Part shown: positions 1 to 64,000 of the stretch, piece after piece
Position numbering within the stretch: the stretch's first letter is position 1
Layout of the letters: each line of letters begins with the position of its first letter
Assembly: GCA_944381165.1 (NCBI GenBank)
Contig: CALWKC010000004.1
Location: forward strand, 42,776 to 106,775
Length of the DNA: 64,000 nt
Source: an uncultured Lachnospira sp.
GTDB lineage: Bacteria; Bacillota; Clostridia; Lachnospirales; Lachnospiraceae
Reading direction: 5' to 3'
Notes under the pieces: model-generated
Databases searched by the model: none
Seen by the model: only the letters and a program-made list of their open reading frames with translations
What the model was told of the DNA's origin: nothing
Position numbers and translations under genes: made by a program

Positions 1-61
1 TTGAAACTAATTTCTGATTTTGAAGCTTTACAATATTTCTTAAAGTTTCTGCCTGGTCCAT
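1..61 (-). CDS. flhG: FlhG/YlxH-type MinD-like ATPase, N-terminus only
   Basis: Only the first 20 codons are in the window; the gene continues past the left edge. The reading frame starts MDQAETLRNIVKLQNQKLVS, which fits the usual N-terminal DQAxxLR helix of FlhG/YlxH, the segment that in this family activates the FlhF GTPase. The ATG shares one base with the flhF stop (TGATG), so the two genes are translationally coupled. The P-loop and MinD core are outside the window, so the assignment rests on the N-terminal motif and on the flhF-flhG gene order. FlhG with FlhF sets flagellar number and position. Confidence 0.8.
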   Translation of the reverse strand, partial: MDQAETLRNIVKLQNQKLVS

Positions 62-1389
62 CATACACTTCCTCCCAACAGCTGTTTTGCCAGCGCCTGT
101 TCGTTAATGAGTTCAATGTCATTAGGTACGTTCTGTCCCGATGTCGTATAAGAAAGCCTTGCACCCGTCAAAAGTCTGATATTTAAAATATTTCCGAGAC
201 AGCAGGTCTCATCAATCTTTGTAAAAATAACCGACCAGTTCTTTACATCCTTATAACGCTCAGTTATATTTACCAAATCTTTATATTTTGTAGTTGTACT
301 GAGCACGAGATAAATTTCCACATCAAAATTATCCTTGAGTTCTTCAGCTCTCTCAAGCATTTCCGATAATTCATCCATCTGCTCTTCTGATTTATGAGAA
401 CGACCGGCTGTGTCAATCATAATCAAATCATAATCTTTATACTCTCTCAAAGCCTCATCGAGCTCATCAGACGAATAAACCACACTCACCGGACTGTCAA
501 TAATAGATGCGTATGTATTAAGCTGCTCCACAGCGGCAATTCTGTACGTATCGGCAGTCACAAACGCCACTCTCGCATACTCCTCAAGCTTGAACTTTGA
601 CGCTATCTTGGCAATCGTCGTTGTCTTTCCCACGCCTGTCGGTCCTATAAAAAATACAGCCTTAGGCTTATCCCCAAGCTCTATCGGCTTAGGCTCCCCA
701 AGCTTTAAAATAATCTTCTGATATACAGCCGAGAGAATACTGTCAATATTTGACTCTCTTTTTAAAGAGCTCTCAATGTCCCCCATAATCTGGTCGGCAT
801 ACTTTTCATCCACCTCGTTGTCTATCAGCTTATTATATATAAGCTTTATAAACTTCATGTTGGAATTTTCACGTTCCTGCACGGCTTTTCTTCCGGCATC
901 ACGCTCTGTATCAAGTCTGCTTCTCTCATCATCATCTTCACGCTTCATATCATTTATCCTGCCCGAGCCCGAATTCATCTGACTCTGCAAAAGACTGTGA
1001 AGAGAATCCAGCTTCTGCTCAATCACAGTAGATTCAGACGGTACAGATAACTTCTCATCTGCAACAATGTTAAGTCTTCCCGCAGACTGTGAAGAAAAGG
1101 AGCCGCCCGCAGGCGGCACACCGCCGGAATCCGCGCCTCCCGTCTTATAAGCCGTTCCTGCCTGCACAAACGCCTTGTTAAAAACATCATCCTTGTTCAC
1201 GTTTTTATTTACATACTCATCCTCTTCAAGAGCCGCTGTAATCTCTACAACATCCTTCTTAAAAAGTTTAAAAATCCCTCTCTGCTTTAAAGTTTTTACA
1301 TTAAGCACAACCGCGTTGTTGCCAAGTTCCTCCTGTGCCTTTAAAATTGCTTCCTTCTCTGTTGCGCCCTGAATCTTTTTAACTATCAT
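61..1389 (-). CDS. flhF: Flagellar biosynthesis SRP-type GTPase FlhF
   Basis: 442 aa. The third SRP-family GTPase, which recruits and positions the flagellar base at the inner membrane. Residues 1-55 are the basic FlhF N-domain start (VKKIQGATEKEAILKAQEEL); about 55-180 is a poorly conserved charged linker; the NG GTPase domain follows, with P-loop GPTGVGKTT at 249-257, TADTYRIAAVEQL at 278-290, DTAGR at 326-330 and a TKID guanine-specificity motif near the C-terminus. Its start follows the flhA stop directly and its stop overlaps flhG. Length and motifs are normal for the family, so the assignment is firm. Confidence 0.97.
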   Translation of the reverse strand: MIVKKIQGATEKEAILKAQEELGNNAVVLNVKTLKQRGIFKLFKKDVVEITAALEEDEYVNKNVNKDDVFNKAFVQAGTAYKTGGADSGGVPPAGGSFSSQSAGRLNIVADEKLSVPSESTVIEQKLDSLHSLLQSQMNSGSGRINDMKREDDDERSRLDTERDAGRKAVQERENSNMKFIKLIYNKLIDNEVDEKYADQIMGDIESSLKRESNIDSILSAVYQKIILKLGEPKPIELGDKPKAVFFIGPTGVGKTTTIAKIASKFKLEEYARVAFVTADTYRIAAVEQLNTYASIIDSPVSVVYSSDELDEALREYKDYDLIMIDTAGRSHKSEEQMDELSEMLERAEELKDNFDVEIYLVLSTTTKYKDLVNITERYKDVKNWSVIFTKIDETCCLGNILNIRLLTGARLSYTTSGQNVPNDIELINEQALAKQLLGGSV

Positions 1390-3429
1390 TTACTCTGTCA
1401 CCATCCCAACTGACTGTAATTCCACATTAGGCTCAACCTCATTATATGAAATTACAATAATATCTTTGAAGTAATCCGAAACAAGCTTCTTAAAATAAAG
1501 CCTTACAATCGGAGAAGTAATAACAATTTGATTTTTGCCCATATCGTCCAGCTTCTTAAGAGATTCCTTAAGGCTCGCGACTATTTTTTTGATTTTCTCC
1601 GGGTCAAGCGTAAGATAAGAGCCCTGCTCCGTATTTTTTACAGAGCCCATAATTTCCTGCTCCACGGCAGGGTCAAGTGTAACTACGTTTGTGACCTCGT
1701 TAGGCGGAAAATATTTTCCTGAAATTGCGCGTTTCAAGCTCTGTCTGACATACTCTGTAAGAATATCCGTATCTCTCGTGACAGGCGCATGGTCCGCAAG
1801 CGTCTCGAAAATCGTCACAAGGTCTCTTATAGAAATCCCCTCCTCAAGGAGATTCTGAAGCACCTTCTGTATTTCACCAACCCCGAGAAGCTTAGGAACA
1901 AGCTCCTCGATAAGAGTAGGATTATTTTCCTTAACATTGTTGATAAGATTCTGAACATCCTGCCTTGTGAGCAGCTCAGAAATATGCTGGCGTATAACCT
2001 CGGTGAGATGCGTAGCGATAATCGAAGGCGGATCAACAACCGTATATCCAAGAGACTCGGCACGCTCGCGCTGGCTCTCGGTAATCCATATAGCCGGAAG
2101 ATGAAAAGACGGCTCAAATGTAGGTATACCTGTAATCTCCTCCTCCACATAACCCGGATTCATCGCCATATAATGGTCAAAGAGAATTTCTCCATCACTG
2201 ACCTGAATACCTTTAATCTTAATTACATACTGATTAGGATTCAACTGAATATTATCCCTGAGTCGAATAATAGGCACAACCGCACCGAGCTCCAGCGCAA
2301 TCTGACGTCTTATCATTACGACTCTGTCAAGTAAGTCTCCTCCCTGATTTACATCGGCAAGAGGAATAATTCCATATCCAAATTCAAGCTCAATAGGGTC
2401 GACATTAAGCAGGCTGACAACATTCTCCGGCTTTCGTATCTCCTGAGCCTCTGTCTCCTCTCTCTCGACTTCCTCCTCAATCTTAGCTTCGCCATTCTTT
2501 CCGGAAAGCTTTCTTCCCGCAACAATAAGCAGTATTCCAAAAGGCACAAATATGTAAATAGGAAGCGGAGTCACAATACCCAGAAGCGCAAGCGCCGCGC
2601 CTACCATCATAAGCACCTTGTCGATAGAGAAAAGCTGTCCGACAATCTCGTCGCCAAGTTCTCCGTCACTTGACGCCTTTGTGACAAGAACACCTGTCGC
2701 AAGCGAAATCAAAAGAGATGGAATCTGGCTGCAGAGACCGTCACCGATTGTGAGAATTGTATATTTTGTAAGCGCCTCATTTATGCTTAAGCCGTCGTAC
2801 ATCATTCCCATGATAATACCGCCGACAATATTAATCGCCGTAATAATAAGACCTGCAGTGGCGTCACCCTTTACATACTTAGTGGCACCGTCCATTGAGC
2901 CAAAGAAGCTGTTTTCCTGCTGCAGCTTCTTTCTGCGCTCAGCAGCTTCCTTATCGGTGATTGCTCCGGTATTCAAATCCGAATCGATAGCCATCTGCTT
3001 GCCTGCCATGGCATCGAGCGTAAATCTGGCCGTAACCTCGGCTACTCTCTCACTACCTTTATTAATAACAATAAACTGGATAATGATAAGTACTATGAAA
3101 ATGATTACGCCGATAACGAGGTTACCCCCTCCCACAAACTGTCCGAAGGTGTCGACAACCTTTCCGGCATCACCCTTACTTAAAATCAGCTTTGTGGAAG
3201 ACACATTCAACGAAATCCTGAAAATTGTAGTAAACAGAATCATTGTAGGAAAAGAAGCCATGTCAAGCACCTCTTTTGCGTACAGTGCATTGAACAGAAT
3301 TATCAATGACACGGCAATATTAAGCGCCAGAAGAAAATCCAACAGCCATGACGGAATTGAAATAATAAAGAAAACAACCGCAGCAAGCAGATATAATCCA
3401 ATAAAAAGGTCATTTTTCTTGATTTTCAT
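1390..3429 (-). CDS. flhA: Flagellar export gate protein FlhA
   Basis: 679 aa. Large integral-membrane component of the flagellar type III export gate; it forms the nonameric ring that docks chaperone-substrate complexes and uses the proton gradient. About eight hydrophobic segments occupy residues 10-310, including the FHIPEP-family signature region around RISLNVSSTKLIL. A charged linker (IEEEVEREETEAQEIR) leads to the cytoplasmic domain, which runs to the C-terminus. Full family length. It sits between flhB and flhF, the usual order in Firmicutes. The 89-bp gap to flhB contains no clear terminator. Confidence 0.98.
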   Translation of the reverse strand: MKIKKNDLFIGLYLLAAVVFFIISIPSWLLDFLLALNIAVSLIILFNALYAKEVLDMASFPTMILFTTIFRISLNVSSTKLILSKGDAGKVVDTFGQFVGGGNLVIGVIIFIVLIIIQFIVINKGSERVAEVTARFTLDAMAGKQMAIDSDLNTGAITDKEAAERRKKLQQENSFFGSMDGATKYVKGDATAGLIITAINIVGGIIMGMMYDGLSINEALTKYTILTIGDGLCSQIPSLLISLATGVLVTKASSDGELGDEIVGQLFSIDKVLMMVGAALALLGIVTPLPIYIFVPFGILLIVAGRKLSGKNGEAKIEEEVEREETEAQEIRKPENVVSLLNVDPIELEFGYGIIPLADVNQGGDLLDRVVMIRRQIALELGAVVPIIRLRDNIQLNPNQYVIKIKGIQVSDGEILFDHYMAMNPGYVEEEITGIPTFEPSFHLPAIWITESQRERAESLGYTVVDPPSIIATHLTEVIRQHISELLTRQDVQNLINNVKENNPTLIEELVPKLLGVGEIQKVLQNLLEEGISIRDLVTIFETLADHAPVTRDTDILTEYVRQSLKRAISGKYFPPNEVTNVVTLDPAVEQEIMGSVKNTEQGSYLTLDPEKIKKIVASLKESLKKLDDMGKNQIVITSPIVRLYFKKLVSDYFKDIIVISYNEVEPNVELQSVGMVTE

Positions 3430-3518
3430 TGCCTCTTCTCCCTTTCATTTTTCATCAAAAAATTACATCATAATATTTTATCATGTAATTTATTCTTATT
3501 CAACCGATTAATTTGGTT

Positions 3519-4691
3519 TTAGGCCTTTAAAACTCTCGCAAGAATCTCCGCAACCGCCTGATACAGCTCTGGAGGAATCTCCATTCCTATGTCGACATTA
3601 TTATATAAAATTCTCGCAAGAGGCTTATTTTCAACAATCTCTATATTGCATTCCTTCGCCTTTTCCCTTATCTGGAACGCAAGATAGTCGGCTCCCTTAG
3701 CTATGACGACAGGAGCCATTCCGCTGTTCGGCTCATACTTAAGCGCTACCGCGAAATGCGTCGGGTTTGTAATGACAACATCCGCATCCGGAAGCTGCTG
3801 CATCATCCTTCGCCTTGAAATCTCCTGCATCCTGCGCCTAATCTGACCTTTTACCTGCGGATCTCCCTCTGTATTCTTAAACTCGTCCTTTACCTCCTGC
3901 TTGGTCATCATTGTATCCTGCTTAAATTTAATACGCTGATAAACCAAATCAACAAATCCAATCACAAGAAAAATACCGCTTATTTTAATTCCCAGGTCTA
4001 TAATCGCATCACCCGTAAGTGCCAGCGCTCTGTAAAGCGTAACATCATAAAATGTCAGCAAAAGATTCATTTTATCCTTTACTGTGGTGTATACAACATA
4101 CGCAATTACGAGCATCATTGCTACTGATTTTATCAGTTCAAATAACTGCTTAAACGAAAAAAGCCTTTTAAAACCGTTGATCGGGTTTAATTTGCTGAAT
4201 TTCGGCGCCAACGGCTTGGATGTAACCATCCACCTCTGCTGAAGCGTATTTCCCAGAACAGCTATGACAACAGCCACCAGAAATATCGGAAGAACAATAT
4301 TAAGCGTATCAACAAAAATATTTTTGACCGACTCTGCCGCCAGCTTCATCGAAAGTCCTTCGCTGCTTGAATTTACTATAATCTCAAAGCTGTTGTAAAA
4401 TTCCTTAAAGGAGCTGATGAACTTTTCTCCCATATTGCCGACATACACTTTGATTATTATAAACAGCGCCATCAGCGTGACAGCCATTATAATCTCTTTA
4501 CTCTTTGCTACCTGTCCTTCCTTACGGACATCGTTGAGCTTTTTGCTGGTCGCCGGCTCCGTCTTTTCGCCGCCGGGACCATCCTTTGCAAAAAACTGCA
4601 AATTATATCCAATCAATACATTTTTGACAGTCTCTTCCCTTTGCCAAACACATGTCCCGTCAGTCAGTTCTGCGTTATTTATATATGTCAT
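3519..4691 (-). CDS. flhB: Flagellar export switch protein FlhB
   Basis: 390 aa. Export-gate component that changes substrate specificity from rod/hook to filament proteins after autocleavage. The conserved start of the family (LQFFAKDGPGGEKTEPATSKK-like) begins near residue 31, four membrane segments follow, and the autocleavage motif NPTH is at 309-312 in DVVITNPTHFAVALKY. The chosen ATG overlaps the fliR stop by four bases (ATGA), which supports a roughly 30-residue N-terminal extension not found in the enteric protein. An internal start nearer residue 31 cannot be excluded. Confidence 0.96.
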   Translation of the reverse strand: MTYINNAELTDGTCVWQREETVKNVLIGYNLQFFAKDGPGGEKTEPATSKKLNDVRKEGQVAKSKEIIMAVTLMALFIIIKVYVGNMGEKFISSFKEFYNSFEIIVNSSSEGLSMKLAAESVKNIFVDTLNIVLPIFLVAVVIAVLGNTLQQRWMVTSKPLAPKFSKLNPINGFKRLFSFKQLFELIKSVAMMLVIAYVVYTTVKDKMNLLLTFYDVTLYRALALTGDAIIDLGIKISGIFLVIGFVDLVYQRIKFKQDTMMTKQEVKDEFKNTEGDPQVKGQIRRRMQEISRRRMMQQLPDADVVITNPTHFAVALKYEPNSGMAPVVIAKGADYLAFQIREKAKECNIEIVENKPLARILYNNVDIGMEIPPELYQAVAEILARVLKA

Positions 4692-5467
4692 GGACTCATC
4701 CCCCTGACCAAAGCAGCCAGAAGCGTCTTAATCTCATCCTCTATGAATGTTGACACCGCCGGCATCATAACTACAGTAAAAAGCACTACAAATATTCCGA
4801 CAAATATTTTAAGCTGCATTCCGACAACAAACATATTCATCTGAGGCGCAATCCTCGCAAGAATTGCAAGTATAGCGTTCAGCATAAGCATTGCCGCAAA
4901 CACAGGAAAAGCAATCCTGAAACCTATAACGAAATAATCTGACATGAATCCAATCACCTCAGTGTAAATAGATGCCGAAAATGTCACGCCCCCTATGGGA
5001 ATTACATTATAGGTCTCAACAATCGCCGATATAAGATAGCGATACATTCCTGATACAATTAGAAGCAAAAGAAGTATATAGTAATAAAAATTGCCGAGTA
5101 TACCCACCTGAATATTTGTCGTCGGATCCATAATCTGCGCCATAGCCAGACCTGTCTCCATATCGATAATTTTTCCGGCAAACATAATTATCTGGACGCA
5201 GAACGATGCCGCCGCGCCAAGAATAAGTCCTACAACTACCTCCTGAAGCACCAGCACCGCATACCCGATAACCCCGCTGTATGTATAAGTCATATCTGAA
5301 TTGATGCTGTATACAATTACAGTGATAAAAAATGAAAGACCGATTTTTGTTCTCGCAGGTACGTTGGCTGTATTAAAAAAAGGCGCAACAAAGATGAAAG
5401 ACGCAATACGCATTAATATTAATGTAAATAATTCAAACTGTTGAAGCGCAACCTCATACTGTATCAT
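4688..5467 (-). CDS. fliR: Flagellar export gate protein FliR
   Basis: 259 aa, almost entirely hydrophobic with about six membrane segments, including MRIASFIFVAPFFNTANVPARTK near the N-terminus, a typical FliR opening. With FliP and FliQ it forms the helical export-gate core. Its stop overlaps the flhB start by four bases, so the pair is coupled. Separate fliR and flhB genes are retained, unlike the fused fliR-flhB of some clostridia. Length is normal for the family. Confidence 0.95.
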   Translation of the reverse strand: MIQYEVALQQFELFTLILMRIASFIFVAPFFNTANVPARTKIGLSFFITVIVYSINSDMTYTYSGVIGYAVLVLQEVVVGLILGAAASFCVQIIMFAGKIIDMETGLAMAQIMDPTTNIQVGILGNFYYYILLLLLIVSGMYRYLISAIVETYNVIPIGGVTFSASIYTEVIGFMSDYFVIGFRIAFPVFAAMLMLNAILAILARIAPQMNMFVVGMQLKIFVGIFVVLFTVVMMPAVSTFIEDEIKTLLAALVRGMSP

Positions 5468-5491
5468 CTGTCAAGTGCCTCTCCCGTTTTT

Positions 5492-5761
5492 CTATGTAAT
5501 ATACTGCGAAAAATTCCCCCAAAGCTGATTAATAAAAGCAACTATCTCATTCAACATCCACGTTCCCATAACCATTATTGCAATGAGAATAGCAATAAGC
5601 TTCGGAACAAACGTGAGAGTCTGTTCCTGAATGGATGTAAGTGTCTGAAATAAACTTATTATTAATCCGACTATCATGGAAACAAGCAATATAGGAACTG
5701 AAGTTTTGACGATAACCCATACGGTCTGTCTTGCTATTGTTATAACGTCTGCACTGCTCAT
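5492..5761 (-). CDS. fliQ: Flagellar export gate protein FliQ
   Basis: 89 aa, with two membrane hairpin segments (VKTSVPILLVSMIVGLIISL and TFVPKLIAILIAIMVMGTWM). Begins MSSADVITIARQ, as is usual for FliQ. I chose the ATG at 5761 because GGAGAG lies 5 nt upstream and because the product then has the exact family length; a longer frame to 5815 would start inside an intergenic hairpin. It packs with FliP and FliR in the export gate. Confidence 0.95.
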   Translation of the reverse strand: MSSADVITIARQTVWVIVKTSVPILLVSMIVGLIISLFQTLTSIQEQTLTFVPKLIAILIAIMVMGTWMLNEIVAFINQLWGNFSQYIT

Positions 5762-5787
5762 AATACTCTCCATTCTTTCCCAGACAG

Positions 5788-5818
5788 CATGTGCCTGTGC
5801 TGTACGCACAGGCACATG
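5788..5818 (-). other. Perfect 13-bp hairpin between fliP and fliQ
   Basis: Arms 5788-5800 and 5806-5818 are exact reverse complements (CATGTGCCTGTGC / GCACAGGCACATG) around a 5-nt loop. In the minus-strand transcript the hairpin lies between the fliP stop and the fliQ ribosome-binding site. No U-run follows, so it is not a classical terminator. An RNA-processing or stability element that sets the fliP:fliQ ratio is plausible but inferred. Confidence 0.6.
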
Positions 5819-5830
5819 TTGCAGTTATAC

Positions 5831-6628
5831 TCAATTAAATGTTGACATAAGATTTCCAATGATGAGATTCCATCCATCTGCCATAACAAACAAAAGTATC
5901 TTAAACGGGGTTGAAATTGTTGTAGGCGGCAGCATCATCATACCCATTGACATCAATGTTGATGAAACCACCATATCAATAACGATAAACGGCAGATAAA
6001 TCAAAAATCCTATAATAAACGCAATTCTCAATTCACTTATAATAAAGCTCGGAATAAGCACCTGAAGCGGAATATCGTCCTCCGACGTCACGGAGCCCTC
6101 CTCAAACCCTGCAATCCTTAAAAAAGTATCCAAATCCTTAGTTGATACCTGTTTAAGCATAAATTCCCGTATAGGCTGTACACCGGCATCATATGCCTCC
6201 TCCGCCGAAATCTCGTTGTTGCTCAGAGGAACAAACGCGCTCGTATATACCTCGTTAAATGTAGGGGCCATTATAAAAAATGTCAAAAATAAAGACAAGC
6301 CCGCAATAATCTGATTAGGAGGCACTGTCTGCGTGCCAATGGCAGACCTTATAAAATGAAGTACAATTACAATTCTCGTAAAAGAAGTCAGCATCATCAG
6401 AATAGACGGTGCAACAGAAAGTACCGTAAGTACAAGAAGCATCTGCAGAACACTCGACATATCCGATCCGTCTCCGGCAGATATTCCAACACTGATCAAA
6501 TTATTACCGCTGTCGGTATCCGCAGCAGCCACATGCTGAACAAAAAACACACACGACGCAAAAAATACCGACATTGCCAATGATATTATTAGCACCTTCT
6601 TTTTATACTTCTTAAAAAAATGTAACAT
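5831..6628 (-). CDS. fliP: Flagellar export gate protein FliP
   Basis: 265 aa. Starts with a signal-peptide-like segment (basic FFKKYKKK, then a hydrophobic run ending near VQHVAAADTD), a feature of FliP. Membrane segments follow at the conserved SVAPSILMMLTSFTRIVIVL and near the C-terminus (GFLIYLPFIVIDMVVSSTLM, ILLFVMADGWNLIIGNL). FliP forms the pentameric base of the export-gate helix. Neighbours fliO and fliQ confirm it. Confidence 0.97.
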   Translation of the reverse strand: MLHFFKKYKKKVLIISLAMSVFFASCVFFVQHVAAADTDSGNNLISVGISAGDGSDMSSVLQMLLVLTVLSVAPSILMMLTSFTRIVIVLHFIRSAIGTQTVPPNQIIAGLSLFLTFFIMAPTFNEVYTSAFVPLSNNEISAEEAYDAGVQPIREFMLKQVSTKDLDTFLRIAGFEEGSVTSEDDIPLQVLIPSFIISELRIAFIIGFLIYLPFIVIDMVVSSTLMSMGMMMLPPTTISTPFKILLFVMADGWNLIIGNLMSTFN

Positions 6629-6650
6629 TTTACTTAATTCCCGCCTAATC

Positions 6651-7016
6651 TTACGGCTTGTCCTTCTTAAACTTATCTAAAACTGCCCTAAAGCTTTCGG
6701 ATTTCACCCGGGTAGAATTATCCCTGTATACTAAATCCTCCTCACAAACCTCACACAAATATGTGACAGTATCTTTACAAACTGCTATTGCAAAGCACTT
6801 ATTACCTATTTTTATTATTTGAATGTACTTAGTGGATGAAATTTTCATCGTCTCGAGCACAATAATATTGCTCCCCGACATTTTTTCCTTTTGAAATCTC
6901 CCCACCCATCTTGTCGCAAAATATGTAAGCGCCACCACAAACGCAAAAATCAAAACCAATGTAATCAGCTGAGCAAACGCCTCTATACGACTGCCCGACA
7001 CTGCAAGCAAAAGCAT
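6651..7016 (-). CDS. fliO: Flagellar protein FliO (FliO/FliZ family)
   Basis: 121 aa. One N-terminal membrane segment (about residues 12-35, AQLITLVLIFAFVVALTYFA), then a small cytoplasmic domain with the FliO pattern NIIVLETMKISSTKYIQIIKIGNKCFAIAV. FliO helps assemble the FliP ring. The start overlaps the cheY stop by one base. Sequence conservation in this family is low, so position just upstream of fliP adds much of the support. Confidence 0.88.
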   Translation of the reverse strand: MLLLAVSGSRIEAFAQLITLVLIFAFVVALTYFATRWVGRFQKEKMSGSNIIVLETMKISSTKYIQIIKIGNKCFAIAVCKDTVTYLCEVCEEDLVYRDNSTRVKSESFRAVLDKFKKDKP

Positions 7017-7378
7017 TATCCCAAAACCTTCCGAACCGCTTCAATAACTCTGTCTGCCTGGAACGGCTTTACAATAAAGTCCTTTGCTCCCGACTGAATT
7101 GATTCAATAACCATAGCCTGCTGACCCATAGCCGAACACATGATTACAGATGCATTCGGATCTAACTCTTTAATCTTTTTCAGAGCGGCAATCCCGTCCA
7201 TCTCAGGCATAGTAATATCCATAAGAACTAAATCCGGCTTAACTTCGGCATACTTTTCAACAGCTTTAGCACCGTTTTCTGCTTCTCCTGCAATATTGTA
7301 ACCGTTCTTTGTGAGAATATCCTTAATCATCATTCTCATAAACGCTGCATCATCGCATATCAAAATATTATTTGCCAT
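7016..7378 (-). CDS. cheY: Chemotaxis response regulator CheY
   Basis: 120 aa, a stand-alone receiver domain. Acidic pair D9/D10, phospho-acceptor D54 in LVLMDITMPEMDG, Ser82 in CSAMG and Lys104 in IVKPF are all present. CheY-P binds the rotor-switch N-termini of FliM and FliY, which are encoded just upstream, and FliY dephosphorylates it. Encoded inside the fla/che operon as in Bacillus. A 128-bp gap separates it from fliY and may hold its own weak promoter. Confidence 0.97.
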   Translation of the reverse strand: MANNILICDDAAFMRMMIKDILTKNGYNIAGEAENGAKAVEKYAEVKPDLVLMDITMPEMDGIAALKKIKELDPNASVIMCSAMGQQAMVIESIQSGAKDFIVKPFQADRVIEAVRKVLG

Positions 7379-7420
7379 ATTATTTCTCCTATCTTTTATT
7401 CACTAAGATAACTTTATTGT

Positions 7421-7426
7421 ATTATA
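7421..7426 (-). promoter_or_regulatory. Candidate -10 element upstream of cheY
   Basis: The minus strand carries a perfect TATAAT about 45 nt upstream of the cheY start, in the 128-bp fliY-cheY gap, which is long for this compact operon. No good -35 lies at 16-18 nt, so an internal sigma-A promoter is only tentative. A small GTGCC/GGCAT hairpin precedes it just after the fliY stop. Confidence 0.3.
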
Positions 7427-7507
7427 CATCATCCCAGCGCAATTTCCTATCATTTTTTTATTTTATTCATGCCATTTTAGGCACTCTTTATATTATTAAG
7501 ACATTTT

Positions 7508-8785
7508 TTATTTGTCTTTAATAATCTCAGTAATTCTTACGCCAAAACTTTCCTCGATTACGACTACTTCGCCCTTTGCAACATATTTTCCGTTTACAAG
7601 AACGTCTATCGCCTCACCTGCGATTTTATTCAGCTCAACAATCGTTCCCGGCGCAAATTCGAGAATATCCTTGATAGACTTTTTAGTTCTTCCCAGCTCA
7701 ACAGTTACTTCCAGCGGAACATCCATAATTAAATCAATATTTTCCTTCTGAGAAAGAGCATTGATGTCCCCTGAAAACGGCTGAAACGAAGCAGGCGCAA
7801 CATTTACATCCTGCTGTGCTGTCTGCTGGTTAGGAGCATATCCGTATGCCATAGGCTGCCCCTGCGGCATTCCCATTGGAGGATAACCGTAAGGCATTCC
7901 CATAGGAGGATAACCGTAAGGCATTCCCTGCATCTGCTGTCCCTGAGGCGCAGCGTTTTGCTGAGCATTCACGCTGTTGTCAGGCGCTGCCTGCTGAGGC
8001 TGCTGCTGTGATACTGGCTGCTGCGCAGGCTGCTGAGACGCTGTCTGAGGCGCAGTATTCTGCTGTTCAGGCTCATCAGAAGGAGCAAATAACCCAAGCA
8101 GCTTTTTTGCAAACTCGATAGGATATAACTGCATAATCTCACTGTCTATCAAATCGCCTATCTGCATTTTAAAGGCAACCATAACAAACTCGCCGCTTAA
8201 GAAAACAGGAAGATTTTCAATAGGCTCGCTGTAGGTTTCTATCATATTGGCGATAGGAGGACTAATATCAATCTTTCTGTTAAACATAGATGACATAGAT
8301 GTCGCAGCGGAGCCCATCATCTGGTTCATCGCCTCACCTATTGCACTGAGATGAAGCTCCGAGAGCGGCTCGTCATCGTTGACCTGACCTTCCCCTCCCA
8401 TCATTAAATCAGTTATTATCTTAACATCCCTCTCCTTTAAAATAAGGACATTATTTCCGTCAATCCCCTCTCTGTATGAAATCTGCAGCATAACACAAGG
8501 TCTGTCATATTTCACTGACAACTCATCCCATGTGGCAACCGATACAGAAGGCGTTGTAATATCAACCCTCTGATTGAGCAGCGAGCTCAATGTAGTAGCC
8601 GCAGTTCCCATGCTTATATTTGAAATTTCTCCTACTGCATCCTTCTCTGAATCAGAGAGTACCAGTTGTTCTTCTGTCGATGGTTTATTTTCGTTCTCCT
8701 GCCGGGCACTGTTATCAGCATTATCAGAGCCGCTGACCCCCGCAAGTAATGCATTAATTTCATCCTGTGATAGCATACCATCCAT
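7508..8785 (-). CDS. fliY: Rotor-switch protein and CheY-P phosphatase FliY
   Basis: 425 aa, longer than Bacillus FliY (about 380). N-terminal CheY-binding motif MLSQDEINALLAG at residues 4-16; two CheC-type active-site helices with the S...E..N pattern (SEKDAVGEISNISMG and SELHLSAIGEAMNQMMG); then a low-complexity Gln/Pro/Met-rich linker; then a C-terminal FliN-like SpoA domain (DVPLEVTVELGRTKKSIKDI). It both forms the C-ring and removes phosphate from CheY-P. The linker has a perfect MPYGYPPMG duplication. Lies 2 bp after fliM. Confidence 0.96.
   Translation of the reverse strand: MDGMLSQDEINALLAGVSGSDNADNSARQENENKPSTEEQLVLSDSEKDAVGEISNISMGTAATTLSSLLNQRVDITTPSVSVATWDELSVKYDRPCVMLQISYREGIDGNNVLILKERDVKIITDLMMGGEGQVNDDEPLSELHLSAIGEAMNQMMGSAATSMSSMFNRKIDISPPIANMIETYSEPIENLPVFLSGEFVMVAFKMQIGDLIDSEIMQLYPIEFAKKLLGLFAPSDEPEQQNTAPQTASQQPAQQPVSQQQPQQAAPDNSVNAQQNAAPQGQQMQGMPYGYPPMGMPYGYPPMGMPQGQPMAYGYAPNQQTAQQDVNVAPASFQPFSGDINALSQKENIDLIMDVPLEVTVELGRTKKSIKDILEFAPGTIVELNKIAGEAIDVLVNGKYVAKGEVVVIEESFGVRITEIIKDK
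7866..7919 (-). repeat. 27-bp tandem repeat inside fliY
   Basis: Two adjacent 27-bp units (7866-7892, 7893-7919) differ by one base and encode MPYGYPPMG twice; a third, degenerate unit follows in the coding direction (PMAYGYAPN). It lengthens the disordered linker between the CheC-like and FliN-like domains and is a likely site of slipped-strand length variation. Confidence 0.85.
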
Positions 8786-8787
8786 TG

Positions 8788-9771
8788 TTATTCACTCTCC
8801 TCCCTGATAACTTCTGTTATCCTTACTGCATATTTATCATCTGAATATCCTGGCAATGCCATGAATTTACGGATATTTCCGACATACACTTCCAATTCTT
8901 CGTCTACATTGCGATTGACTTTAATAATATCTCCCACCTGCAGATTTGCAAAATCCGCAACGCTTATAGTACTGTTTCCAAGCACTGCCTTAATAGGTAT
9001 CTTAGCTCTGCTGATAGCACTCTCGATAGTTTTTTCGTATGAATGCTCATCTTTTTCCCTCATTGTTGAAAACCAATACTTTGTATTGAGCTTATCAATT
9101 ACCGGCTCTAACGTGTCGAATGGCAGACAGATATTCATAAGTCCCTCAACATCACCGATTTTAATATTAAGCGTTATGATCGCAATGGTTTCACTAGGAG
9201 ATATAATCTGGGCAAACTGCGAGTTAGTCTCAATTCTTTCCAGCCGCGGTGAAATCTTTACAACATTCTCCCACGGCTCAAGAAACAGATTTACACAAAT
9301 TGAAAAAATACGTTCAAGTATTGACAACTCTATCTCCGAATAGTCTCTCTCCTTGTCCAGCGATTGTCCGGCTCCTCCCAGCAGTCTGTCCACAATAGCA
9401 AACCCCAGATTGGATGCCATTTCCATGATAACATTTCCCGCCAAAGGCTCCATGCTTATTACTCCAAGCAGCACAGGATTGGACAATGCATTTGAAAACT
9501 CTGAATAAATAACAACCTCAGAATTGACAACATCAACCGTTACAGACTTACGAAGATATGCCGGAAGATTGGTAGCCATAAGTCTTGCAAAATGCTCATA
9601 GATAATTTCCAATGTTCTTAAATGTTCTTTTGAAAACTTTGCAGGTCTTGCAAAGTCATAATTCTTAACCTGTTTTTCCTCGGTATTTTTTGCCTCGTCA
9701 ATGTCAAGCTCTCCAGTGCTTAAGGCTTTCAAGAGGTCATCAATCTCATTTTGTGATAAAACCTCACCCAA
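8788..9771 (-). CDS. fliM: Flagellar rotor-switch protein FliM
   Basis: 327 aa from a TTG start at 9771, which has GGGAGG about 10 nt upstream and gives the normal family start LGEVLSQNEIDDLLKAL; an upstream ATG at 9813 would add 14 poorly conserved residues. The N-terminal LSQNEIDDLL helix binds CheY-P, the middle CheC-like domain binds FliG (EPLAGNVIMEMASNLGFAIVDRLLGG), and the C-terminal SpoA domain forms the C-ring with FliY. Genes fliL-fliM-fliY are in the usual order. Confidence 0.96.
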   Translation of the reverse strand: MGEVLSQNEIDDLLKALSTGELDIDEAKNTEEKQVKNYDFARPAKFSKEHLRTLEIIYEHFARLMATNLPAYLRKSVTVDVVNSEVVIYSEFSNALSNPVLLGVISMEPLAGNVIMEMASNLGFAIVDRLLGGAGQSLDKERDYSEIELSILERIFSICVNLFLEPWENVVKISPRLERIETNSQFAQIISPSETIAIITLNIKIGDVEGLMNICLPFDTLEPVIDKLNTKYWFSTMREKDEHSYEKTIESAISRAKIPIKAVLGNSTISVADFANLQVGDIIKVNRNVDEELEVYVGNIRKFMALPGYSDDKYAVRITEVIREESE

Positions 9772-9839
9772 ACTTCTCACCTCCCTGCGATTTTTCTCTT
9801 TTTTACAGTGCAATACTGCATTGTATATGCAGTCTCATC

Positions 9840-10367
9840 TTACTGTACAAGTATTTCCGAAAGAGTAACGGAACAGATTGCTTCTGTCTCAAACTGATCC
9901 TGCAGGGCTGTCAGAAGATTACTTTCAATAACCGTCTTGTTCTTAGTCACGTCATTGTAAGAATACTTTAAAGCCTCCGTTGTAATCTGGCTTACAATAA
10001 GCTTCATACCGTTGTTGATGCTTGTAGATTTTGCAGAGTAATCCTTAGCCTTTTTATTCAATCCGAGCGTAACCTTAAGAACAACATAGTGCGTCTTGCC
10101 GCTGTCCGTATAGGAAACAGTAATATTGCTGCTGTCGCCGCTTGTAACTTCAATATACTCAATATCGTCGATATTAACGCTTGTTCCCGTCTGAGAGCCG
10201 TTGGCAGCCATTCCAGCCGAATCCAAATCAATTATCTGACCCACCTTCTTTATCAGATTATTAGTCCTGTTATTTGTTGATACAAGCGAAAATGTCAAAA
10301 TAACTGTCAGTATAAGGTTTATCAAAACCAATGCAAGCGTTATAACATTCAGCATACTCTTTTTCAT
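9840..10367 (-). CDS. fliL: Flagellar basal-body-associated protein FliL
   Basis: 175 aa from the second ATG (9 nt after GGAGG). One N-terminal membrane segment (LNVITLALVLINLILTVILT), then an extracytoplasmic domain ending in the FliL pattern ...ESNLLTALQDQFETEAICSVTLSEILVQ. FliL surrounds the stator and supports torque generation. Position after motA-motB and before fliM supports the call. Confidence 0.9.
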   Translation of the reverse strand: MKKSMLNVITLALVLINLILTVILTFSLVSTNNRTNNLIKKVGQIIDLDSAGMAANGSQTGTSVNIDDIEYIEVTSGDSSNITVSYTDSGKTHYVVLKVTLGLNKKAKDYSAKSTSINNGMKLIVSQITTEALKYSYNDVTKNKTVIESNLLTALQDQFETEAICSVTLSEILVQ

Positions 10368-10388
10368 AATCATAATCCTCCGCAGCAG

Positions 10389-11198
10389 TTAGCTGTTAAA
10401 CGTATTATATATTTTTATCTCTACTCTTCTGTTCTGTGCCCTTCCCTCAGCCGTTGAGTTTGAAGCTATCGGAACATATTCGCCCCGGCCTGACGACATC
10501 ATGGTCGTTGCGTCAAAGCCCTTGTTGTCGACCAGATGCTTAAACACAGAATACGCACGTTTCTGTGACAGCATCATATTATCAGGAAATTCAGATGTAT
10601 TAATAGGCACATTGTCAGTATGACCCTCAATTATAATAAGATTATCATTATACTCATAAATGGCATCAGCCACCTTATCAATAAGTTCAACAGCTTCAGC
10701 TTTGAGTTCGGCTCTTCCCGAATCAAAAAGAATTCCGCTTCCAAGATTAAGCTCAACATACTTGCTTGTAGCTGTTATCTCGACCTGATCGGATACATTG
10801 GCTTCCTCCAAAGCATTCTCTATCGCCTCAGCCATCTGTTCAGACTCGGCAAGTCCCTCGCGCTCAACCTCCTCAAAAGCATCCTGACCTGTCTGCTCCT
10901 CAGGCTGGGAAAAGGAGCCGTCTGCACTCAGCCCGACGCTGTTGTAATAATCACCGATAGCGCTAAGCTGACTGGCGCCGCTTCCCACAAGTATACCCTC
11001 GTCGCTTAAAGCCGAGCCGCCGCTTGGGAGAACGCTGAACGCAGCCGAGAGAGACGCAGATAATTCCTGAAACTTCTGCTGGTCCATATTTGACATTGCA
11101 AACAAAAGAACAAAAAAGCAAAGAAGAAGATTCATCAAGTCGGCAAAGGTATTAAGCCAAAGCTGTGCCGGCTTTTCCGGTGCGGCTTTTCTTTTCAT
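10389..11198 (-). CDS. motB: Flagellar stator protein MotB
   Basis: 269 aa. Single N-terminal membrane segment with the conserved proton-binding Asp in TFADLMNLLLCFFVLLFAMS (about residues 17-36), an acidic linker (residues 80-140), and a C-terminal OmpA/MotB peptidoglycan-binding domain with IIEGHTDNVPIN and RGEYVPIASNSTAEGRAQNRR. It anchors the stator to the wall. Overlaps motA by four bases (ATGA). The conserved Asp suggests proton rather than sodium coupling, though the ion is not proven by sequence. Confidence 0.96.
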   Translation of the reverse strand: MKRKAAPEKPAQLWLNTFADLMNLLLCFFVLLFAMSNMDQQKFQELSASLSAAFSVLPSGGSALSDEGILVGSGASQLSAIGDYYNSVGLSADGSFSQPEEQTGQDAFEEVEREGLAESEQMAEAIENALEEANVSDQVEITATSKYVELNLGSGILFDSGRAELKAEAVELIDKVADAIYEYNDNLIIIEGHTDNVPINTSEFPDNMMLSQKRAYSVFKHLVDNKGFDATTMMSSGRGEYVPIASNSTAEGRAQNRRVEIKIYNTFNS

Positions 11199-11995
11199 CG
11201 AGCTTCACCTCCAGCCTCCGTCTCAGACATATTGCTTCTTGCGCCCGGCGCAAGGAATGATTTAAGCTTTTCTTCTATAACTCTAGGGTTTTCTCCCGCC
11301 TGTATAGACAAAAGTCCCTCGATTATAATTTCCTTCATCTGATACTCGTTATCATTGATAAGCTTTAACTTATTCGAAATCGGCACGCACAGCCAGTTGG
11401 CAATCAATGAGCCATAAAATGTAGTAACAAGAGCCACAGCCATGTTTGGTCCGATAGACTCCATATCCTGCAAATCCGCAAGCATCAGGATAAGTCCTAT
11501 AAGAGTACCTATCATACCCCATGCCGGACCGAGCGCCGCCCAGTTATCATAGAAGCCTGAGACCTTTTTATGTCTGGCATCCATATTGTCCAGCTCTGTC
11601 TCAAGAATTCCCCTTACCAGTTCAGGCTCTGTTCCATCCACAATAAGCAGAATTCCCTTCTTCATAAACTCATCATCCAGAGTGCCTGCAACCTCTTCAA
11701 GCGCAAGAAGTCCTTCTTTTCTTGCCACATTTGACAAATCAATAATCTTCCCTATAAGGTTACCGTAATCAAGCTTTGGGTCCTTAAAAGCCATTCCCAT
11801 CCCCTTAATACAGGTAATAAAATCTTTTATTGTATATGAGCAAAGCATTCCGGCAAGCGAGCCTCCAAACGTAATAATTACTGAAGGCAAATCCCAGAAA
11901 CTGTCAATAATCGCACTTACATCTGCGCTTGACAAAATTCCGAAAACAACCATTGCAAAGCCCGCAATCATTCCTATAAGTGTAGCTATATCCAC
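11195..11995 (-). CDS. motA: Flagellar stator protein MotA
   Basis: 266 aa. Four membrane segments: two at the N-terminus (LIGMIAGFAMVVFGILSSAD and the VIITFGGSLAGML region) and two after the cytoplasmic loop (AWGMIGTLIGLILMLADL, AVALVTTFYGSLIANWLCVP). The loop carries the charged residues that contact FliG. Typical MotA length. Stop overlaps motB; flbD lies 52 bp upstream. Confidence 0.96.
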   Translation of the reverse strand: MDIATLIGMIAGFAMVVFGILSSADVSAIIDSFWDLPSVIITFGGSLAGMLCSYTIKDFITCIKGMGMAFKDPKLDYGNLIGKIIDLSNVARKEGLLALEEVAGTLDDEFMKKGILLIVDGTEPELVRGILETELDNMDARHKKVSGFYDNWAALGPAWGMIGTLIGLILMLADLQDMESIGPNMAVALVTTFYGSLIANWLCVPISNKLKLINDNEYQMKEIIIEGLLSIQAGENPRVIEEKLKSFLAPGARSNMSETEAGGEAR

Positions 11996-12047
11996 TATGT
12001 AACACCATCCGTTTCTTTTATTTTATCTATTGTTTAACACTTTATTA

Positions 12048-12239
12048 TCAATTCAAATTCGTGTATATCTTTCTTTTGTACTCTATCACCCTGTCAACAA
12101 TATCACTGCTGCTCTCCTTGACAATATACTTAGTTCCGGTTGTCAGCGTTATGACAGTATCAGGCGTCTCCTCCACTGACTGGATGATGTCTGCGTTAAT
12201 CACTATCTTGGTATCGTTAAAACGCGTCACACTAATCAT
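12048..12239 (-). CDS. flbD: FlbD/SwrD family small flagellar protein
   Basis: 63 aa. Matches the short FlbD family (YlzI/SwrD in Bacillus) that lies after flgE and before motA or fliL in Firmicutes; in Bacillus SwrD increases motor torque. The whole family pattern is present: VTRFNDTKIVINADIIQSVE then PDTVITLTTGTKYIVKES and a C-terminal helix (DIVDRVIEYKRKIY). A GAGGGAG ribosome-binding site lies a few bases before the ATG. First gene after a terminator-like structure and a candidate promoter, so it may begin a separate transcription unit. Confidence 0.9.
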   Translation of the reverse strand: MISVTRFNDTKIVINADIIQSVEETPDTVITLTTGTKYIVKESSSDIVDRVIEYKRKIYTNLN

Positions 12240-12335
12240 AAATCTCCCTCAATAAATAATAATTCATAATTTCTTAACAGAAAACTCTGCTTTTAGTACT
12301 ATTTCATAACTAGTACCTGAGATAACACTATGTAT

Positions 12336-12364
12336 ATTAAAACACTTTTCTTCAATTATTGCAA
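12336..12364 (-). promoter_or_regulatory. Candidate sigma-A promoter for flbD-motAB-fliL onward
   Basis: On the minus strand, -35 TTGCAA (12359-12364) and -10 TTTAAT (12336-12341) are separated by exactly 17 nt, about 95 nt upstream of flbD and downstream of the terminator-like RNA. Matches are 4/6 and 5/6 to consensus. A 6-bp inverted repeat (GTACTA/TAGTAC) lies between it and the gene. A second promoter here would let stator and switch genes be expressed independently of flgB-flgE. Confidence 0.45.
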
Positions 12365-12441
12365 TAAAACCCTCAAAATTTCTTGTCATTTTTGTTACAT
12401 TTTGGTCTGCATAATAATTTAATAATTATTTAATTGCAGAT

Positions 12442-12531
12442 AAAAAAAACAGACACGGAAACCGGATGCCTCCAATTATTAGATTTTGTTCTAACATTTG
12501 AGGGACAGTTCGGAATTTCCCGCATCTGTTT
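12442..12531 (-). ncRNA. Structured RNA / terminator-like element between flgE and flbD
   Basis: In the 351-bp gene-free stretch after flgE, the transcript can form a 15-bp closing stem (arms 12517-12531 and 12447-12461, three G-U pairs) followed by a run of eight U (12442-12449), as in an intrinsic terminator. The loop is not simple: it is 55 nt long and contains a TTAGA/TCTAA hairpin (12479-12494) extended by CCTC...GAGG. It could be a terminator with a large branched loop, or the expression platform of an unknown regulatory RNA. I recognise no known riboswitch motif in it. Confidence 0.6.
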
Positions 12532-12590
12532 CTGCTGTTTATTATTAAATTATCATATTAAAATTATATTTATCACCTGTACATTTCTAT

Positions 12591-13913
12591 TTATCTCTTA
12601 AGATTTATAAGCTCTTCAAGCAAGGTGTCAGAAACAGTAATAATTCTCGAATTAGCCTGATAACCTCTCTGCGTAGTAATCATGTTTGTAAACTGGTCCG
12701 CCAAATCGACGTTGGACATTTCAAGATAGCCGGATGTAATTGAGCCGTCATTTTCTGTAATATCCTGTCCGATGCCGTCAAACGAGCCAGAGTTCAGTGT
12801 TGCAGCATATAGATTATCTCCTACCTTTTCAAGACCGGCAGGGTTGGAGAAGGTTGTAACAGCAATCTGACCGATTACTTTTGTGTCACCGTTGCTGTAG
12901 CTGGCAACAATCTGACCGGCCTCGTCAATTCCGTAAGCCGTCATTTTACCTACCGCCTTACCTGCGCCGACGCCGTCAATGCCCATAGTGCTCTTAATGT
13001 CAGATGCGTCCGCATACATTGTAAGTCCTGAAGCATCAAGCGTAATTGTAGATGTAGCGCCGTTGTTTACGCCTATATTCGCAATATTTCCGGAGCCGTC
13101 CGCGCTGTTATCAGTAATAGTGAGAGAGAGATTTCCATTTCCAACCATTGAAGCTCCGGTATTTGTGTTGAATGTAACCTGTGTGTCACATGATACGCTC
13201 AACTCCGTCGGCTCTCCGTTCATTGTAACTGCCCCGCCCGTAAGGTTGTAGCTTGTAGTGCCGGCAGCATCATCCTTGCTGTCATAAGACAGTACAAGCG
13301 TAGCCTGGTACTCGTTTCCGAGAGTATCATAGAAATTAATCGTGAACGTAGTATCGCTTGTCGCTCTGGCATCAACATTTCCTGAAACCGTAACTCCTGT
13401 AGTAACAGATGGAGCAGTATACATAAACTCAGGGCTTGACACATAGAGAGGCTGCACTGTATCCTTTACCACGTTGCCGTCAGCGTCAACTCCCCATCCC
13501 ATTACATTCGCACCGCTCTGTGTAACAAGCGCTCCGTTGGTATCCTGTGTGAAATCTCCTGCTCTTGTAAAATATGTATTACCTGCGCTGTTTACAATGA
13601 AAAACGAATCTCCGCTTATCATTAAGTCCAGCGCGTTGTCGGTACGCTCTGAAGCGCCCTGTGAAGAAATTGATGTTGAAATCGCGCCCACAGACGAGCC
13701 GAGACCAATCTGCTTTGCGTTAGTGCCGCCCTTACCTGTTGTCTGGTTAGGACCTGTCGCTGTCTGTGTCGTCTGATAATAAACGTCGCTGAATGTTACA
13801 GACTGCGATTTATAAGCTACTGTGTTGACGTTGGCAATATTGTTACCAATAACGTCCATTTTCGTCTGATGTGCCTTTAAACCTGACACAGCAGAAAATA
13901 ATGACCTCATCAT
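12591..13913 (-). CDS. flgE: Flagellar hook protein FlgE
   Basis: 440 aa. N-terminal rod/hook signature SLFSAVSGLKAHQTKMDVIG then NNIANVNTVAYKS; central variable hook domains; C-terminal heptad region YLEMSNVDLADQFTNMITTQRGYQANSRIITVSDTLLEELINLKR, typical of the axial-protein family. It polymerises under the FlgD cap to form the hook. RBS GGAGG 9 nt before the first ATG. Length fits FlgE (hook) rather than FlgG (rod, about 260 aa). Confidence 0.95.
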   Translation of the reverse strand: MMRSLFSAVSGLKAHQTKMDVIGNNIANVNTVAYKSQSVTFSDVYYQTTQTATGPNQTTGKGGTNAKQIGLGSSVGAISTSISSQGASERTDNALDLMISGDSFFIVNSAGNTYFTRAGDFTQDTNGALVTQSGANVMGWGVDADGNVVKDTVQPLYVSSPEFMYTAPSVTTGVTVSGNVDARATSDTTFTINFYDTLGNEYQATLVLSYDSKDDAAGTTSYNLTGGAVTMNGEPTELSVSCDTQVTFNTNTGASMVGNGNLSLTITDNSADGSGNIANIGVNNGATSTITLDASGLTMYADASDIKSTMGIDGVGAGKAVGKMTAYGIDEAGQIVASYSNGDTKVIGQIAVTTFSNPAGLEKVGDNLYAATLNSGSFDGIGQDITENDGSITSGYLEMSNVDLADQFTNMITTQRGYQANSRIITVSDTLLEELINLKR

Positions 13914-14006
13914 AATTATTGTCCTCCGTTTTCAGAACATGAATCTGACGTGCTGTTTGTGCTCCTTCTGGCAATCGGGAACAGCAAAGCCTCCTTATCG
14001 GTCCGG

Positions 14007-14426
14007 CTAAATAATCACAGCCCCGTCAATATTCGTAAAAATATTCTCTTCGTTGTTATTTTTGTCCATAGCTGTCACTACCGTATTATTCTGTGTATTG
14101 ACAATAAACGCTAAATCATCCATGATTACCAGGGATTCCTTAATTCCTTTTAACCCCGCTTTTTGTGTTCCCACATTCAGTCTTGACAACTGTTCGTCAG
14201 TCAGCGTAATATCTCTCTGCTTAAGCCTCATATCGGCATGCTTTGAAAATTTAACGCCGCTCTGCGCTGTCTCGTCAACAATCTCAGCAATGCTTTTCTG
14301 CTTTGCCAAAATATCCTGGAATGACATTCCGATATTTTGGTTTGACGCTTCAGCGCTTCTGTTTTTACCGAATTTGTCCGCTGCCTGCAAGGTGGAAGTA
14401 AACCCGCCGGTTATGATATTATTCAT
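14007..14426 (-). CDS. TIGR02530-type flagellar operon protein
   Basis: 139 aa. The C-terminal two thirds match the small flagellar operon family TIGR02530: FSKHADMRLKQRDITLTDEQ, then KGIKESLVIMDDLAFIVNT and NNTVVTAMDK. This family is regularly found between flgD and flgE in Firmicutes; its role in hook assembly is not established as far as I know. No signal peptide or membrane segment. Acts presumably in the cytoplasm, perhaps with the hook cap or hook-length machinery (inferred from position only). Confidence 0.85.
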   Translation of the reverse strand: MNNIITGGFTSTLQAADKFGKNRSAEASNQNIGMSFQDILAKQKSIAEIVDETAQSGVKFSKHADMRLKQRDITLTDEQLSRLNVGTQKAGLKGIKESLVIMDDLAFIVNTQNNTVVTAMDKNNNEENIFTNIDGAVII

Positions 14427-14446
14427 AAGCAGCCTCCTTTAAAGCT

Positions 14447-15007
14447 TTATGCACTCTCGGTACTATCTTCAGTATTATCTGTATTTCCGTCCGATTCTGT
14501 TCCGTCAGTTCCATCAGTTCCTTCGGTTTCATCCGTTCCTTCAGTCCCATCTGTCACATCGTCACCGTCAGGATTAACCAGCTTGTCATAGTACTCATCG
14601 TCAAGCACTGTATCAAGATCCTCCAAATCATAAAGCTTTCCGTCGATTCCGAGATAAACCTTTCCGTCGATAACTTCCCAGTAATTAACCTTTCCCGCAA
14701 TCATTCCGGTAGCGTTATAATTAGTTTTCATAATAACAGCTTTTCCCACGAGCGATGACGCCATCTGCTGCTCAACCTTGTTGCCCATCTCTGTCGTCGC
14801 CTCAACCTGAGTAAATGTCGCCATCTGAGTTATATACTGTGTATTGTCTGTCGGCTCAAGCGGGTCCTGGTACTGCATCTGTGCAACGAGAAGCTGTAAG
14901 AAATCATTTACATCAAGGCTTGAATTGCTCTTTTCGTTTTTCGTTGTGGAGCTGATGCTGCCGGACGTATTATCATACTCACCGTTGATAATATTGTTTA
15001 AAACCAT
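14447..15007 (-). CDS. flgD: Flagellar hook-cap protein FlgD
   Basis: 186 aa. N-terminal FlgD signature DVNDFLQLLVAQMQYQDPLE, then NTQYITQMATFTQVEATTEM, then a small beta-rich part (GKAVIMKTNYNATGMIAGKVNYWEV). The last 40 or so residues are an acidic Thr/Gly/Glu/Asp repeat tail (TDGTDGTES-like), with no Ig-like C-terminal domain. FlgD caps the growing hook and is removed when it is complete. The tail may interact with the surroundings outside the cell; this is inference. Confidence 0.93.
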   Translation of the reverse strand: MVLNNIINGEYDNTSGSISSTTKNEKSNSSLDVNDFLQLLVAQMQYQDPLEPTDNTQYITQMATFTQVEATTEMGNKVEQQMASSLVGKAVIMKTNYNATGMIAGKVNYWEVIDGKVYLGIDGKLYDLEDLDTVLDDEYYDKLVNPDGDDVTDGTEGTDETEGTDGTDGTESDGNTDNTEDSTESA

Positions 15008-15027
15008 TTTTTGCCTCCTTTCTTTAA

Positions 15028-16428
15028 TTATGCCGAATACTCGACACTGCTGTTTTCATTGATATAGGTGCGCTCTTGTTCCTCGGAATTCTCTTCCTCA
15101 TCAAAGTTAAGGTCATCGAGATTAATTTTTCTTGTCCCGCCGGCTTTATGGCTCTGCTCTTTTTGCTCCGAAAAATTCTGATTGCTCTCAAATGCATTTG
15201 TGTGAACAGTTATCTCAACTGTCTCAACTTTAATGCCCTGACTTTCAAAATTTTCCTTGAGTGTCAAGAGCTGATTTTCAAGAGCTTTCTTGACCTGCTC
15301 ATTCTGAACATTAAGCTGTGCCGTGACAACGCCTTCTCTGACAGACACAAGAATATTTACCTTGCCCAGATTTTCCGGGGTGAGCTGGATTTCCATGCTC
15401 TGAAGTCCCTGTGTTGCGGTAAGCCTGATAGAATCCACAACCTGTCTCACAACATCCGCCGGGTTAATCTGGCTGGAACTGCTGTCAAATGCCGCCGCAA
15501 AACTCTCGGCTATGTTCTGAGTCACATTGATATTTGCCGTACCCGCCTGTCCTGACATGGCACTGCCGTCTGTGTTTTCTCCCAATGCCTGACCGCTTCC
15601 TCGCTGCATTGCGCTTTCCCTGCCCGATTGCTGTGTACCTGCCGTCAGCTTTTCACCGATTGCCTGTTCCAGCGTGTTCTGCCGAACATCTGTTTCAGAT
15701 GTTTCATTCCTGACACTTTCTGTATCCTGCTGCATATTAATCACATCGTCAGGCTGCTGCACATCTCCTTGAACTGTTTCCGTATCGGAAACCGCTGCTG
15801 CCAGCGCTCTGAGTTCATCGGCAGTCATACCAAGCTGTGACGCTGTAACTTCTGTCTGGTCTGACAGAAAACTCATAATAGACTTCATTGACGAAGAAAG
15901 AGTATCATCGGTAATCAGCATCATTGCATCCGTTGTTCCGGTTGCCTGCATTACAAACTGTGTTACATTCTCCGGCAGAAGCAAATCTGACATAGTGAGT
16001 CCGAGTGTCGTCATTACTTCCTGAGCTTCTTCATCGGTAAGTCCCAGAAGCTTTTTTATTTCTTCAAGCACTCTGTTTCCCGCCTCTTCAAGCTTTGCCG
16101 CATCATCATCGCTGACAGGGCTGCCGTTATCAACCGTTTCCGTTGACGCGTTCTTTACAGCTGTGTCCGAAACATCATTTTCAGCTGCTGAAGTCTTTTG
16201 CCCTGCGTCACTGTCAGTCTTCGATGTCTTGTCAGATGAAGTTTTGACCGAAACACTGCTAAACTGCTCTTTGCTGTTCGCCGTTGTTGTCTTTGATGCG
16301 CTGTTTGCAATTGATTTTGCCATGACATCTCCAAAACTGTTTGAGCCTGTGATTTTTGCGCTGCCCGACGGAAACAAAGAATCCGCCGAAGCGCTTTTTC
16401 CTGTTCCGTTTATCGCTGCACTAACCAT
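15028..16428 (-). CDS. fliK: Flagellar hook-length control protein FliK
   Basis: 466 aa. Low-complexity Ser/Thr/Lys/Asp-rich N-terminal half, as usual for the ruler part of FliK, and a C-terminal Flg_hook domain with the diagnostic LQSMEIQLTPENLGKVNILV followed by VREGVVTAQLNVQNEQVKKALENQLLTLKENFESQGIKVE (around residues 345-405). It measures the hook and triggers the FlhB specificity switch. Only the C-terminal domain is conserved; gene position before flgD agrees. RBS AAAGGAGG before the ATG. Confidence 0.93.
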   Translation of the reverse strand: MVSAAINGTGKSASADSLFPSGSAKITGSNSFGDVMAKSIANSASKTTTANSKEQFSSVSVKTSSDKTSKTDSDAGQKTSAAENDVSDTAVKNASTETVDNGSPVSDDDAAKLEEAGNRVLEEIKKLLGLTDEEAQEVMTTLGLTMSDLLLPENVTQFVMQATGTTDAMMLITDDTLSSSMKSIMSFLSDQTEVTASQLGMTADELRALAAAVSDTETVQGDVQQPDDVINMQQDTESVRNETSETDVRQNTLEQAIGEKLTAGTQQSGRESAMQRGSGQALGENTDGSAMSGQAGTANINVTQNIAESFAAAFDSSSSQINPADVVRQVVDSIRLTATQGLQSMEIQLTPENLGKVNILVSVREGVVTAQLNVQNEQVKKALENQLLTLKENFESQGIKVETVEITVHTNAFESNQNFSEQKEQSHKAGGTRKINLDDLNFDEEENSEEQERTYINENSSVEYSA

Positions 16429-16596
16429 CTTATCCTCCTTTCATAAAATATTATATAGTAAATTACCGGAAAAAAATCAAAATTTTTAATATTCTCCCGG
16501 TAAATTCACCCGTCTTCAAGCTATGTTTTCATATAGAAAAAGATTATAGAGTCAGCCTGCGAACTTTTTCGCAAATATATTTTATACAAAATCTAA

Positions 16597-17373
16597 TTAA
16601 GGAAACATAATCTTTGTCAGCTTTCCTGCATATACAGGGTCCATTTCCGCCATAATTGCAGCTCTCTGGTCAGGAGTCATGCAAAGAAGAATCTTTGCCA
16701 ATATATCCGTATCTCCTGTCATCTCCTCCATAATTGCAGCGGCATTCTCCGGGTCCATAGACGAATAGGTTGTCGCCCAATCCTGAATTTCCTGTGAATA
16801 CTGAAGCTGTTCGCATACTTCCTTATAAAGAGCAGCCGCATTATCCGGACTGATTTCCTCATACCATTTTTTGTATTCCTCTATATCAGGAGCGTTGTCA
16901 GTAAACACAACCTCCCTGTCAAACTCTTCCTTCAGCTTCTCAAAATTCTCCTGGTTGTCCTCATATACCTTGAGCCTTGCGACCTCAGCCTCCAGCTGCG
17001 CAATTCGCTCCGAACTTTCCGTACCGCTGTTCTGATACTGCGAAAGCTCTTCCTCAAGCTCTTTTATTCTCTCTACCGCTTCTGCCAGATTTTTATATTT
17101 GTAGCCTGTCTCCTCCATAACTTCCTCATCGCTCTTTTCAGGCAGTATTCGGTTAATCACAGGAACATTCTCTAAAAACGGCCGCAGCATGCTTCCTACC
17201 CCGCCCACGTCCATTTTGATGAGCAGTGCAAAAATCACCAGCCAGATAACAATAATAACTGCAGCAAGAAGCACTCCGGTAATACCGCCGCCCTTTTCTT
17301 CTTCACTCAACTCGTTATCGATACCAAGATTATCTTCCGGCTTATTCTTTTTTCTCTTTGCCATGTCATCCAA
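16597..17373 (-). CDS. MotE/YlxF-like membrane protein with MgtE-N-like domain
   Basis: 258 aa. Basic N-terminus, one membrane segment at about 30-52 (GVLLAAVIIVIWLVIFALLI), a coiled coil (residues 90-150, EAVERIKELEEELSQYQNS and on), and a C-terminal MgtE-N-like repeat region with M(S/D)PxxAA motifs (MDPENAAAIMEEM, MTPDQRAAIMAEMDP). This matches YlxF of Bacillus and the MotE family that stabilise flagellar or stator parts. Lies between fliJ and fliK as ylxF does. Function in this organism is inferred from family and place. Confidence 0.82.
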   Translation of the reverse strand: MDDMAKRKKNKPEDNLGIDNELSEEEKGGGITGVLLAAVIIVIWLVIFALLIKMDVGGVGSMLRPFLENVPVINRILPEKSDEEVMEETGYKYKNLAEAVERIKELEEELSQYQNSGTESSERIAQLEAEVARLKVYEDNQENFEKLKEEFDREVVFTDNAPDIEEYKKWYEEISPDNAAALYKEVCEQLQYSQEIQDWATTYSSMDPENAAAIMEEMTGDTDILAKILLCMTPDQRAAIMAEMDPVYAGKLTKIMFP

Positions 17374-17398
17374 GTTCCTTCCGTCAAATTATTTATCC

Positions 17399-17851
17399 CT
17401 ATGAATCTTCACTTTTATCATTATAAGTAAAGCTTACCAATTGGTCAATTTCTTTCTTTTCCTCGGCGTTAAGCTCTTCCTTAAATTCCTCAAACGCCTT
17501 TTCTCTGAGCTTTTCATAAATCTTGCGCTCCTGCATAGCCTGATTGAGCTTTTCCCTGATTCTGTCAAGATTGCGCTGCGCCAGTCTTACCGCAAGCGCC
17601 TGCTGCTGCATAAGCACCTTTATCGTCTCTATATAGCCGTTGTATTTTTTCAGCTCTCCCAGCTCAAGCCTGTCGGCAGAGAGCCTTTTGAGTTCATTCT
17701 CATATTCTCTTCTTCTCTGAATAAGCTTTTTGAGCTTATTTTCCTCCTGCAAAAGCTTTGCGCTCGCCTCGGCAAATTCCGTCTTTACCTGAGTCTCAAG
17801 CCTCAGCTTTATATCCAGGATATTCTGCATTTTGTAAACAAATTTAGCCAT
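17399..17851 (-). CDS. fliJ: Flagellar export chaperone FliJ
   Basis: 150 aa, almost wholly alpha-helical coiled coil rich in Lys, Glu, Arg and Leu, beginning MAKFVYKMQNILDIKLRLE as FliJ proteins do. FliJ sits in the centre of the FliI hexamer and links it to FlhA. Sequence conservation is low, so the call relies on length, coiled-coil character and location 6 bp after fliI. Confidence 0.9.
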   Translation of the reverse strand: MAKFVYKMQNILDIKLRLETQVKTEFAEASAKLLQEENKLKKLIQRRREYENELKRLSADRLELGELKKYNGYIETIKVLMQQQALAVRLAQRNLDRIREKLNQAMQERKIYEKLREKAFEEFKEELNAEEKKEIDQLVSFTYNDKSEDS

Positions 17852-17857
17852 ACTCTA

Positions 17858-19198
17858 TCAGCCGGCCTTTCCCGCCTCAAACGAATCGTAATCGCTGAAG
17901 ATGTCGCTTAACATCTTTATCTCCTCCTCAAACGAAAACTTTTCGTCCGTCTGCTGCACAAGGAACTTATTTACCGCATCGATTTTTGATATGGCATAAT
18001 CAATATTTCTGTTGCTTCCCTTCTTGTAAGCTCCTATGTTAATAAGGTCCTCCGCCTCGTTGTATGTAGCCAGAACATTTTTGAGACGACCAGCCATTTT
18101 TTTGTGCTCCTTAGTAGAAATCTGGCTCATGCACCTCGAAATACTCTGTAATACATCTATAGCAGGATAATGATTTTTATGACCTAATTTTCTTGAAAGC
18201 ATAATATGCCCGTCAAGAATACTTCTCGCTGTATCTGTGATAGGCTCATTGAAATCATCGCCGTCAACAAGAACTGTATAAAGCCCTGTTATAGAACCCT
18301 TTTCCGCCATACCTGCCCTTTCCAGAAGCTTTGGCATCTCGCTGTATACACTGGGAGGATACCCTCTTGTAACCGGAGGCTCGCCTGAAGCAAGACCTAT
18401 TTCACGCTGTGCCATCGAAAATCTGGTAAGAGAATCCATCATGAGAAGCACGTCTTTCCCCTGGTCCCTGAAATACTCCGCAATCGCGGTCGCCGTTTTG
18501 GCAGCTTTATTTCTTATAAGAGCAGGTTTATCCGATGTGGCAACAACGAGCACGCTTCTTCTCATACCCTCTTCGCCCAAATCCCTCTCAATGAACTCAC
18601 GGACTTCACGTCCGCGCTCTCCAATCAAAGCAATTACATTAATATCCGCCTTTGTGTTTCTGGCAAACATTCCAAGCAGCGTGCTCTTTCCGACGCCGCT
18701 TCCGGCAAAAATACCTATACGCTGCCCCTTTCCTACGGTAAGCAGACCATCCACCGCTTTTACCCCCAAAGGAAGCACCTGATTTATTATAACTCTCGAC
18801 ATAGGATCAGGAGGCGACGCCTCAACCGAATATGTCTCAGTCAGACCTAAATCAACACCGTCAACCGGATTGCCCAGCCCGTCCAGAGTGTGACCGAGAA
18901 TTGCGTCCCCGACCTTTACTCCAAGAGGACTCTCTGTGTTCTCGACAATACATCCGGGGCCAATCCCTCCAACATTGTCAAAAGGCATCAAAAGCACCCT
19001 TGAATCCTTAAACCCAACAACCTCCGCAAACAAAGTCTGAGACTTGTCCGGTGAATATATTTTGCATAAATCATTAAGTTTGGCGTCAGGTCCGACCGAC
19101 TCAATCGTCAGCCCTACAATCTTAGACACTTTACCAAGCTTTTTATAGAAGGATTCCTGCGCTAAATGCTCATATTTTGCTCTGTTGATAACCGACAC
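17858..19198 (-). CDS. fliI: Flagellar export ATPase FliI
   Basis: 446 aa. F1-beta-like ATPase energising flagellar type III export. Walker A GIFAGSGVGKSTLLG, followed by ALIGERGREVREFIE, Walker B VLLMMDSLTRFSMAQREIGL and the C-terminal region KKMAGRLKNVLATYNEAEDLI are intact. Start is GTG at 19198 with AAGGAGG 8 nt upstream. The usual length for the family is about 440, so nothing is missing. fliH and fliJ flank it. Confidence 0.97.
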   Translation of the reverse strand: MSVINRAKYEHLAQESFYKKLGKVSKIVGLTIESVGPDAKLNDLCKIYSPDKSQTLFAEVVGFKDSRVLLMPFDNVGGIGPGCIVENTESPLGVKVGDAILGHTLDGLGNPVDGVDLGLTETYSVEASPPDPMSRVIINQVLPLGVKAVDGLLTVGKGQRIGIFAGSGVGKSTLLGMFARNTKADINVIALIGERGREVREFIERDLGEEGMRRSVLVVATSDKPALIRNKAAKTATAIAEYFRDQGKDVLLMMDSLTRFSMAQREIGLASGEPPVTRGYPPSVYSEMPKLLERAGMAEKGSITGLYTVLVDGDDFNEPITDTARSILDGHIMLSRKLGHKNHYPAIDVLQSISRCMSQISTKEHKKMAGRLKNVLATYNEAEDLINIGAYKKGSNRNIDYAISKIDAVNKFLVQQTDEKFSFEEEIKMLSDIFSDYDSFEAGKAG

Positions 19199-19211
19199 TA
19201 CGCATTCCTCC

Positions 19212-20048
19212 TTAATCCATACAGCTAAGCATTTTTATTTTCTTAATAAGATTATTCAATTCTATATCAAGGCTACAGTTAAATACGCCTCCGTCAGTCT
19301 CTATAATGCACTGATTTCTTTCAAGAGTCTCATCCGGAGTTATCTCAAGCGTAATCTCTTTTGTCATTGCACAATATATTTTCCCCTGATTATTAATCAG
19401 AAATTTATAATCTTCAGGTGAGGTCTTAATCAGGAACTCATGGCTTTTATCTGAATTTTCCAGAGTGCTGTTGATAAGATGAAGCAATATGCTCTTATCA
19501 TCCTCGGCCACAGTGAGTATAACCTTTTCAAACACCCCGGTCAGCACATCTACAAGCTCCGGCTCAATTTGTTTTTTTCTCTGTATGTATTCAGCCTCAA
19601 GCATTTCGCTCTTCTCGCAAAATTCCTGCCGGAGCTTTTTTTTGGCGTCTTCAAGCTCCGTCAGTGCCTCGCTCTGACCTTCTTTATAGCCGCGCTGTCT
19701 TGCTTCCTCCTCCAAATGCTTTATCTGTTCCTGAGCCTGTTCTATAATCTGCTGCGCCTGCTCGTTTGCATTGTCGAGAAGCTTCTGAGCCTCCTCTTTC
19801 ATTTCCTGAATCTGTATGTTAATCTGTTCTTCAGTTACCGCAGTCTCCTGACCGGCATCCTCCTCATCTGTTGTGAGCCGTTCAACCACATCAGCTGTAA
19901 GACCGTTTATAAATCCGTCTCCCGCAGCCCTTCCGTCGGCAGCATTTGCTTCCATAATCGCCTGAAGTTTTTCTTTTATGAGCTCATTGTAATCAATGAC
20001 TCGCTCATCTCTGCTTATTGTTGAACCCTTTTTCAATAAATTAGACAA
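19212..20048 (-). CDS. fliH: Flagellar export regulator FliH
   Basis: 278 aa. Long central coiled coil with Gln/Glu/Ala heptads (TEEQINIQIQEMKEEAQKLL, EQAQQIIEQAQEQIKHLEEE) and a conserved GYKEGQSEA motif, then a C-terminal globular part (VILTVAEDDKSILLHLINSTL). FliH binds the FliI N-terminus and controls the ATPase. The likely start is TTG at 20048, 11 nt after a GGAGG that lies in the end of fliG; the genes overlap by 8 bases. Confidence 0.92.
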   Translation of the reverse strand: MSNLLKKGSTISRDERVIDYNELIKEKLQAIMEANAADGRAAGDGFINGLTADVVERLTTDEEDAGQETAVTEEQINIQIQEMKEEAQKLLDNANEQAQQIIEQAQEQIKHLEEEARQRGYKEGQSEALTELEDAKKKLRQEFCEKSEMLEAEYIQRKKQIEPELVDVLTGVFEKVILTVAEDDKSILLHLINSTLENSDKSHEFLIKTSPEDYKFLINNQGKIYCAMTKEITLEITPDETLERNQCIIETDGGVFNCSLDIELNNLIKKIKMLSCMD

Positions 20049-21066
20049 TTATCTCGTCACCTCCGCCTCTGGCAATAACGATTTCAGCAGAGTCCTCCAG
20101 CTTTCTGATAACATTAACAATCTTCTGCTGTGCCTCCTCAACATCCTTCATACGCACAGGGCCCATATATTCCATATCTTCCTTTATCATTACAGCAAGA
20201 CGTTTTGAAAGGTTGTTCAGAATTACATTCTGAACTTCCTCTGTTGCACCCTTGAGTGCAAGCGCCAAATCAGCATTATCAACATCACGCAGCACTCGCT
20301 GAATTGCTCTGTCGTCGAGAGTAAGAATATCCTCGAACACGAACATCTTCTTGCGGATTTCGTCTGCAAGTTCCGGCTCTTCCACCTCCAGAGTTTCCAT
20401 AATATGCTTTTCCGTTCCTCTGTCCACGGAATTTAAAATGCTTACAATAGCATCTACGCCGCCGACAATCGTGTAATCCTGATTGACCAGTGAAGAAAGC
20501 TTGCGCTCAAGAACTTTTTCCACCTGCTTTATAACATCAGGCGACGTTCTGTCCATCTGTGCAATTCTCTTTGCCACGTCCGCCTGCTTTTCCGGCGGCA
20601 GAGCAGATAAAACCATAGACGACTGCGCAGCCGGAAGATATGAGAGAATAAGCGCTATAGTCTGAGGATGCTCGTCCTGAATAAAATTGAGAAGCTGGCT
20701 TGGGTCAGTCTTTCTTATAAACTCAAAAGGACGAACCTGAAGGCTTGCCGTGAGCTTGCTTATAACATCCTTAGCCTTTTCCTCCCCGAGCGCTTTCTCA
20801 AGAAGTTCCTTCGCATATCCGATACCTCCCTCAGCAATATACTGCTGCGCAAGACATATCTCATAAAATTCGCTTAACACCTTTTCCTTTGTCTGAGGTG
20901 AAACACTGCTTGTATTTGCAATTTCAAGGGTGAGCTGTTCAATTTCCTCCTCCTTGAGATGCTTGAATATTTTGGCAGATTTTTCAGGTCCGAGTGTAAT
21001 CAGCAGGGTTGCCGCCTTTTCAACACCGTCCATCTCCTTTTCACTGCTCTGTGTACTTCTTGCCAT
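20041..21066 (-). CDS. fliG: Flagellar motor-switch protein FliG
   Basis: 341 aa. Three armadillo-like domains: N-terminal (VEKAATLLITLGPEKSAKIF), which holds the FliF ring; middle, with the EHPQTIALILSYLP motif that binds FliM; and C-terminal with the charged torque helix (DILTLDDRAIQRVLRDVDN ... MIKEDMEYMGPVRMKDVEEA). This is the rotor face contacted by MotA. Full length; all family motifs present. Confidence 0.97.
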   Translation of the reverse strand: MARSTQSSEKEMDGVEKAATLLITLGPEKSAKIFKHLKEEEIEQLTLEIANTSSVSPQTKEKVLSEFYEICLAQQYIAEGGIGYAKELLEKALGEEKAKDVISKLTASLQVRPFEFIRKTDPSQLLNFIQDEHPQTIALILSYLPAAQSSMVLSALPPEKQADVAKRIAQMDRTSPDVIKQVEKVLERKLSSLVNQDYTIVGGVDAIVSILNSVDRGTEKHIMETLEVEEPELADEIRKKMFVFEDILTLDDRAIQRVLRDVDNADLALALKGATEEVQNVILNNLSKRLAVMIKEDMEYMGPVRMKDVEEAQQKIVNVIRKLEDSAEIVIARGGGDEIIV

Positions 21067-21106
21067 TGTTTGCCTCCGTAATTAAAAACTTATTGCGTTG
21101 AGAGTA

Positions 21107-22723
21107 TTATTCCCAGCCTTCATTAAGCCAGTTGCGCAAAAGCAGCGCCACCGCTTCCGGATTTTCGTCGACAAACTTCTCGATTGCCTTTCGAGTCTCC
21201 GATTTTTCCTGCATGTCAATCTCATCCACAGCAGGCTGATTTTCTCTCGTCTGAGCAAGCATCTGTTCAACAGACAGCTCCGGCTCTGTCTCCTCGACAG
21301 TGAGCGGTCTTGCGCTTCTTATTACTACAAATGCCAGCAAGCCGAGTATAACCACAGCAAGCGCAATCTGAAGCCAGAATGTAGCCGTTCTGAATACCGT
21401 GCTGCCCTGACTGTCCTCAAAATAAGGTCTCTGGTAAGCGAGAACGGATATATTATCCGCCGCTATACCTGTTCCCGCAGATATTAAATCTATCCATGTC
21501 TGGTCTACTGTCTGTGCAACAGGCTGAGTGTTCTGACTCTTGAACTCTTCCCAAGTCATATTGTCAAGATAGCCAAGATCCCGGCACTCATCTTCATTGT
21601 AAATGATATTGTCTATAAATGTTACGGCAAGACTTGACTCGTCATACACAATTGAGCCCGGCTCTCTTGTTGTCGTTGTGACAAGAGAATTAGGCATATA
21701 CTGATACTTATGTATCTCATATGTAGAAGTGCTTCCGGTACCGTCAGTTATTTCATATGTAGTATTATCGTCATCGTTTGACGTGGTTCCCGGCGTACCG
21801 CCCGCACCTGATGTTCCCTCTGACACCTCGTCATACGACTCGCCGAATATGGCCTGGTCATCCCCCTGCGTCGAGTACTCCGTCGCTATTGTATTTACCG
21901 CATCCCAATCAAGCACATAGTTCAGAGTAAGGTTTACATCATCATACATGCCAACTGACAGAAGTCCCTTCCTCAGCGAATTAATTGTTGTAGCCTCTAT
22001 CTGACCTTTGTACTTTTGTTTTCCGGCATAGCTCACACCCGAAACCGTTCCCGAATTGCTGAGCCCCGAAAATAATGTAGTTCCGTCGTTTCCTATAATT
22101 GTAATATTATTTGTCGTACTGTTGCCCACGGCAGTCGCCAGGAAATTAGCGATACTCTCCGCCGTGTCGTCTCCAAGCGTTTTGCTTGTTTCGAGAACGA
22201 CACCGACCGAGGTTTCAGATGTTGTAGAATAAAACGAACTGCTGTCATCAGGAATATCAACCGTAACGGTTGCCGACCTGATTCCATCCATTCCCTCCAA
22301 ATCAGACGCAAACTTGGATTCAAGATAATGCGCATATTGCTTTGTCTTGTCCGACTCCGTTGTAGTAAAGCTGCTCTGCATGGCATCATCAAAAGAATAT
22401 CCGTCAGACTGTATATCCTCGGATGCTATCGCCATTTTAGCGTTTGTCAGGTCCTCTTTTCTGACCTTTACAATAAGAGTATTATCCTGTACCTGATAAT
22501 CATATCCCTGCTCGGTAAGAATAGATGTGACACTGTTTAACTCTGTATAATCCTCACATGTTGTGAGCACCTGATAATTCGGACGCGTCACAGCAAATGC
22601 AATAATTGCGATAGCGACAACAATCACCGCAACCGTACTTATAATCAGGGTTTTTTGTTTTACAGTCCAGTTCTTCCATGTATCTACTATTCGATTAACA
22701 ATCTGTTTTAATCGTTCAGCCAT
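21107..22723 (-). CDS. fliF: Flagellar MS-ring protein FliF
   Basis: 538 aa. Membrane segment at about residues 24-45 (TLIISTVAVIVVAIAIIAFA), ring-building motifs (EDYTELNSVTSILTEQGYDY ... ESKFASDLEGMDGIRSATV), a variable Ser/Thr/Gly-rich stretch, a second membrane segment near 440 (TFWLQIALAVVILGLLAFVV) and the FliG-binding C-terminus ending ALLLRNWLNEGWE. The MS ring is the base on which the motor assembles. Confidence 0.97.
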   Translation of the reverse strand: MAERLKQIVNRIVDTWKNWTVKQKTLIISTVAVIVVAIAIIAFAVTRPNYQVLTTCEDYTELNSVTSILTEQGYDYQVQDNTLIVKVRKEDLTNAKMAIASEDIQSDGYSFDDAMQSSFTTTESDKTKQYAHYLESKFASDLEGMDGIRSATVTVDIPDDSSSFYSTTSETSVGVVLETSKTLGDDTAESIANFLATAVGNSTTNNITIIGNDGTTLFSGLSNSGTVSGVSYAGKQKYKGQIEATTINSLRKGLLSVGMYDDVNLTLNYVLDWDAVNTIATEYSTQGDDQAIFGESYDEVSEGTSGAGGTPGTTSNDDDNTTYEITDGTGSTSTYEIHKYQYMPNSLVTTTTREPGSIVYDESSLAVTFIDNIIYNEDECRDLGYLDNMTWEEFKSQNTQPVAQTVDQTWIDLISAGTGIAADNISVLAYQRPYFEDSQGSTVFRTATFWLQIALAVVILGLLAFVVIRSARPLTVEETEPELSVEQMLAQTRENQPAVDEIDMQEKSETRKAIEKFVDENPEAVALLLRNWLNEGWE

Positions 22724-22745
22724 TGTACCTTATTACTCCCACTCA

Positions 22746-23087
22746 TCAAATTTGCATATTCATTATTTCTTTATATGCCTCTAAAGCCTTATCTCTCACC
22801 GCAACCGTAAACTGAAGAGCAATGTTAGCCTGCTGCTGATACACACCTAACTCATGAGTGTTAGTAAGATTGCCGAGTGCAAAATCTATCTCTGCCTGCT
22901 GTGCCTGCTGTACGTAATCATTTGTACTTTCCACAAGTCCGGATACAGCGTTATAAATAGAATCAAAAGTCTGGTCAGTGTCTATTTTATCCGCGTTAGT
23001 TCCCAGTGTCACAGACTGTTTCATCGCGTCTGTAACCTTTGTTACATAGTCGCTCCCCAAACTGTTAATTGCTGATGTTATATCCAT
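22746..23087 (-). CDS. fliE: Flagellar basal-body protein FliE
   Basis: 113 aa from the ATG at 23087, six bases after GAGG; upstream in-frame starts would place the N-terminus inside a repeat-like leader. C-terminal family signature VQQAQQAEIDFALGNLTNTHELGVYQQQANIALQFTVAVRDKALEAYKEIMNM is intact. FliE joins the MS ring to the rod. The leader (23085-23158) is shared with cobS, see the repeat entry. Confidence 0.93.
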   Translation of the reverse strand: MDITSAINSLGSDYVTKVTDAMKQSVTLGTNADKIDTDQTFDSIYNAVSGLVESTNDYVQQAQQAEIDFALGNLTNTHELGVYQQQANIALQFTVAVRDKALEAYKEIMNMQI

Positions 23088-23158
23088 AATATTCCTCATT
23101 TCTGCGCTGCCTTTTACACATATCAAGTTTGCTGCGGCAACGCAGACACAAACTTGTC
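23085..23158 (-). repeat. 74-nt leader repeat, copy 1 (before fliE)
   Basis: Ends at the fliE start codon. It aligns without gaps to 63416-63489 before cobS, with 56 of 74 bases identical by eye (76 percent). Most conserved are the first 10 bases (GACAAGTTTG) and the stretch AAAAGGCAGCG-AGAAATG just before the ribosome-binding site. This copy can form a strong stem: AAGTTTG ... CAAACTT enclosing CTGCG/CGCAG. Two further hairpins precede it in the 149-bp flgC-fliE gap (23194-23213 GCCATG/CATGGC, and GAAAGA/TCTTTC). Confidence 0.75.
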
Positions 23159-23236
23159 AGCGAAAGAATTATAAAACTCTTTCACTTTCAGCCGCCATGT
23201 ATGTATTCATGGCACAACAGCATGCCGCGTGCCAAA

Positions 23237-23719
23237 CTATGCCTGTCCTATCGTAAGTCCCTTATTTGCCATTGTCTTGCTTGCATTAAAAGCTGAAATG
23301 TTAGCCTCATAGGAACGCGATGCGTCTATCAAATCCGTCATTTCCTGAACAACATTTACATTCGGGTATGTAACATATCCGTTCTCGTCTGCATCCGGAT
23401 GAGACGGGTCATAAACCAAATTCATATCCGTCGATGTATCCTCATATATAGAAGTAACCTTAACACCGTCTCCAAGCCTTCCTCCGCTTGCATTCCTCAG
23501 GGCGCTTGCAAATGACGAGCCGTTGCTGTTTGCCCCGGTTATTGCCGTTGCCGAAGAAAGCGTCTTCTCCGTAAATACAACAGCCTTTCTGACATAAGGT
23601 GTTCCATCGGAAGTTCTTGTCGTGTTTGCGTTTGCAATATTCTGTGATATTACATCCGTTCTGAGCTGCTGTGCTGTCATTCCGGATGCGCTTATATTAA
23701 ATGCCGTAAACATTGACAT
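23237..23719 (-). CDS. flgC: Flagellar proximal rod protein FlgC
   Basis: 160 aa. N-terminal MFTAFNISASGMTAQQLRTD then VISQNIANANTTRT and C-terminal YPNVNVVQEMTDLIDASRSYEANISAFNASKTMANKGLTIG are the rod-protein signatures, with the FlgC-specific YVRKAVVF early in the protein. Second gene of the fla/che operon, 18 bp after flgB. Length and motifs are normal. Confidence 0.96.
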   Translation of the reverse strand: MSMFTAFNISASGMTAQQLRTDVISQNIANANTTRTSDGTPYVRKAVVFTEKTLSSATAITGANSNGSSFASALRNASGGRLGDGVKVTSIYEDTSTDMNLVYDPSHPDADENGYVTYPNVNVVQEMTDLIDASRSYEANISAFNASKTMANKGLTIGQA

Positions 23720-23737
23720 AGCATTATCCTCCTGAAA

Positions 23738-24130
23738 TTATTTTATAACTGTTTTAAATCTTGAAAATTCATTATTGATACTGTCAATCAGCGCATTGTA
23801 ATTAATCTGCTCTGATGCAAGTTCAACATTCTCAGTTGACAGGTCTACATTATTTCCGTCAAGCCTGTAAGAAAGTGTTGAGTTATCCGTATAAGTTCTC
23901 ATTGTGACATCCGACAAATCAACACTGTTAATCTTTTTTGTCAATGATGCATCAGGGCTTCCTGCCTGCTCTATTGCAGAATTAAGATAAGTCTTGAACT
24001 CAACATCCTGCCTCTTATAGTTAGGTGTATCAACATTAGCTATATTGTTAGTCAATACCTCTTCTCTTGTCCAACTGGCATCTGCCGCTGCCTTTAACAC
24101 ATTCACATAGCCAAATATTCCCGTAACCAT
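23738..24130 (-). CDS. flgB: Flagellar proximal rod protein FlgB
   Basis: 130 aa. Starts MVTGIFGYVNVLKAAADASW, then EEVLTNNIANVDTPNYKRQD, the FlgB form of the rod motif, and ends in VELASEQINYNALIDSINNEFSRFKTVIK. First gene of the operon; a perfect -10 box lies about 77 nt upstream. RBS GGAGG 7 nt before the ATG. The codY-flgB neighbourhood matches Bacillus. Confidence 0.96.
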   Translation of the reverse strand: MVTGIFGYVNVLKAAADASWTREEVLTNNIANVDTPNYKRQDVEFKTYLNSAIEQAGSPDASLTKKINSVDLSDVTMRTYTDNSTLSYRLDGNNVDLSTENVELASEQINYNALIDSINNEFSRFKTVIK

Positions 24131-24206
24131 GTAAAACCTCCATTCTGCACATAAATCCTATATAATTTTTATCAAATCATAATTCGACATACTAAGCCTA
24201 ATATGT

Positions 24207-24235
24207 ATTATAGAATAAAAATGACGAAAAATAAA
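24207..24235 (-). promoter_or_regulatory. Candidate promoter of the fla/che operon
   Basis: Minus-strand -10 TATAAT (24207-24212) is perfect; at 17 nt spacing the -35 (24230-24235, TTTATT) matches consensus poorly. It lies between the codY terminator and flgB, in a very A/T-rich segment. A weak -35 would fit an activator-dependent or sigma-A basal promoter. I saw no sigma-D box (TAAA-N15-GCCGATAT) here. Confidence 0.5.
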
Positions 24236-24244
24236 GCAAAAATT

Positions 24245-24297
24245 AAAAAAAGATAGAGCCCATACCAAAAAATTAGACATTGTATAAAGGCTCCATC
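24245..24297 (-). terminator. Terminator after codY
   Basis: Transcript arms GATGGAGCC (24289-24297) and GGGCTCTATC (24252-24261) pair over 9 bp with one G-U, with ATAC/GTAT pairing further in, and are followed by a run of seven U. Separates codY from the flagellar operon. Confidence 0.8.
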
Positions 24298-24361
24298 CTT
24301 TTTATAATATCAATCCATTTATATTCCTGTGCTTTGATAACAAAAAATACAATTATAAAGA

Positions 24362-25132
24362 CTATTCGTCATATTTTTTCAATTCATCAAACACTACTTC
24401 ATTTATGACTTTAATATAAGTCCCTTTCATTCCCGATGAACGCGACTCAATCACTCCGGCGCTCTCAAATTTCCTGAGTGCATTTACTATTACAGACCTT
24501 GTAATTCCAACTCTGTCAGCAATTTTACTTGCCACCAGAATTCCCTCAGTACCGTCAAGCTCTTTAAAAATATGTCTTATCGCCTCAAGCTCAGAGGTTG
24601 ACAAAGTACTTATAGCAGACTTTACAATCTGTTTCTTTCTTACAACCTCGGCATTTTCCTCGTTGACTGAACGCATCATCTCAAGTCCCACAACAGTAGT
24701 TCCGTATTCGCATAAAATAATATCATCAATCTCATAAGAGCTGTCGTTTTTATACATAAACAGTGTTCCGAGTCTCTCTCCGCCTATTTCTATAGGTGCA
24801 ATAAGTGCCTGGAACTTCTTCACGTTATCCATAGCAAACCCTAATGTCGCCAGATTAACATTTTCTTTTGTAGAGAGAACACTTAAAAGACGCTCATTTA
24901 GCATATTGTCGACAAACCCGCCGACTCTGTCATATATGAGCTCGTCTATCACATCGACCCCCTTATAAAATCCTGTTCCTAAAACCTTTCCCTTTTTGCT
25001 TATCACAAGAATATTCGACTCAAGAATACCGCTTAAAACATCACAAATGTCACTAAACTCCACTCTGTGCGAATGATTATTGTGCAGTAACTTATTGATT
25101 TTTCTTGTCTTATCAAGCAGCTGAACGCTCAT
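24362..25132 (-). CDS. codY: Global transcriptional regulator CodY
   Basis: 256 aa from the ATG at 25132 (AGGAGG six bases upstream), giving the canonical start MSVQLLDKTRKINKLL. N-terminal GAF domain binds branched-chain amino acids; C-terminal winged helix has ASKIADRVGITRSVIVNALR (around 200-220). CodY represses amino acid biosynthesis, motility and other stationary-phase genes when GTP and isoleucine are high. ilvB-ilvD-leuB and serC-serA in this window are likely targets, inferred from other Firmicutes. Own promoter and a candidate self-binding site are listed separately. Confidence 0.97.
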   Translation of the reverse strand: MSVQLLDKTRKINKLLHNNHSHRVEFSDICDVLSGILESNILVISKKGKVLGTGFYKGVDVIDELIYDRVGGFVDNMLNERLLSVLSTKENVNLATLGFAMDNVKKFQALIAPIEIGGERLGTLFMYKNDSSYEIDDIILCEYGTTVVGLEMMRSVNEENAEVVRKKQIVKSAISTLSTSELEAIRHIFKELDGTEGILVASKIADRVGITRSVIVNALRKFESAGVIESRSSGMKGTYIKVINEVVFDELKKYDE

Positions 25133-25194
25133 ATTGTACCTCCTACACGCCCGAAATGAAACAATTACTCTCATAACTCATTAAATCTCTATAA

Positions 25195-25223
25195 ATGTTA
25201 GCACATTTCAGTTATAAAAACAA
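25195..25223 (-). promoter_or_regulatory. Candidate sigma-A promoter of codY
   Basis: -35 TTGTTT (25218-25223), 17-nt spacer, -10 TAACAT (25195-25200), about 60 nt upstream of the start codon. It lies in the 137-bp topA-codY gap, so codY can be transcribed apart from comM-dprA-topA. Confidence 0.6.
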
Positions 25224-25224
25224 C

Positions 25225-25239
25225 AGTTTTCGCACAATT
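25225..25239 (-). promoter_or_regulatory. Possible CodY box next to the codY -35
   Basis: The minus strand reads AATTGTGCGAAAACT, 11 of 15 matches to the CodY consensus AATTTTCWGAAAATT, one base upstream of the -35. Autorepression of codY is known in other Firmicutes. With four mismatches and A/T-rich context the site could be chance. Confidence 0.4.
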
Positions 25240-25269
25240 CTTATCAATTCTTGCTTTTTAATTACAGAC

Positions 25270-27369
25270 TTATTTTAATACACGTTCTTTTTTATTCTCG
25301 TTCTCACCAATCTTACTCTCTGCATATCCACACGTTTCATCGGCACAAGCAATTTTATTTCCCTTCTCTACCATGTACCCTCCGCATTTAGGACATTTCT
25401 TTGACACAGGTTTCTGCCAGCTCATGAAATCGCATTCCGGATTATCCTCACACCCAAAATATCTTCTGCCTTTTTTGGTCTTCTTAAGAACAATATCTTT
25501 GCCGCATTTAGGACAAGCCACTCCTATTTTCTCAAAGTACGGTTTAGTATTGCGGCATTCGGGAAATCCCGGGCAGCCCAGAAACTTCCCGTGAGGACCA
25601 TATTTTATAACCATATTTCGTCCGCACTTTTCGCATACAACGTCAGTAACTTCATCCTCTATCTTGACATTCTCGAGCTCTTTCTCAGCTTCCTTCACCG
25701 CCTCATCCAGGTCAGGATAGAAATTTCTGATTACTTCCTTCCACTTAACCTTGCCCTCCTCTACACTGTCGAGAAGCGCTTCCATATTTGCGGTAAAGTT
25801 TACGTCAACTATCGAAGGAAACGCCTTTTTCATAATATTGTTGACAGCCTCGCCAAGCTCTGTCACATAGAGATTTTTATTTTCCTTTGCCACATAATGC
25901 CTTGCAATAATCGTTGTTATTGTAGGCGCATAGGTACTCGGTCTGCCGATTCCAAGCTCTTCAAGCTGCTTAACAAGAGATGCCTCTGTAAAATGTGCCG
26001 GAGGCTGTGTAAAATGCTGCTCCCCTTTAATATCAATAAGTTTAATCTGCGAATCTTCATTAATACCGTTCATCAGAGCTTTATTTTCCGATTTTTCATC
26101 TTCCTCCTTGTATACAGACAAAAAGCCTTCAAATTTAATCTTAGAGGCAGATACCGTAAAGCGATACTTTCCCGCCGCAATCTTTACCGATGCAGTCTCA
26201 TAAACTGCCGGGCTCATCTGACTCGCAGTAAATCTTTTCCATATAAGCTGATAGAGTCTGAACTGGTCACGGGACAAAGATTCCTTAATCATAACAGGAC
26301 TGAGGCTTATATCCGTAGGCCTGATTGCCTCATGCGCATCCTGTATCTTCTTGCCCTCCCTGCCGGACAATGCATGTTCACCCGCATACTCACTTCCGTA
26401 CTGTTCCTTTATATATTCTGACGCCAGATTGACGGCTTCATCTGCCACACGCGTAGAATCAGTTCGCAGGTAAGTGATAATTCCGACAGTGCCTCTTCCT
26501 GCAATATCAACGCCTTCATATAACTGCTGCGCGAGACGCATTGTCTTCTGTGTGGAAAAATTGAGCTGTTTTGCAGCCTCCTGCTGAAGAGTACTGGTTG
26601 TAAACGGAAGAGGAGACTTCTTCACTCTCTCGCCGTGCTTAACGCTCTCCACTGTGAAACTGCTATTCTTTACTTCATTTATTATATGCTCTGCGTCATC
26701 GCCGTTTTTTATTTCTATTTTTCCGTTCTCATCGCCGTAAAACTTTGCCTTAACAACTGTTTTCTCGCCTTTTACACTCAAATCCGCGTCTATTGTCCAG
26801 TATTCATCAGGAATAAATGAGTTAATCTCATCCTCTCTGTCACATATTATACGCAATGCCACAGACTGTACTCTTCCCGCGCTAAGCCCCCTTTTTATCT
26901 TTGCCCACAGAAGAGGACTTATGCGATAGCCAACCATTCTGTCAAGCACTCTCCTTGACTGCTGTGCATCAACTAAATCCATATCAATCTTTCTTGCATT
27001 TTTAATGGATGCCTTAACTGCATTCTTGGTAATCTCATTAAATGTAATCCTGTATATATCCTTGTCCTCAAGTTTAAGAGCTTTTGCAAGATGCCATGAA
27101 ATCGCCTCACCCTCGCGGTCAGGGTCTGTCGCAAGATAAACCTTATCTGCCTTTTTTGCCTCTTTTCTCAGCGCCGCAAGAATATCCCCCTTTCCTCTGA
27201 TTGTAATATACTTCGGCTCATAGTCATTTTCGATGTCAACGCCCATCTGACTTTTAGGCAAGTCTCTTATATGACCCTGAGATGCCATTACCTCATAATT
27301 AGAGCCAAGAAACTTCTTAATAGTCTTAACCTTCGCAGGAGACTCTACAATAACCAGATACTTTGCCAT
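25270..27369 (-). CDS. topA: DNA topoisomerase I
   Basis: 699 aa from the ATG at 27369 (GGGAGG upstream; start MAKYLVIVESPAKVKTIKKF is canonical; the open frame runs a further 67 codons upstream but that part overlaps dprA and is not coding). TOPRIM domain with LATDPDREGEAISWHL, catalytic Tyr in GIITYLRTDSTRVA, and three C-terminal Cys4 zinc ribbons (CEKCGRNMV...CPGFPEC, CPKCGKDIV...CEDNPEC, CPKCGGYMV...CADETCG). It relaxes negative supercoils. The dprA-topA order is widely conserved in Firmicutes. Confidence 0.97.
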   Translation of the reverse strand: MAKYLVIVESPAKVKTIKKFLGSNYEVMASQGHIRDLPKSQMGVDIENDYEPKYITIRGKGDILAALRKEAKKADKVYLATDPDREGEAISWHLAKALKLEDKDIYRITFNEITKNAVKASIKNARKIDMDLVDAQQSRRVLDRMVGYRISPLLWAKIKRGLSAGRVQSVALRIICDREDEINSFIPDEYWTIDADLSVKGEKTVVKAKFYGDENGKIEIKNGDDAEHIINEVKNSSFTVESVKHGERVKKSPLPFTTSTLQQEAAKQLNFSTQKTMRLAQQLYEGVDIAGRGTVGIITYLRTDSTRVADEAVNLASEYIKEQYGSEYAGEHALSGREGKKIQDAHEAIRPTDISLSPVMIKESLSRDQFRLYQLIWKRFTASQMSPAVYETASVKIAAGKYRFTVSASKIKFEGFLSVYKEEDEKSENKALMNGINEDSQIKLIDIKGEQHFTQPPAHFTEASLVKQLEELGIGRPSTYAPTITTIIARHYVAKENKNLYVTELGEAVNNIMKKAFPSIVDVNFTANMEALLDSVEEGKVKWKEVIRNFYPDLDEAVKEAEKELENVKIEDEVTDVVCEKCGRNMVIKYGPHGKFLGCPGFPECRNTKPYFEKIGVACPKCGKDIVLKKTKKGRRYFGCEDNPECDFMSWQKPVSKKCPKCGGYMVEKGNKIACADETCGYAESKIGENENKKERVLK

Positions 27370-27394
27370 TTTATTAACTTCCTCCCAAAATCTA

Positions 27395-28549
27395 TCACTT
27401 AATCCTGATATAACAGTTTTTTGAAACCTCCTCAACATCCCCCTCCAACTGCAGCATGAGAAGTTCCTCTGTAACTGTTGAAATATCAAATCCAGTTTCA
27501 CTGATAATCTCATCCGTATTTTTTGGATGCAAACCGAGAACACTATACACCATATTTTTTTTACTTGCAAGCAGATTTCTGTCCTGCAATTCGGAGCAGG
27601 ACGCTGTATTTTCCGAATTAATATTCTCTGTAAAAAAATTTTTATTATGTATTTCTTTATTTTTAAGAAGAAGGCGACTCACAGGACTGCATTGCATAAT
27701 ATCTTCCGGAGCCGTTATAATCATAGCTCCGTCCTTAATTAACTTATTGCACCCCTCACTCATTCTGTCATCTGCCCTTCCCGGAACAGCCATGACGTCT
27801 CTGTTCTGTTCAAGAGCCTGGTCCGCCGTAATCAATGCACCGCTCCTTGCTGCTGCCTCAACCACAATCACAACATCAGACAGCGCGCTTATTATTCTGT
27901 TCCGCTCAGGAAACCTCCACGCATCAGGAGGTGTTCCCGGCGCATATTCAGATATGACACCTCCGCTCACAAGCATCTTATTATAAATATCAGCATTATC
28001 TGCCGGATAACATATATCCGTACCGCATCCGAGCACACCGCACGTATAACCTTTTGCCTCAAGACTTCCCCTGTGCGCTGCCGCATCTATCCCCGATGCA
28101 AGCCCGCTCACAACCTGTATGCCCATCTCGGCAAAGCTCCTCGCAAGCTCAAAAGCCATTTTTCTCCCGTAAAACGTACAGCCTCTGGCCCCCACAACCG
28201 CCACAGAAGGCCGTTCATCACACGGCAGACGCCCTATACAATATAAACCAAGCGGAGCGTCAAAAACATTTATCAGTCTTTGGGGATAATCCGGATGTTC
28301 CATATGCACCCAGTTTATATTATTTTCTTTAAGTTTCACAAAATTTTCGTATATCTTACTGTCTTTTGCGGCAGCAGTTATATTCGAGACGTCTCTCCGA
28401 CTTATAGAAACCGCTTCTGACAGCATATAAGCATCAGCCTCAAACACCTTTTGCGCACTCCCGAATTTTTTTATAAGACTTCGCTGCTTTGCTCGTCCAA
28501 TCCCCGGTATATTACACAGCCAAAACCAATAAAATCCCTTATCTTCCAT
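27395..28549 (-). CDS. dprA: DNA-processing protein DprA
   Basis: 384 aa from the ATG at 28549; a GTG two codons upstream is an alternative. N-terminal helix-hairpin-helix-like part (LCNIPGIGRAKQRSLIKKFG), central Rossmann fold with VAVVGARGCTFYGRKMAFEL, GLASGIDAAAHRGSLEAKGYTCGVLGCG and FPERNRIISALSDVVIVVEAA, and a C-terminal winged helix (SVLGLHPKNTDEIISETGFD). Loads RecA on incoming single-stranded DNA. Overlaps the end of comM. In this lineage natural competence is not proven; the gene is nonetheless near universal. Confidence 0.95.
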   Translation of the reverse strand: MEDKGFYWFWLCNIPGIGRAKQRSLIKKFGSAQKVFEADAYMLSEAVSISRRDVSNITAAAKDSKIYENFVKLKENNINWVHMEHPDYPQRLINVFDAPLGLYCIGRLPCDERPSVAVVGARGCTFYGRKMAFELARSFAEMGIQVVSGLASGIDAAAHRGSLEAKGYTCGVLGCGTDICYPADNADIYNKMLVSGGVISEYAPGTPPDAWRFPERNRIISALSDVVIVVEAAARSGALITADQALEQNRDVMAVPGRADDRMSEGCNKLIKDGAMIITAPEDIMQCSPVSRLLLKNKEIHNKNFFTENINSENTASCSELQDRNLLASKKNMVYSVLGLHPKNTDEIISETGFDISTVTEELLMLQLEGDVEEVSKNCYIRIK

Positions 28550-30161
28550 AATCACCCCATTCCATGCTTCTGTAAGACACCGCCTCGCTTAAATGTCTTA
28601 TCGATATGTGCTCCGACTCCTCCATATCCGCTATTGTCCTCGCTGTTTTTAGGACTTTGTGATAACCCCTCACAGTAAAATTAAACTTATCAAAGGCAAG
28701 CTCCATTATCCTTCGTTCACTTTTTCCCATAACACAGTATTTCTTAATCTGCTGCGGCGACATCTGAGAATTAAACTCTATTCCCTCTCCGCTGAATCTC
28801 TGTCTCTGTATATCCCTTGCCCTATTAACAACAATACGCATATTCTCGGATGTATATTCCCGGCAGTTATTATCCGGTTCACCAAAAACTTTTCCGAATT
28901 CCGCCATATTTTTTAAGTCTGATAAACCTCTTTCCTCCGTCTCACTCTTCAGACCGGCAACAGCTTTAACCCCCACGCTCTCTACATGTACGCAAATGTC
29001 AAATCTGTCCCGCACCGGACGGCTTATTCTCCCGAGATAACGCCGCACCTGTGCGTCAGAACATCCGCATCTGTCCCTGTCCGGATAATATCCGCACCTG
29101 CATGGATTCATCGCTGCAACCAGCATAAAATCAGCCGGATATATATACTCCCTGCCGTTTCTGACAATGCGAATAATTCTTTCCTCCAGCGGCATTCTCA
29201 ATGCATCCAGCAAAGTCCCCGAATACTCGGTGAACTCATCCATAAACAGAACGCCCTTATCAGCAAGCGTAATTTCACCCGGAGCAGGCACTGCTCCTCC
29301 TCCCAACAAGCCTGCCTCTGAAATGCTGTGATGAGGACACCTGAAAGGTCTCTGTGTTATAAGACCGCACTCCTTAAGCTTTCCGGCGGCACTGTATATT
29401 CTTGTCACTTCAAACTGCTCTTCGCCTGACATGGCAGGCATTATTCCCGGAATTCTCTTTGCTATCATAGTCTTTCCGCCTCCCGGCGGTCCAATATACA
29501 TAATATTGTGATTTCCCGAGACAGCAGTAAGCGTTGCCCTTTTTGCCGCCTCCTGCCCGCATATATCCGCAAAGTCATAATCTGCTCTAAGCTTTCCATG
29601 TTCAACCTTTGAAACAGCTCCTCTGTATTCCCGAGCTTTTTTCAGCTCCACTTCTCCCTTGAAAAAACCTATAAGCTGCGAGACATTACTTGTTCCGATA
29701 ACCTCTATCCCCTCAACCAATGCGCCCTCATTAAGATTACATTCAGGGATAATGCATCTTAAAAAGCCTCTGTCTCTCGCTTCTGCAACGCATGCAAGTA
29801 TGCCGTGAATTCCGTTAATCTTTCCGTCAAGACTCAGCTCTCCAAGCACTACGGTTGATTCGAGCGACTTCATATCAATATGTCCGTTTGCTGCCAGAAT
29901 ACCTGCTGCAATGGGCAGGTCAAATCCCGTCCCCGCCTTTCTTATATCAGCAGGAGATATATTAATCATCAGCTTTTGAGGTCTGAGCACAATGCCTGAA
30001 TTCTTTATGGCAACTCTCACGCGCTCCTTGGCCTCCCTCACCTGAGCCGCAAGATACCCGCTCATCTCAAAGCACGGAATACCGTCGCCCGAATCCGTCT
30101 CCACTCTGACTATACACGCCTCCAAACCTGCCAGCGCCACGCTGAAAACCTCACTGTACAT
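28539..30161 (-). CDS. comM: ComM/YifB family Mg-chelatase-like AAA+ ATPase
   Basis: 540 aa. N-terminal Lon-like domain (VRVAIKNSGIVLRPQKLMIN, SPADIRKAGTGFDLPIAAGI), then AAA+ core with Walker A YIGPPGGGKTMIAKRIPGIM, Walker B LFMDEFTEYS and MNPCRCGYYPD, then Mg_chelatase_C. In Gram-negatives ComM is a helicase aiding branch migration in transformation. Adjacent to dprA, which agrees with a DNA-recombination role. Slightly longer than the usual 505-510 aa. Confidence 0.93.
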   Translation of the reverse strand: MYSEVFSVALAGLEACIVRVETDSGDGIPCFEMSGYLAAQVREAKERVRVAIKNSGIVLRPQKLMINISPADIRKAGTGFDLPIAAGILAANGHIDMKSLESTVVLGELSLDGKINGIHGILACVAEARDRGFLRCIIPECNLNEGALVEGIEVIGTSNVSQLIGFFKGEVELKKAREYRGAVSKVEHGKLRADYDFADICGQEAAKRATLTAVSGNHNIMYIGPPGGGKTMIAKRIPGIMPAMSGEEQFEVTRIYSAAGKLKECGLITQRPFRCPHHSISEAGLLGGGAVPAPGEITLADKGVLFMDEFTEYSGTLLDALRMPLEERIIRIVRNGREYIYPADFMLVAAMNPCRCGYYPDRDRCGCSDAQVRRYLGRISRPVRDRFDICVHVESVGVKAVAGLKSETEERGLSDLKNMAEFGKVFGEPDNNCREYTSENMRIVVNRARDIQRQRFSGEGIEFNSQMSPQQIKKYCVMGKSERRIMELAFDKFNFTVRGYHKVLKTARTIADMEESEHISIRHLSEAVSYRSMEWGDYGR

Positions 30162-30204
30162 ATATCATCCCTCACATTAACAAAAGCATCATTTATATAC
30201 CAAT

Positions 30205-30233
30205 AATATATATTACATTTTAATTTTTGTCAA
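30205..30233 (-). promoter_or_regulatory. Strong sigma-A promoter of comM-dprA-topA
   Basis: -35 TTGACA (30228-30233) is perfect; 17-nt spacer; -10 TATATT (30205-30210) matches 5/6. About 44 nt upstream of the comM start codon and after the pilT terminator. The best-looking promoter in this part of the window. Confidence 0.75.
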
Positions 30234-30267
30234 TTTATTTTATATATTTTTAATATTTAACGCAGGT

Positions 30268-30304
30268 AAAAAAAAGGACAAAACACAATCTCAGTGTTTT
30301 GCCC
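30268..30304 (-). terminator. Terminator after pilT
   Basis: Transcript forms GGGCAAAACAC / GTGTTTTGTCC (30276-30304) followed by eight U (30268-30275). Ends the long transcription unit that begins at ireB. Confidence 0.85.
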
Positions 30305-30317
30305 GTTATGGAGTAAA

Positions 30318-31370
30318 TTAAAGATGCTCCTTTACATAACATGAATCCCATGCATATTCGACAGCGCTCTTTGCACTGATAACTCCCTTTGAGCAGAGGG
30401 CAATCAGCGCGTCATCCATTGTTATCATTCCCTCTTTTTCACATTCCCGCATCGCTGACAAAATACAGCCGGTATCCCCTTCCTTTATAAGCCGCCTTAT
30501 CGGATCTGCCGCGTACATTATTTCAAATGCGGCGACGCGTCCGGCCTTATCTTCTCCGGGAAGCAGCTGCTGTGATATAACTGCCTCAAGCACCATTGAA
30601 AGCCGCAGCCTCATATTCTGCCGGCTATGCGGCGGATATGCAGCAATAATTCTTTCAATCACTGACTGAGCTCCGGCTGCTCCAAATGTCGAGAGCACGA
30701 GATGTCCCGTTTCCGCCGCTGTGACTGCTGCCGAGACAGTATCTAAATCCTTTATTTCCCCTACAACTATCACATCAGAGTCTTCGCGCAGCGCCGCCCT
30801 TAACGCCTCGGCGCAGGACATCGCATCTGTGCCGATTTCTCTCTGATCGACAACAGCCTTTTCATGACAGTGCACGTATTCTATCGGGTCTTCAATCGTA
30901 ATTATGTGGACATTCCTCTCCTTGTTTATTTTATCTGTAACAGCCGCCAAAGTAGTGGTCTTTCCGCTTCCCGAAGCTCCAGCCATAATCACGAGACCTC
31001 TTTTTTTGTAAGACAAATCCATTACCGCTTCGGGAATGCCGAGCTGTTCTGCCGTCGGAAGCTTTTCATGAATAATACGAATCGAACACGCTGCACAGCC
31101 CCGCTGTCTGAATACATTAACTCTGTATCTTTCATCCCCCGGAACTGATAACGCAAAATCCGCTTCGCCCTTTTCCCTGTATATTTTAAGCTGCCGCTCA
31201 TCCATAACAGAAAAGACTATTCTGTCAAGCTCTTCATGCGCAAGCTCAGGATAATCAAGTTTTTCAAGACTTCCGTTCACACGCACCATCGGAGGCGCAC
31301 CCGCAGTCAAAAGTACGTCTGACGCTCCTTTTTCTCTTGCAGCCGCAAGCATATGTTCCACTGTCAACAT
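30318..31370 (-). CDS. pilT: PilT-like type IV pilus retraction ATPase, altered His box
   Basis: 350 aa from the ATG at 31370 (AAGGAG 9 nt upstream). GspE/PilT secretion ATPase: Walker A GASGSGKT at 131-138, Asp box TIEDPIEYV at 158-166, Walker B region DVIVVGEIKDLD at 199-210, TAAETGHL at 217-224, and PIRRLIKE in place of the usual AIRNLIRE. The normally invariant His of the box (GTLHTTSA) is Gly230 here (STFGAAGA). No pilB, pilC, pilM-O or pilin genes are in the window. ATPase activity is uncertain; family membership is clear. Confidence 0.85.
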   Translation of the reverse strand: MLTVEHMLAAAREKGASDVLLTAGAPPMVRVNGSLEKLDYPELAHEELDRIVFSVMDERQLKIYREKGEADFALSVPGDERYRVNVFRQRGCAACSIRIIHEKLPTAEQLGIPEAVMDLSYKKRGLVIMAGASGSGKTTTLAAVTDKINKERNVHIITIEDPIEYVHCHEKAVVDQREIGTDAMSCAEALRAALREDSDVIVVGEIKDLDTVSAAVTAAETGHLVLSTFGAAGAQSVIERIIAAYPPHSRQNMRLRLSMVLEAVISQQLLPGEDKAGRVAAFEIMYAADPIRRLIKEGDTGCILSAMRECEKEGMITMDDALIALCSKGVISAKSAVEYAWDSCYVKEHL

Positions 31371-31418
31371 TGTATTTTTCTCCTTATCTGTCTGCATTTA
31401 ATAACTTCTTTATAATAA

Positions 31419-32603
31419 TTAAATATTAACATCAAAAATATTATACATATCAGCCTTATCTCCTACCGAACTCTGAAAGAGCTGCTCATAATCAGTCGAA
31501 CACTTATAAATATTTTTGTAATCGTCATTGGCAATCCTGAATTTACCGTCATACGTAACATACCCCTGGCTGAACTCAAACACAAAATAAACCTCGTGTC
31601 TGTCATCTCCGTTCACTATCTCTGCGCTGTACAGATAATATATATAGTTGTCAACACTGCCCTCCAAAGCATTTTTTCTTGAAAGGAACTTAACTCCCGT
31701 CAGCGAAACATTTTCGGCATGCTCGTCATTTGGCATATACAGATAGCTTTCATCTCCTGTCGCCCTGTACATAAGCCTGAAAGTCATATCCTCGGTCTCG
31801 GCTGCAATCGTATCCCGGCATGCCGTATCAAGCTCCCTCAGGACTTCCGTGTCAAGGTCGCCCGCATCACTCGCATAAGAACTCAGCCTGTCGGCAATAT
31901 AAGTCTGCTCCGTGACATCAACAGCGTAGCCGTGCCTTGACAAATCAGACTTATCCGCGGTGCAGCTCACCCTTACAGTGTCGCCTGTCTTTATTCCAGA
32001 CGTCTTATCAGGTTTAAATTCAAGCTGGGAAAGATACTCATTATCCCAGTTGTTAGTCACGATAACGTAAGCCTCCGGGCTTATTCCCCCGAAAACAACC
32101 TCTACATTTGAAAACAAATCAATCTTTTCGCCGCTTCCGATATTTTTAGCCCTTACATTATACTGTTTTTTCCCCACTGTAACTCCGGCGTCTTTAGCAG
32201 CCTGCTCATCATATTCCACATACACCGTAAGCTTGTCGCCGTTTGAAATATCGCTCTGTTCAACCGAAGCAGAAAACGATTCCGCGAGCTTTCTGTATGC
32301 CGTGAGCTTTTCCATGTTCACTTCCTTTCCCGCAAGGCTTTTGTAGAGCTTCTCGGCATCCACAACACATTCCGCTGACGCATAACCGTCTGTTCCGCTG
32401 TATTTAATCTCAATAAAATCCTCCGGGTCAATATGCTTTCTTCCAAGCAGCCACGCAATTATAACCACAACCAGACACGCCATAACTGCCGCTACCGCAA
32501 TATACGTAGTACGCTCGCCTGCTTCAAAATATTTATCCGCAAACTTTTTAAATCTGCTCTCATCATCTTTTTGCGGTGTTCTGCCATATTTTATTTCTTT
32601 CAT
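31419..32603 (-). CDS. Unrecognised single-pass membrane protein
   Basis: 394 aa, not recognised. Charged cytoplasmic N-terminus (residues 1-34), one membrane segment at about 36-54 (IAVAAVMACLVVVIIAWLLG), then about 340 residues predicted outside the membrane, rich in Asp, Tyr and Ser. The outer part suggests beta-rich repeats: two segments of similar kind, IKYSGTDGYASAECVVD... with LTVYVEYDEQ, and VVFGGISPEAYVIVTNNWDN with VRVSCTADKSD. No Cys pairs, catalytic motif or LPXTG. Lies between aminopeptidase P and pilT with short spacing, so it is co-transcribed with them. Confidence 0.6.
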   Translation of the reverse strand: MKEIKYGRTPQKDDESRFKKFADKYFEAGERTTYIAVAAVMACLVVVIIAWLLGRKHIDPEDFIEIKYSGTDGYASAECVVDAEKLYKSLAGKEVNMEKLTAYRKLAESFSASVEQSDISNGDKLTVYVEYDEQAAKDAGVTVGKKQYNVRAKNIGSGEKIDLFSNVEVVFGGISPEAYVIVTNNWDNEYLSQLEFKPDKTSGIKTGDTVRVSCTADKSDLSRHGYAVDVTEQTYIADRLSSYASDAGDLDTEVLRELDTACRDTIAAETEDMTFRLMYRATGDESYLYMPNDEHAENVSLTGVKFLSRKNALEGSVDNYIYYLYSAEIVNGDDRHEVYFVFEFSQGYVTYDGKFRIANDDYKNIYKCSTDYEQLFQSSVGDKADMYNIFDVNI

Positions 32604-32618
32604 ACTGATTTTCTCTCT

Positions 32619-34436
32619 TTAAATATCCTTTCCCACAGCTCTTGTCGCCCTCTTTAAAAACTCCAGCTCAGAGCCGTGCATGTGAGGACTTAAGCTTTTA
32701 TACACCCATTCATGGTAGCTGTTCAGTCTCCTCAAATCGTTTCCGTCAAGATACGAACAGTCAACAAGTTCCAAATCAACGGGAACGCATGTCAGCATCT
32801 CAAATTTAAGAAATGTTCCGTACTCATTCTCCGAGTCCCTGACGCACAAAATTTCATTTTCAATTCTTATTCCGTATTGACCGTCAACATATACACCCGG
32901 CTCGTCAGATGTAACCATTCCCGGCTCGATAACGCACGTGTCTCCATGCCCCGCTGCATGCTTCCACCTGAAATTGTTGGGAGCCTCATGCACATTTAAG
33001 AGATAGCCGACTCCGTGACCGGTTCCGCAGCGATAGTCAAGCCCCTCCGCCCACAGCGCTCCTCTCGCCAGAATATCAAGATTTAAGCCTGTACAACCAT
33101 AAAGAAAATGCGCGTCGGCAAGCGCCAGCATACCTTTAAGCGTAAGCGTATAGGCCTTTCTGCACTCATCTGTGACAGGTCCGAGCGCAAATGTTCTTGT
33201 GACGTCGGTAGTGCCTCTCATATACTGTCCTCCCGAATCAACCAGAAGCATTCCCTCCGGTTTAAGGACTGAGCAATTATCCATTGCGGCACTGTAGTGC
33301 ATCATAGCAGCATTTGCTCCGTATGCGCTTATAGTGTCAAAGCTCGGCTCTATAAAATCGTAAATCTCCGCCCTCAGAGAGTCAAGATACACGGCAGCAT
33401 CAAATTCCGTAATTTCTTCTTTTCCCACGGTGTTTTTGAGCCAGAACATAAACCTTGTGAGAGCAAGACCGTCATCAATATGAACTGCCTTCAGATTTCT
33501 TATCTCAGTGTCGTTTTTTACCGCCTTCATAAGTACTGTGGGATTTTGCTCAGTCACCATGCGCACTCCGCTTTTCTTCAACAACCTGTACACATAAAAA
33601 TTGATGCGCTTTAAATCCACAAGAACACTGTCCTGCTTTATCTTACCTAAATCATCATAAAAGGTCTCGTAAGGCCTTATGCTCACTCCCATATCACAAA
33701 GCTTAGACTTAAGCTGCTGCGAAAACCTGTCGTCATCCGCATAAATAACGGCGCTGTCCATAGTTATATACGAATATGACATAAGCACCGGATTACATTT
33801 TACGTCTCTTGCGCGTATATTAAACAGCCAGCATATATCGTCAAGCGTCGTTATCACATGCGCATCAGTTTTAAGTTCTTTCATTTTTTCCCTGAGACGG
33901 CGCAGCTTGTCTTTGCAGCTCTCGCCTGCTTCTGCCTCAAACGCCGCGCTGTGCGGAAATGCAGGCCTGTCCTCCCACAGCTCCTGTGTACAGTTAAATT
34001 TATAATCAATATTGCCGTTTTTCTTCGACACGGCAGACTCCAGCTCATTTCCGAGCACAGCATCCACCGTTCTCGCATCAAGTCCGAGAGTTCCCCCGTC
34101 AGGAAGCACTGACTCACAGTACCCCGTAAGAGAAACCGCTCCCTGAACTCCCATTTTCATAAGCTCTATTCCCGTGCCCGAAAGCTGAAGCTGAGCCTGT
34201 ACAAAATATCTTCCGTCTGTAAAAAGCACCGCCTCGTCTTTTCCTATCACCAAAGTTCCCGCAGAGCCCGTAAAGCCTGACAGGAACTGTCTCTCTCCGA
34301 AATAATCGCCTGCATATTCCGACATATGGTAGTCTCCGGTGCACACAACATACACGTCAACCCCTGCCTTCGTCATGCACTCTCTTGCTTTGCTTAATCT
34401 CTCTCTTATTATCCTGCTGTCTGTTATCTGCGGCAT
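32619..34436 (-). CDS. Xaa-Pro aminopeptidase P (M24B family)
   Basis: 605 aa from the ATG at 34436 (GGAGG 8 nt upstream). Two N-terminal creatinase-like domains and a C-terminal pita-bread metallopeptidase. The metal ligands are visible in order: Asp and Asp in LLVDSGGQYMRGTTDVTRTF, His in GTGHGVGYLLNVHEAP, Glu in VTSDEPGVYVDGQYGI and Glu in RIENEILC. Removes N-terminal residues before proline. Cytoplasmic, as no signal peptide is visible. Length matches the eukaryote-like long form of aminopeptidase P common in Lachnospiraceae. Confidence 0.93.
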   Translation of the reverse strand: MPQITDSRIIRERLSKARECMTKAGVDVYVVCTGDYHMSEYAGDYFGERQFLSGFTGSAGTLVIGKDEAVLFTDGRYFVQAQLQLSGTGIELMKMGVQGAVSLTGYCESVLPDGGTLGLDARTVDAVLGNELESAVSKKNGNIDYKFNCTQELWEDRPAFPHSAAFEAEAGESCKDKLRRLREKMKELKTDAHVITTLDDICWLFNIRARDVKCNPVLMSYSYITMDSAVIYADDDRFSQQLKSKLCDMGVSIRPYETFYDDLGKIKQDSVLVDLKRINFYVYRLLKKSGVRMVTEQNPTVLMKAVKNDTEIRNLKAVHIDDGLALTRFMFWLKNTVGKEEITEFDAAVYLDSLRAEIYDFIEPSFDTISAYGANAAMMHYSAAMDNCSVLKPEGMLLVDSGGQYMRGTTDVTRTFALGPVTDECRKAYTLTLKGMLALADAHFLYGCTGLNLDILARGALWAEGLDYRCGTGHGVGYLLNVHEAPNNFRWKHAAGHGDTCVIEPGMVTSDEPGVYVDGQYGIRIENEILCVRDSENEYGTFLKFEMLTCVPVDLELVDCSYLDGNDLRRLNSYHEWVYKSLSPHMHGSELEFLKRATRAVGKDI

Positions 34437-34539
34437 TTTCATATCCTCCATATATATTTTTCAGCCTTCCCGGATTTTTGCGTGACAGGCTGCAGTGCTG
34501 TCAGATATATGCCATGCACTGCCCCTGCACTCACCGCTC

Positions 34540-35193
34540 CTATAAGTGGTTATCCTCAAGAAGTTTTTTCAGTTTTTCAAGCGCCTTTTTCTCTATACGG
34601 CTGACATAGCTTCTGCTTATTCCAAGCTCCTTCGCCATCTCGCACTGTGTCTTTTCGTCATTACCGAAAAGTCCGTATCTGTGTATGATAATAGTTTTTT
34701 CCCGCTCGTTCAGAACCGTATCCATTTTCTCTTTCAGACATGAAATCCTCTGCGAGAAAATATAATCTCCGACAACATCCGGCTCATCCTCTCCCACAAT
34801 CTCTATAATACTTATCTCGTTGCCTTCTTTGTCCGTTCCTATCGGCTCATAAATAGATACCTCTCTCGCCCTTTTCTTCTCGGCCCTTAGCATCATGAGA
34901 AGCTCATTGTCAATACATTTTGCCGCATATGTGGCTAACCTTATACCCTTATCTGGCTTAAACGAATTAATAGCCTTTATCAGTCCGACCGTACCGACGG
35001 ATATTAAATCCTGAATATCCCTGTCCGGCGTGCTGTATTTTTTTGTCATATGTGCAACCAGGCGCATATTCTTCTCAATCAGAATATCTCTGGCTTTGCT
35101 GTCTCCTCCGCGAAAAAGCTCAAGAATTTCCTTTTCTTCATCTGCGGAAAGCGGCTTTTCAAAACTCTTCAAAGAAAGGCACCCCAGACACAT
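34540..35193 (-). CDS. sigK: Sporulation-type RNA polymerase sigma factor (SigK-like)
   Basis: 217 aa from ATG 35193, or 210 aa from a TTG at 35172 that has GGGGTG about 7 nt upstream. Region 2 is DLISVGTVGLIKAINSFKPD at 62-81 with LATYAAKCIDNELLM; the sigma-K/E-specific YEPIGTDKEGNEISIIEIVG is at 115-134; region 4 has CEMAKELGISRSYVSRIEKKAL at 184-205. It is a single uninterrupted frame with no hydrophobic pro-sequence, unlike Bacillus pro-sigma-K but like that of Clostridioides. SigK normally directs late mother-cell genes; SigE is the nearest alternative. Confidence 0.85.
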   Translation of the reverse strand: MCLGCLSLKSFEKPLSADEEKEILELFRGGDSKARDILIEKNMRLVAHMTKKYSTPDRDIQDLISVGTVGLIKAINSFKPDKGIRLATYAAKCIDNELLMMLRAEKKRAREVSIYEPIGTDKEGNEISIIEIVGEDEPDVVGDYIFSQRISCLKEKMDTVLNEREKTIIIHRYGLFGNDEKTQCEMAKELGISRSYVSRIEKKALEKLKKLLEDNHL

Positions 35194-35225
35194 ATTTTAT
35201 ATATTTTATGTGCAAAGGTGCCTTT
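35175..35225 (-). promoter_or_regulatory. Inverted repeat enclosing the sigK start codon
   Basis: Perfect 9-bp arms 35175-35183 and 35217-35225 (AAAGGCACC / GGTGCCTTT), with an inner 6-bp stem CACATA/TATGTG (35189-35194 and 35207-35212). The upstream ATG of sigK lies in the inner stem and the GGGGTG of the alternative TTG start lies in the outer stem. It may terminate the upstream trhP transcript, or hide sigK translation signals; neither is proven. Confidence 0.5.
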
Positions 35226-35236
35226 TATTGCTTTTC

Positions 35237-36484
35237 CTAATCTTCTTTTCTTCTCAAAACGTCAAAACGTTCAAGCCTTACACCCAAATCGATGTAAAGC
35301 TGCTGCTTAGGATGAGGGGCGCTCTCCATATCGCAGCCCTTTTCATCCGTAATCCTTCTTACTGTTACATTTATATTCTCTCCGCCCGGTCTCATGACTT
35401 CAATCTGCTCCCCGACGCTGAATTTATTGCGCTGTTCTATATGATACAGTCCCTCGTCGTTGCAGCCGTCAACAATACCGAGATACGTATACTCCTTGAC
35501 ATAAGTATTTGTATCGTAAATCTGCGTGTTCTCGTCCGGCTTGCCGAAAAAGAACCCTGTAGTATACTGTCTGTAAGTACACTTTGAAATCTCTGATTTA
35601 TAGAATGGTATTCTGCTTCTGTAGAGTTCTTCATCCTTAATAAATTCATCGATAGCCAGCCTGTATGTTCTCGCGACAGTCGCCACATAGAGAGCCGTCT
35701 TCATTCTTCCCTCTATCTTAAAGCTGTCAATTCCCGCGTTAAGCATCTCCGGAATATGCTCAATCATGCACAGATCCTTTGAGTTAAAAATATAAGTCCC
35801 CCGCTCGTTCTCATAAACAGGCATATACTCGCCGGGTCTTGACTCCTCGACTATTGAATATTTCCATCTGCACGGGTGCGTGCACGCCCCTCTGTTTGCG
35901 TCTCTTCCCGCCATAAAGCTGCTGAGCAGACATCTCCCCGAATAGGAAATACACATTGCCCCGTGAATAAAAGTCTCTATCTCCATCTCATCGGGAATAT
36001 GCTCTCTTATCTGCTTAATCTCATTAAGAGAGAGCTCTCTGGCAGATACGACACGCTTGGCTCCCTGCTTCCACCAGAACTGATAAGTCATATAATTAGT
36101 GTTATTTGCCTGTGTGCTGATATGTATATCTATATCAGGAAGCACCTCTTTTGCAATCGTAAACATGCCCGGGTCCGAAATTATAAGCGCGTCCGGCCCT
36201 ATCTGTTTAAGCTCCTCAAAATATTTTCTCGCGCCCTCCAAATCATAGTTATGCGCAAGAATGTTTGCAGTAACATAGACCTTGCAGTTCCTCTCATGCG
36301 CAAATTCAATCCCCTCTCTCATCTCTTCGAGAGTGAAATTTTTTGCCTTTGCCCTGAGTCCGAATGCTTCTCCTCCTATATAAACCGCATCGGCTCCGTA
36401 TACAACAGCAATTTTCAACACTTCAAGACTGCTTGCAGGTATAAGAAGTTCAAGTTTTCTGCCTTTATAAATATGTTCCGCCAT
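35237..36484 (-). CDS. trhP: U32 family tRNA hydroxylation protein (TrhP/YrrO-like)
   Basis: 415 aa from ATG 36484 (GGAGG five bases upstream). N-terminal TIM-barrel-like part opens ELLIPASSLEVLKIAVVYGADAVYIGG; the U32 signature is EIETFIHGAMCISYSGRCLLSSFM, with Cys residues continuing in GACTHPCRWKY, as in iron-sulfur-containing prephenate-dependent tRNA hydroxylases. Once called collagenase-like peptidases, these proteins make 5-hydroxyuridine at tRNA wobble position 34. The next upstream gene, trmR, encodes the methyltransferase for the next step in Bacillus. Substrate here is inferred from family and neighbour. Confidence 0.88.
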   Translation of the reverse strand: MAEHIYKGRKLELLIPASSLEVLKIAVVYGADAVYIGGEAFGLRAKAKNFTLEEMREGIEFAHERNCKVYVTANILAHNYDLEGARKYFEELKQIGPDALIISDPGMFTIAKEVLPDIDIHISTQANNTNYMTYQFWWKQGAKRVVSARELSLNEIKQIREHIPDEMEIETFIHGAMCISYSGRCLLSSFMAGRDANRGACTHPCRWKYSIVEESRPGEYMPVYENERGTYIFNSKDLCMIEHIPEMLNAGIDSFKIEGRMKTALYVATVARTYRLAIDEFIKDEELYRSRIPFYKSEISKCTYRQYTTGFFFGKPDENTQIYDTNTYVKEYTYLGIVDGCNDEGLYHIEQRNKFSVGEQIEVMRPGGENINVTVRRITDEKGCDMESAPHPKQQLYIDLGVRLERFDVLRRKED

Positions 36485-36534
36485 ATCCGCCTCCATACAC
36501 AAATTTTATAACATACCGCTGCCGGTTGATATTT

Positions 36535-37176
36535 TTACCTTTTCACGCTCAGCGTAATCCCGTCGCCTATAGGAACAACAGCTGTGACGACCTCTTCAGA
36601 GTGAGTCAGCATATAGATATAGTCCCTCATTCTCTCGTGAATTGTCCTGTTTCTTCTTGTTACGCCGTATTTTGACTGCACTATTTCTCCCTCCTGCAGC
36701 ACGTTGTCGGAGATAAGCAGACCTCCCTTTTTAAGTATTCTCATTATCTCCGGAAAATAATTTATATACTGTCCCTTCGCAGCATCCATAAACACAAAAT
36801 CAAAGGGGCCCTCAAGTTCTCTTAAAACCTCCATGGCGTCCCCCTCAATAAGCGTTATTTTGTCTTCCTTTCCCGCGCGCCTGAAATTTTCCCTTGCAAT
36901 CGGAATTCTCCTGTCATAATTCTCTATAGTTGTTATATGGCAGCCCGGCGGCATGTTTTCACTCATAAGAATAGATGAGTAACCCACTGCCGTGCCGACC
37001 TCCAGAATATTTTCCGGCTGTTTCAAAGCAATCAGCACCTTTAACAGATTACCCATCTCTTTTCTTATAATAGGAACATTGTCCGATAACGCTTCCTTCT
37101 CTATTAAGTTACAGACCTCAGAATTGCCCGTATCAAGCGAATTAATATATGCTACAATCCGCGGTTCTACAATCAT
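36535..37176 (-). CDS. trmR: O-methyltransferase TrmR (YrrM family)
   Basis: 213 aa from ATG 37176 (GGGGAGG about 10 nt upstream). Class I SAM methyltransferase: motif I ILEVGTAVGYSSILMSE, then ITTIENYDRRIPIARENFRR, IEGDAMEVLREL and PFDFVFMDAAKGQYINYFPE. In Bacillus YrrM/TrmR methylates 5-hydroxyuridine-34 of tRNA to 5-methoxyuridine. Its pairing with a U32 gene matches yrrM-yrrN-yrrO in Bacillus, so the two are expected to act in sequence. Related O-methyltransferases act on catechols, so the tRNA substrate is inferred from context. Confidence 0.88.
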   Translation of the reverse strand: MIVEPRIVAYINSLDTGNSEVCNLIEKEALSDNVPIIRKEMGNLLKVLIALKQPENILEVGTAVGYSSILMSENMPPGCHITTIENYDRRIPIARENFRRAGKEDKITLIEGDAMEVLRELEGPFDFVFMDAAKGQYINYFPEIMRILKKGGLLISDNVLQEGEIVQSKYGVTRRNRTIHERMRDYIYMLTHSEEVVTAVVPIGDGITLSVKR

Positions 37177-37178
37177 TT

Positions 37179-37556
37179 TTAACTGTCCTCCCCGGTATCC
37201 TGGCACATTATTTCCATCATCTCGGATGGCTTCATTGCGGTGTCGAGCGTATAAGTGCCGCCAACAAAATTATTATTATAATCAGAAAGCACAATCTGAA
37301 AATACATAATTGTCTTGTCTCTGCAGAGCCCCTTGTCATACAGAATTGATGAGAGCTGTTTTGCAGAAATACCGTCCGAAATAACAACCTCTACCTGTCT
37401 TGCATTTTCCTCCGTATCAACCGACTCCTCGTTAAAAATATTGTGACCGAAGGTATATGCTTTGCTTCCCGCCGCAAATATGATTATCGCACCGACAATA
37501 ACCAGAACTATATTAAACGATACACCGAGTACTACTCTTACATTTTTATTGTTCAT
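37179..37556 (-). CDS. Short MltG-like membrane protein lacking the catalytic domain
   Basis: 125 aa. One membrane segment (about 9-30, LGVSFNIVLVIVGAIIIFAA), then a LysM-like domain: VEVVISDGISAKQLSSILYD, GLCRDKTIMYFQIVLSDYNN, FVGGTYTLDTAMKPSEMMEIM. This is the N-terminal third of endolytic transglycosylase MltG (YceG), which normally has about 340 aa with a catalytic Glu domain; that domain is absent and no downstream frame restores it, since trmR begins 3 bp later. Location equals that of yrrL (mltG) before yrrM in Bacillus. Possibly a regulator or a relic. Confidence 0.75.
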   Translation of the reverse strand: MNNKNVRVVLGVSFNIVLVIVGAIIIFAAGSKAYTFGHNIFNEESVDTEENARQVEVVISDGISAKQLSSILYDKGLCRDKTIMYFQIVLSDYNNNFVGGTYTLDTAMKPSEMMEIMCQDTGEDS

Positions 37557-37579
37557 TCAAGTCATGCTCCTCTTTGCTG

Positions 37580-37921
37580 TTATTGCAGAAAATCCATGTT
37601 GAAATCAATGGCTCCGACAACAGTCATACAAACCTCCTGCACCATCCGGCACAGCGCCATCTCCGCCGCCAGAAACCGCTCTGCCGCAGGCTGCTGGCGC
37701 ACGTCAATATATCTGTTGTTCAATTCGTCCGTCGAAGTAATTACATCCTCAACATCATCGGAATACTGAAGCCTGAAATTCTCCCGTCTGAAATCATCGA
37801 CAGCCCTCTTTAAATCAGGCTGCCTCATTATATCAGCTTCAAGCTCCTTATACTCCCTATATTCATCACTCTCAATAATAGCCTGCGTCAACGCCTGCGT
37901 AAGCTCATCTACTCTGCTCAT
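37580..37921 (-). CDS. YlbF/YmcA family protein
   Basis: 113 aa, all helical. Family pattern ESDEYREYKELEADIMRQPDLKRAVDDFRRENF at 17-49 is that of the YlbF/YmcA domain (formerly DUF964). In Bacillus YlbF, YmcA and YaaT form the Y-complex that guides RNase Y in mRNA maturation and affects competence, sporulation and biofilm. Here it overlaps the rnj stop by four bases (ATGA), so it is coupled to RNase J. The partners YmcA and YaaT are not in the window. Confidence 0.82.
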   Translation of the reverse strand: MSRVDELTQALTQAIIESDEYREYKELEADIMRQPDLKRAVDDFRRENFRLQYSDDVEDVITSTDELNNRYIDVRQQPAAERFLAAEMALCRMVQEVCMTVVGAIDFNMDFLQ

Positions 37922-39588
37922 ACCTGTGACTCCATTATGATTGGAAGAATAACCGGATTTCTCTTCATCTTCTTCCAGAGATACTCACTCAAATCATCTT
38001 TAATGATATTCTTTATCTTGCTCCAGTCAGAAATACGTTTCTCAAGGCATCCCTCAACGGAATCCCATACAACCCCCTTCGCCTCGTCGAGAAGCTCCTC
38101 AGCCTCCCTTACATAGACAAAGCCTCTGGTAACAATATCAGGTCCGGCAACAAGATTGCCTGTGTATTTCTCCAGCGTGAGAACAACTATAATAATACCG
38201 TTCTCGGCAAGATTCTGACGGTCTCTGAGCACTATGTTACCCACATCGCCGACGCCAAGTCCGTCAACCATTACAGCTCCGGTCTGCACCTTATCTACGA
38301 TAGCTCCGCTCTCCTCACTCAGCTCTATAACATCGCCCGACTTTGCTATAAAAACATGTTCCTTATCATAGCCGAGAGACATTACTATATCGCGCTGCGC
38401 GCACAGATGTCTGTATTCGCCATGCACAGGAATTGCATACTTAGGCTTCACCAGAGAGTATATAAGCTTAATCTCTTCCTGACAGGCATGTCCCGAAACA
38501 TGTGTATCCTGGAAGATAACTTTTGCCCCCTTCATTCCGAGCTCATTGATTACCTTTGCTACCGACTTCTCATTTCCCGGAATAGGCGTAGATGAAAACA
38601 CAACACAGTCACCCGGCTGAATAGACACCTTTCTGTGAAGAGACGCCGCCATTCTCGAAAGCGCTGCCATAGACTCTCCCTGGCTTCCTGTTGTTATAAG
38701 AACAATCTGCTCAGGCGTATAATTTTTCATCTCCTCGGTATCTATAAGCGTGCCCTCAGGAATTTTGAGGTAATCGAGGTCCTCTGCAACCTCTATTATA
38801 TTGACCATGCTCCGTCCCTCTACGCACACCTTTCTGCCATAAGCCACTGCAGAATTGATAATCTGCTGCACTCTGTCCACATTTGATGCAAATGTAGCTA
38901 TAATCAGGCGGCTGTTTTTGTTGTCGTTAAAAATCTTATCAAATGTCGCGCCGACAGTTCTCTCTGACATCGTAAATCCCGGACGGAGAGCATTTGTGCT
39001 GTCGCACATCAGCGCAAGCACACCTTTCTTGCCAAGCTCGCCAAGCCTCTGCAAATCAATAGGGTCTCCGTATACAGGCGTATAGTCAACCTTGAAATCT
39101 CCGGTGTGTATAATCGTTCCTGCCGGCGAAAAGATTGCAAGAGCCGCTGCATCTGCAATACTGTGGTTTGTTCGTATAAACTCAACCCTGAAATCGCCGA
39201 GAGTAATCGACTGTCCGTATTTTACAACCTTTCTCTTTACGCTTCTTAACATGCTGTGCTCTTTAAGCTTCGATTCAATAAGTCCCATTGTAAGCCTTGT
39301 AGCGTATATAGGAACATTTACGTCCTTCAGCACATAGGGAATTGCTCCTATATGGTCCTCATGACCGTGAGTAATGACAAATCCCTTAACCTTGTCTATG
39401 TTCTGCTTCAAATAAGTCACATCCGGAATAACCAAATCAATTCCAAGCATCTCCTCCTCCGGAAATGACAGACCGCAGTCCACAACAACAATACTGTCAT
39501 CATACTCAATGGCAGTAATGTTCATTCCTATCTGCTCAAGACCTCCCAACGGAATAATCTTGACAGAACCCGTATTTACTTTTTTCAT
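37918..39588 (-). CDS. rnj: Ribonuclease J
   Basis: 556 aa. Metallo-beta-lactamase/beta-CASP nuclease: HxHxDH motif GFVITHGHEDHIGAIPYVL at about 70-88, HTGDFKVDYTP, LMCDSTNALRPGFTMSERTV, beta-CASP IIATFASNVDRVQQIINSA, VFSSTPIPGNEK and HVSGHACQEEI. RNase J has 5'-to-3' exonuclease and endonuclease activity in mRNA turnover and rRNA maturation. Only one paralogue is in the window, so J1 versus J2 is not assigned. A 7-bp hairpin directly precedes its ribosome-binding site. Confidence 0.95.
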   Translation of the reverse strand: MKKVNTGSVKIIPLGGLEQIGMNITAIEYDDSIVVVDCGLSFPEEEMLGIDLVIPDVTYLKQNIDKVKGFVITHGHEDHIGAIPYVLKDVNVPIYATRLTMGLIESKLKEHSMLRSVKRKVVKYGQSITLGDFRVEFIRTNHSIADAAALAIFSPAGTIIHTGDFKVDYTPVYGDPIDLQRLGELGKKGVLALMCDSTNALRPGFTMSERTVGATFDKIFNDNKNSRLIIATFASNVDRVQQIINSAVAYGRKVCVEGRSMVNIIEVAEDLDYLKIPEGTLIDTEEMKNYTPEQIVLITTGSQGESMAALSRMAASLHRKVSIQPGDCVVFSSTPIPGNEKSVAKVINELGMKGAKVIFQDTHVSGHACQEEIKLIYSLVKPKYAIPVHGEYRHLCAQRDIVMSLGYDKEHVFIAKSGDVIELSEESGAIVDKVQTGAVMVDGLGVGDVGNIVLRDRQNLAENGIIIVVLTLEKYTGNLVAGPDIVTRGFVYVREAEELLDEAKGVVWDSVEGCLEKRISDWSKIKNIIKDDLSEYLWKKMKRNPVILPIIMESQV

Positions 39589-39601
39589 TTTATACCTCCA
39601 T

Positions 39602-39621
39602 GCCGCATCTTATAATGCGGC
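39602..39621 (-). promoter_or_regulatory. Hairpin abutting the RNase J ribosome-binding site
   Basis: Arms GCCGCAT (39615-39621 in the transcript) and ATGCGGC (39602-39608), 6-nt loop, immediately followed by ATGGAGG, the ribosome-binding site. Such a hairpin could block 5'-exonuclease passage or affect translation of the RNase J mRNA. Function inferred from position only. Confidence 0.55.
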
Positions 39622-39651
39622 GACATTAAGTTTCTTTAATTAATAATTATA

Positions 39652-39915
39652 TTATTCAATATCCACATTCTCCAAAAGCTCGGCAAAAATTCTGCGCACG
39701 CTCTCAAGCTCCTCATCGTTGTCCACAAACTCATAAGCCGCATCAGGGCTTGAACTGTCAGAGACATCCTTTAAGATATATGCCTCCGCTTCATCGTCTT
39801 CGTCATCCTCACAATCCGTCACAAGAATATAGTTGTACCCGTTCACTCTTGTCTCTTCAAGAATATAAAAAGACACCTTCTCATTATCATCTGTAACAAA
39901 CTCTAGTTTTTCCAT
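39652..39915 (-). CDS. DUF1292 family protein (YrzB-like)
   Basis: 87 aa, very acidic. Pattern EFVTDDNEKVSFYILEETRVNGYNYILVTDCEDDEDDEAEAYILKD is typical of DUF1292. It is conserved in Firmicutes directly after ruvX as yrzB is in Bacillus. Function unknown. Cytoplasmic, no membrane segment. Confidence 0.9.
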   Translation of the reverse strand: MEKLEFVTDDNEKVSFYILEETRVNGYNYILVTDCEDDEDDEAEAYILKDVSDSSSPDAAYEFVDNDEELESVRRIFAELLENVDIE

Positions 39916-39977
39916 TCAAATCCTCTTTTAAATAAACAAAATAAAACCACTAATCAGTCAGATACCTTCCGCATAAA

Positions 39978-40442
39978 CTACTCTTCAGTGTCCTGTCCGT
40001 CAGAAATATGCATTTGTGCGTGATTAGCCCTGTAATCAAGATACCCCTGCAAAATAATAGAAGCTGCAATCTTATCTATCACAGCCTTTCTGTTCTCTCT
40101 TCTTACCCCGCTCTCTATAAGCACCTGCTCCGCTGAAACCGAGCTCAGTCTCTCATCCCACATAACAACAGGAAGCCCGGTCCTTCTCTCAAGCATGTCC
40201 GCAAATTCACGGCACTGCTCCGCCCGCTCCCCGACAGTATTATTCATATTTTTAGGAAATCCTACAACAATCTCCTCTGCACCGTATTCCCCGATAAGCT
40301 CCTCAATTCTCGCCAAAGTCTTTCTGAGCTTATTGGCCTCCTTGCGCGTAATCGTCTCAACTCCCTGAGCAGTTAAGCCCAGCTCATCGCTGACTGCAAC
40401 GCCCACAGTCTTTGTACCGTAATCCAACCCGATTATTCTCAT
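39978..40442 (-). CDS. ruvX: YqgF/RuvX family pre-16S rRNA nuclease
   Basis: 154 aa. RNase H-like fold with conserved acidic residues: [18 protein letters not shown] at 4-21 (Asp6), [13 protein letters not shown] with GERA following, and [12 protein letters not shown], then [19 protein letters not shown]. YqgF proteins process the 5' end of 16S rRNA; the older annotation is Holliday junction resolvase. The start lies 4 bp after the ireB stop. Confidence 0.95.
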
Positions 40443-40445
40443 AAT

Positions 40446-40703
40446 TTACAGACCCTTGCCTGTGATAAAGTACTTGATAACTTCCTCGACAAGCTCGTCC
40501 CTCTCCACCTTCATAATAAGGCTTCTGGCATTATTATGACTTGTTATATAAGTAGGGTCTCCCGACATAATATATCCTACGATCTGATTTACCGGATTAT
40601 ATCCTTTCTCCTTTAACGCAAGATAAACCTGCTCTATTATTCCCTCAACAGAAATAGTTTTTTCTGGCTGTGTCTTAAAAAATTGTGTATTATTATCTAC
40701 CAT
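40446..40703 (-). CDS. ireB: IreB family regulatory protein (DUF965/YrzL)
   Basis: 85 aa from ATG 40703 (GAGGG just upstream). Matches the small UPF0297/DUF965 family: QFFKTQPEKTISVEGIIEQV then ALKEKGYNPVNQIVGYIMSGDPTYITSHNNARSLI. In Enterococcus IreB is a target of the Ser/Thr kinase IreK, which governs cephalosporin tolerance. First gene of the ireB-ruvX-DUF1292 block, a hallmark of Firmicutes. The two Thr near the N-terminus that are phosphorylated in Enterococcus have counterparts here (Thr11, Thr16), unproven. Confidence 0.93.
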   Translation of the reverse strand: MVDNNTQFFKTQPEKTISVEGIIEQVYLALKEKGYNPVNQIVGYIMSGDPTYITSHNNARSLIMKVERDELVEEVIKYFITGKGL

Positions 40704-40733
40704 TTCCCTCACGTCCCTTTCGTATATGTATCT

Positions 40734-40762
40734 ATGATACACCACTTTTCGCTATAAAACAA
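40734..40762 (-). promoter_or_regulatory. Candidate sigma-A promoter of the ireB transcription unit
   Basis: -35 TTGTTT (40757-40762), 17-nt spacer, -10 TATCAT (40734-40739, 5/6), about 30 nt before the ireB start codon. It drives, in my reading, the run ireB to pilT, about 10 kb. Confidence 0.65.
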
Positions 40763-40784
40763 GTGTTTTGCCAATAAAATAAAA

Positions 40785-40946
40785 AAGAGTTCGCTTGCGA
40801 ACTCTTTCGCGAGGCGCGGATTCATAAGAATAATTACCTTTCCGCGCCTCTGCGATCCTGCGGAGCATTTTTATTCTATAGGAAGTTCAGAGAACTTTCC
40901 TATAGAATAAAAATAACAGCGGCAGACTTATATTTTGTCTGCCGCT
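40785..40946 (-). repeat. Cluster of four palindromes between DUF4956 gene and ireB
   Basis: In 162 bp: (a) 40785-40806, 10-bp arms AAGAGTTCGC/GCGAACTCTT with U-run on the minus strand, terminator-like; (b) 40811-40820 and 40841-40850, perfect 10-bp arms GAGGCGCGGA/TCCGCGCCTC; (c) 40868-40913, 17-bp arms rich in A/T with extra inner pairing; (d) 40918-40946, 10-bp AGCGGCAGAC/GTCTGCCGCT followed by a U-rich stretch, the likely terminator of the DUF4956 gene. More structure than two terminators need, and (b) looks like a REP-type element. Confidence 0.75.
40918..40946 (-). terminator. Terminator after the DUF4956 gene
   Basis: Perfect 10-bp stem AGCGGCAGAC / GTCTGCCGCT with a 9-nt loop, followed in the transcript by GTTATTTTTATTC. 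Lies 28 nt beyond the DUF4956 stop. Confidence 0.75.
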
Positions 40947-40973
40947 GCCAATAAATCCGGAATGTATAATTTT

Positions 40974-41663
40974 TCAGTTTAAAATTCCTGCATCAATCTC
41001 TGCCATACCCAGAGTAATGTTAAGATTTCCGTTTCTCATACGCAAATGGTCGATAAACTCCTTTTCATCAGCGTTTCTTTTCATAGAAACACTGTAAGTA
41101 AGCTCATACATAGTTCCCATATTTGTTGTCCTTACTCTCCTGAGAGTCGACTGTGTGGTGTATTTTTCAAAAACCTCGTCAAACACATGGCTGTAATTAA
41201 GATTTTCGGGAACTGTCAGCTTAAGCTGCTTAGAACCCGAGCGGTCGTCCCCAAAATGCAGCAGATTAAGCACTACAAGCACTACGAGCATCAAAATCAC
41301 AAACGCGCAGGCAAATGTAACATATCCAAGCCCGCATGCAAGACCTGACGCCATTGCAAAAAATACAACCGCTATATCCTTTGCATTTCCTGGAGCGCTT
41401 CTGAAGCGCACAAGCGCAAATGCACCTGCCATAGAGAAAGCCCTTGCCACGTTGCTGCCGATAAGAAGAATTACAGCCGCCACCACAGCCGGAAGAATTA
41501 CAAGTCCCACGATGAAATTCTTTCCGTACCCGTCCCTGCGGCATATATACATATAAACCGCTCCGATTATAAGTCCTAATATAACAGCCGCCCCGATTGC
41601 TAACATTGATGAGCCAATGCTGATGGTATTATCTGCTGTACCTGTAAAAATTGATTCAAACAT
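40974..41663 (-). CDS. DUF4956 membrane protein
   Basis: 229 aa. Four hydrophobic segments (about 14-38, 50-68, 98-112, 116-138) around the conserved SNVARAFSMAGAFALVRFRS and GNAKDIAVVFFAMASGLACG, then a cytoplasmic C-terminal domain (residues 150-229). This is the DUF4956 family, usually found next to a VTC-domain polyphosphate polymerase and thought to form part of a polyphosphate-related membrane system. The 5' end overlaps the VTC gene by 64 bases in another frame; start supported by GAGGG 9 nt upstream. Confidence 0.88.
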   Translation of the reverse strand: MFESIFTGTADNTISIGSSMLAIGAAVILGLIIGAVYMYICRRDGYGKNFIVGLVILPAVVAAVILLIGSNVARAFSMAGAFALVRFRSAPGNAKDIAVVFFAMASGLACGLGYVTFACAFVILMLVVLVVLNLLHFGDDRSGSKQLKLTVPENLNYSHVFDEVFEKYTTQSTLRRVRTTNMGTMYELTYSVSMKRNADEKEFIDHLRMRNGNLNITLGMAEIDAGILN

Positions 41664-42421
41664 ATTGTCTTACCCTCTCTTTCCGCTTCCTCTGATTTTG
41701 TCCGCGCTGCATAACGCTTATACTCTGTGCCGTACTTTGAAAATGACACCGGATAAATTTTTAATTCTGATATAATTTTTGTAAACCACATCGGAACTGC
41801 TCTGTTTATCTTGATTTCCATAAGATAAATGTCCGGCGGCAGAATTTTTTCCCCGAAGCTTCCCAGCTCAAGCCTCAGGTTATGTCTTCTTGATGTGATA
41901 TTTGTGTCAAATGTAACTCTGAAATCACCTTCATCCTTTTCAAAATATGCCATCCTGTCGTATGACAGATAAACTTTTGGAACAAGACCGTAAAAGCTTT
42001 TAAAATAATCTATCTCTCCCATAACCTGCCTGTTTATTGTTTTGTCACGAACTTCAAGCTCAAGGGAAGAGACAGTACCCCCAAGATACCCATATGCCTT
42101 CTCAAGGCTCATTCCCGTTCTTCTCTTGTTTACTATACCGTCATATTTTTTCTTAATCTCAACAAACACTTCATCCGAAAGCTTCGGCGTGCCATATGCC
42201 CTCAATCTCAGCTTCTCCTTATAAACCGGTTTTTCTATTGAAGAGCGAATCAGCCTGTCATCCCATGTATCATAGTAAATATTGCTGATTTGATAGAATT
42301 CATTATCACGATTGTACAAATCCGGTACCATGTGGCTTTGCATACAATATGTCACAGCCTGATACTGTTCCTTGTCTAGCAGGTATTTCTTTTCACATCT
42401 GTTGAACACTTCAATCGCCAT
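41600..42421 (-). CDS. VTC-domain polyphosphate polymerase-like protein
   Basis: 273 aa. Matches the VTC domain (CYTH-like tunnel fold): FNRCEKKYLLDKEQYQAV at the N-terminus, QISNIYYDTWDDRLIRSSIE, YKEKLRLRAYG, EVFVEIKKKYDGIVNKRRT, SYDRMAYFE and IYLMEIKINRAVPMWFTK, so basic residues of the tunnel (KEKLRLR, K in EIKKK, R in NKRR) and acidic metal ligands are retained. In yeast Vtc4 this domain makes polyphosphate from ATP. Here it would act at the membrane with DUF4956. Activity in this bacterium is inferred. Confidence 0.85.
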   Translation of the reverse strand: MAIEVFNRCEKKYLLDKEQYQAVTYCMQSHMVPDLYNRDNEFYQISNIYYDTWDDRLIRSSIEKPVYKEKLRLRAYGTPKLSDEVFVEIKKKYDGIVNKRRTGMSLEKAYGYLGGTVSSLELEVRDKTINRQVMGEIDYFKSFYGLVPKVYLSYDRMAYFEKDEGDFRVTFDTNITSRRHNLRLELGSFGEKILPPDIYLMEIKINRAVPMWFTKIISELKIYPVSFSKYGTEYKRYAARTKSEEAEREGKTICLNQFLQVQQIIPSALAHQC

Positions 42422-42539
42422 GCTTCTCTCCTTTCATCTCCCTTTGATGTCTATAATTCTAAGTTTGTAATGTGTCCAAAATATGTAAAAATTAAGTAAA
42501 AATTATGAAAAAATTATGAAAAAAGTCTGCTGCAAAAAT

Positions 42540-42572
42540 TTTGACGGCAGTAATAAGTATACTGCCGTCAAA
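42540..42572 (-). terminator. Terminator after mscS
   Basis: Perfect 13-bp stem TTTGACGGCAGTA / TACTGCCGTCAAA with a 7-nt loop (42553-42559), followed in the transcript by ATTTTTG. Separates mscS from the VTC gene. Confidence 0.8.
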
Positions 42573-42629
42573 TCACACAAGGTTATTATTTACATTTATT
42601 TTTAATCCGATACTCAAAGCTGCGAACGT

Positions 42630-43517
42630 TTAATCCTGTCTAACCCGCACGTCCAACTGATTGTACGGAATCTCAATTCCGTTTTCGTCAAATACCTGCT
42701 TGAATTTCTCAAACAGAATAAATTTTGTATCCCAGTACGCCTCCTGGCTTACCCACGCTCTGGTCTCAATCGTCACGCAGCTTGCATCCAGAGATTTAAC
42801 CACAACATTAATCTCCCTGCTCTTATCAACTGAAGGGTAATTCGTCACTATATCTCTAAGAAGCTCCTTTGCCTTAGTCACATCGCTTCCGTAGCTTATT
42901 CCTATCTGCATATCAAGACGGCGGACTCCCTCGGCACCGACATTCACTATATTGGAATTGGAAAGCGTTCCGTTGGGCATCATAATCACGCGGTTATCCG
43001 CTGTTTTAAGCTTTGTATACAGCATATCTATCGAGGACACCGTTCCCTCACAGCTTCCCGAGATAATATAATCCCCCACTTTAAAAGGACGAAAAATCAT
43101 GATAAGAATTCCGCCTGCAAAATTCGAGAGACTTCCCTGAAGAGACATGCTCACAGCCAGCGCCGCGGAGCCGAACACGGCAATAAGCGAAGCAGTCTGA
43201 AATCCCAGAATATCAAGTATCACGAGAAAAATCACGCAATAGCTTCCAATCTTCACAACTGAATTGATGAACTTTATTACACCTACATCAAAGCCTGCGC
43301 GCTCAAGCGCCTTTGAACATATCTTCATAAGCCATTTGATGACTTGCTTGCCAATCTTATAAACCACAACGGCAACGACAATCTGCAGAAGCTTATCGAC
43401 AGACCAGTCCAGCACCTGCGATAACACCTTTTTTATATTATCAGCTGAAAAAAACGCTTCCGCCTCTTTTGTCTTTTCCGAAACAGTGCTCAGAGCCATA
43501 AATATTCTACTGTCCAT
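42630..43517 (-). CDS. mscS: MscS family mechanosensitive channel
   Basis: 295 aa. Three membrane segments; the pore helix with Gly/Ala packing is FGSAALAVSMSLQGSLSNFAGGILIM, followed by FRPFKVGDYIISGSCEGTVSSIDMLYTKLKT, the MscS beta-domain signature. Releases solutes on hypo-osmotic shock. GGAGG lies 6 nt before the ATG inside the tail of the preceding GH13-like gene, which overlaps by 11 bases, so the two are coupled. Confidence 0.94.
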   Translation of the reverse strand: MDSRIFMALSTVSEKTKEAEAFFSADNIKKVLSQVLDWSVDKLLQIVVAVVVYKIGKQVIKWLMKICSKALERAGFDVGVIKFINSVVKIGSYCVIFLVILDILGFQTASLIAVFGSAALAVSMSLQGSLSNFAGGILIMIFRPFKVGDYIISGSCEGTVSSIDMLYTKLKTADNRVIMMPNGTLSNSNIVNVGAEGVRRLDMQIGISYGSDVTKAKELLRDIVTNYPSVDKSREINVVVKSLDASCVTIETRAWVSQEAYWDTKFILFEKFKQVFDENGIEIPYNQLDVRVRQD

Positions 43518-45846
43518 TCTCAGCCTCCATGTCCTTTAGTTCCTCAAGCTTTCTTTTGGCCTCCTCGTCTATTTTAAGACACGCTCTGCGCGCTTCATCA
43601 GCCTTCTTGGCCGCTATTCTTTTAGCCTCCAGCGCCTCCTCAGCCGCAGCCAGGGCAATTTTTTCAGCCTCCTTCGCCTGTCTTGCCCTCTCGTCTGCCT
43701 CCTCCTGCACGCGCTTCGCCTCATCCGCCTGGCGCATGGCTACCTCAAGAGCCTCCTTTGCCTCTCTTTTAATTCGCATCTTTTCAAGCTCAATCTCCGT
43801 GTACGGTGTGAATGAATATACGGATACACCCAGCGGTTTCAAATCCACCTTGACAGAGTTATCTCTCCCGTTCCATGCGGTGTCATTTGAACAGTACTCT
43901 CTGTTATCATCAAGCAAATCCCTGTATTTTCCTGCAAAAGGTACTCCCAGGGTAAACTGCCTTCTCTCAACAGGCGTAAAATTTATCGCCGCCAAAATAA
44001 TCCCGCCGTCCTCAGCTCTTCTCAGCATGGCAAAAACGGTCTCCTCGACAGACACGTCATCAATCCACTCAAACCCCTGCGGAGCATCATCAAGCTCGTA
44101 CATTGCAGGATTTTCCATATAAATACTGTTCATTGTCCTTACAAAGTCCGGTACAGCCATACATTCTCTGATATTGAGAAGCTTTTTTCCCGGGTGCATA
44201 TACATATAAGCAATAGCTGTCTGAATATGACGTATCGTATCATCCGGATTGTCAGTCTTAGGTACAATATCCGACAGAAGTCCAAGCTGCCAGCCGTATC
44301 CGTTTCTTGAAAATTCCACCATAAATCTTTCACTGTACTGATACAGCAGGCTGTATGTAAGCCTTCCGTATAACCCTTTTCTGAACAGCGGGTCAGTTCC
44401 AATAAACGAAATAAACTCTTTCTTCCAACCGTCATTCCATTTATAGTCAAATCCCAGTCCGTCCTCTGTAAGCTTCCCTGTGACAAGAGGCCATGCGCTT
44501 GTCTCCTCCGCAATCATAAGAGGCGGATTTTTTCGTGTATCAAACATTGTGCGCACGCCGCGTATAAAATCTATTGCCGCAAGATTTTCCTTTCCTCCGT
44601 AAATATTAGGAATCCACTGGCCTGCGTCTCTTCCGTAATCCAGATAAAGTATTGATGCAACCTCGCTGAACTTAAAACCGTCAACATGGTATTCCTCAAG
44701 CCAGTATCTCAGATTAGAATACAGAAAGCTTCTGACCTCAGGTTTTGAGAAATCAAACGTAGCGGCATTATATTCAGGGTGGTTGTCCAGTCTTACCGTT
44801 CCCGTGTCATACAGATGCGTTCCGTCAAAATACACAAGGCTGTATGCCTCCTGGCTCATAAACGCGCCGTTCCAGTCCAGTATAACACCTATGTTTCTGT
44901 TGTGAAGCTCATCGATAAAGGTCTTTAACCTGTCGCTTCCAACCTTTGGATTTACACCGTAAAAATTAATAGTCTGCGCGTTCGCTCCCTCAAGCACCGG
45001 GCAAACATTCATAATTTCCGCATAGTTAAATCTCATCTCCGCAATTTTATCCGGCAGCTTATCATCCGTCAAATCAAGAATATCAACCTCACACACCGAC
45101 ATAGGCATACTGTTGTTATTTTCATGCTTCCATTTTCCGTCAGTCCACGTAAACTCGCCGTACTTTTTGTCGTAATCGGCAACCGATGCATAGTACACAT
45201 CATTCACAACACCCGTGCAGTACGGGTCCGATTTTTTGCTTATCTGACCGTCCTTCAGCTTAACTTCATAGCAATACGGCGTGTCAGGCTCAAGCCCCGG
45301 AATAAATATAGTAAATATACCTGTTTCGCTGCATTTCTGCATCTGATAAATTCTTCCGTCCCAGTTATTGAAATCACCCACAACGCTCACTCTTCTGGCA
45401 TTCGGCGCCCACACCGCAAAGCTCATTCCGTCAACGCCCTTTATACTGACTGCGTGACTTCCCATATACCTGTATGCATCCTGCGCCGTTCCCGCAAGAA
45501 ACTTTTTCATATCCTGCTCTCGTATGTTGCTGTCGAACGAATAGGCATCATATATCTCGCTCTTTTTTCCTTTTATATCCTCTATGATAAGCTTGTACGA
45601 AAACTTTTTCTTAACAGGTATAAATGCGGCAAAAAAACCTGACTCATCCATTTTCTCCATTGGATACGGAGTTTTTCTTCCCTCGGCACGCACTTCTATC
45701 TCAACAGCATCAGGTCTGAACACCTGTATAAGAGTCCCGTCCTTGCACTGATGCGCGCCCAGAACAGATTTCGGTGCATCACACTCCGAATATACAATTC
45801 CCTCTATCTCAGGCCAATTCATTAAATCATATAATCTTTTCCCCAT
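43507..45846 (-). CDS. GH13 branching-enzyme-like protein with lost catalytic residues and coiled-coil tail
   Basis: 779 aa. CBM48 at about 120-225 (FAVWAPNARRVSVVGDFNNWDG); (beta/alpha)8 part at about 245-600, clearly GlgB-type (EVASILYLDYGRDAGQWIPN). Yet the active site has gone: region I has DWNGAF (324-329) for VPAHF; region II is DGFKFSEV (389-396), with Ser394 in place of the nucleophile Asp and Lys for Arg; region IV is SRNGYG (513-518) for SHDEV; only region III AEE (446-448) remains. Residues 685-779 are a charged coiled coil of Lys/Glu/Ala heptads. Predicted pseudoenzyme, perhaps a glycogen-binding scaffold; overlaps mscS. Confidence 0.85.
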   Translation of the reverse strand: MGKRLYDLMNWPEIEGIVYSECDAPKSVLGAHQCKDGTLIQVFRPDAVEIEVRAEGRKTPYPMEKMDESGFFAAFIPVKKKFSYKLIIEDIKGKKSEIYDAYSFDSNIREQDMKKFLAGTAQDAYRYMGSHAVSIKGVDGMSFAVWAPNARRVSVVGDFNNWDGRIYQMQKCSETGIFTIFIPGLEPDTPYCYEVKLKDGQISKKSDPYCTGVVNDVYYASVADYDKKYGEFTWTDGKWKHENNNSMPMSVCEVDILDLTDDKLPDKIAEMRFNYAEIMNVCPVLEGANAQTINFYGVNPKVGSDRLKTFIDELHNRNIGVILDWNGAFMSQEAYSLVYFDGTHLYDTGTVRLDNHPEYNAATFDFSKPEVRSFLYSNLRYWLEEYHVDGFKFSEVASILYLDYGRDAGQWIPNIYGGKENLAAIDFIRGVRTMFDTRKNPPLMIAEETSAWPLVTGKLTEDGLGFDYKWNDGWKKEFISFIGTDPLFRKGLYGRLTYSLLYQYSERFMVEFSRNGYGWQLGLLSDIVPKTDNPDDTIRHIQTAIAYMYMHPGKKLLNIRECMAVPDFVRTMNSIYMENPAMYELDDAPQGFEWIDDVSVEETVFAMLRRAEDGGIILAAINFTPVERRQFTLGVPFAGKYRDLLDDNREYCSNDTAWNGRDNSVKVDLKPLGVSVYSFTPYTEIELEKMRIKREAKEALEVAMRQADEAKRVQEEADERARQAKEAEKIALAAAEEALEAKRIAAKKADEARRACLKIDEEAKRKLEELKDMEAENGQ

Positions 45847-45860
45847 AACAGCCTCCGTCT

Positions 45861-46709
45861 TTAAATATTATTTTCCACCCACGTCTTAAAAAGTTCTGTC
45901 CACGCATATACCTCCGGCTGGAAATGCGTTCCGTCCTTTGTGTCAGTCTCCTTAGTTCCGAGTCCAAGCCCGTGATTTCCCGAAGGAAATATATGCAGTT
46001 CAAAAGGAACTCCCGCGTTCCTTAACGCCTCCGCAAACAGCAGGGAATTTTCAACCGGCACGCTTCCGTCAGTAAAGGTATGCCACAGAAATGTTTTCGG
46101 CGTAGACGGGCTTACGCGCTTTTCAAGCGACACTGACGAAACCAGCTCATCATATCTTTCTCCCAGAAGTCTCTCAAAAGACTTTCTGTGCGCCTTATCC
46201 CCGGACGTAAGCACAGAATATCCAAGCATAAGACCGTTCGGACGCACCTCATCCGGCGTGCATTGAAGACCGTTCTCCAGAAAATCTTTTAGCTCCGGCT
46301 GGTCGTACATTGTAGCGAGACTTGCAGCGACATGTCCTCCTGCGGAAAAGCCTGCAATTATTATTTTGTCCGCATCAACGTCCCATTTTTCAGCATTTTT
46401 TCTCACATAGTCAACCGTATAAGCCGCCTCATACAAGGCGCACGGAAACTCGTCGGGCATGAGGCTGTACCTTAAAACAACCGCATTATAGCCGAAATCA
46501 AGCATTTTTAACGCGACAGCCTCCCCCTCTCTCGGAGAATGGTGCTCGTATCCTCCTCCCGGACAGATTATCACAAGCGGTCTTTTGAACTTATTCTGAT
46601 AATCGGGATACATTTCTTTTATATAAGTCGTAATTGTTGCCTTTGCACCGCTGTGCCGTATTCCTAATCTTCCGTAATCAATATCAATCTCTGTCGTCTC
46701 ATGTATCAT
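45861..46709 (-). CDS. Alpha/beta-hydrolase esterase (acetyl-xylan esterase/lipase type)
   Basis: 282 aa. Oxyanion motif LVIICPGGGYEHHSPREGE, nucleophile Ser in IIAGFSAGGHVAASL, acid Asp in FLWHTFTDGSVPVENS and His in IFPSGNHGLGLG. No signal peptide, so cytoplasmic. This fits the BD-FAE/Aes-like esterases of gut Lachnospiraceae that deacetylate imported carbohydrate. The exact substrate cannot be told from the sequence. Long 5' region (46710-47044) with an inverted repeat and hairpins. Confidence 0.88.
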   Translation of the reverse strand: MIHETTEIDIDYGRLGIRHSGAKATITTYIKEMYPDYQNKFKRPLVIICPGGGYEHHSPREGEAVALKMLDFGYNAVVLRYSLMPDEFPCALYEAAYTVDYVRKNAEKWDVDADKIIIAGFSAGGHVAASLATMYDQPELKDFLENGLQCTPDEVRPNGLMLGYSVLTSGDKAHRKSFERLLGERYDELVSSVSLEKRVSPSTPKTFLWHTFTDGSVPVENSLLFAEALRNAGVPFELHIFPSGNHGLGLGTKETDTKDGTHFQPEVYAWTELFKTWVENNI

Positions 46710-46834
46710 AAAAATCCTCCATTCCGAAGCGATTTACTGCCAGGTAACGCAGAGAAAATTTCGCAAGAACGATTTTCCTTCTGCGATAATATCTGTCTGT
46801 GACGCTCCTGCACAAACAGAGACCCGAAAAATAA

Positions 46835-46922
46835 GCTGCCGCACCAAGAGTATTTATCTTAACATACAGTATAACACACAAATGTATCTATATGTCATAA
46901 AAATTCTTCTTGGTGCGGCAGC
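46835..46922. repeat. 15-bp inverted repeat enclosing a candidate promoter
   Basis: Exact arms GCTGCCGCACCAAGA (46835-46849) and TCTTGGTGCGGCAGC (46908-46922) around 58 bp. The enclosed minus-strand sequence has an ATGACA -35-like and TATACT -10-like pair at 19 nt, pointing to the esterase. Three readings: an invertible promoter switch, a MITE-like insertion, or a terminator with a long loop (TTATTTTT follows arm 46835). Together with downstream hairpins it fills the 335-bp gap 46710-47044. Confidence 0.55.
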
Positions 46923-47000
46923 ATTTAAAATTAATACAGGAAAGCTTCCGCTGTTTCCCCGCTATTATACCATATCTTCGGGCTGCTTTCTGCCCATAAA

Positions 47001-47042
47001 CAAGTTTGCGAAGCAAACTTGCATGCGTCAGCTTGCTGACGC
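47001..47042 (-). repeat. Two perfect hairpins after the DUF1015 gene
   Basis: CAAGTTTGC/GCAAACTTG (47001-47009, 47013-47021) and GCGTCAGC/GCTGACGC (47025-47032, 47035-47042), with loops of 3 and 2 nt, just beyond the DUF1015 stop. No U-run. The CAAGTTTGC core recalls the start of the fliE/cobS leader repeat. Probably transcript-end or repetitive extragenic palindromes. Confidence 0.6.
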
Positions 47043-47044
47043 TA

Positions 47045-48277
47045 TTATATTCTGTGAATAAACAAACCGCTTCTCAGTTTAGGCTCAAACCATGTTGACT
47101 TAGGCGGCATAAGCCTGCCTGCATCGGCTACCGCAAAGAGCTCTCCGATAGAAGTCGGATACATGGAAAACGCGAGTACGCAGTCGGACGAGCAGCGTCT
47201 CTCAAGCTCCCCGAGTCCTCGTATGCCTCCTACAAAATCAATTCTCTTGTCGGTCTTAGGGTCGCTTATTCCAAGCACAGGCTCAAGAATATGGTCCTGC
47301 AAAACCGCAACATCAAGTCCGTCTACCGGGTCGTCTGATTTAATACAGCTATGTGCTTCGAGCCTGTACCATTTGCCGTCAAGGTACATTCCGAACTCGC
47401 CCTTACTTTCGGGAGCTACAGGCACACTGCTCTCCTCAGCATCGAACTTCTCTTTGACCTTCTCCATAAACTCCTCTGATGTCAGCCCGTTCAAATCTCT
47501 GACAACCCTGTTATACGGAAGAATCATAAGCTCCTCATCAGGAAACAGTACCGACAGGAAGTAATTAAACTCCTCATTTCCGGTATAGCCCGGATTTTCC
47601 TGCCTTCTCTTAAGTCCTACCTTGACTGCCGACGCCGCACGGTGATGTCCGTCCGCAATATATACGGCATCTATTTTTTCAAATGCCTCCCTTACACGGG
47701 AAATAAGCTCTGCATCGTCCATTTTCCAAACCTGATGGCGTATTCCGTCAGGCGAGACAAAATCGTAGAGACACTCATTTTTCTTAGTCTTTGCAACCGC
47801 CTCATTAATTACGGCATTTGCCCTGTATGCGAGAAAAATCGGACCTGTCTGAGCACTGAGCGTATCGACATGCGTAATTCTGTCAATCTCTTTGTCGGCT
47901 CTTGTATTTTCGTGTTTTTTGATAACATTGTTCAGATAATCGTCTATTGAGGCACACGCTACAATTCCCGTCTGCGTTCTTTTATCCATAGTAAGAGCAT
48001 AGATGTAATATGCCCTGTCGGTATCTGTAACAAATGTACCGTCCGAAACCGCGCTCTCAAAAAGTTCTTTAGCCTTCGCATATACCTCAGGAGCATATGT
48101 ATCTACGGAAGCATCAAACTGCGTCTCAGCCCTGTCTATTTTAAGAAATGACAACGGCTCTCTCTCAACTTCTGAAACTGCCTCCTGTCTGTTATACACA
48201 TCATACGGCAATGCCGCAACCCTGTCGGCAACAGACACATCCGGCCTTACACACTCAAATGGTTTTATAACTGCCAT
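47045..48277 (-). CDS. DUF1015 family protein
   Basis: 410 aa. Starts MAVIKPFECVRPDVSVADRVAALPYDVYNRQEA, the DUF1015 signature, with YIADGHHRAASAVKVGL and FNYFLSVLFPDEELMILPYNRVV further on. The function is not established; the conserved DGHHR motif suggests an enzymatic or nucleotide-binding role. In clostridia it is often near serC-serA, as here, which suggests a link to serine or phosphoserine metabolism. A chemoreceptor gene separates it from serA in this genome. Confidence 0.88.
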   Translation of the reverse strand: MAVIKPFECVRPDVSVADRVAALPYDVYNRQEAVSEVEREPLSFLKIDRAETQFDASVDTYAPEVYAKAKELFESAVSDGTFVTDTDRAYYIYALTMDKRTQTGIVACASIDDYLNNVIKKHENTRADKEIDRITHVDTLSAQTGPIFLAYRANAVINEAVAKTKKNECLYDFVSPDGIRHQVWKMDDAELISRVREAFEKIDAVYIADGHHRAASAVKVGLKRRQENPGYTGNEEFNYFLSVLFPDEELMILPYNRVVRDLNGLTSEEFMEKVKEKFDAEESSVPVAPESKGEFGMYLDGKWYRLEAHSCIKSDDPVDGLDVAVLQDHILEPVLGISDPKTDKRIDFVGGIRGLGELERRCSSDCVLAFSMYPTSIGELFAVADAGRLMPPKSTWFEPKLRSGLFIHRI

Positions 48278-48301
48278 GTTTTATCCTCCATGCCATGTAA
48301 T

Positions 48302-49876
48302 TTACTGTTCTAACTTATGCGCCAGCGCTCTCAGCTCTCCCGAAAGCGTGACAATCTCGCTTACCGTTGAACTGTTCTGCTCACTCGCAGAGAACGTATC
48401 ATTTGCGTGAGCCGCAACCTCCTCGGAAATGGCAGAAATAGTTGATACGCTGTCAACAATTTTTTTGTTGTCCTGAGCAAGCTCCGATACAATTCCTGCA
48501 AGTCTGCTTGAATTTGTGAAAATGCTCTCCGTATTATTCTCAATAGTCACAAAGCTCTCGGCAGTCTGCTCCGTAGCCTTGTTCTGTCCTTCAATCATCT
48601 CAATCATATTTCCCGTGACCTCCACAACATCACGGATGGCACCTGAAACATTTGAAATCAACTCTGTTATCTTTACAGTTGCATCCTGTGTTCCGTCCGC
48701 CATTTTGGAAATCTCTGAGGCAACAACCGAAAAGCCTTTTCCTGCCTCTCCGGCTCTCGCAGCCTCAATGCTTGCATTGAGCGCCAAAAGACTTGTCTGA
48801 GACGTTATCTCTGTAATAATATCTACTATTGAGTTCATCTTAACCATATCTTCATCGAGCTGAGCAAGCTGTCTGGCAACGGCTCTGCCCGATTCGACAG
48901 ACTCTCTCACGCTTCCCACAAGCGTCTCTACATTGCGGTTTCCGTCCTCCACAGCCTTCCTTGTCTCGTTAATGCTCTCAATAATTTCCTCAGCGCCGCT
49001 CTCAACAGTCTCGACTCTGCGCTGAATCTGTTCAGTCATTTCAAGCTGCTTCTGAACGGCATCGGCTGTGTCCGTTGAGCCAGTATTGACCTCTCCCATA
49101 GCCTCTCTTGTTGCGTCCACCGACTCTCCGAGAGTTGAAATCTTTGAGTCGATTTTTTCAATATCAGACACCATTGCTTTGGAAATTGTCAGTGCGTTGT
49201 TTAATATCTGCTCGGTCTTATTGCTCTGCTCTTCAATTTTCTTTAATTTTACGCGGCTGTTAATCTCAAGAGTCTTGGATGTATACATTGAAAAAACTGA
49301 AATTACAACCATAAGAAGAATCTGTATTTCTATTGCCGCCGTATCAGAACTGCTGTATGTTCCGTTTGAATAGAAAATAATCACCTGAATAATATTTACA
49401 ATAATTACGCCTATGCTTATGGGAATAGAATACTTATAATCATTATATACAGTAATCGCAAACAGCATAGGAATCACATATACAAATGCAAGCGTATTAT
49501 TAGTCGTAAGCATTATAAAAATATAAAATATCGCAAAGCCGTAGCTTATGCAGTGCTTTATATTTGTTGTATCAGGATCCTTTTTGTACAAAACCCACTC
49601 AAGCACTACAGGAATAAACGCCAGAGCCATTGTGAGAATTACATACCAAAGAGCCCTGCTCTCTTTCGCAAATTCCCCGATATACGCGGCAGAAATCACT
49701 GCTGCCTCAACAGTATGGCATACCATTGCGACCTTGTTGCTCCTTGACATTTCCGAGCGCGACTCTATTTTTTCAACTAATTTTACAACTTCTTTTTTTG
49801 CCGCCTTCTCTACTCCGGCATGCATGTCTGCTGCAAGCTGACCGGCTTTTTTTAATTTGTCGTCAACACTTTTCAC
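48302..49876 (-). CDS. Methyl-accepting chemotaxis protein with multi-pass membrane domain
   Basis: 524 aa from GTG at 49876 (GGGAG 9 nt upstream); a longer frame to 49945 would begin within the serA terminator. About six membrane segments lie between residues 45 and 220 (e.g. LWYVILTMALAFIPVVLEWV, YSIPISIGVIIVNIIQVIIF), with no large outer sensor domain. A coiled-coil signalling domain follows with the CheA/CheW-binding tip EITSQTSLLALNASIEAARA then GEAGKGFSVVASEISKMAD. Probably senses a membrane or intracellular state. Transcribed after serA's terminator. Confidence 0.92.
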   Translation of the reverse strand: MKSVDDKLKKAGQLAADMHAGVEKAAKKEVVKLVEKIESRSEMSRSNKVAMVCHTVEAAVISAAYIGEFAKESRALWYVILTMALAFIPVVLEWVLYKKDPDTTNIKHCISYGFAIFYIFIMLTTNNTLAFVYVIPMLFAITVYNDYKYSIPISIGVIIVNIIQVIIFYSNGTYSSSDTAAIEIQILLMVVISVFSMYTSKTLEINSRVKLKKIEEQSNKTEQILNNALTISKAMVSDIEKIDSKISTLGESVDATREAMGEVNTGSTDTADAVQKQLEMTEQIQRRVETVESGAEEIIESINETRKAVEDGNRNVETLVGSVRESVESGRAVARQLAQLDEDMVKMNSIVDIITEITSQTSLLALNASIEAARAGEAGKGFSVVASEISKMADGTQDATVKITELISNVSGAIRDVVEVTGNMIEMIEGQNKATEQTAESFVTIENNTESIFTNSSRLAGIVSELAQDNKKIVDSVSTISAISEEVAAHANDTFSASEQNSSTVSEIVTLSGELRALAHKLEQ

Positions 49877-49910
49877 AGGTATTTTCTCCCTTCTGCAGAT
49901 CCAATGCCAA

Positions 49911-49951
49911 AAACGGATGAAAGAAAGTTTCCTGCTTTCAAACATCCGTTT
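49911..49951 (-). terminator. Terminator of serC-serA
   Basis: Outer stem AAACGGATG/CATCCGTTT (49943-49951, 49911-49919) with inner GAAAG/CTTTC, then UUUUGG-type run in the transcript. Starts about 20 nt after the serA stop. Confidence 0.7.
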
Positions 49952-49970
49952 CTTTAGCCCGCTAAAAATT

Positions 49971-51134
49971 TTATTTTACTATTCTTACTTTAATAACTCC
50001 GTCTATAGCTGCAAGCTTATCTATAACGCTCTCCGAAGCCGGCTCGCTTATATCAAGCATTGAGTACGCATAATCTCCTCTTGACTTGTTTGCCATCTCC
50101 TCAATATTGATGCCGGCATCACCCATAACAGAAGTAATCTTACTGATTACAGCAGGTACGTTCTTGTGGCATACAGCAACTCTTCCGGCCGTAGCGCATA
50201 CGCCCATATCGCATGCAGGATAATTTACGGAATTAATTATATTTCCGTTCTCTATATAATTGCGAAGCTCCTTAACCGCCATAACGGCACAGTTGTCCTC
50301 AGCCTCCTCTGTAGAAGCTCCGAGGTGAGGAAGTACTATCGCTCCCTCCATCCCTGCTGTAACAGGATTAGGAAAATCCGTAACATATTTCTTGACTCTG
50401 CCTGACTTTAAAGCCTCTCCGACAGCCTGCTCATCTACAAGAATATCTCTTGCGCAGTTGATGATAACAGTGCCGTCCTGCATCATATCCAATGCAGCCT
50501 TATTAATCATACCCTTCGTGCTGTCAAGTGCAGGAACATGTACTGTAATATAATTACACTCTTTATAAATATCCTCAACATTCTCAATATGCTTTACCTT
50601 GCTTGAGAGATTCCATGCGGCATTTACTGAAAGATAAGGGTCATATCCGTATACATCCATGCCGAGCGAAATAGCCGCGTTAGCAACGAGCTGGCCAATA
50701 GCGCCAAGCCCTATAACGCCGAGCTTCTTGCCCATAATCTCCTGACCTGCAAAAGCTTTTTTAGCCTTCTCTGTAGCCTTCGCAATATCAGCATCATCTT
50801 TATTTGCTTTAACCCATTCGTTTCCGCCGAGCAGGTCTCTTGACGCGAGAAGCATAGCAGCAATAACCTGTTCCTTAACGGCATTAGCGTTTGCGCCCGG
50901 TGTGTTGAATACAACAATACCTGCGTTCGCACACTTGTCAAGCGGAATATTGTTTACACCCGCGCCAGCTCTTGCAATCGCAAGAAGATTTTCTCCGAGC
51001 TCCATATCGTGCATCTTAGCGCTTCTCACGAGCACAGCCTGTGCGTCCTCAAAGCTGCTCTCTGTGTTATAGTCATCAGAAAATAAATCAAGTCCTACTG
51101 AGGCAATATTATTTAAGCAACTTACGTTAATCAT
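49971..51134 (-). CDS. serA: D-3-phosphoglycerate dehydrogenase
   Basis: 387 aa. Two-domain D-2-hydroxyacid dehydrogenase: NAD-binding GKKLGVIGLGAIGQLVANAA, then YDPYLSVNAAWNLS, VHVPALDSTKGMINKAALDM, INCARDILVDEQAV (Arg), and LPHLGASTEEAEDNCAVMAV (His). C-terminal ACT domain (PAVISKITSVMGDAGINIEEM) for serine feedback. First step of serine synthesis. ATG overlaps the serC stop by one base (TAATG). Confidence 0.96.
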   Translation of the reverse strand: MINVSCLNNIASVGLDLFSDDYNTESSFEDAQAVLVRSAKMHDMELGENLLAIARAGAGVNNIPLDKCANAGIVVFNTPGANANAVKEQVIAAMLLASRDLLGGNEWVKANKDDADIAKATEKAKKAFAGQEIMGKKLGVIGLGAIGQLVANAAISLGMDVYGYDPYLSVNAAWNLSSKVKHIENVEDIYKECNYITVHVPALDSTKGMINKAALDMMQDGTVIINCARDILVDEQAVGEALKSGRVKKYVTDFPNPVTAGMEGAIVLPHLGASTEEAEDNCAVMAVKELRNYIENGNIINSVNYPACDMGVCATAGRVAVCHKNVPAVISKITSVMGDAGINIEEMANKSRGDYAYSMLDISEPASESVIDKLAAIDGVIKVRIVK

Positions 51135-52219
51135 TACTTTGTATTCTCCTTTTCAAAGTTCTTCATAAATTCAACAAGCTTCTCTACGCCCTCGATAGGC
51201 ATTGCATTGTAGATAGAAGCTCTCATGCCGCCGACAGTTCTGTGTCCTTTAAGATTTACAAAGCCCGCCTTTTCAGCTTCATCAACAAACTTTGCATCAA
51301 GCTCCTTATCTCCTGTAACAAACGGAACATTCATCAGAGAACGGTCCTCTTTTACAACAGTTCCCTTAAACATCTTGCTCTCATCAAGGAAATCGTAAAG
51401 TATCTTTGCCTTCTTTTCATTGTGTTCCTTCATAGCTGAAAGGCCGCCCATTTTCTTAATCCACTTAAATACTTTGCCGCAGATATAAATATTGTAGCAA
51501 GGAGGCGTGTTGTAGAGAGAGTCGGCGTCAGCCTGTGTCTTCCACTTAAGCAGCGTAGGAGTACCCGGAAGAACGTCGTCTGTTATCAAATCTTCCCTTA
51601 TAATAGCAATGACAACACCGGCAGGTCCTATATTCTTCTGCACGCCGCCGTATACTACGCCGTACTTTGAAATATCCATAGGCTCTGACAGGAAACATGA
51701 TGAAACGTCAGATACAAGAATATGCCCCTTTGTATTAGGCAGCGTCTTGTACTTTGTTCCGTAAATAGTGTTGTTCTCACATATGTATACATAATCTGCA
51801 TCCTCAGGAATATCAAGGTCAGAACAGTCCGGAATATACGAATATGTCTTATCCTCAGATGAGGCAACAGCAACTGCCTCTCCGTAAATCTTGGCTTCCT
51901 GATATGCTTTCTTTGCCCACTGGCCTGTAATAATATATGCAGCCTTCTTATTCTTCATAAGATTCATAGGTACTTCAGCAAAGAACTGTGAGGCACCGCC
52001 CTGGAGAAACAAAACCTTGTAGTTGTCCGGAATATTTAACAAATCTCTCAAATCAGCCTCAGCTTCCTTGATAATTTTGTCATATACCTTAGAACGATGG
52101 CTCATCTCCATTACAGACTGTCCGCTTCCCTTATAATCAAGCATCTCATCTGCTGCTTCCTTCAATACTTCCTCCGGTAAAACTGCCGGGCCTGCACTAA
52201 AATTATAAACTCTTGCCAC
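51134..52219 (-). CDS. serC: Phosphoserine aminotransferase
   Basis: 361 aa. PLP fold-type I. RVYNFSAGPAVLPEEVLKEA at the N-terminus; GGASQFFAEVPMNLM; VSDVSSCFLSEPMDISKYGV; PLP lysine in VYGGVQKNIGPAGVVIAII (about residue 197). Second step of serine synthesis, 2-oxoglutarate/glutamate-dependent. GTG start with AGGAGG six bases upstream. serB is not in the window. Confidence 0.96.
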   Translation of the reverse strand: MARVYNFSAGPAVLPEEVLKEAADEMLDYKGSGQSVMEMSHRSKVYDKIIKEAEADLRDLLNIPDNYKVLFLQGGASQFFAEVPMNLMKNKKAAYIITGQWAKKAYQEAKIYGEAVAVASSEDKTYSYIPDCSDLDIPEDADYVYICENNTIYGTKYKTLPNTKGHILVSDVSSCFLSEPMDISKYGVVYGGVQKNIGPAGVVIAIIREDLITDDVLPGTPTLLKWKTQADADSLYNTPPCYNIYICGKVFKWIKKMGGLSAMKEHNEKKAKILYDFLDESKMFKGTVVKEDRSLMNVPFVTGDKELDAKFVDEAEKAGFVNLKGHRTVGGMRASIYNAMPIEGVEKLVEFMKNFEKENTK

Positions 52220-52305
52220 TTTCTTCCTCCTATTGTTCAGCCTATAAAGAATATCACTATAAAAATATGTTCCTCATTAGACTTTTAATTTAATAATTAA
52301 TAGAC

Positions 52306-52334
52306 ATTTTATGACAATGTTTTAACTATGTCAA
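52306..52334 (-). promoter_or_regulatory. Sigma-A promoter of serC-serA
   Basis: -35 TTGACA (52329-52334) perfect, 17-nt spacer, -10 TAAAAT (52306-52311, 5/6), about 87 nt upstream of serC. A half CodY-like site (AATTTTCT on the plus strand near 52393) lies at the ilvB end; too weak to call. Confidence 0.75.
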
Positions 52335-52409
52335 CAATGTCTGTTATGTTTACATTCTTTTGTTGTTTTATTAGGTAATTTGTTTTGCAGCCTAATTTTC
52401 TTTTGTTTT

Positions 52410-54101
52410 TTAATTTGTTTTGTTTTTACTGTCCAGGTCCTGACGGTCAAACGCCTCTGAAATTGCCGCTCCCGGAGAAACCATAGGAAATACCTTATCC
52501 TCTCTGTCAATCTGACATTCGATAACACAAGGTATATTAAGCTCAATCGCCTCCGTAAGCGCCGCCTTGAACTCCTCGATGGTCGAAACACGATACCCCT
52601 TTGCGCCCATTCCCTCGGAAACCTTTACAAAGTCTACTGTGTCGTCAAGAACTGTAGCCGAATAGCGCTTTCCGTAGAACAGATCCTGCCACTGGCGCAC
52701 CATTCCGAGAACATGATTGTTAAATATAATTTCTATCACAGGTATGTTATAGCGTGTGGCTGTAGCAATCTCATTCATATTCATGCGGAAACAGCCGTCG
52801 CCGGCAATATTTATGACCGTCTTATCCCTGCATCCAAGCTTGGCTCCGATTGCTGCTCCCAAACCAAATCCCATTGTTCCGAGACCTCCCGATGTAATAA
52901 GAGTTCTCGGCTTCTTGAAGGTATAGTGCTGAGCAGCCCACATCTGATGCTGTCCTACATCGGTCACGATAATAGCGTCACTGTCTGTAATCTTATCTAT
53001 AGTTTCCATTATAAGAGGACCGTTAAGGCAGTCCCTTCTGTAGCGCATAGGATACTTTTCCTTGAGTTCCTGTATATGCTTTATCCACTCGCTGTGGTCA
53101 AGCTGTCCGAGCTTTGCGTTGACACGCTTCAGCACCTCAAGCGCGTCGCCCACAACGCACACATCCGACTTGATATTTTTATTGATTTCAGCAGCATCAA
53201 TGTCAAAATGAATTATTTTGGCTTTGCTTGCGAATTTCGCAGCATTTCCGGTAACCCTGTCCGAAAATCTTGCGCCGATAGCTATGAGCAAATCACACTC
53301 GGAAACGCCGTAATTCGACGTCTTTGTTCCGTGCATTCCGAGCATTCCCGTATAGAGCGGGTCTGAATTGTCAAACGCTCCCTTTCCCATAAGAGAATCG
53401 GCAACCGGGGCATCTATTTTGTGAACAAACTTCTTAAGCTCGTCAGATGCATACGACAGCACAACTCCGCCGCCCACAAAAACAAAAGGCTTCTTTGCAG
53501 CCGAAATCAGCTCGGCAGCTCTGTCAACATCCTCCTCAAGAATTTTGTCAGTCACTCTCTCAATCGGCTTAGGCGTCTCTTTTATGTAGTCGCACTCCGC
53601 AGCGGTTACATCCTTTGTGACATCGATAAGCACCGGTCCCGGCCTGCCCTCCTGGGCAATCCTGAACGCCCTGCGGATAGTGTCGGCAAGCGTATTTATA
53701 TCCTTTACAATAAAATTGTGCTTTGTTATAGGCATTGTAATACCCTGTATGTCAACCTCCTGGAAGCTGTCCTTTCCGAGCAGAGGAACGGTTACATTAC
53801 ATGTGATAGCGACAACAGGAGTAGAATCCATATACGAGGTGGCAATTCCTGTCACAAGATTGGTTGCTCCCGGACCTGACGTGGCAAAGCACACGCCGAC
53901 CTTTCCCGTAGCTCTGGCATACCCGTCCGCCGCATGCGCAGCACCCTGCTCATGCGACGTCAATATATGTGTAATCTCATCAGAATGTTTGTAAAGTGCA
54001 TCATAAACATTTAAAATCGCTCCGCCGGGATACCCGAACACAGTATCAACGCCCTGCTCCTTTAAACACTCAACAATTATCTCTGAACCATTTAACTTCA
54101 T
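52410..54101 (-). CDS. ilvB: Acetolactate synthase large subunit
   Basis: 563 aa from ATG 54101 (AAGGA 10 nt upstream; start MKLNGSEIIVECLKEQGVDT is the family form). ThDP enzyme: catalytic Glu in ILTSHEQGAAHAADGYARAT, FAD-binding GRPGPVLIDVTKDV region, ThDP motif GDGCFRMNMNEIATATRYNIPVIEIIFNN. Makes acetolactate/acetohydroxybutyrate for Ile, Val and Leu. No ilvN regulatory subunit is adjacent. Gene order leuB-ilvD-ilvB is common in Lachnospiraceae. Confidence 0.95.
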   Translation of the reverse strand: MKLNGSEIIVECLKEQGVDTVFGYPGGAILNVYDALYKHSDEITHILTSHEQGAAHAADGYARATGKVGVCFATSGPGATNLVTGIATSYMDSTPVVAITCNVTVPLLGKDSFQEVDIQGITMPITKHNFIVKDINTLADTIRRAFRIAQEGRPGPVLIDVTKDVTAAECDYIKETPKPIERVTDKILEEDVDRAAELISAAKKPFVFVGGGVVLSYASDELKKFVHKIDAPVADSLMGKGAFDNSDPLYTGMLGMHGTKTSNYGVSECDLLIAIGARFSDRVTGNAAKFASKAKIIHFDIDAAEINKNIKSDVCVVGDALEVLKRVNAKLGQLDHSEWIKHIQELKEKYPMRYRRDCLNGPLIMETIDKITDSDAIIVTDVGQHQMWAAQHYTFKKPRTLITSGGLGTMGFGLGAAIGAKLGCRDKTVINIAGDGCFRMNMNEIATATRYNIPVIEIIFNNHVLGMVRQWQDLFYGKRYSATVLDDTVDFVKVSEGMGAKGYRVSTIEEFKAALTEAIELNIPCVIECQIDREDKVFPMVSPGAAISEAFDRQDLDSKNKTN

Positions 54102-54164
54102 TGGCTGTTTGTCCTTTCCATCAAAATTTATTACGTCACCTGTGCGTAAACGCACCGTACCGCA

Positions 54165-55835
54165 TTATTCCTCAGGTGTCTGCAAAATAGCGCCCCTGTT
54201 TCCTGACGTAACCATAGCCGCATATCTTCTCAAATATCCTGTCGCCACCTTAGGCTCTCTAGGCTGCCATTTAGCCTTTCTTGCCGCCATCTCCTCATCG
54301 GAAATATTAAGCTCAAGCTTTAAGTTAGGAATATCTATGCTTATTATATCGCCTTCCTCTACAAGCGCGATAGGACCGCCGACCGCAGCCTCCGGAGACA
54401 CATGCCCTATCGAAGCTCCGCGGCTTGCTCCTGAGAAGCGTCCGTCCGTAATAAGAGCTACACTTGAGCCGAGTCCCATTCCGGCAATAGCAGACGTAGG
54501 ATTTAACATCTCTCTCATACCAGGTCCGCCCTTAGGTCCCTCATATCTTATAACCACAACATCTCCGTCAACAATCTTTCCGCCCTTGATTGCCGCAATA
54601 GCATCTTCCTCACAGTCAAATACTCTTGCCGGTCCCTCGTGCACCATCATCTCCTCAACTACCGCAGAGCGCTTTACAACGCTTCCGTCAGGAGCGAGAT
54701 TTCCTGAAAGCACAGCAAGACCGCCTGTCTTGCTGTACGGATTGTCAACAGGTCTGATAACCTCATGATTTAAGTTCACGGCATTCTCAATATTTTCACC
54801 GATTGTCTTTCCTGTCACAGTCATGCAGTCCGTATGTAAAAGACCTATATCCGCAAGCTCCTTCATAACGGCATAGACGCCGCCCGCCTCATTTAAGTCC
54901 TCCATATATGTAGGTCCAGCCGGTGCGAGGTGGCACAGATTAGGCGTCTTTTCGCTTATCTCATTTGCAAACTTTATATCAAAGTCAAATCCCACCTCAT
55001 GCGCAATAGCAGGAAGATGAAGCATGCTGTTGGTTGAACAGCCAAGAGCCATATCTACTGTAAGAGCATTTAAAATAGCATCCTTTGTCATAATATCTCT
55101 CGGGCGTATATCTTTTTTTAGCATCTCCATAACAGCCATTCCGGCATGCTTTGCAAGCTTTATTCTCTCCGAGTAAACGGCAGGTATAGTTCCGTTGCCG
55201 CGAAGTCCCATGCCGAGCGCCTCTGTAAGACAGTTCATGGAATTGGCTGTATACATACCGGAGCATGAGCCGCAGGTAGGACATACCTTTTCCTCATATT
55301 CTCTGACCTGCTCCTCTGTCATAGTTCCTGCTGCATATGAGCCTACAGCCTCAAACATTGACGACAGGCTTCTCTTGCCTCCGCCGACATGACCTGCAAG
55401 CATCGGACCTCCGCTGACAAATACAGTAGGCACGTTAATTCTTGCTGCCGCCATTAAAAGTCCCGGCACATTTTTATCACAGTTAGGCACCATTACAAGA
55501 GCGTCAAACTGATGCGCCGTTGCCATACACTCAGTAGAATCGGCAATCAGGTCTCTTGTCACAAGCGAATATTTCATGCCTATATGTCCCATTGCAATAC
55601 CGTCGCAGACCGCTATAGCCGGAAATACAACCGGAACGCCGCCCGCCTCTGCAACTCCGAGCTTTACTGCATTTACAATCTTATCGAGATTCATATGTCC
55701 CGGAACAATTTCGTTATATGAACTTACTATGCCGACAAGCGGCTTATCCATCTCCTCTTTGGTGAAGCCCAAAGCATTGAACAATGAACGATGCGGCGCC
55801 TGCTGCATTCCTTTTTTTACGTTATCACTCTTCAT
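54165..55835 (-). CDS. ilvD: Dihydroxy-acid dehydratase
   Basis: 556 aa. Fe-S ligand cysteines in [17 protein letters not shown] and [19 protein letters not shown], substrate/metal residues in [21 protein letters not shown]-terminal [20 protein letters not shown] then [15 protein letters not shown]. Third step of Ile/Val synthesis. Start ATG with GAGGAG upstream; 46 bp after leuB. Confidence 0.97.
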
Positions 55836-55881
55836 AAATATATAATACTCCTCTCTTTTTCTTTTATGTATTATGCGCCGA

Positions 55882-56964
55882 CTAAATACGCTCAGCTATT
55901 AAATCTCCCATCTGTGTCGTCCCGCACTGTGTCATTCCCTCAGACATAATATCAACAGTCCTGTAATTCTCCTTTAACACCTGCGCAACCGCTGCCTCAA
56001 CCGCATCCGCCTCTTTGTCCAAATCAAGCGAATATCTGAGCAGCATTGCAGCCGACAGAATTGTGGCAATAGGGTTTGCAACATTCTTTCCTGCAATATC
56101 AGGCGCAGAGCCGTGACTCGGCTCATATAATCCAAGCTTCGTCTTTCCGAGGCTGGCGCTTGACAGCATTCCGATTGAGCCTGTAATCATGCTCGCCTCA
56201 TCCGACAATATATCGCCAAACATATTCTCAGTGAGAACGACGTCAAACTGTCCCGGATTCATGACAAGCTGCATTGCACAGTTGTCAACAAGCATATCAG
56301 TAACCTCAACCTCCGGATAATCCTTTGCCACCTCTGCGACAACCTTTCTCCAGAGTCTTGAGGAATCAAGAACATTCGCCTTGTCGACGCTGACAAGCTT
56401 TTTCCTTCTTTTCATGGCAATCTCAAAACCTTTGACTGCAATTCTTCTTATCTCATCTTCGTTATATGTAAGTGTATCAACAGCCGTCATAACACCGTTC
56501 ACAGGCTTCGTCCAGCGCTCACCGAAATATAATCCGCCGGTAAGCTCTCTCATAATCACCATATCAAAGCCGTCACCGATAACCTCATCCTTAAGAGGAC
56601 ACGCCTCCTTTAACTCGTTATACAGGTAAGCAGGCCTTATATTTGCAAAGAGCTCCAAGTCCTTGCGGATTTTCAAAAGCCCCGCCTCCGGTCTCAGATT
56701 CGGCGCGACATCATACCACCTTGAATTGCCCACATTGCCGCCGACAGCTCCGAGAAGCACCGCGTCCGAGGCCTTTGCCACAGATACAGCCTCATCTGTA
56801 AGAGGCACTCCGCAGGCGTCAATAGAACACCCGCCCATCAAAATCTCTGTATAGTTAAAATTATGTCCGAATTTCTTTCCGACTGCATCCAGCACCTTTA
56901 CGGCTTCCCTGACAATCTCCGGTCCTATTCCGTCACCCGGAATCAATGTTATCTTATAATCCAT
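55882..56964 (-). CDS. leuB: 3-isopropylmalate dehydrogenase
   Basis: 360 aa. [20 protein letters not shown] at the N-terminus; [25 protein letters not shown]; Tyr/Lys and Asp ligands in [13 protein letters not shown] and [40 protein letters not shown], and NAD-binding [20 protein letters not shown]. Leucine synthesis. Head of the leuB-ilvD-ilvB operon with its own promoter; leuA and leuCD are elsewhere. Confidence 0.97.
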
Positions 56965-57021
56965 GTCTTTTATACCCAGCTTTCTTTATTTTATAAGTAG
57001 ATTCAATTTAGCTTTCACTAT

Positions 57022-57050
57022 ATAATACATTATTTATATAATTTTTACAA
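57022..57050 (-). promoter_or_regulatory. Candidate sigma-A promoter of leuB-ilvD-ilvB
   Basis: -35 TTGTAA (57045-57050), 17-nt spacer, -10 TATTAT (57022-57027), about 58 nt upstream of leuB. The leader is too short for a T-box. The spacer reads AATTATATAAATAAT, only 10/15 to the CodY consensus, so CodY control cannot be claimed from sequence. Confidence 0.65.
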
Positions 57051-57076
57051 GCGCTTTTAAAGCCCGGCTCCACGCC

Positions 57077-57115
57077 CCGGCACACTCAACACAATTATCG
57101 GCGGGGTGTGTCCGG
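57077..57115 (-). terminator. Weak hairpin after cobO
   Basis: CCGG-A-CACAC / GTGTG-CCGG with a 20-nt loop, about 16 nt after the cobO stop, without a clear U-run. Could be a weak or Rho-assisted stop before the leuB promoter. Confidence 0.35.
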
Positions 57116-57131
57116 AACAAACCGCATCATT

Positions 57132-57662
57132 TTAGTACTCAATTCCCTCCCTGGCAGCAATTCCTCTGTCAAACGGATGCCTTACCTTTTTCATCTCCGT
57201 TATATAGTCGGCAAATTCAAGCAAATCCTCCGACGGATTGCGCCCTGTAATCACTATCTCAACATTCTCATGATTTTGCAGCAGTTTTATTATCCTTTCC
57301 CTGTCAACCTGACCGTATTCGTATGCTGACGCCAGCTCGTCAAGAACTACGAGCTCTACATCCCTTAATTTACAGACACGCTCAAAAACTCGCTCTGTAA
57401 TCTCATCATGGGCTTTTTTCTGTAAAATTTTTTCCTGCTCAGACATACTGCGGTAAAATCCGTAATCCCTGTCTGCGCGCAGCACCTCAATTTCGGGAAT
57501 TTTATTGAATTCAACGACCTCGCCGCTCTGCCTGCCTTTCATAAACTGAGCAAACAGCACGCGCATGCCGCAGCCCGCAGCCCTCACAGCCAGTCCCGCC
57601 GCCGCGGTCGTCTTTCCCTTTCCGTCACCCGTGTATATATGTACAAGTCCTGTGTTTTTCAT
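57132..57662 (-). CDS. cobO: Cob(I)yrinic acid a,c-diamide adenosyltransferase
   Basis: 176 aa. BtuR/CobO family P-loop protein: VHIYTGDGKGKTTAAAGLAV at 7-26, then VLFAQFMKGRQSGEV, VELVVLDELASAYEYGQVDRER, VEIVITGRNPSEDLLEFADY ending with KKVRHPFDRGIAAREGIEY. Adenosylates the corrinoid before amidation. Its RBS and start (GAGGTAGTATG) lie in the 19-bp sequence that is repeated at the cobQ end. Last gene of the cobalamin operon. Confidence 0.95.
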   Translation of the reverse strand: MKNTGLVHIYTGDGKGKTTAAAGLAVRAAGCGMRVLFAQFMKGRQSGEVVEFNKIPEIEVLRADRDYGFYRSMSEQEKILQKKAHDEITERVFERVCKLRDVELVVLDELASAYEYGQVDRERIIKLLQNHENVEIVITGRNPSEDLLEFADYITEMKKVRHPFDRGIAAREGIEY

Positions 57663-57673
57663 ACTACCTCGAT
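57655..57673. repeat. 19-bp direct repeat, left copy (at cobO start)
   Basis: TTTTTCATACTACCTCGAT, identical to 57799-57817. On the minus strand it holds the ribosome-binding site GAGGT and start codon of cobO. The two copies flank 125 bp. It looks like a target-site duplication or recombination footprint. Confidence 0.9.
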
Positions 57674-57771
57674 TTCTGAGCGACTTGTCGCGAAGAGGCG
57701 ATGAGAAATCCGCGCAGGCGGTTTCTCATCTGCCATCATGGCTATTTGCTTTCGCTCAGAAACAAATAGCT
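57672..57771 (-). repeat. 100-bp palindromic repeat R1, copy A (cobQ/cobO junction)
   Basis: About 92 percent identical (8 differences by eye) to the inverted copy at 63607-63706. It contains nested palindromes: TTTCTGAGCGA...TCGCTCAGAAA, GATGAGAAA...TTTCTCATC and AGCTATTTG...CAAATAGCT. No coding capacity. Lies between the two 19-bp direct repeats, so it is probably part of the inserted 125 bp. A REP/MITE-like, non-autonomous element is the simplest reading. Confidence 0.88.
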
Positions 57772-57773
57772 GT

Positions 57774-57806
57774 ATGAAAAATCGGCGCTTCAGCGTGATT
57801 TTTCAT
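57774..57806 (-). other. Hairpin between repeat R1-A and cobQ end
   Basis: Perfect 10-bp arms ATGAAAAATC (57774-57783) and GATTTTTCAT (57797-57806), with CGCTTCAGCG pairing in the loop. It covers the cobQ stop codon. Not found at R1 copy B, so it belongs only to this insertion. Confidence 0.7.
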
Positions 57807-57817
57807 ACTACCTCGAT
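57799..57817. repeat. 19-bp direct repeat, right copy (at cobQ end)
   Basis: Same 19 bases as 57655-57673. On the minus strand it encodes the last codons of cobQ (Ile-Glu-Val-Val) and the stop TGA. Joining the two copies would give GTATGAAAAACAC, in which the cobQ stop and the cobO ATG overlap as ATGA. Confidence 0.9.
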
Positions 57818-59362
57818 AATTCTGTAAATCTCATCCATATCAATATTTTCACGTATCAAATCAGCAAGCCGGTCATACTCCCGTTCCTTTCTGACCGCAG
57901 CCGACGTAATCTGCCGATGCACATATCTCACACCCTTCTTTTCGCACAGCATTTCAAGCATGCCTTTAAGAAAATCATCACTGTCAAATATTCCGTGAAG
58001 GTATGTTCCGGCAGTGCTGCCTCTCACACAGCCGTCCTCTCTCGGCGCATGCGGACTGTTTTTATCACAAAGCACCGAAAAACACGACGACTCAATTTTT
58101 CTGTCCGGCAGCAGCCTCGTCTCACCCATATGTATCTCATAGCCCGAAAGCTCAAGTCCGTGAAGCCTGTTCCACATCCCGTAAGCTGCATTTACCTTTC
58201 CCTCTGCCCTCACCTGATGTTTTTCCTCAGCAAATTCGGTGACAACAGGCAGAAGTCCAATTCCTCTTATGCTCTCCCCCGTTTCCGCTCCGCATTTATC
58301 GGAGATATATTCCCCCAGCATCTGATAGCCTCCGCAGATACCCATAATAAATTTATCTTCCGACGCGGCTTTTAAAATCATAGTCTCAAGACCGTTCTGG
58401 CGGAGCCATTTCAAATCCCCTATGGTATTTTTTGTACCCGGAATAATAACCATATCCGGAACTCCGAAATGATTTACATTCGATACATATCGAAGTCTCA
58501 CTCCCCCGGCAGCCTCCAGCACGTTAAAATCCGTAAAATTAGAGATGTGCGGCAGTTTTATCACCGCAATATCAAGCACATGTGCGCCTCCTGTGTTATC
58601 TGCCCCGAAGACGTCTCTTGAAGCGATTTCTTTATCTGACAGCCTTTCCGACAGGCTGTCCTCATCGTCCAGATCAAGGTGCATATACGGAATAACGCCT
58701 GTCACGGGAATTTTGCAAATATCATAAAGCTGCTTAAGCCCCGGCTCGAGTATTTTTACATCTCCCCTGAATTTATTTATGATAAGCCCCCTGACCCTTG
58801 CCCTCTCCTCTTCCTCCAGAAGCATAATTGTGCCTGCAAGCTGTGCAAACACTCCGCCCCTGTCAATGTCTCCGACAAGAAGCACCGGAGCGTCAACCAG
58901 CCGCGCAAGCCCCATATTTACAATGTCATTATTTTTAAGATTAATCTCAGCCGGACTTCCCGCACCCTCTATCACCACAATATCATACTCATCGTCAAGC
59001 TTTTTGTACGCCCTTAGAATATCGGGCACAAGCTCCTTCTTATATCTGAAATAATCGGCAGCCGTCATATTCCCCCTTACAGCTCCGTTTACTATCACCT
59101 GAGAGCCGACATCGCTTGTCGGCTTTAAAAGTATGGGATTCATGCACACCTGCGGAGCTATGCCCGCCGCCTCTGCCTGCATGACCTGCGCTCTTCCCAT
59201 TTCCAGACCGTCCTCCGTGATATATGAGTTCAGAGCCATATTCTGTGACTTAAACGGCGCCCCCCTGTATCCGTCCTGTTTCAGAACGCGCAGAATACCC
59301 GCCGTAACAACACTTTTTCCCGCGTTTGACATTGTACCCTGTATCATAAGATTTTTAGCCAT
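57803..59362 (-). CDS. cobQ: Cobyric acid synthase
   Basis: 519 aa from ATG 59362 (GGAG six bases upstream). N-terminal dethiobiotin-synthetase-like P-loop NLMIQGTMSNAGKSVVTAGI, SQNMALNSYITEDG; central DRGGVFAQLAGT; class I glutamine amidotransferase at about 250-450 with nucleophile Cys in FIMGICGGYQMLGEYI and His in TAGTYLHGIFDSDDF. Amidates adenosylcobyrinic diamide at b, d, e, g. The stop is within a repeated sequence. cbiA and earlier genes are not present. Confidence 0.96.
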   Translation of the reverse strand: MAKNLMIQGTMSNAGKSVVTAGILRVLKQDGYRGAPFKSQNMALNSYITEDGLEMGRAQVMQAEAAGIAPQVCMNPILLKPTSDVGSQVIVNGAVRGNMTAADYFRYKKELVPDILRAYKKLDDEYDIVVIEGAGSPAEINLKNNDIVNMGLARLVDAPVLLVGDIDRGGVFAQLAGTIMLLEEEERARVRGLIINKFRGDVKILEPGLKQLYDICKIPVTGVIPYMHLDLDDEDSLSERLSDKEIASRDVFGADNTGGAHVLDIAVIKLPHISNFTDFNVLEAAGGVRLRYVSNVNHFGVPDMVIIPGTKNTIGDLKWLRQNGLETMILKAASEDKFIMGICGGYQMLGEYISDKCGAETGESIRGIGLLPVVTEFAEEKHQVRAEGKVNAAYGMWNRLHGLELSGYEIHMGETRLLPDRKIESSCFSVLCDKNSPHAPREDGCVRGSTAGTYLHGIFDSDDFLKGMLEMLCEKKGVRYVHRQITSAAVRKEREYDRLADLIRENIDMDEIYRIIEVV

Positions 59363-59376
59363 ATCCATCTCCGTTT

Positions 59377-60522
59377 TTAGCGATTCAGTATTTCTCTCAT
59401 CGCTTTTAATAAAATTTCATTTTCTTCTCTGCGCCTGACCGCAGCGCGAAAACTATTCTTCGGCATATTTCTGTAATCCGCACAGCTTCGTATTAATATT
59501 TTTTTCTTCAGAAGCTCATCATACAGCTTTACATTGCTCCCTTTTTCAGTCCTGAAAGCTACAAAATCAGCAAAGCCCGCATAGACCCTCATTCCAAGCC
59601 TGCCAAGACCCTCTTCGAGAAACCTTCTCTCGTCTTGCACATAATTTACCGTCCTCTGCTCATAATCAGCGTCTCCAAGCGCAGCAAGCCCTGTTCTCTG
59701 CGCCACTGTGGACACGCTCCACTCAGGCATCTGAAACCGCATTCTGTCAAGCAAGTCAGTATTCAACGTCATTGCATACCCAAGCCTTATACCCGCCATT
59801 GCAAAAAATTTTGTGAACGCGTTTATTACGATAAGATTGTCATATAAATCCAAAAGCCTCCTGCTGCTATACTCCTCGTACCTGCCGGTAAACCTAAGAA
59901 AGCATTCGTCAACCACGACCACGGCTCCAAGACGGCTGCATACCGACGCAATCTTTTCCGTAAGCTCAGGCGAAATCAGACTGCCGACAGGATTATTGGG
60001 ACTGCACAAAAACACCATAAGCCTTCCGGACCGCGCATCCCCGCCAAAACCGCAGGTTTTACAGCCGCCCGCAATATCTTCTATCCGGCGGCAAATTCCG
60101 TCATCGTACGCAAAATCCTTTTTTTCGTCCAGCTCATAAAATGCCGTTCTCGCGCCGCACACCTTCGCCGCGCGCTCATAGCCCGAAAACGTAGGCGCAG
60201 CCATGATACAGATGTCGGGTTTTACCGCGCGTACCGCCGCCATTATAAGTTCAGACGCGCCGTTTCCGAATAAAATTCTCTCTCTGCTCACATTTTCGCG
60301 CTCCGACACAGCCTGTGCCAGACGCAGGCAGTTAATATCGGGATAACGGGAATCCTCCTCCACTCCCGAAACCAAGGCCTCTCTTGCCTTTTTTGGCATC
60401 CCCAGAGGATTAATATTAACCGAAAAGTCAAGCTCGACATCATTATTATAAATATCCCCGCCGTGTGTGAAGCATGAAACCGTCGGACAGATTTTTTCAT
60501 CCGAATGTAAAAAGCCGCGCAT
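59377..60522 (-). CDS. cobD: Threonine-phosphate decarboxylase CobD
   Basis: 381 aa. PLP fold-type I, histidinol-phosphate aminotransferase relative: DFSVNINPLGMPKKAREALV, LFGNGASELIMAAVRAVKPD, CSPNNPVGSLISPELTEKI, VVVDECFLRFTG, and PLP lysine in VINAFTKFFAMAGIRLGYAM. In the cobalamin context it should be L-threonine-O-3-phosphate decarboxylase, which gives aminopropanol phosphate for CbiB. HisC activity is less likely, since no his genes are near. RBS is in the cbiB end. Confidence 0.9.
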   Translation of the reverse strand: MRGFLHSDEKICPTVSCFTHGGDIYNNDVELDFSVNINPLGMPKKAREALVSGVEEDSRYPDINCLRLAQAVSERENVSRERILFGNGASELIMAAVRAVKPDICIMAAPTFSGYERAAKVCGARTAFYELDEKKDFAYDDGICRRIEDIAGGCKTCGFGGDARSGRLMVFLCSPNNPVGSLISPELTEKIASVCSRLGAVVVVDECFLRFTGRYEEYSSRRLLDLYDNLIVINAFTKFFAMAGIRLGYAMTLNTDLLDRMRFQMPEWSVSTVAQRTGLAALGDADYEQRTVNYVQDERRFLEEGLGRLGMRVYAGFADFVAFRTEKGSNVKLYDELLKKKILIRSCADYRNMPKNSFRAAVRRREENEILLKAMREILNR

Positions 60523-60526
60523 TTCC

Positions 60527-61522
60527 TCACCTCCAAAGCGCCAATACAGCTCTTAATATCACCGCCAGCGCCGCCATTAAGAACGAAGCTATATACAAAA
60601 GAACATTCGCTCTCACTATATCTTCAGGCTCAACGGGTCTTTGCGCATCGCCTATAAACGGCTTTTTTACAAGCTTTCCGAAATAATAGCTGTCGCCTGC
60701 AAGCTCAATTCCAAGCGCCCCCGCGCACACAGACTCGGTCTGCGCCGAATTGGGGCTTGCGTGCTTTCTTCTGTCGCGCCTGTATATTTTAAGGGCATTT
60801 TTCATATTGTAACGGCTGCTTCCTCCAAATATTCCGGCTGCTCCCGACGCAATAATCATAAGCACGGCGGCTATTCTTGACGGAATAAAATTGACGGCAT
60901 CGTCAAGTCTTGCCGCCGCCCTTCCGAAATATATATACCTGTCATTTTTATAGCCAAGCATTGAATCCATTGTATTTATCGCCTTATACACAAAACCCCC
61001 GACCGCGCCGAAAAGCATTATATAAAAGAGCGGCGCAACAACACCGTCAGACGTGTTTTCCGCAACCGTCTCGACAGCCGCCTTCGCTACGCCTGTGCAG
61101 TCAAGCCTGTCGGTGTCTCTGCCGACTATCATCGACACCGCGCGTCTGGCGCCGTCAATATCCGAATTTTTCAGTTCCCTGTAAACCTTCATGCTCTCGT
61201 CCTTCAGAGCCTTCACCGCTATGAGCTGATAGCACATAACTCCCTCCGCCAAAGCCCCGGCGCAGGGGTGAATTTTCCAAAACAAAAAAACAATAAGGCC
61301 TGACACTGCCGCTGTGACAGCTATAACCGAGACGGAAAGAAGCAGTCCCTTATAAAATTTTTTCCTGTCGCTGTCCTCCTGCCTGTATAAATGATTTTCA
61401 AGCGTTTGGATAAATTTCCCTATAAGTCTCACCGGATGCCAGAGCCAGTGCGGGTCGCCAAACAGCAAATCAAGAGCCCAGCCCAGTATAATCGGTACAG
61501 TAAAAATAACGAGTCTTAGCAT
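60527..61522 (-). CDS. cbiB: Adenosylcobinamide-phosphate synthase CbiB
   Basis: 331 aa from ATG 61522 (GGGAGG seven bases upstream). Integral membrane protein: WALDLLFGDPHWLWHPVRLI at the N-terminus, VAETVAENTSDGVVAPLFYI, AVGGFVYKAINTMDSMLGYK then NDRYIYFGRAAARLDDAVNFIPSR and HASPNSAQTESVCAGALGIEL. Joins aminopropanol phosphate to cobyric acid. The start overlaps the end of cobC by 53 bases in another frame. Confidence 0.95.
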   Translation of the reverse strand: MLRLVIFTVPIILGWALDLLFGDPHWLWHPVRLIGKFIQTLENHLYRQEDSDRKKFYKGLLLSVSVIAVTAAVSGLIVFLFWKIHPCAGALAEGVMCYQLIAVKALKDESMKVYRELKNSDIDGARRAVSMIVGRDTDRLDCTGVAKAAVETVAENTSDGVVAPLFYIMLFGAVGGFVYKAINTMDSMLGYKNDRYIYFGRAAARLDDAVNFIPSRIAAVLMIIASGAAGIFGGSSRYNMKNALKIYRRDRRKHASPNSAQTESVCAGALGIELAGDSYYFGKLVKKPFIGDAQRPVEPEDIVRANVLLYIASFLMAALAVILRAVLALWR

Positions 61523-62102
61523 CCTTTGGCCTCCCTGCTGCTTTATTATCAAATATTTTTCCCATTTTAAAATCACATATGTAACCGCTGCCGTTTTCGC
61601 ATGAATAGTCGAAATATCCGCCTTTGCAGGCATATGACATCACAGACATGACAGTTCCGCCGTGGGCTATCACTGCAAGCGTTTTATTTTCGTCATAGCA
61701 GCTTTTTAACACATCAAAAAGGCCCTCCGTGCATCTGTCTTTAAAGGCTTCCGGGAGCTCGCCGCCGGGAAATCTCATATTTCCGCCGCTCTCAACCCAT
61801 TCACGGTAAAGAGGATTGTCTGACAGCTCACGGAAATTTTTGCCCTCAAAAATCCCGAAATCACACTCTCTGAGACGCGGCTCTGTATAGACATCAGCTC
61901 CGGGATAAATAATATTCGCCGTCTCAATGCACCTTAACATCGGGCTGGCAACAACCTTATCGGCATACGGATAAATATTTTTTCTTACCGCATCCTCAAG
62001 TCTTTGTATTCCCACGCCGCACAGAGGCTCATCTGTTCTTCCGATATATCGTTTTTCCATATTTCCGGCAGTACATCCGTGCCGTATAAGTATCACTCTC
62101 AT
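61470..62102 (-). CDS. cobC: Alpha-ribazole phosphatase-like histidine phosphatase
   Basis: 210 aa. Histidine phosphatase: RHG motif VILIRHGCTAGNMEKRYIGR (His8), VVASPMLRCIETANIIYP, LRECDFGIFEGKNFRELSD, and second His in TLAVIAHGGTVMSVMSY. In a cob operon such proteins are CobC, removing phosphate from alpha-ribazole-5'-P. Other PGAM-like roles cannot be ruled out by sequence. Confidence 0.88.
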   Translation of the reverse strand: MRVILIRHGCTAGNMEKRYIGRTDEPLCGVGIQRLEDAVRKNIYPYADKVVASPMLRCIETANIIYPGADVYTEPRLRECDFGIFEGKNFRELSDNPLYREWVESGGNMRFPGGELPEAFKDRCTEGLFDVLKSCYDENKTLAVIAHGGTVMSVMSYACKGGYFDYSCENGSGYICDFKMGKIFDNKAAGRPKDAKTRYFYCTDYTGLGS

Positions 62103-62127
62103 AAACGCCCGCTGTTATCCTTTATTT

Positions 62128-62553
62128 TCATTTTATCTTCATTCCTATTCCGCCTGTAATGCGCTCCATATGCTCTGACAGCCCGGCGGCCTCACACAGC
62201 AGCCTTCCGACGCTCTCCCTGTAATCCCGCTCATTTTTGTCGGCAGGAATTATTCCGCTTCCGACCTCGTCGCATATAATAATCACATCGGGATTTACCC
62301 CGCAGAGCCAGCTCACAAATCCGCCAAGCTCTCTTCCTGCTTCCAGCTCGCGCCTCACAAATATATGAAAATGATTAATTATATCCGCTTCCTTCATATC
62401 GTCCCGGCAGCAGTTCTCTCCCTGCACAACAGCCGGCTCGCTCTCTTTGACGCATTCGATGTCCTGTCTGCACCCGGAAGTTCTTTCTTTTTTATATTTT
62501 TTGAGCACATACTCAAGTTTTCCCTGCCATGCTCCTCCGACATATAATTCCAT
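62128..62553 (-). CDS. cobU: Short CobU-like adenosylcobinamide kinase/guanylyltransferase
   Basis: 141 aa from ATG 62553 with GGAG 9 nt upstream. P-loop-like ELYVGGAWQGKLEYVLKKYK at the start; then VDPD-type IIICDEVGSGIIPADKNERDYRESVGRLLCEAAGLSEHMERITGGI, the CobU C-terminus. Bacterial CobU usually has about 180 aa and Ser/Thr after the P-loop Lys; here the residue is Leu and the middle part is shortened. Assigned from the C-terminal motif and operon. Nucleotide binding may differ. Confidence 0.8.
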   Translation of the reverse strand: MELYVGGAWQGKLEYVLKKYKKERTSGCRQDIECVKESEPAVVQGENCCRDDMKEADIINHFHIFVRRELEAGRELGGFVSWLCGVNPDVIIICDEVGSGIIPADKNERDYRESVGRLLCEAAGLSEHMERITGGIGMKIK

Positions 62554-62650
62554 CTTTTCCGTCTCCGTTCTGCCCTTATTCAATAGTTAAGCTCTGTCCC
62601 GTCACAAGCCTTGTAACCTCTCAACAGGCGTTTTGTATCTAAATGACCTT

Positions 62651-63418
62651 TCACAGGCACATAACCGCGAGCACTATTATCTGGCACAGCTCGCTCACGC
62701 ACAAAAACCAGCCCGCAAGGTCTCCCGTGACTCCCCCGAAGGATTTGTATGACCACAGCCTGTAATAAATAAACACCGCAAGCTGAACAAAAACCAGCAC
62801 TGCTCCCGCAGCAGGCTTCACAGCAGCCATTCCCGCCATGCACACCGCAAAATGGAAACAGAGCATTACATTTACGGTCCTTTTGTCAGCCCCCGAAGCC
62901 GCAAGACGAAGCATACCGTCGCTTTTAGCCGCCTTGAAATTGACTGCCGCCGCTGCACTCGCAATTCTTGACAAATAAAATACAAAGCCTGTCAAAATTA
63001 TATATTTTAAATTCTTAGTCTCATATATCTGCGCTAATGCCGCTGCCTCAAACATGATATATACAAGCAGCATTATAACCGCAAAAGCCCCTATATGGGA
63101 ATCCTTAAGAATTTCCAGTTTTTTTTGTCTGTCGCCGTATGAGTGAACGGCGTCCATTGTGTCCATATAACCGTCTGTGTGAATGCCGCCCGTTATAAGG
63201 AGCAGTATTCCAATCTCCGCGCACACAGCGGTTATTGTACCTGTGCCCAGCCTGTCCGCAAGTAACAGCCATCCGGAGGCAAGCGCCCCTATCACCGCAC
63301 CAACCAGAGGAAAAAATCCGAATATATATTTCATATCCTTTTCCTCAAGCCTGACATGCGGCATCGGAATTCTTGAATACATTGAAAACGCAAGAACAAA
63401 TGATTTTAAAGCTGTCAT
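62651..63418 (-). CDS. cobS: Cobalamin 5'-phosphate synthase CobS
   Basis: 255 aa from ATG 63418 (GGGGAG four bases upstream). Polytopic membrane protein: FSMYSRIPMPHVRLEEKDMK at the start, acidic motif GGIHTDGYMDTMDAVHSYGD, ILKDSHIGAFAVIMLLVYI, and SYKSFGGVTGDLAGWFLCVS. Joins activated GDP-cobinamide and alpha-ribazole phosphate. First gene of the operon. No B12 riboswitch is seen upstream. cobT is absent from the window. Confidence 0.95.
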   Translation of the reverse strand: MTALKSFVLAFSMYSRIPMPHVRLEEKDMKYIFGFFPLVGAVIGALASGWLLLADRLGTGTITAVCAEIGILLLITGGIHTDGYMDTMDAVHSYGDRQKKLEILKDSHIGAFAVIMLLVYIMFEAAALAQIYETKNLKYIILTGFVFYLSRIASAAAAVNFKAAKSDGMLRLAASGADKRTVNVMLCFHFAVCMAGMAAVKPAAGAVLVFVQLAVFIYYRLWSYKSFGGVTGDLAGWFLCVSELCQIIVLAVMCL

Positions 63419-63489
63419 AATTCTCCCCATTTCTTCGCTGCCTTTTGCTCCTTACCGGTTTGCATCGACAGCCCGGACGCAAACTTGTC
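63416..63489 (-). repeat. 74-nt leader repeat, copy 2 (before cobS)
   Basis: Ungapped match to the fliE leader (23085-23158). Here the stem is GTTTGC/GCAAAC. Both copies end at the start codon and include the ribosome-binding site. See finding on shared leaders. Confidence 0.75.
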
Positions 63490-63538
63490 GAATTTTATTT
63501 TACATTACCGCAGCAAATAATTCCACCCAAAATTATGG

Positions 63539-63565
63539 TTGACATACATTAAATCATATTATAAT
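63539..63565 (+). promoter_or_regulatory. Candidate promoter of the padR-like gene
   Basis: Plus strand TTGACA (63539-63544), 15-nt spacer, TATAAT (63560-63565). Both hexamers are perfect but the spacer is short; a second TATAAT (63565-63570) gives 20 nt. The stretch 63490-63606 is very A/T-rich and probably also holds the cobS promoter on the other strand, which I cannot place. Confidence 0.45.
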
Positions 63566-63606
63566 ATAATCATAACAATACTATATATCATATAATATTA
63601 TTCACA

Positions 63607-63706
63607 AGCTATTTGCTCCTGAGCGAAAGCAAATAGCACTGATGGCGGATGAGAAAACGCCTGCGCGGATTTCTCATCGCCCCTTCGCGACAAATCGCTC
63701 AGAAAT
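63607..63706 (+). repeat. 100-bp palindromic repeat R1, copy B (before padR gene)
   Basis: Inverted copy of 57672-57771 with about eight differences. Ends four bases before the GGAG that serves as ribosome-binding site of the PadR-like gene, so it forms most of that gene's leader. No direct repeat flanks it. Confidence 0.88.
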
Positions 63707-63716
63707 GGAGATTAAT

Positions 63717-64000
63717 ATGGTTTTTCAAATTGGCTCCGCGCTGCTGGATGCATGCGTACTGTCCGCACTCGAATATGAGGATTTATACGGATATGCGCTG
63801 ACGCAGCGTGTAAAGGAGGTTGTCGATATTTCCGAATCAACTCTTTATCCCGTTCTGCGGAGGCTGCTGAGAGAAAATTATCTGATCACATATGACCAGC
63901 CCTTTAACGGAAGAAACCGCCGCTATTACAAGCTGACGGAAATCGGAAACAGACAGCTTATGTTCTACAGAAACGAGTGGATTATATATAAATCCAAAAT
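63717..64000 (+). CDS. PadR family transcriptional regulator, partial
   Basis: First 94 codons; the gene runs past the right edge. ATG with GGAG six bases upstream. Winged-helix pattern: VLSALEYEDLYGYALTQRVK, then ISESTLYPVLRRLLRENYLI and NGRNRRYYKLTEIGNRQL, the PadR DNA-binding domain. The only plus-strand gene in the window, divergent from the cobalamin operon. Such regulators often control an adjacent membrane or transporter gene that would lie to the right. Confidence 0.9.
   Translation, partial: MVFQIGSALLDACVLSALEYEDLYGYALTQRVKEVVDISESTLYPVLRRLLRENYLITYDQPFNGRNRRYYKLTEIGNRQLMFYRNEWIIYKSK

Follow-up and report, generated by a model that had tools for sequence, protein, structure and literature searches.

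Bacterial glycogen-branching enzymes of type 1 (GlgB) combine an N1 domain, a CBM48 and a GH13 domain. The gene described here, glgB2, encodes a protein of the same domain order, which is ~34–45% identical to intact long GlgBs over the aligned parts and falls inside the intact-long group on trees, but differs from GlgB in its lost active-site residues, a 23-residue deletion, a coiled-coil tail and its failure at the NCBIfam enzyme cut-offs. A plant parallel is MKIP1, described as a dead branching enzyme which binds maturase K via a new charged insert (PMC13172542). MKIP1 and the class III branching enzymes share with GlgB2 an inactive branching-enzyme fold, the loss of two triad Asp residues and a Lys/Glu-rich addition. 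This likeness is one of features. The charged segment of MKIP1 is inserted after the CBM, whereas that of GlgB2 forms a C-terminal coil, and MKIP1 is placed in plastid splicing, unlike the glycogen role proposed below (PMC13172542). Plant ISA2 is likewise reported as a dead alpha-glucan enzyme paralogue retained alongside an active one; it is, however, an isoamylase with an established ISA1 complex, while GlgB2 is of branching-enzyme type and its partners are putative (PMC12510319).

Within the bacterial glycogen pathway, a regulatory enzyme relative comparable to the proposed GlgB2 is GlgD, the regulatory subunit of GlgC, although it belongs to another enzyme family (PMC10395257); a GlgD match is present in the genome studied here. 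Some Chlamydiae are described as carrying a fusion of GlgA and GlgB whose branching domain is inactive, so there is a precedent for the inactivation of such a domain in bacteria (PMC11046441). Outside glucan metabolism, the fungal Ssd1/Dis3L2 pseudonucleases, an unrelated family of RNA-binding proteins, resemble GlgB2 in repeated catalytic loss with conserved N-terminal domains, and an ancestral second function has been proposed for them (PMC8097288). Among the literature matches listed (titles and abstract openings, in part of mesenchymal stem cell (MSC) papers), none dealt with a bacterial GlgB paralogue that has lost activity or with the pairing of glgB and mscS.

The window, i.e., the whole 64-kb stretch of DNA that was analysed, contains glgB2 with the following domains:
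43507..45846, minus strand: glgB2, mscS-linked N1-type branching-enzyme paralogue with a predicted dead active site, 779 aa
45541..45813, minus strand: GlgB_N (N1) domain, residues 12–102 (Pfam), the most conserved domain within the genus
45220..45462, minus strand: CBM48, residues 129–209 (Pfam), with Trp162 retained and Cys at position 192, where Lys is usual
43813..44067, minus strand: Alpha-amylase_C domain, residues 594–678 (Pfam)
43510..43800, minus strand: charged, heptad-periodic tail of coiled-coil type, about residues 683–779 (composition and periodicity)

The coordinates given in the preliminary description are correct; the strand had not been stated. GlgB_N, CBM48, barrel and C-domain follow each other in the order of a GlgB homologue, all above the Pfam cut-offs, the Alpha-amylase barrel barely so (24 bits, cut-off 22), and are followed by the charged heptad tail of 95 residues. 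Conversely, the product scores too low for the curated cut-offs of the best three NCBIfam GlgB equivalogs, TIGR01515 (446.8, cut-off 463.95), NF003811 (467.7, cut-off 741) and NF008967 (435.8, cut-off 577), which are passed by the short GlgB of the same genome and by an intact long relative.

The catalytic positions were assigned by alignment to the PDB GlgBs 3k1d and 5gqz:
44848..44886, minus strand: region I, residues 321–333, VILDWNGAFMSQE, Phe329 at the His position
44659..44685, minus strand: region II, residues 388–396, Ser394 (44665–44667) at the nucleophile Asp position
44497..44517, minus strand: region III, residues 444–450, general acid/base Glu447 retained
44290..44322, minus strand: region IV, residues 509–519, Arg514 and Asn515 at the His and Asp positions
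44152..44178, minus strand: 23-residue deletion between barrel and C-domain, about residues 557–565 (alignment)

Region I reads DWNGAFM in place of DWVPAHF and retains Asp324, region II reads DGFKFSEVAS in place of DGLRVDAVAS with Lys392 at the Arg position, and region IV reads SRNGYG in place of SHDEVV, whereas region III (AEETSAW) is intact. The Asp/Glu/Asp triad is thus represented by Ser394, Glu447 and Asn515, the last at the position of the stabilising Asp, and both GH13 histidines are replaced. The change of three of the four catalytic regions noted in the preliminary description is thereby borne out against solved GlgBs, and the alignment to GlgB structures it had proposed, made at the sequence level, places Ser, not Asp, at the nucleophile position. 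GlgB2 is an enzyme homologue lacking conserved catalytic motifs, as pseudoenzymes are; the catalytic death claimed for it is well supported by the sequence, and its inactivity is deduced from the lost residues.

The deletion near the barrel end was not among the earlier observations. The segment 545–590 comprises 45 residues in GlgB2. Its length is 68 in 66 of the 68 short copies; among the 112 intact long ones, 100 have 68 residues, eight more have 69 and one (L085) has 45. The tail contains no Pro, one Gly, 23% Ala and 22% Glu, and of ten hydrophobic periods compared, 3.5 gives the strongest signal. The coiled-coil assignment is based on this periodicity and the lack of helix breakers rather than a dedicated predictor, and the ~95-residue coiled coil proposed earlier finds good support in these features. 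Among the 18 tails listed, the strongest period is 3.5 in 11, 3.6 in two and 2.0 in five, and the tails of long GlgBs vary greatly among lineages. In plants, PTST proteins combine a CBM48 with a coiled coil.

The same genome encodes a second, intact, short GlgB elsewhere, which had also gone unmentioned, as well as glgA, glgP, and glgD with a homologue adjoining glgD; glgB2 does not adjoin the other glg genes found. All 24 compared genomes with altered long copies contain a separate GlgB-like match with at least 57% identity to this short GlgB (split into two pieces of 62% and 54% in G010), and all 19 of the separate GlgBs read are intact. Within the genus of the window, a separate short GlgB occurs in 21 of 22 genomes, the exception (G303) being 84% complete. 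Since a second GlgB is likewise present in most of the intact comparison genomes, redundancy permits the loss of catalysis but fails to explain where it happened.

Across Lachnospiraceae, the long GlgB linked to mscS occurs as a second paralogue. After removal of identical copies, ORFs below 560 aa and one ORF with a shared C-terminal part, 243 of 278 GlgB-like ORFs remained. The 175 long copies read comprise 112 intact and 63 altered ones, the triad being broken in 53 of the latter and unbroken in 10, while none of 67 short copies is altered (one broken fragment excluded). One comparison set omitted nine of the 63 altered rows as near-duplicates and included 39 intact rows. In the window plus the family sample, the active site is altered in 40 of 143 long copies and the triad broken in 38; this sample was ranked by similarity to the window protein, and 40/143 is therefore no family-wide rate. 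In the window's genus, the region-I His is missing in all copies and the triad is retained in eight of 20, some of which may therefore be active; in seven of these eight, that His is the sole loss among seven residues scored. The CBM48 Lys is retained in one of 20 genus copies and the Trp is changed to Tyr in seven, weakening the case for glucan binding.

Judged from these alignments and trees, catalytic residues have been lost more than once among long GlgBs. A single origin of all altered copies is rejected (p-AU 1.84e-6) on a 36-row set chosen after a larger tree had been inspected, and 5–10 changes of active-site state are counted on three trees. Support for the largest altered group is weak on the large trees (13 and 24), and long branches may be what unites it. 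Comparison of glgB2 with L005 gives a dN/dS of 0.073 for the whole gene, 0.059 for the barrel, 0.105 for the tail and 0.055 for N1. Four other genus pairs (dS 0.29–0.84) give 0.058–0.092 for the whole gene and a fifth, more distant one (dS 1.7) 0.158; values outside the genus are 0.085 and 0.17 (dS near 1) and 0.138 (dS 2.9), one pair being saturated. All five domains compared, barrel included, are under purifying selection, which indicates that the dead gene is in use, maintained as pseudoenzymes are, under selection and without decay. A decaying pseudogene is ruled out by dN/dS together with the reading frames, which run full length in 21 of 22 genus copies, the remaining one (G309) being interrupted by N in its assembly. 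Within-group conservation is 0.59 for the barrel and 0.68 for N1 in the genus, as opposed to 0.79 and 0.52 among intact long copies, figures which include four copies with unrelated long starts.

With moderate confidence, GlgB2 is read as a working pseudoenzyme, most likely a non-catalytic, glycogen-associated scaffold or partner whose second role would be older than the losses. An N1 + CBM48 branching enzyme beside mscS would originally have had catalysis and a second, catalysis-free role. Because most Lachnospiraceae carry another GlgB to perform branching, catalysis at the mscS locus would have become dispensable and been dropped several times, the second role preserving the gene. In the window's genus, N1 domain, dead barrel and coiled-coil tail are still under selection; the tail may oligomerise the product, which could bind glucan and, as a scaffold or partner subunit, tune or position active glycogen enzymes. 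The link to glycogen is suggested by homology. Repeated loss with gene retention suggests a so far undescribed non-catalytic GlgB role, testable through the active, half-altered and dead versions found at one locus among genomes; if this is true, GlgB2 would represent in bacteria what MKIP1 and ISA2 are in plants. Furthermore, automatic annotation labels branching enzymes as glycogen enzymes, and for dead copies such labels could lead metabolic models for gut bacteria astray.

It is rather unlikely, if still the best of the alternatives, that GlgB2 has been recruited, like MKIP1, for a function unrelated to glycogen metabolism. The loss of triad Asp residues together with the gain of a Lys/Glu-rich segment is MKIP1-like, the CBM48 tryptophans of MKIP1 are described as dispensable (PMC13172542), and the CBM48 Lys is gone from 19 of 20 genus copies; however, the partner protein would be a hypothetical one, and loss in several lineages better matches a shared ancestral role than one recent recruitment.

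The remaining evidence concerns the junction with mscS and its surroundings:
42630..43517, minus strand: mscS, the sole PF00924 match of the genome
43524..43528, minus strand: GGAGG, likely mscS ribosome-binding site, inside the glgB2 tail codons and 6 nt before the mscS ATG
42540..42572, minus strand: terminator-like hairpin and T-run 3' of mscS (sequence scan)
45861..46709, minus strand: BD-FAE-type esterase gene, 14 nt upstream of glgB2

The neighbour is an MscS channel by PF00924, PF21082, PF21088 and PF05552, all above the Pfam cut-off. A direct partnership, in which GlgB2 senses how much glycogen or sugar is present and uses its tail to tether the channel or adjust it, in active and dead copies alike, is unlikely. 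In its favour, mscS lies directly downstream of 127 of 175 long copies, namely 83 of the 112 intact and 44 of the 63 altered ones, a count answering the neighbourhood survey suggested earlier, and of glgB2 in all 22 genus genomes, as opposed to none of 67 intact short copies; the genome's only MscS-domain gene sits there, and the terminator-like site closes the pair. This evidence, however, is one of gene order: serC, serA and DUF1015 genes nearby are widely conserved too without a known glycogen link, the tails vary between lineages, and 19 altered and 29 intact long copies, some at contig ends, were not scored as mscS-linked. The preliminary description's coupling to MscS thus holds as gene order but not as a trait of the dead form, for which mscS adjacency is rejected as a hallmark because most intact long copies share it. 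The pairing is real but ancestral, and is no proof of an osmotic role. Quite improbable is a variant in which long Lachnospiraceae GlgBs are bifunctional, with an old second job linking the glycogen store to MscS as a carbon-store/turgor sensor; several lineages would have discarded the enzyme while retaining the sensor because only the MscS-linking job needs the locus.

Compared with the scaffold or partner reading, residual or mechanistically altered action on glucans is very unlikely: Glu447 and Asp324 are retained and eight of 20 genus relatives have the whole triad, but in the window copy the nucleophile, the stabilising Asp and the two His are gone, as are 23 residues near the barrel end, and restoring the triad in MKIP1 is reported to have brought no activity (PMC13172542). 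There is equally little to commend glgB2 as a relict that persists chiefly because it serves mscS as a transcriptional or translational leader, a reading suggested by the overlap of the glgB2 stop with the mscS ORF (11 nt, ATGGACAGTAG) and the ribosome-binding site among its tail codons, both as previously described, but already weakened by dN/dS in every domain, the full-length frames and the missing overlap at 18 of 20 other genus loci, the exceptions being the 97%-identical G318 with the same 11-nt overlap and the broken G309.

Translation of mscS could also begin at another ATG in the same frame, 18 nt further downstream. The esterase gene and glgB2 probably share a transcript. No Rfam match was found in the 64-kb window at gathering thresholds. 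Promoter consensus matches number 18, compared with 15.2 (sd 4.4) in shuffles, and terminator matches 12, compared with 6.1 (sd 3.1).

The glgB2 protein carries the GlgB_N (N1), CBM48 and Alpha-amylase_C domains with a barrel barely above the Pfam cut-off, and matches the solved bacterial GlgBs 3k1d (6.6e-109) and 5gqz (2.1e-107) in phmmer. These alignments pair Ser394 with the Asp of DGLRVDAVAS, Glu447 with the Glu of AEES and Asn515 with the Asp of SHDE. We take these columns to be the GH13 nucleophile, acid/base and stabiliser, respectively. The assignment agrees with the described GH13 triad of Asp on strand 4, Glu on strand 5 and Asp on strand 7 (PMC11046441), and two of the three triad residues are therefore altered in glgB2. 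Both usual His and the region-II Arg are changed as well, and 23 residues between barrel and C-domain are missing. The preliminary description, which had proposed Ser in place of the nucleophile Asp and changes in the catalytic His and region IV, is thus borne out by sequence alignment to solved GlgBs. A Ser/Ala-rich plus-strand ORF (43529-44122, 197 aa) is the antisense counterpart of the coiled-coil codons and unlikely to be a gene. The gene and its neighbours are placed as follows.

45846 to 43507, minus strand: glgB2
45861-46709, minus strand: BD-FAE-type esterase gene, 14 nt upstream of glgB2
40974-42421, minus strand: VTC-domain gene and DUF4956 gene, after mscS, beyond a terminator-like hairpin

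Of 20 further genus loci, 19 have the esterase gene in this position, the 20th (L292) having no upstream sequence, and the VTC gene holds its position in 15 of the 20, several of the remainder being short of sequence. The mscS gene adjoining glgB2 is the sole PF00924 match of the genome. Elsewhere, contig C29 carries a second GlgB (654 aa, motifs intact, without the long N-terminus) together with glgP, contig C26 carries glgA, and contig C15 a GlgD match with an adjoining homologue scoring just under the GlgD cut-off. Near this intact short glgB of contig C29 (locus L004, 1760-9292) a flagellin-like gene was recognised by eye, and no glg operon is visible in that stretch.

Blautia obeum and Dorea longicatena belong to the Lachnospiraceae. 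Multiple glgB homologues are described in gut species, these two among them (PMC10395257), and branching enzymes are divided into type 1 with N1 and CBM48 and type 2 with CBM48 only (PMC6339891). Among the titles and abstract beginnings listed by literature searches, none describes inactivation of such homologues or a pairing of glgB with mscS.

All 22 genomes of the genus contain a long copy (N1 plus CBM48), and 21 also a separate short GlgB, the exception (G303) being 84% complete. The region-I His is replaced by Tyr or Phe in 21 long copies as scored by script, and by Tyr in the 22nd (G304), read by eye. The nucleophile Asp is missing in 7/22, replaced by Ser (window, G318), Lys (G315, G312, G316) or Thr (G008, G304). 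Asp/Glu/Asp is retained in 8 of 20 tabulated copies, a table omitting G304 and the N-broken G309; in seven of these eight the region-I His is the sole difference from intact among the seven scored residues. Judged by these residues, the genus copies span a gradient that runs from half-altered to fully dead. The G309 long copy (locus L143), broken by N in the assembly, was tallied separately.

Of 299 genomes searched, almost all representing separate genera, 295 had a match. The family counts below apply among the matches listed, which were ordered by similarity to the window protein, and are not rates. From 140 stretches around listed matches and other loci including the genus, 243 distinct copies were classified, four with unrelated long starts being reassigned to the short group. 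Among the matches listed plus the genus, 63 of 175 long copies are altered (at least one change among the seven scored residues) and 112 intact, including L085, which shares the 23-residue deletion of the window copy. The short group (n = 68) comprises 67 intact copies and the fragment L143. The triad is broken in 53/63 altered long copies, and in 38/40 altered copies of the family sample (among the matches listed). The proposed coupling to MscS stands as gene order, since mscS follows the long copy in 22/22 genus genomes, and falls as a trait of the dead form: mscS lies directly downstream of 83/112 intact as well as 44/63 altered long copies among the matches listed plus the genus, some of the copies without it lying at contig ends. 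Within the short group, L143 alone has mscS downstream. Further upstream, ilvB, serC and serA (named from reading of translations, without family search) and a DUF1015 gene are frequent at intact and altered loci alike.

Trees built without catalytic columns and tail place five state changes on 183 rows (FastTree), ten on 97 rows (quick mixture model) and seven on a careful set of 36 rows, picked for separate lineages after the larger trees had been inspected. Changes were counted without direction and are read as losses because regain of several catalytic residues is implausible. Altered and intact copies are well-supported neighbours in L221 + L225 (98/92), L099 + L184 (98/84) and L009 + L234 (93/94), and the four genus rows of the 36-row set form one clade (100/100). 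A single clade of the 14 altered rows was rejected on this set, at a cost of 249 log-likelihood units (p-AU 1.84e-6). Mean root-to-tip paths are longer for altered than for intact copies (2.14 vs 1.21), and long-branch attraction may therefore conceal more losses or misplace rows.

Between the window copy and that of L005, dN/dS is 0.073 (N1 0.055, CBM48 0.057, barrel 0.059, C-domain 0.10, tail 0.105), compared with 0.021 for mscS and 0.029 for the short GlgB of the same species pair. The dead gene is therefore constrained, though less strongly than these two. Four further genus pairs give 0.058-0.092 and the more distant pair L137/L136 0.158 (dS 1.7); pairs outside the genus give 0.17, 0.085 and 0.138 at dS 0.9, 1.1 and 2.9, one further pair being saturated.

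Catalysis was lost repeatedly from one syntenic orthologue while the gene was kept and constrained; the best account of this pattern is a putative second role that the ancestor had while still active. The same argument for an ancestral second role has been put forward for Ssd1/Dis3L2 (PMC8097288). A plant precedent for a dead branching enzyme is MKIP1, described as binding a partner through a segment rich in Lys/Glu (PMC13172542), and ISA2 is described as a dead glucan enzyme retained in partnership with a paralogue that is active (PMC12510319). For glgB2, a putative glycogen-associated scaffold is preferred, with confidence evenly divided, because paralogue, pathway and a CBM48 are still present. 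Trp162 of the CBM48 persists in the window, and this Trp in 13/20 genus copies. The CBM48 Lys, found in 111/116 intact copies and 28/43 altered copies elsewhere, is Cys in the window and retained in 1/20 genus copies; that the genus has lost CBM48 residues favours a putative recruitment of glgB2 to function elsewhere. The mscS pair may also point to a link with the channel.

Conservation groups are unequal in breadth, so that domain order is compared within each group only: N1 ranks highest in the genus (0.68 vs 0.57-0.59 for the other domains), the barrel highest (0.79) and N1 lowest (0.52) in intact long copies, and the four domains are even (0.55-0.59) in the altered copies of other genera. 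The tail measures 88-107 residues in 15 listed genus members. Helix-type charged tails of at least 60 residues occur in 28/63 altered copies, many of these from the window's genus alone, in 9/112 intact long copies and in 0/68 short-group copies. A different kind of tail, Lys/Ala-rich, of low complexity and histone-H1-like, is frequent at the end of other intact long copies (e.g., L115, 8361-11102) and absent from nearly all short-group copies.
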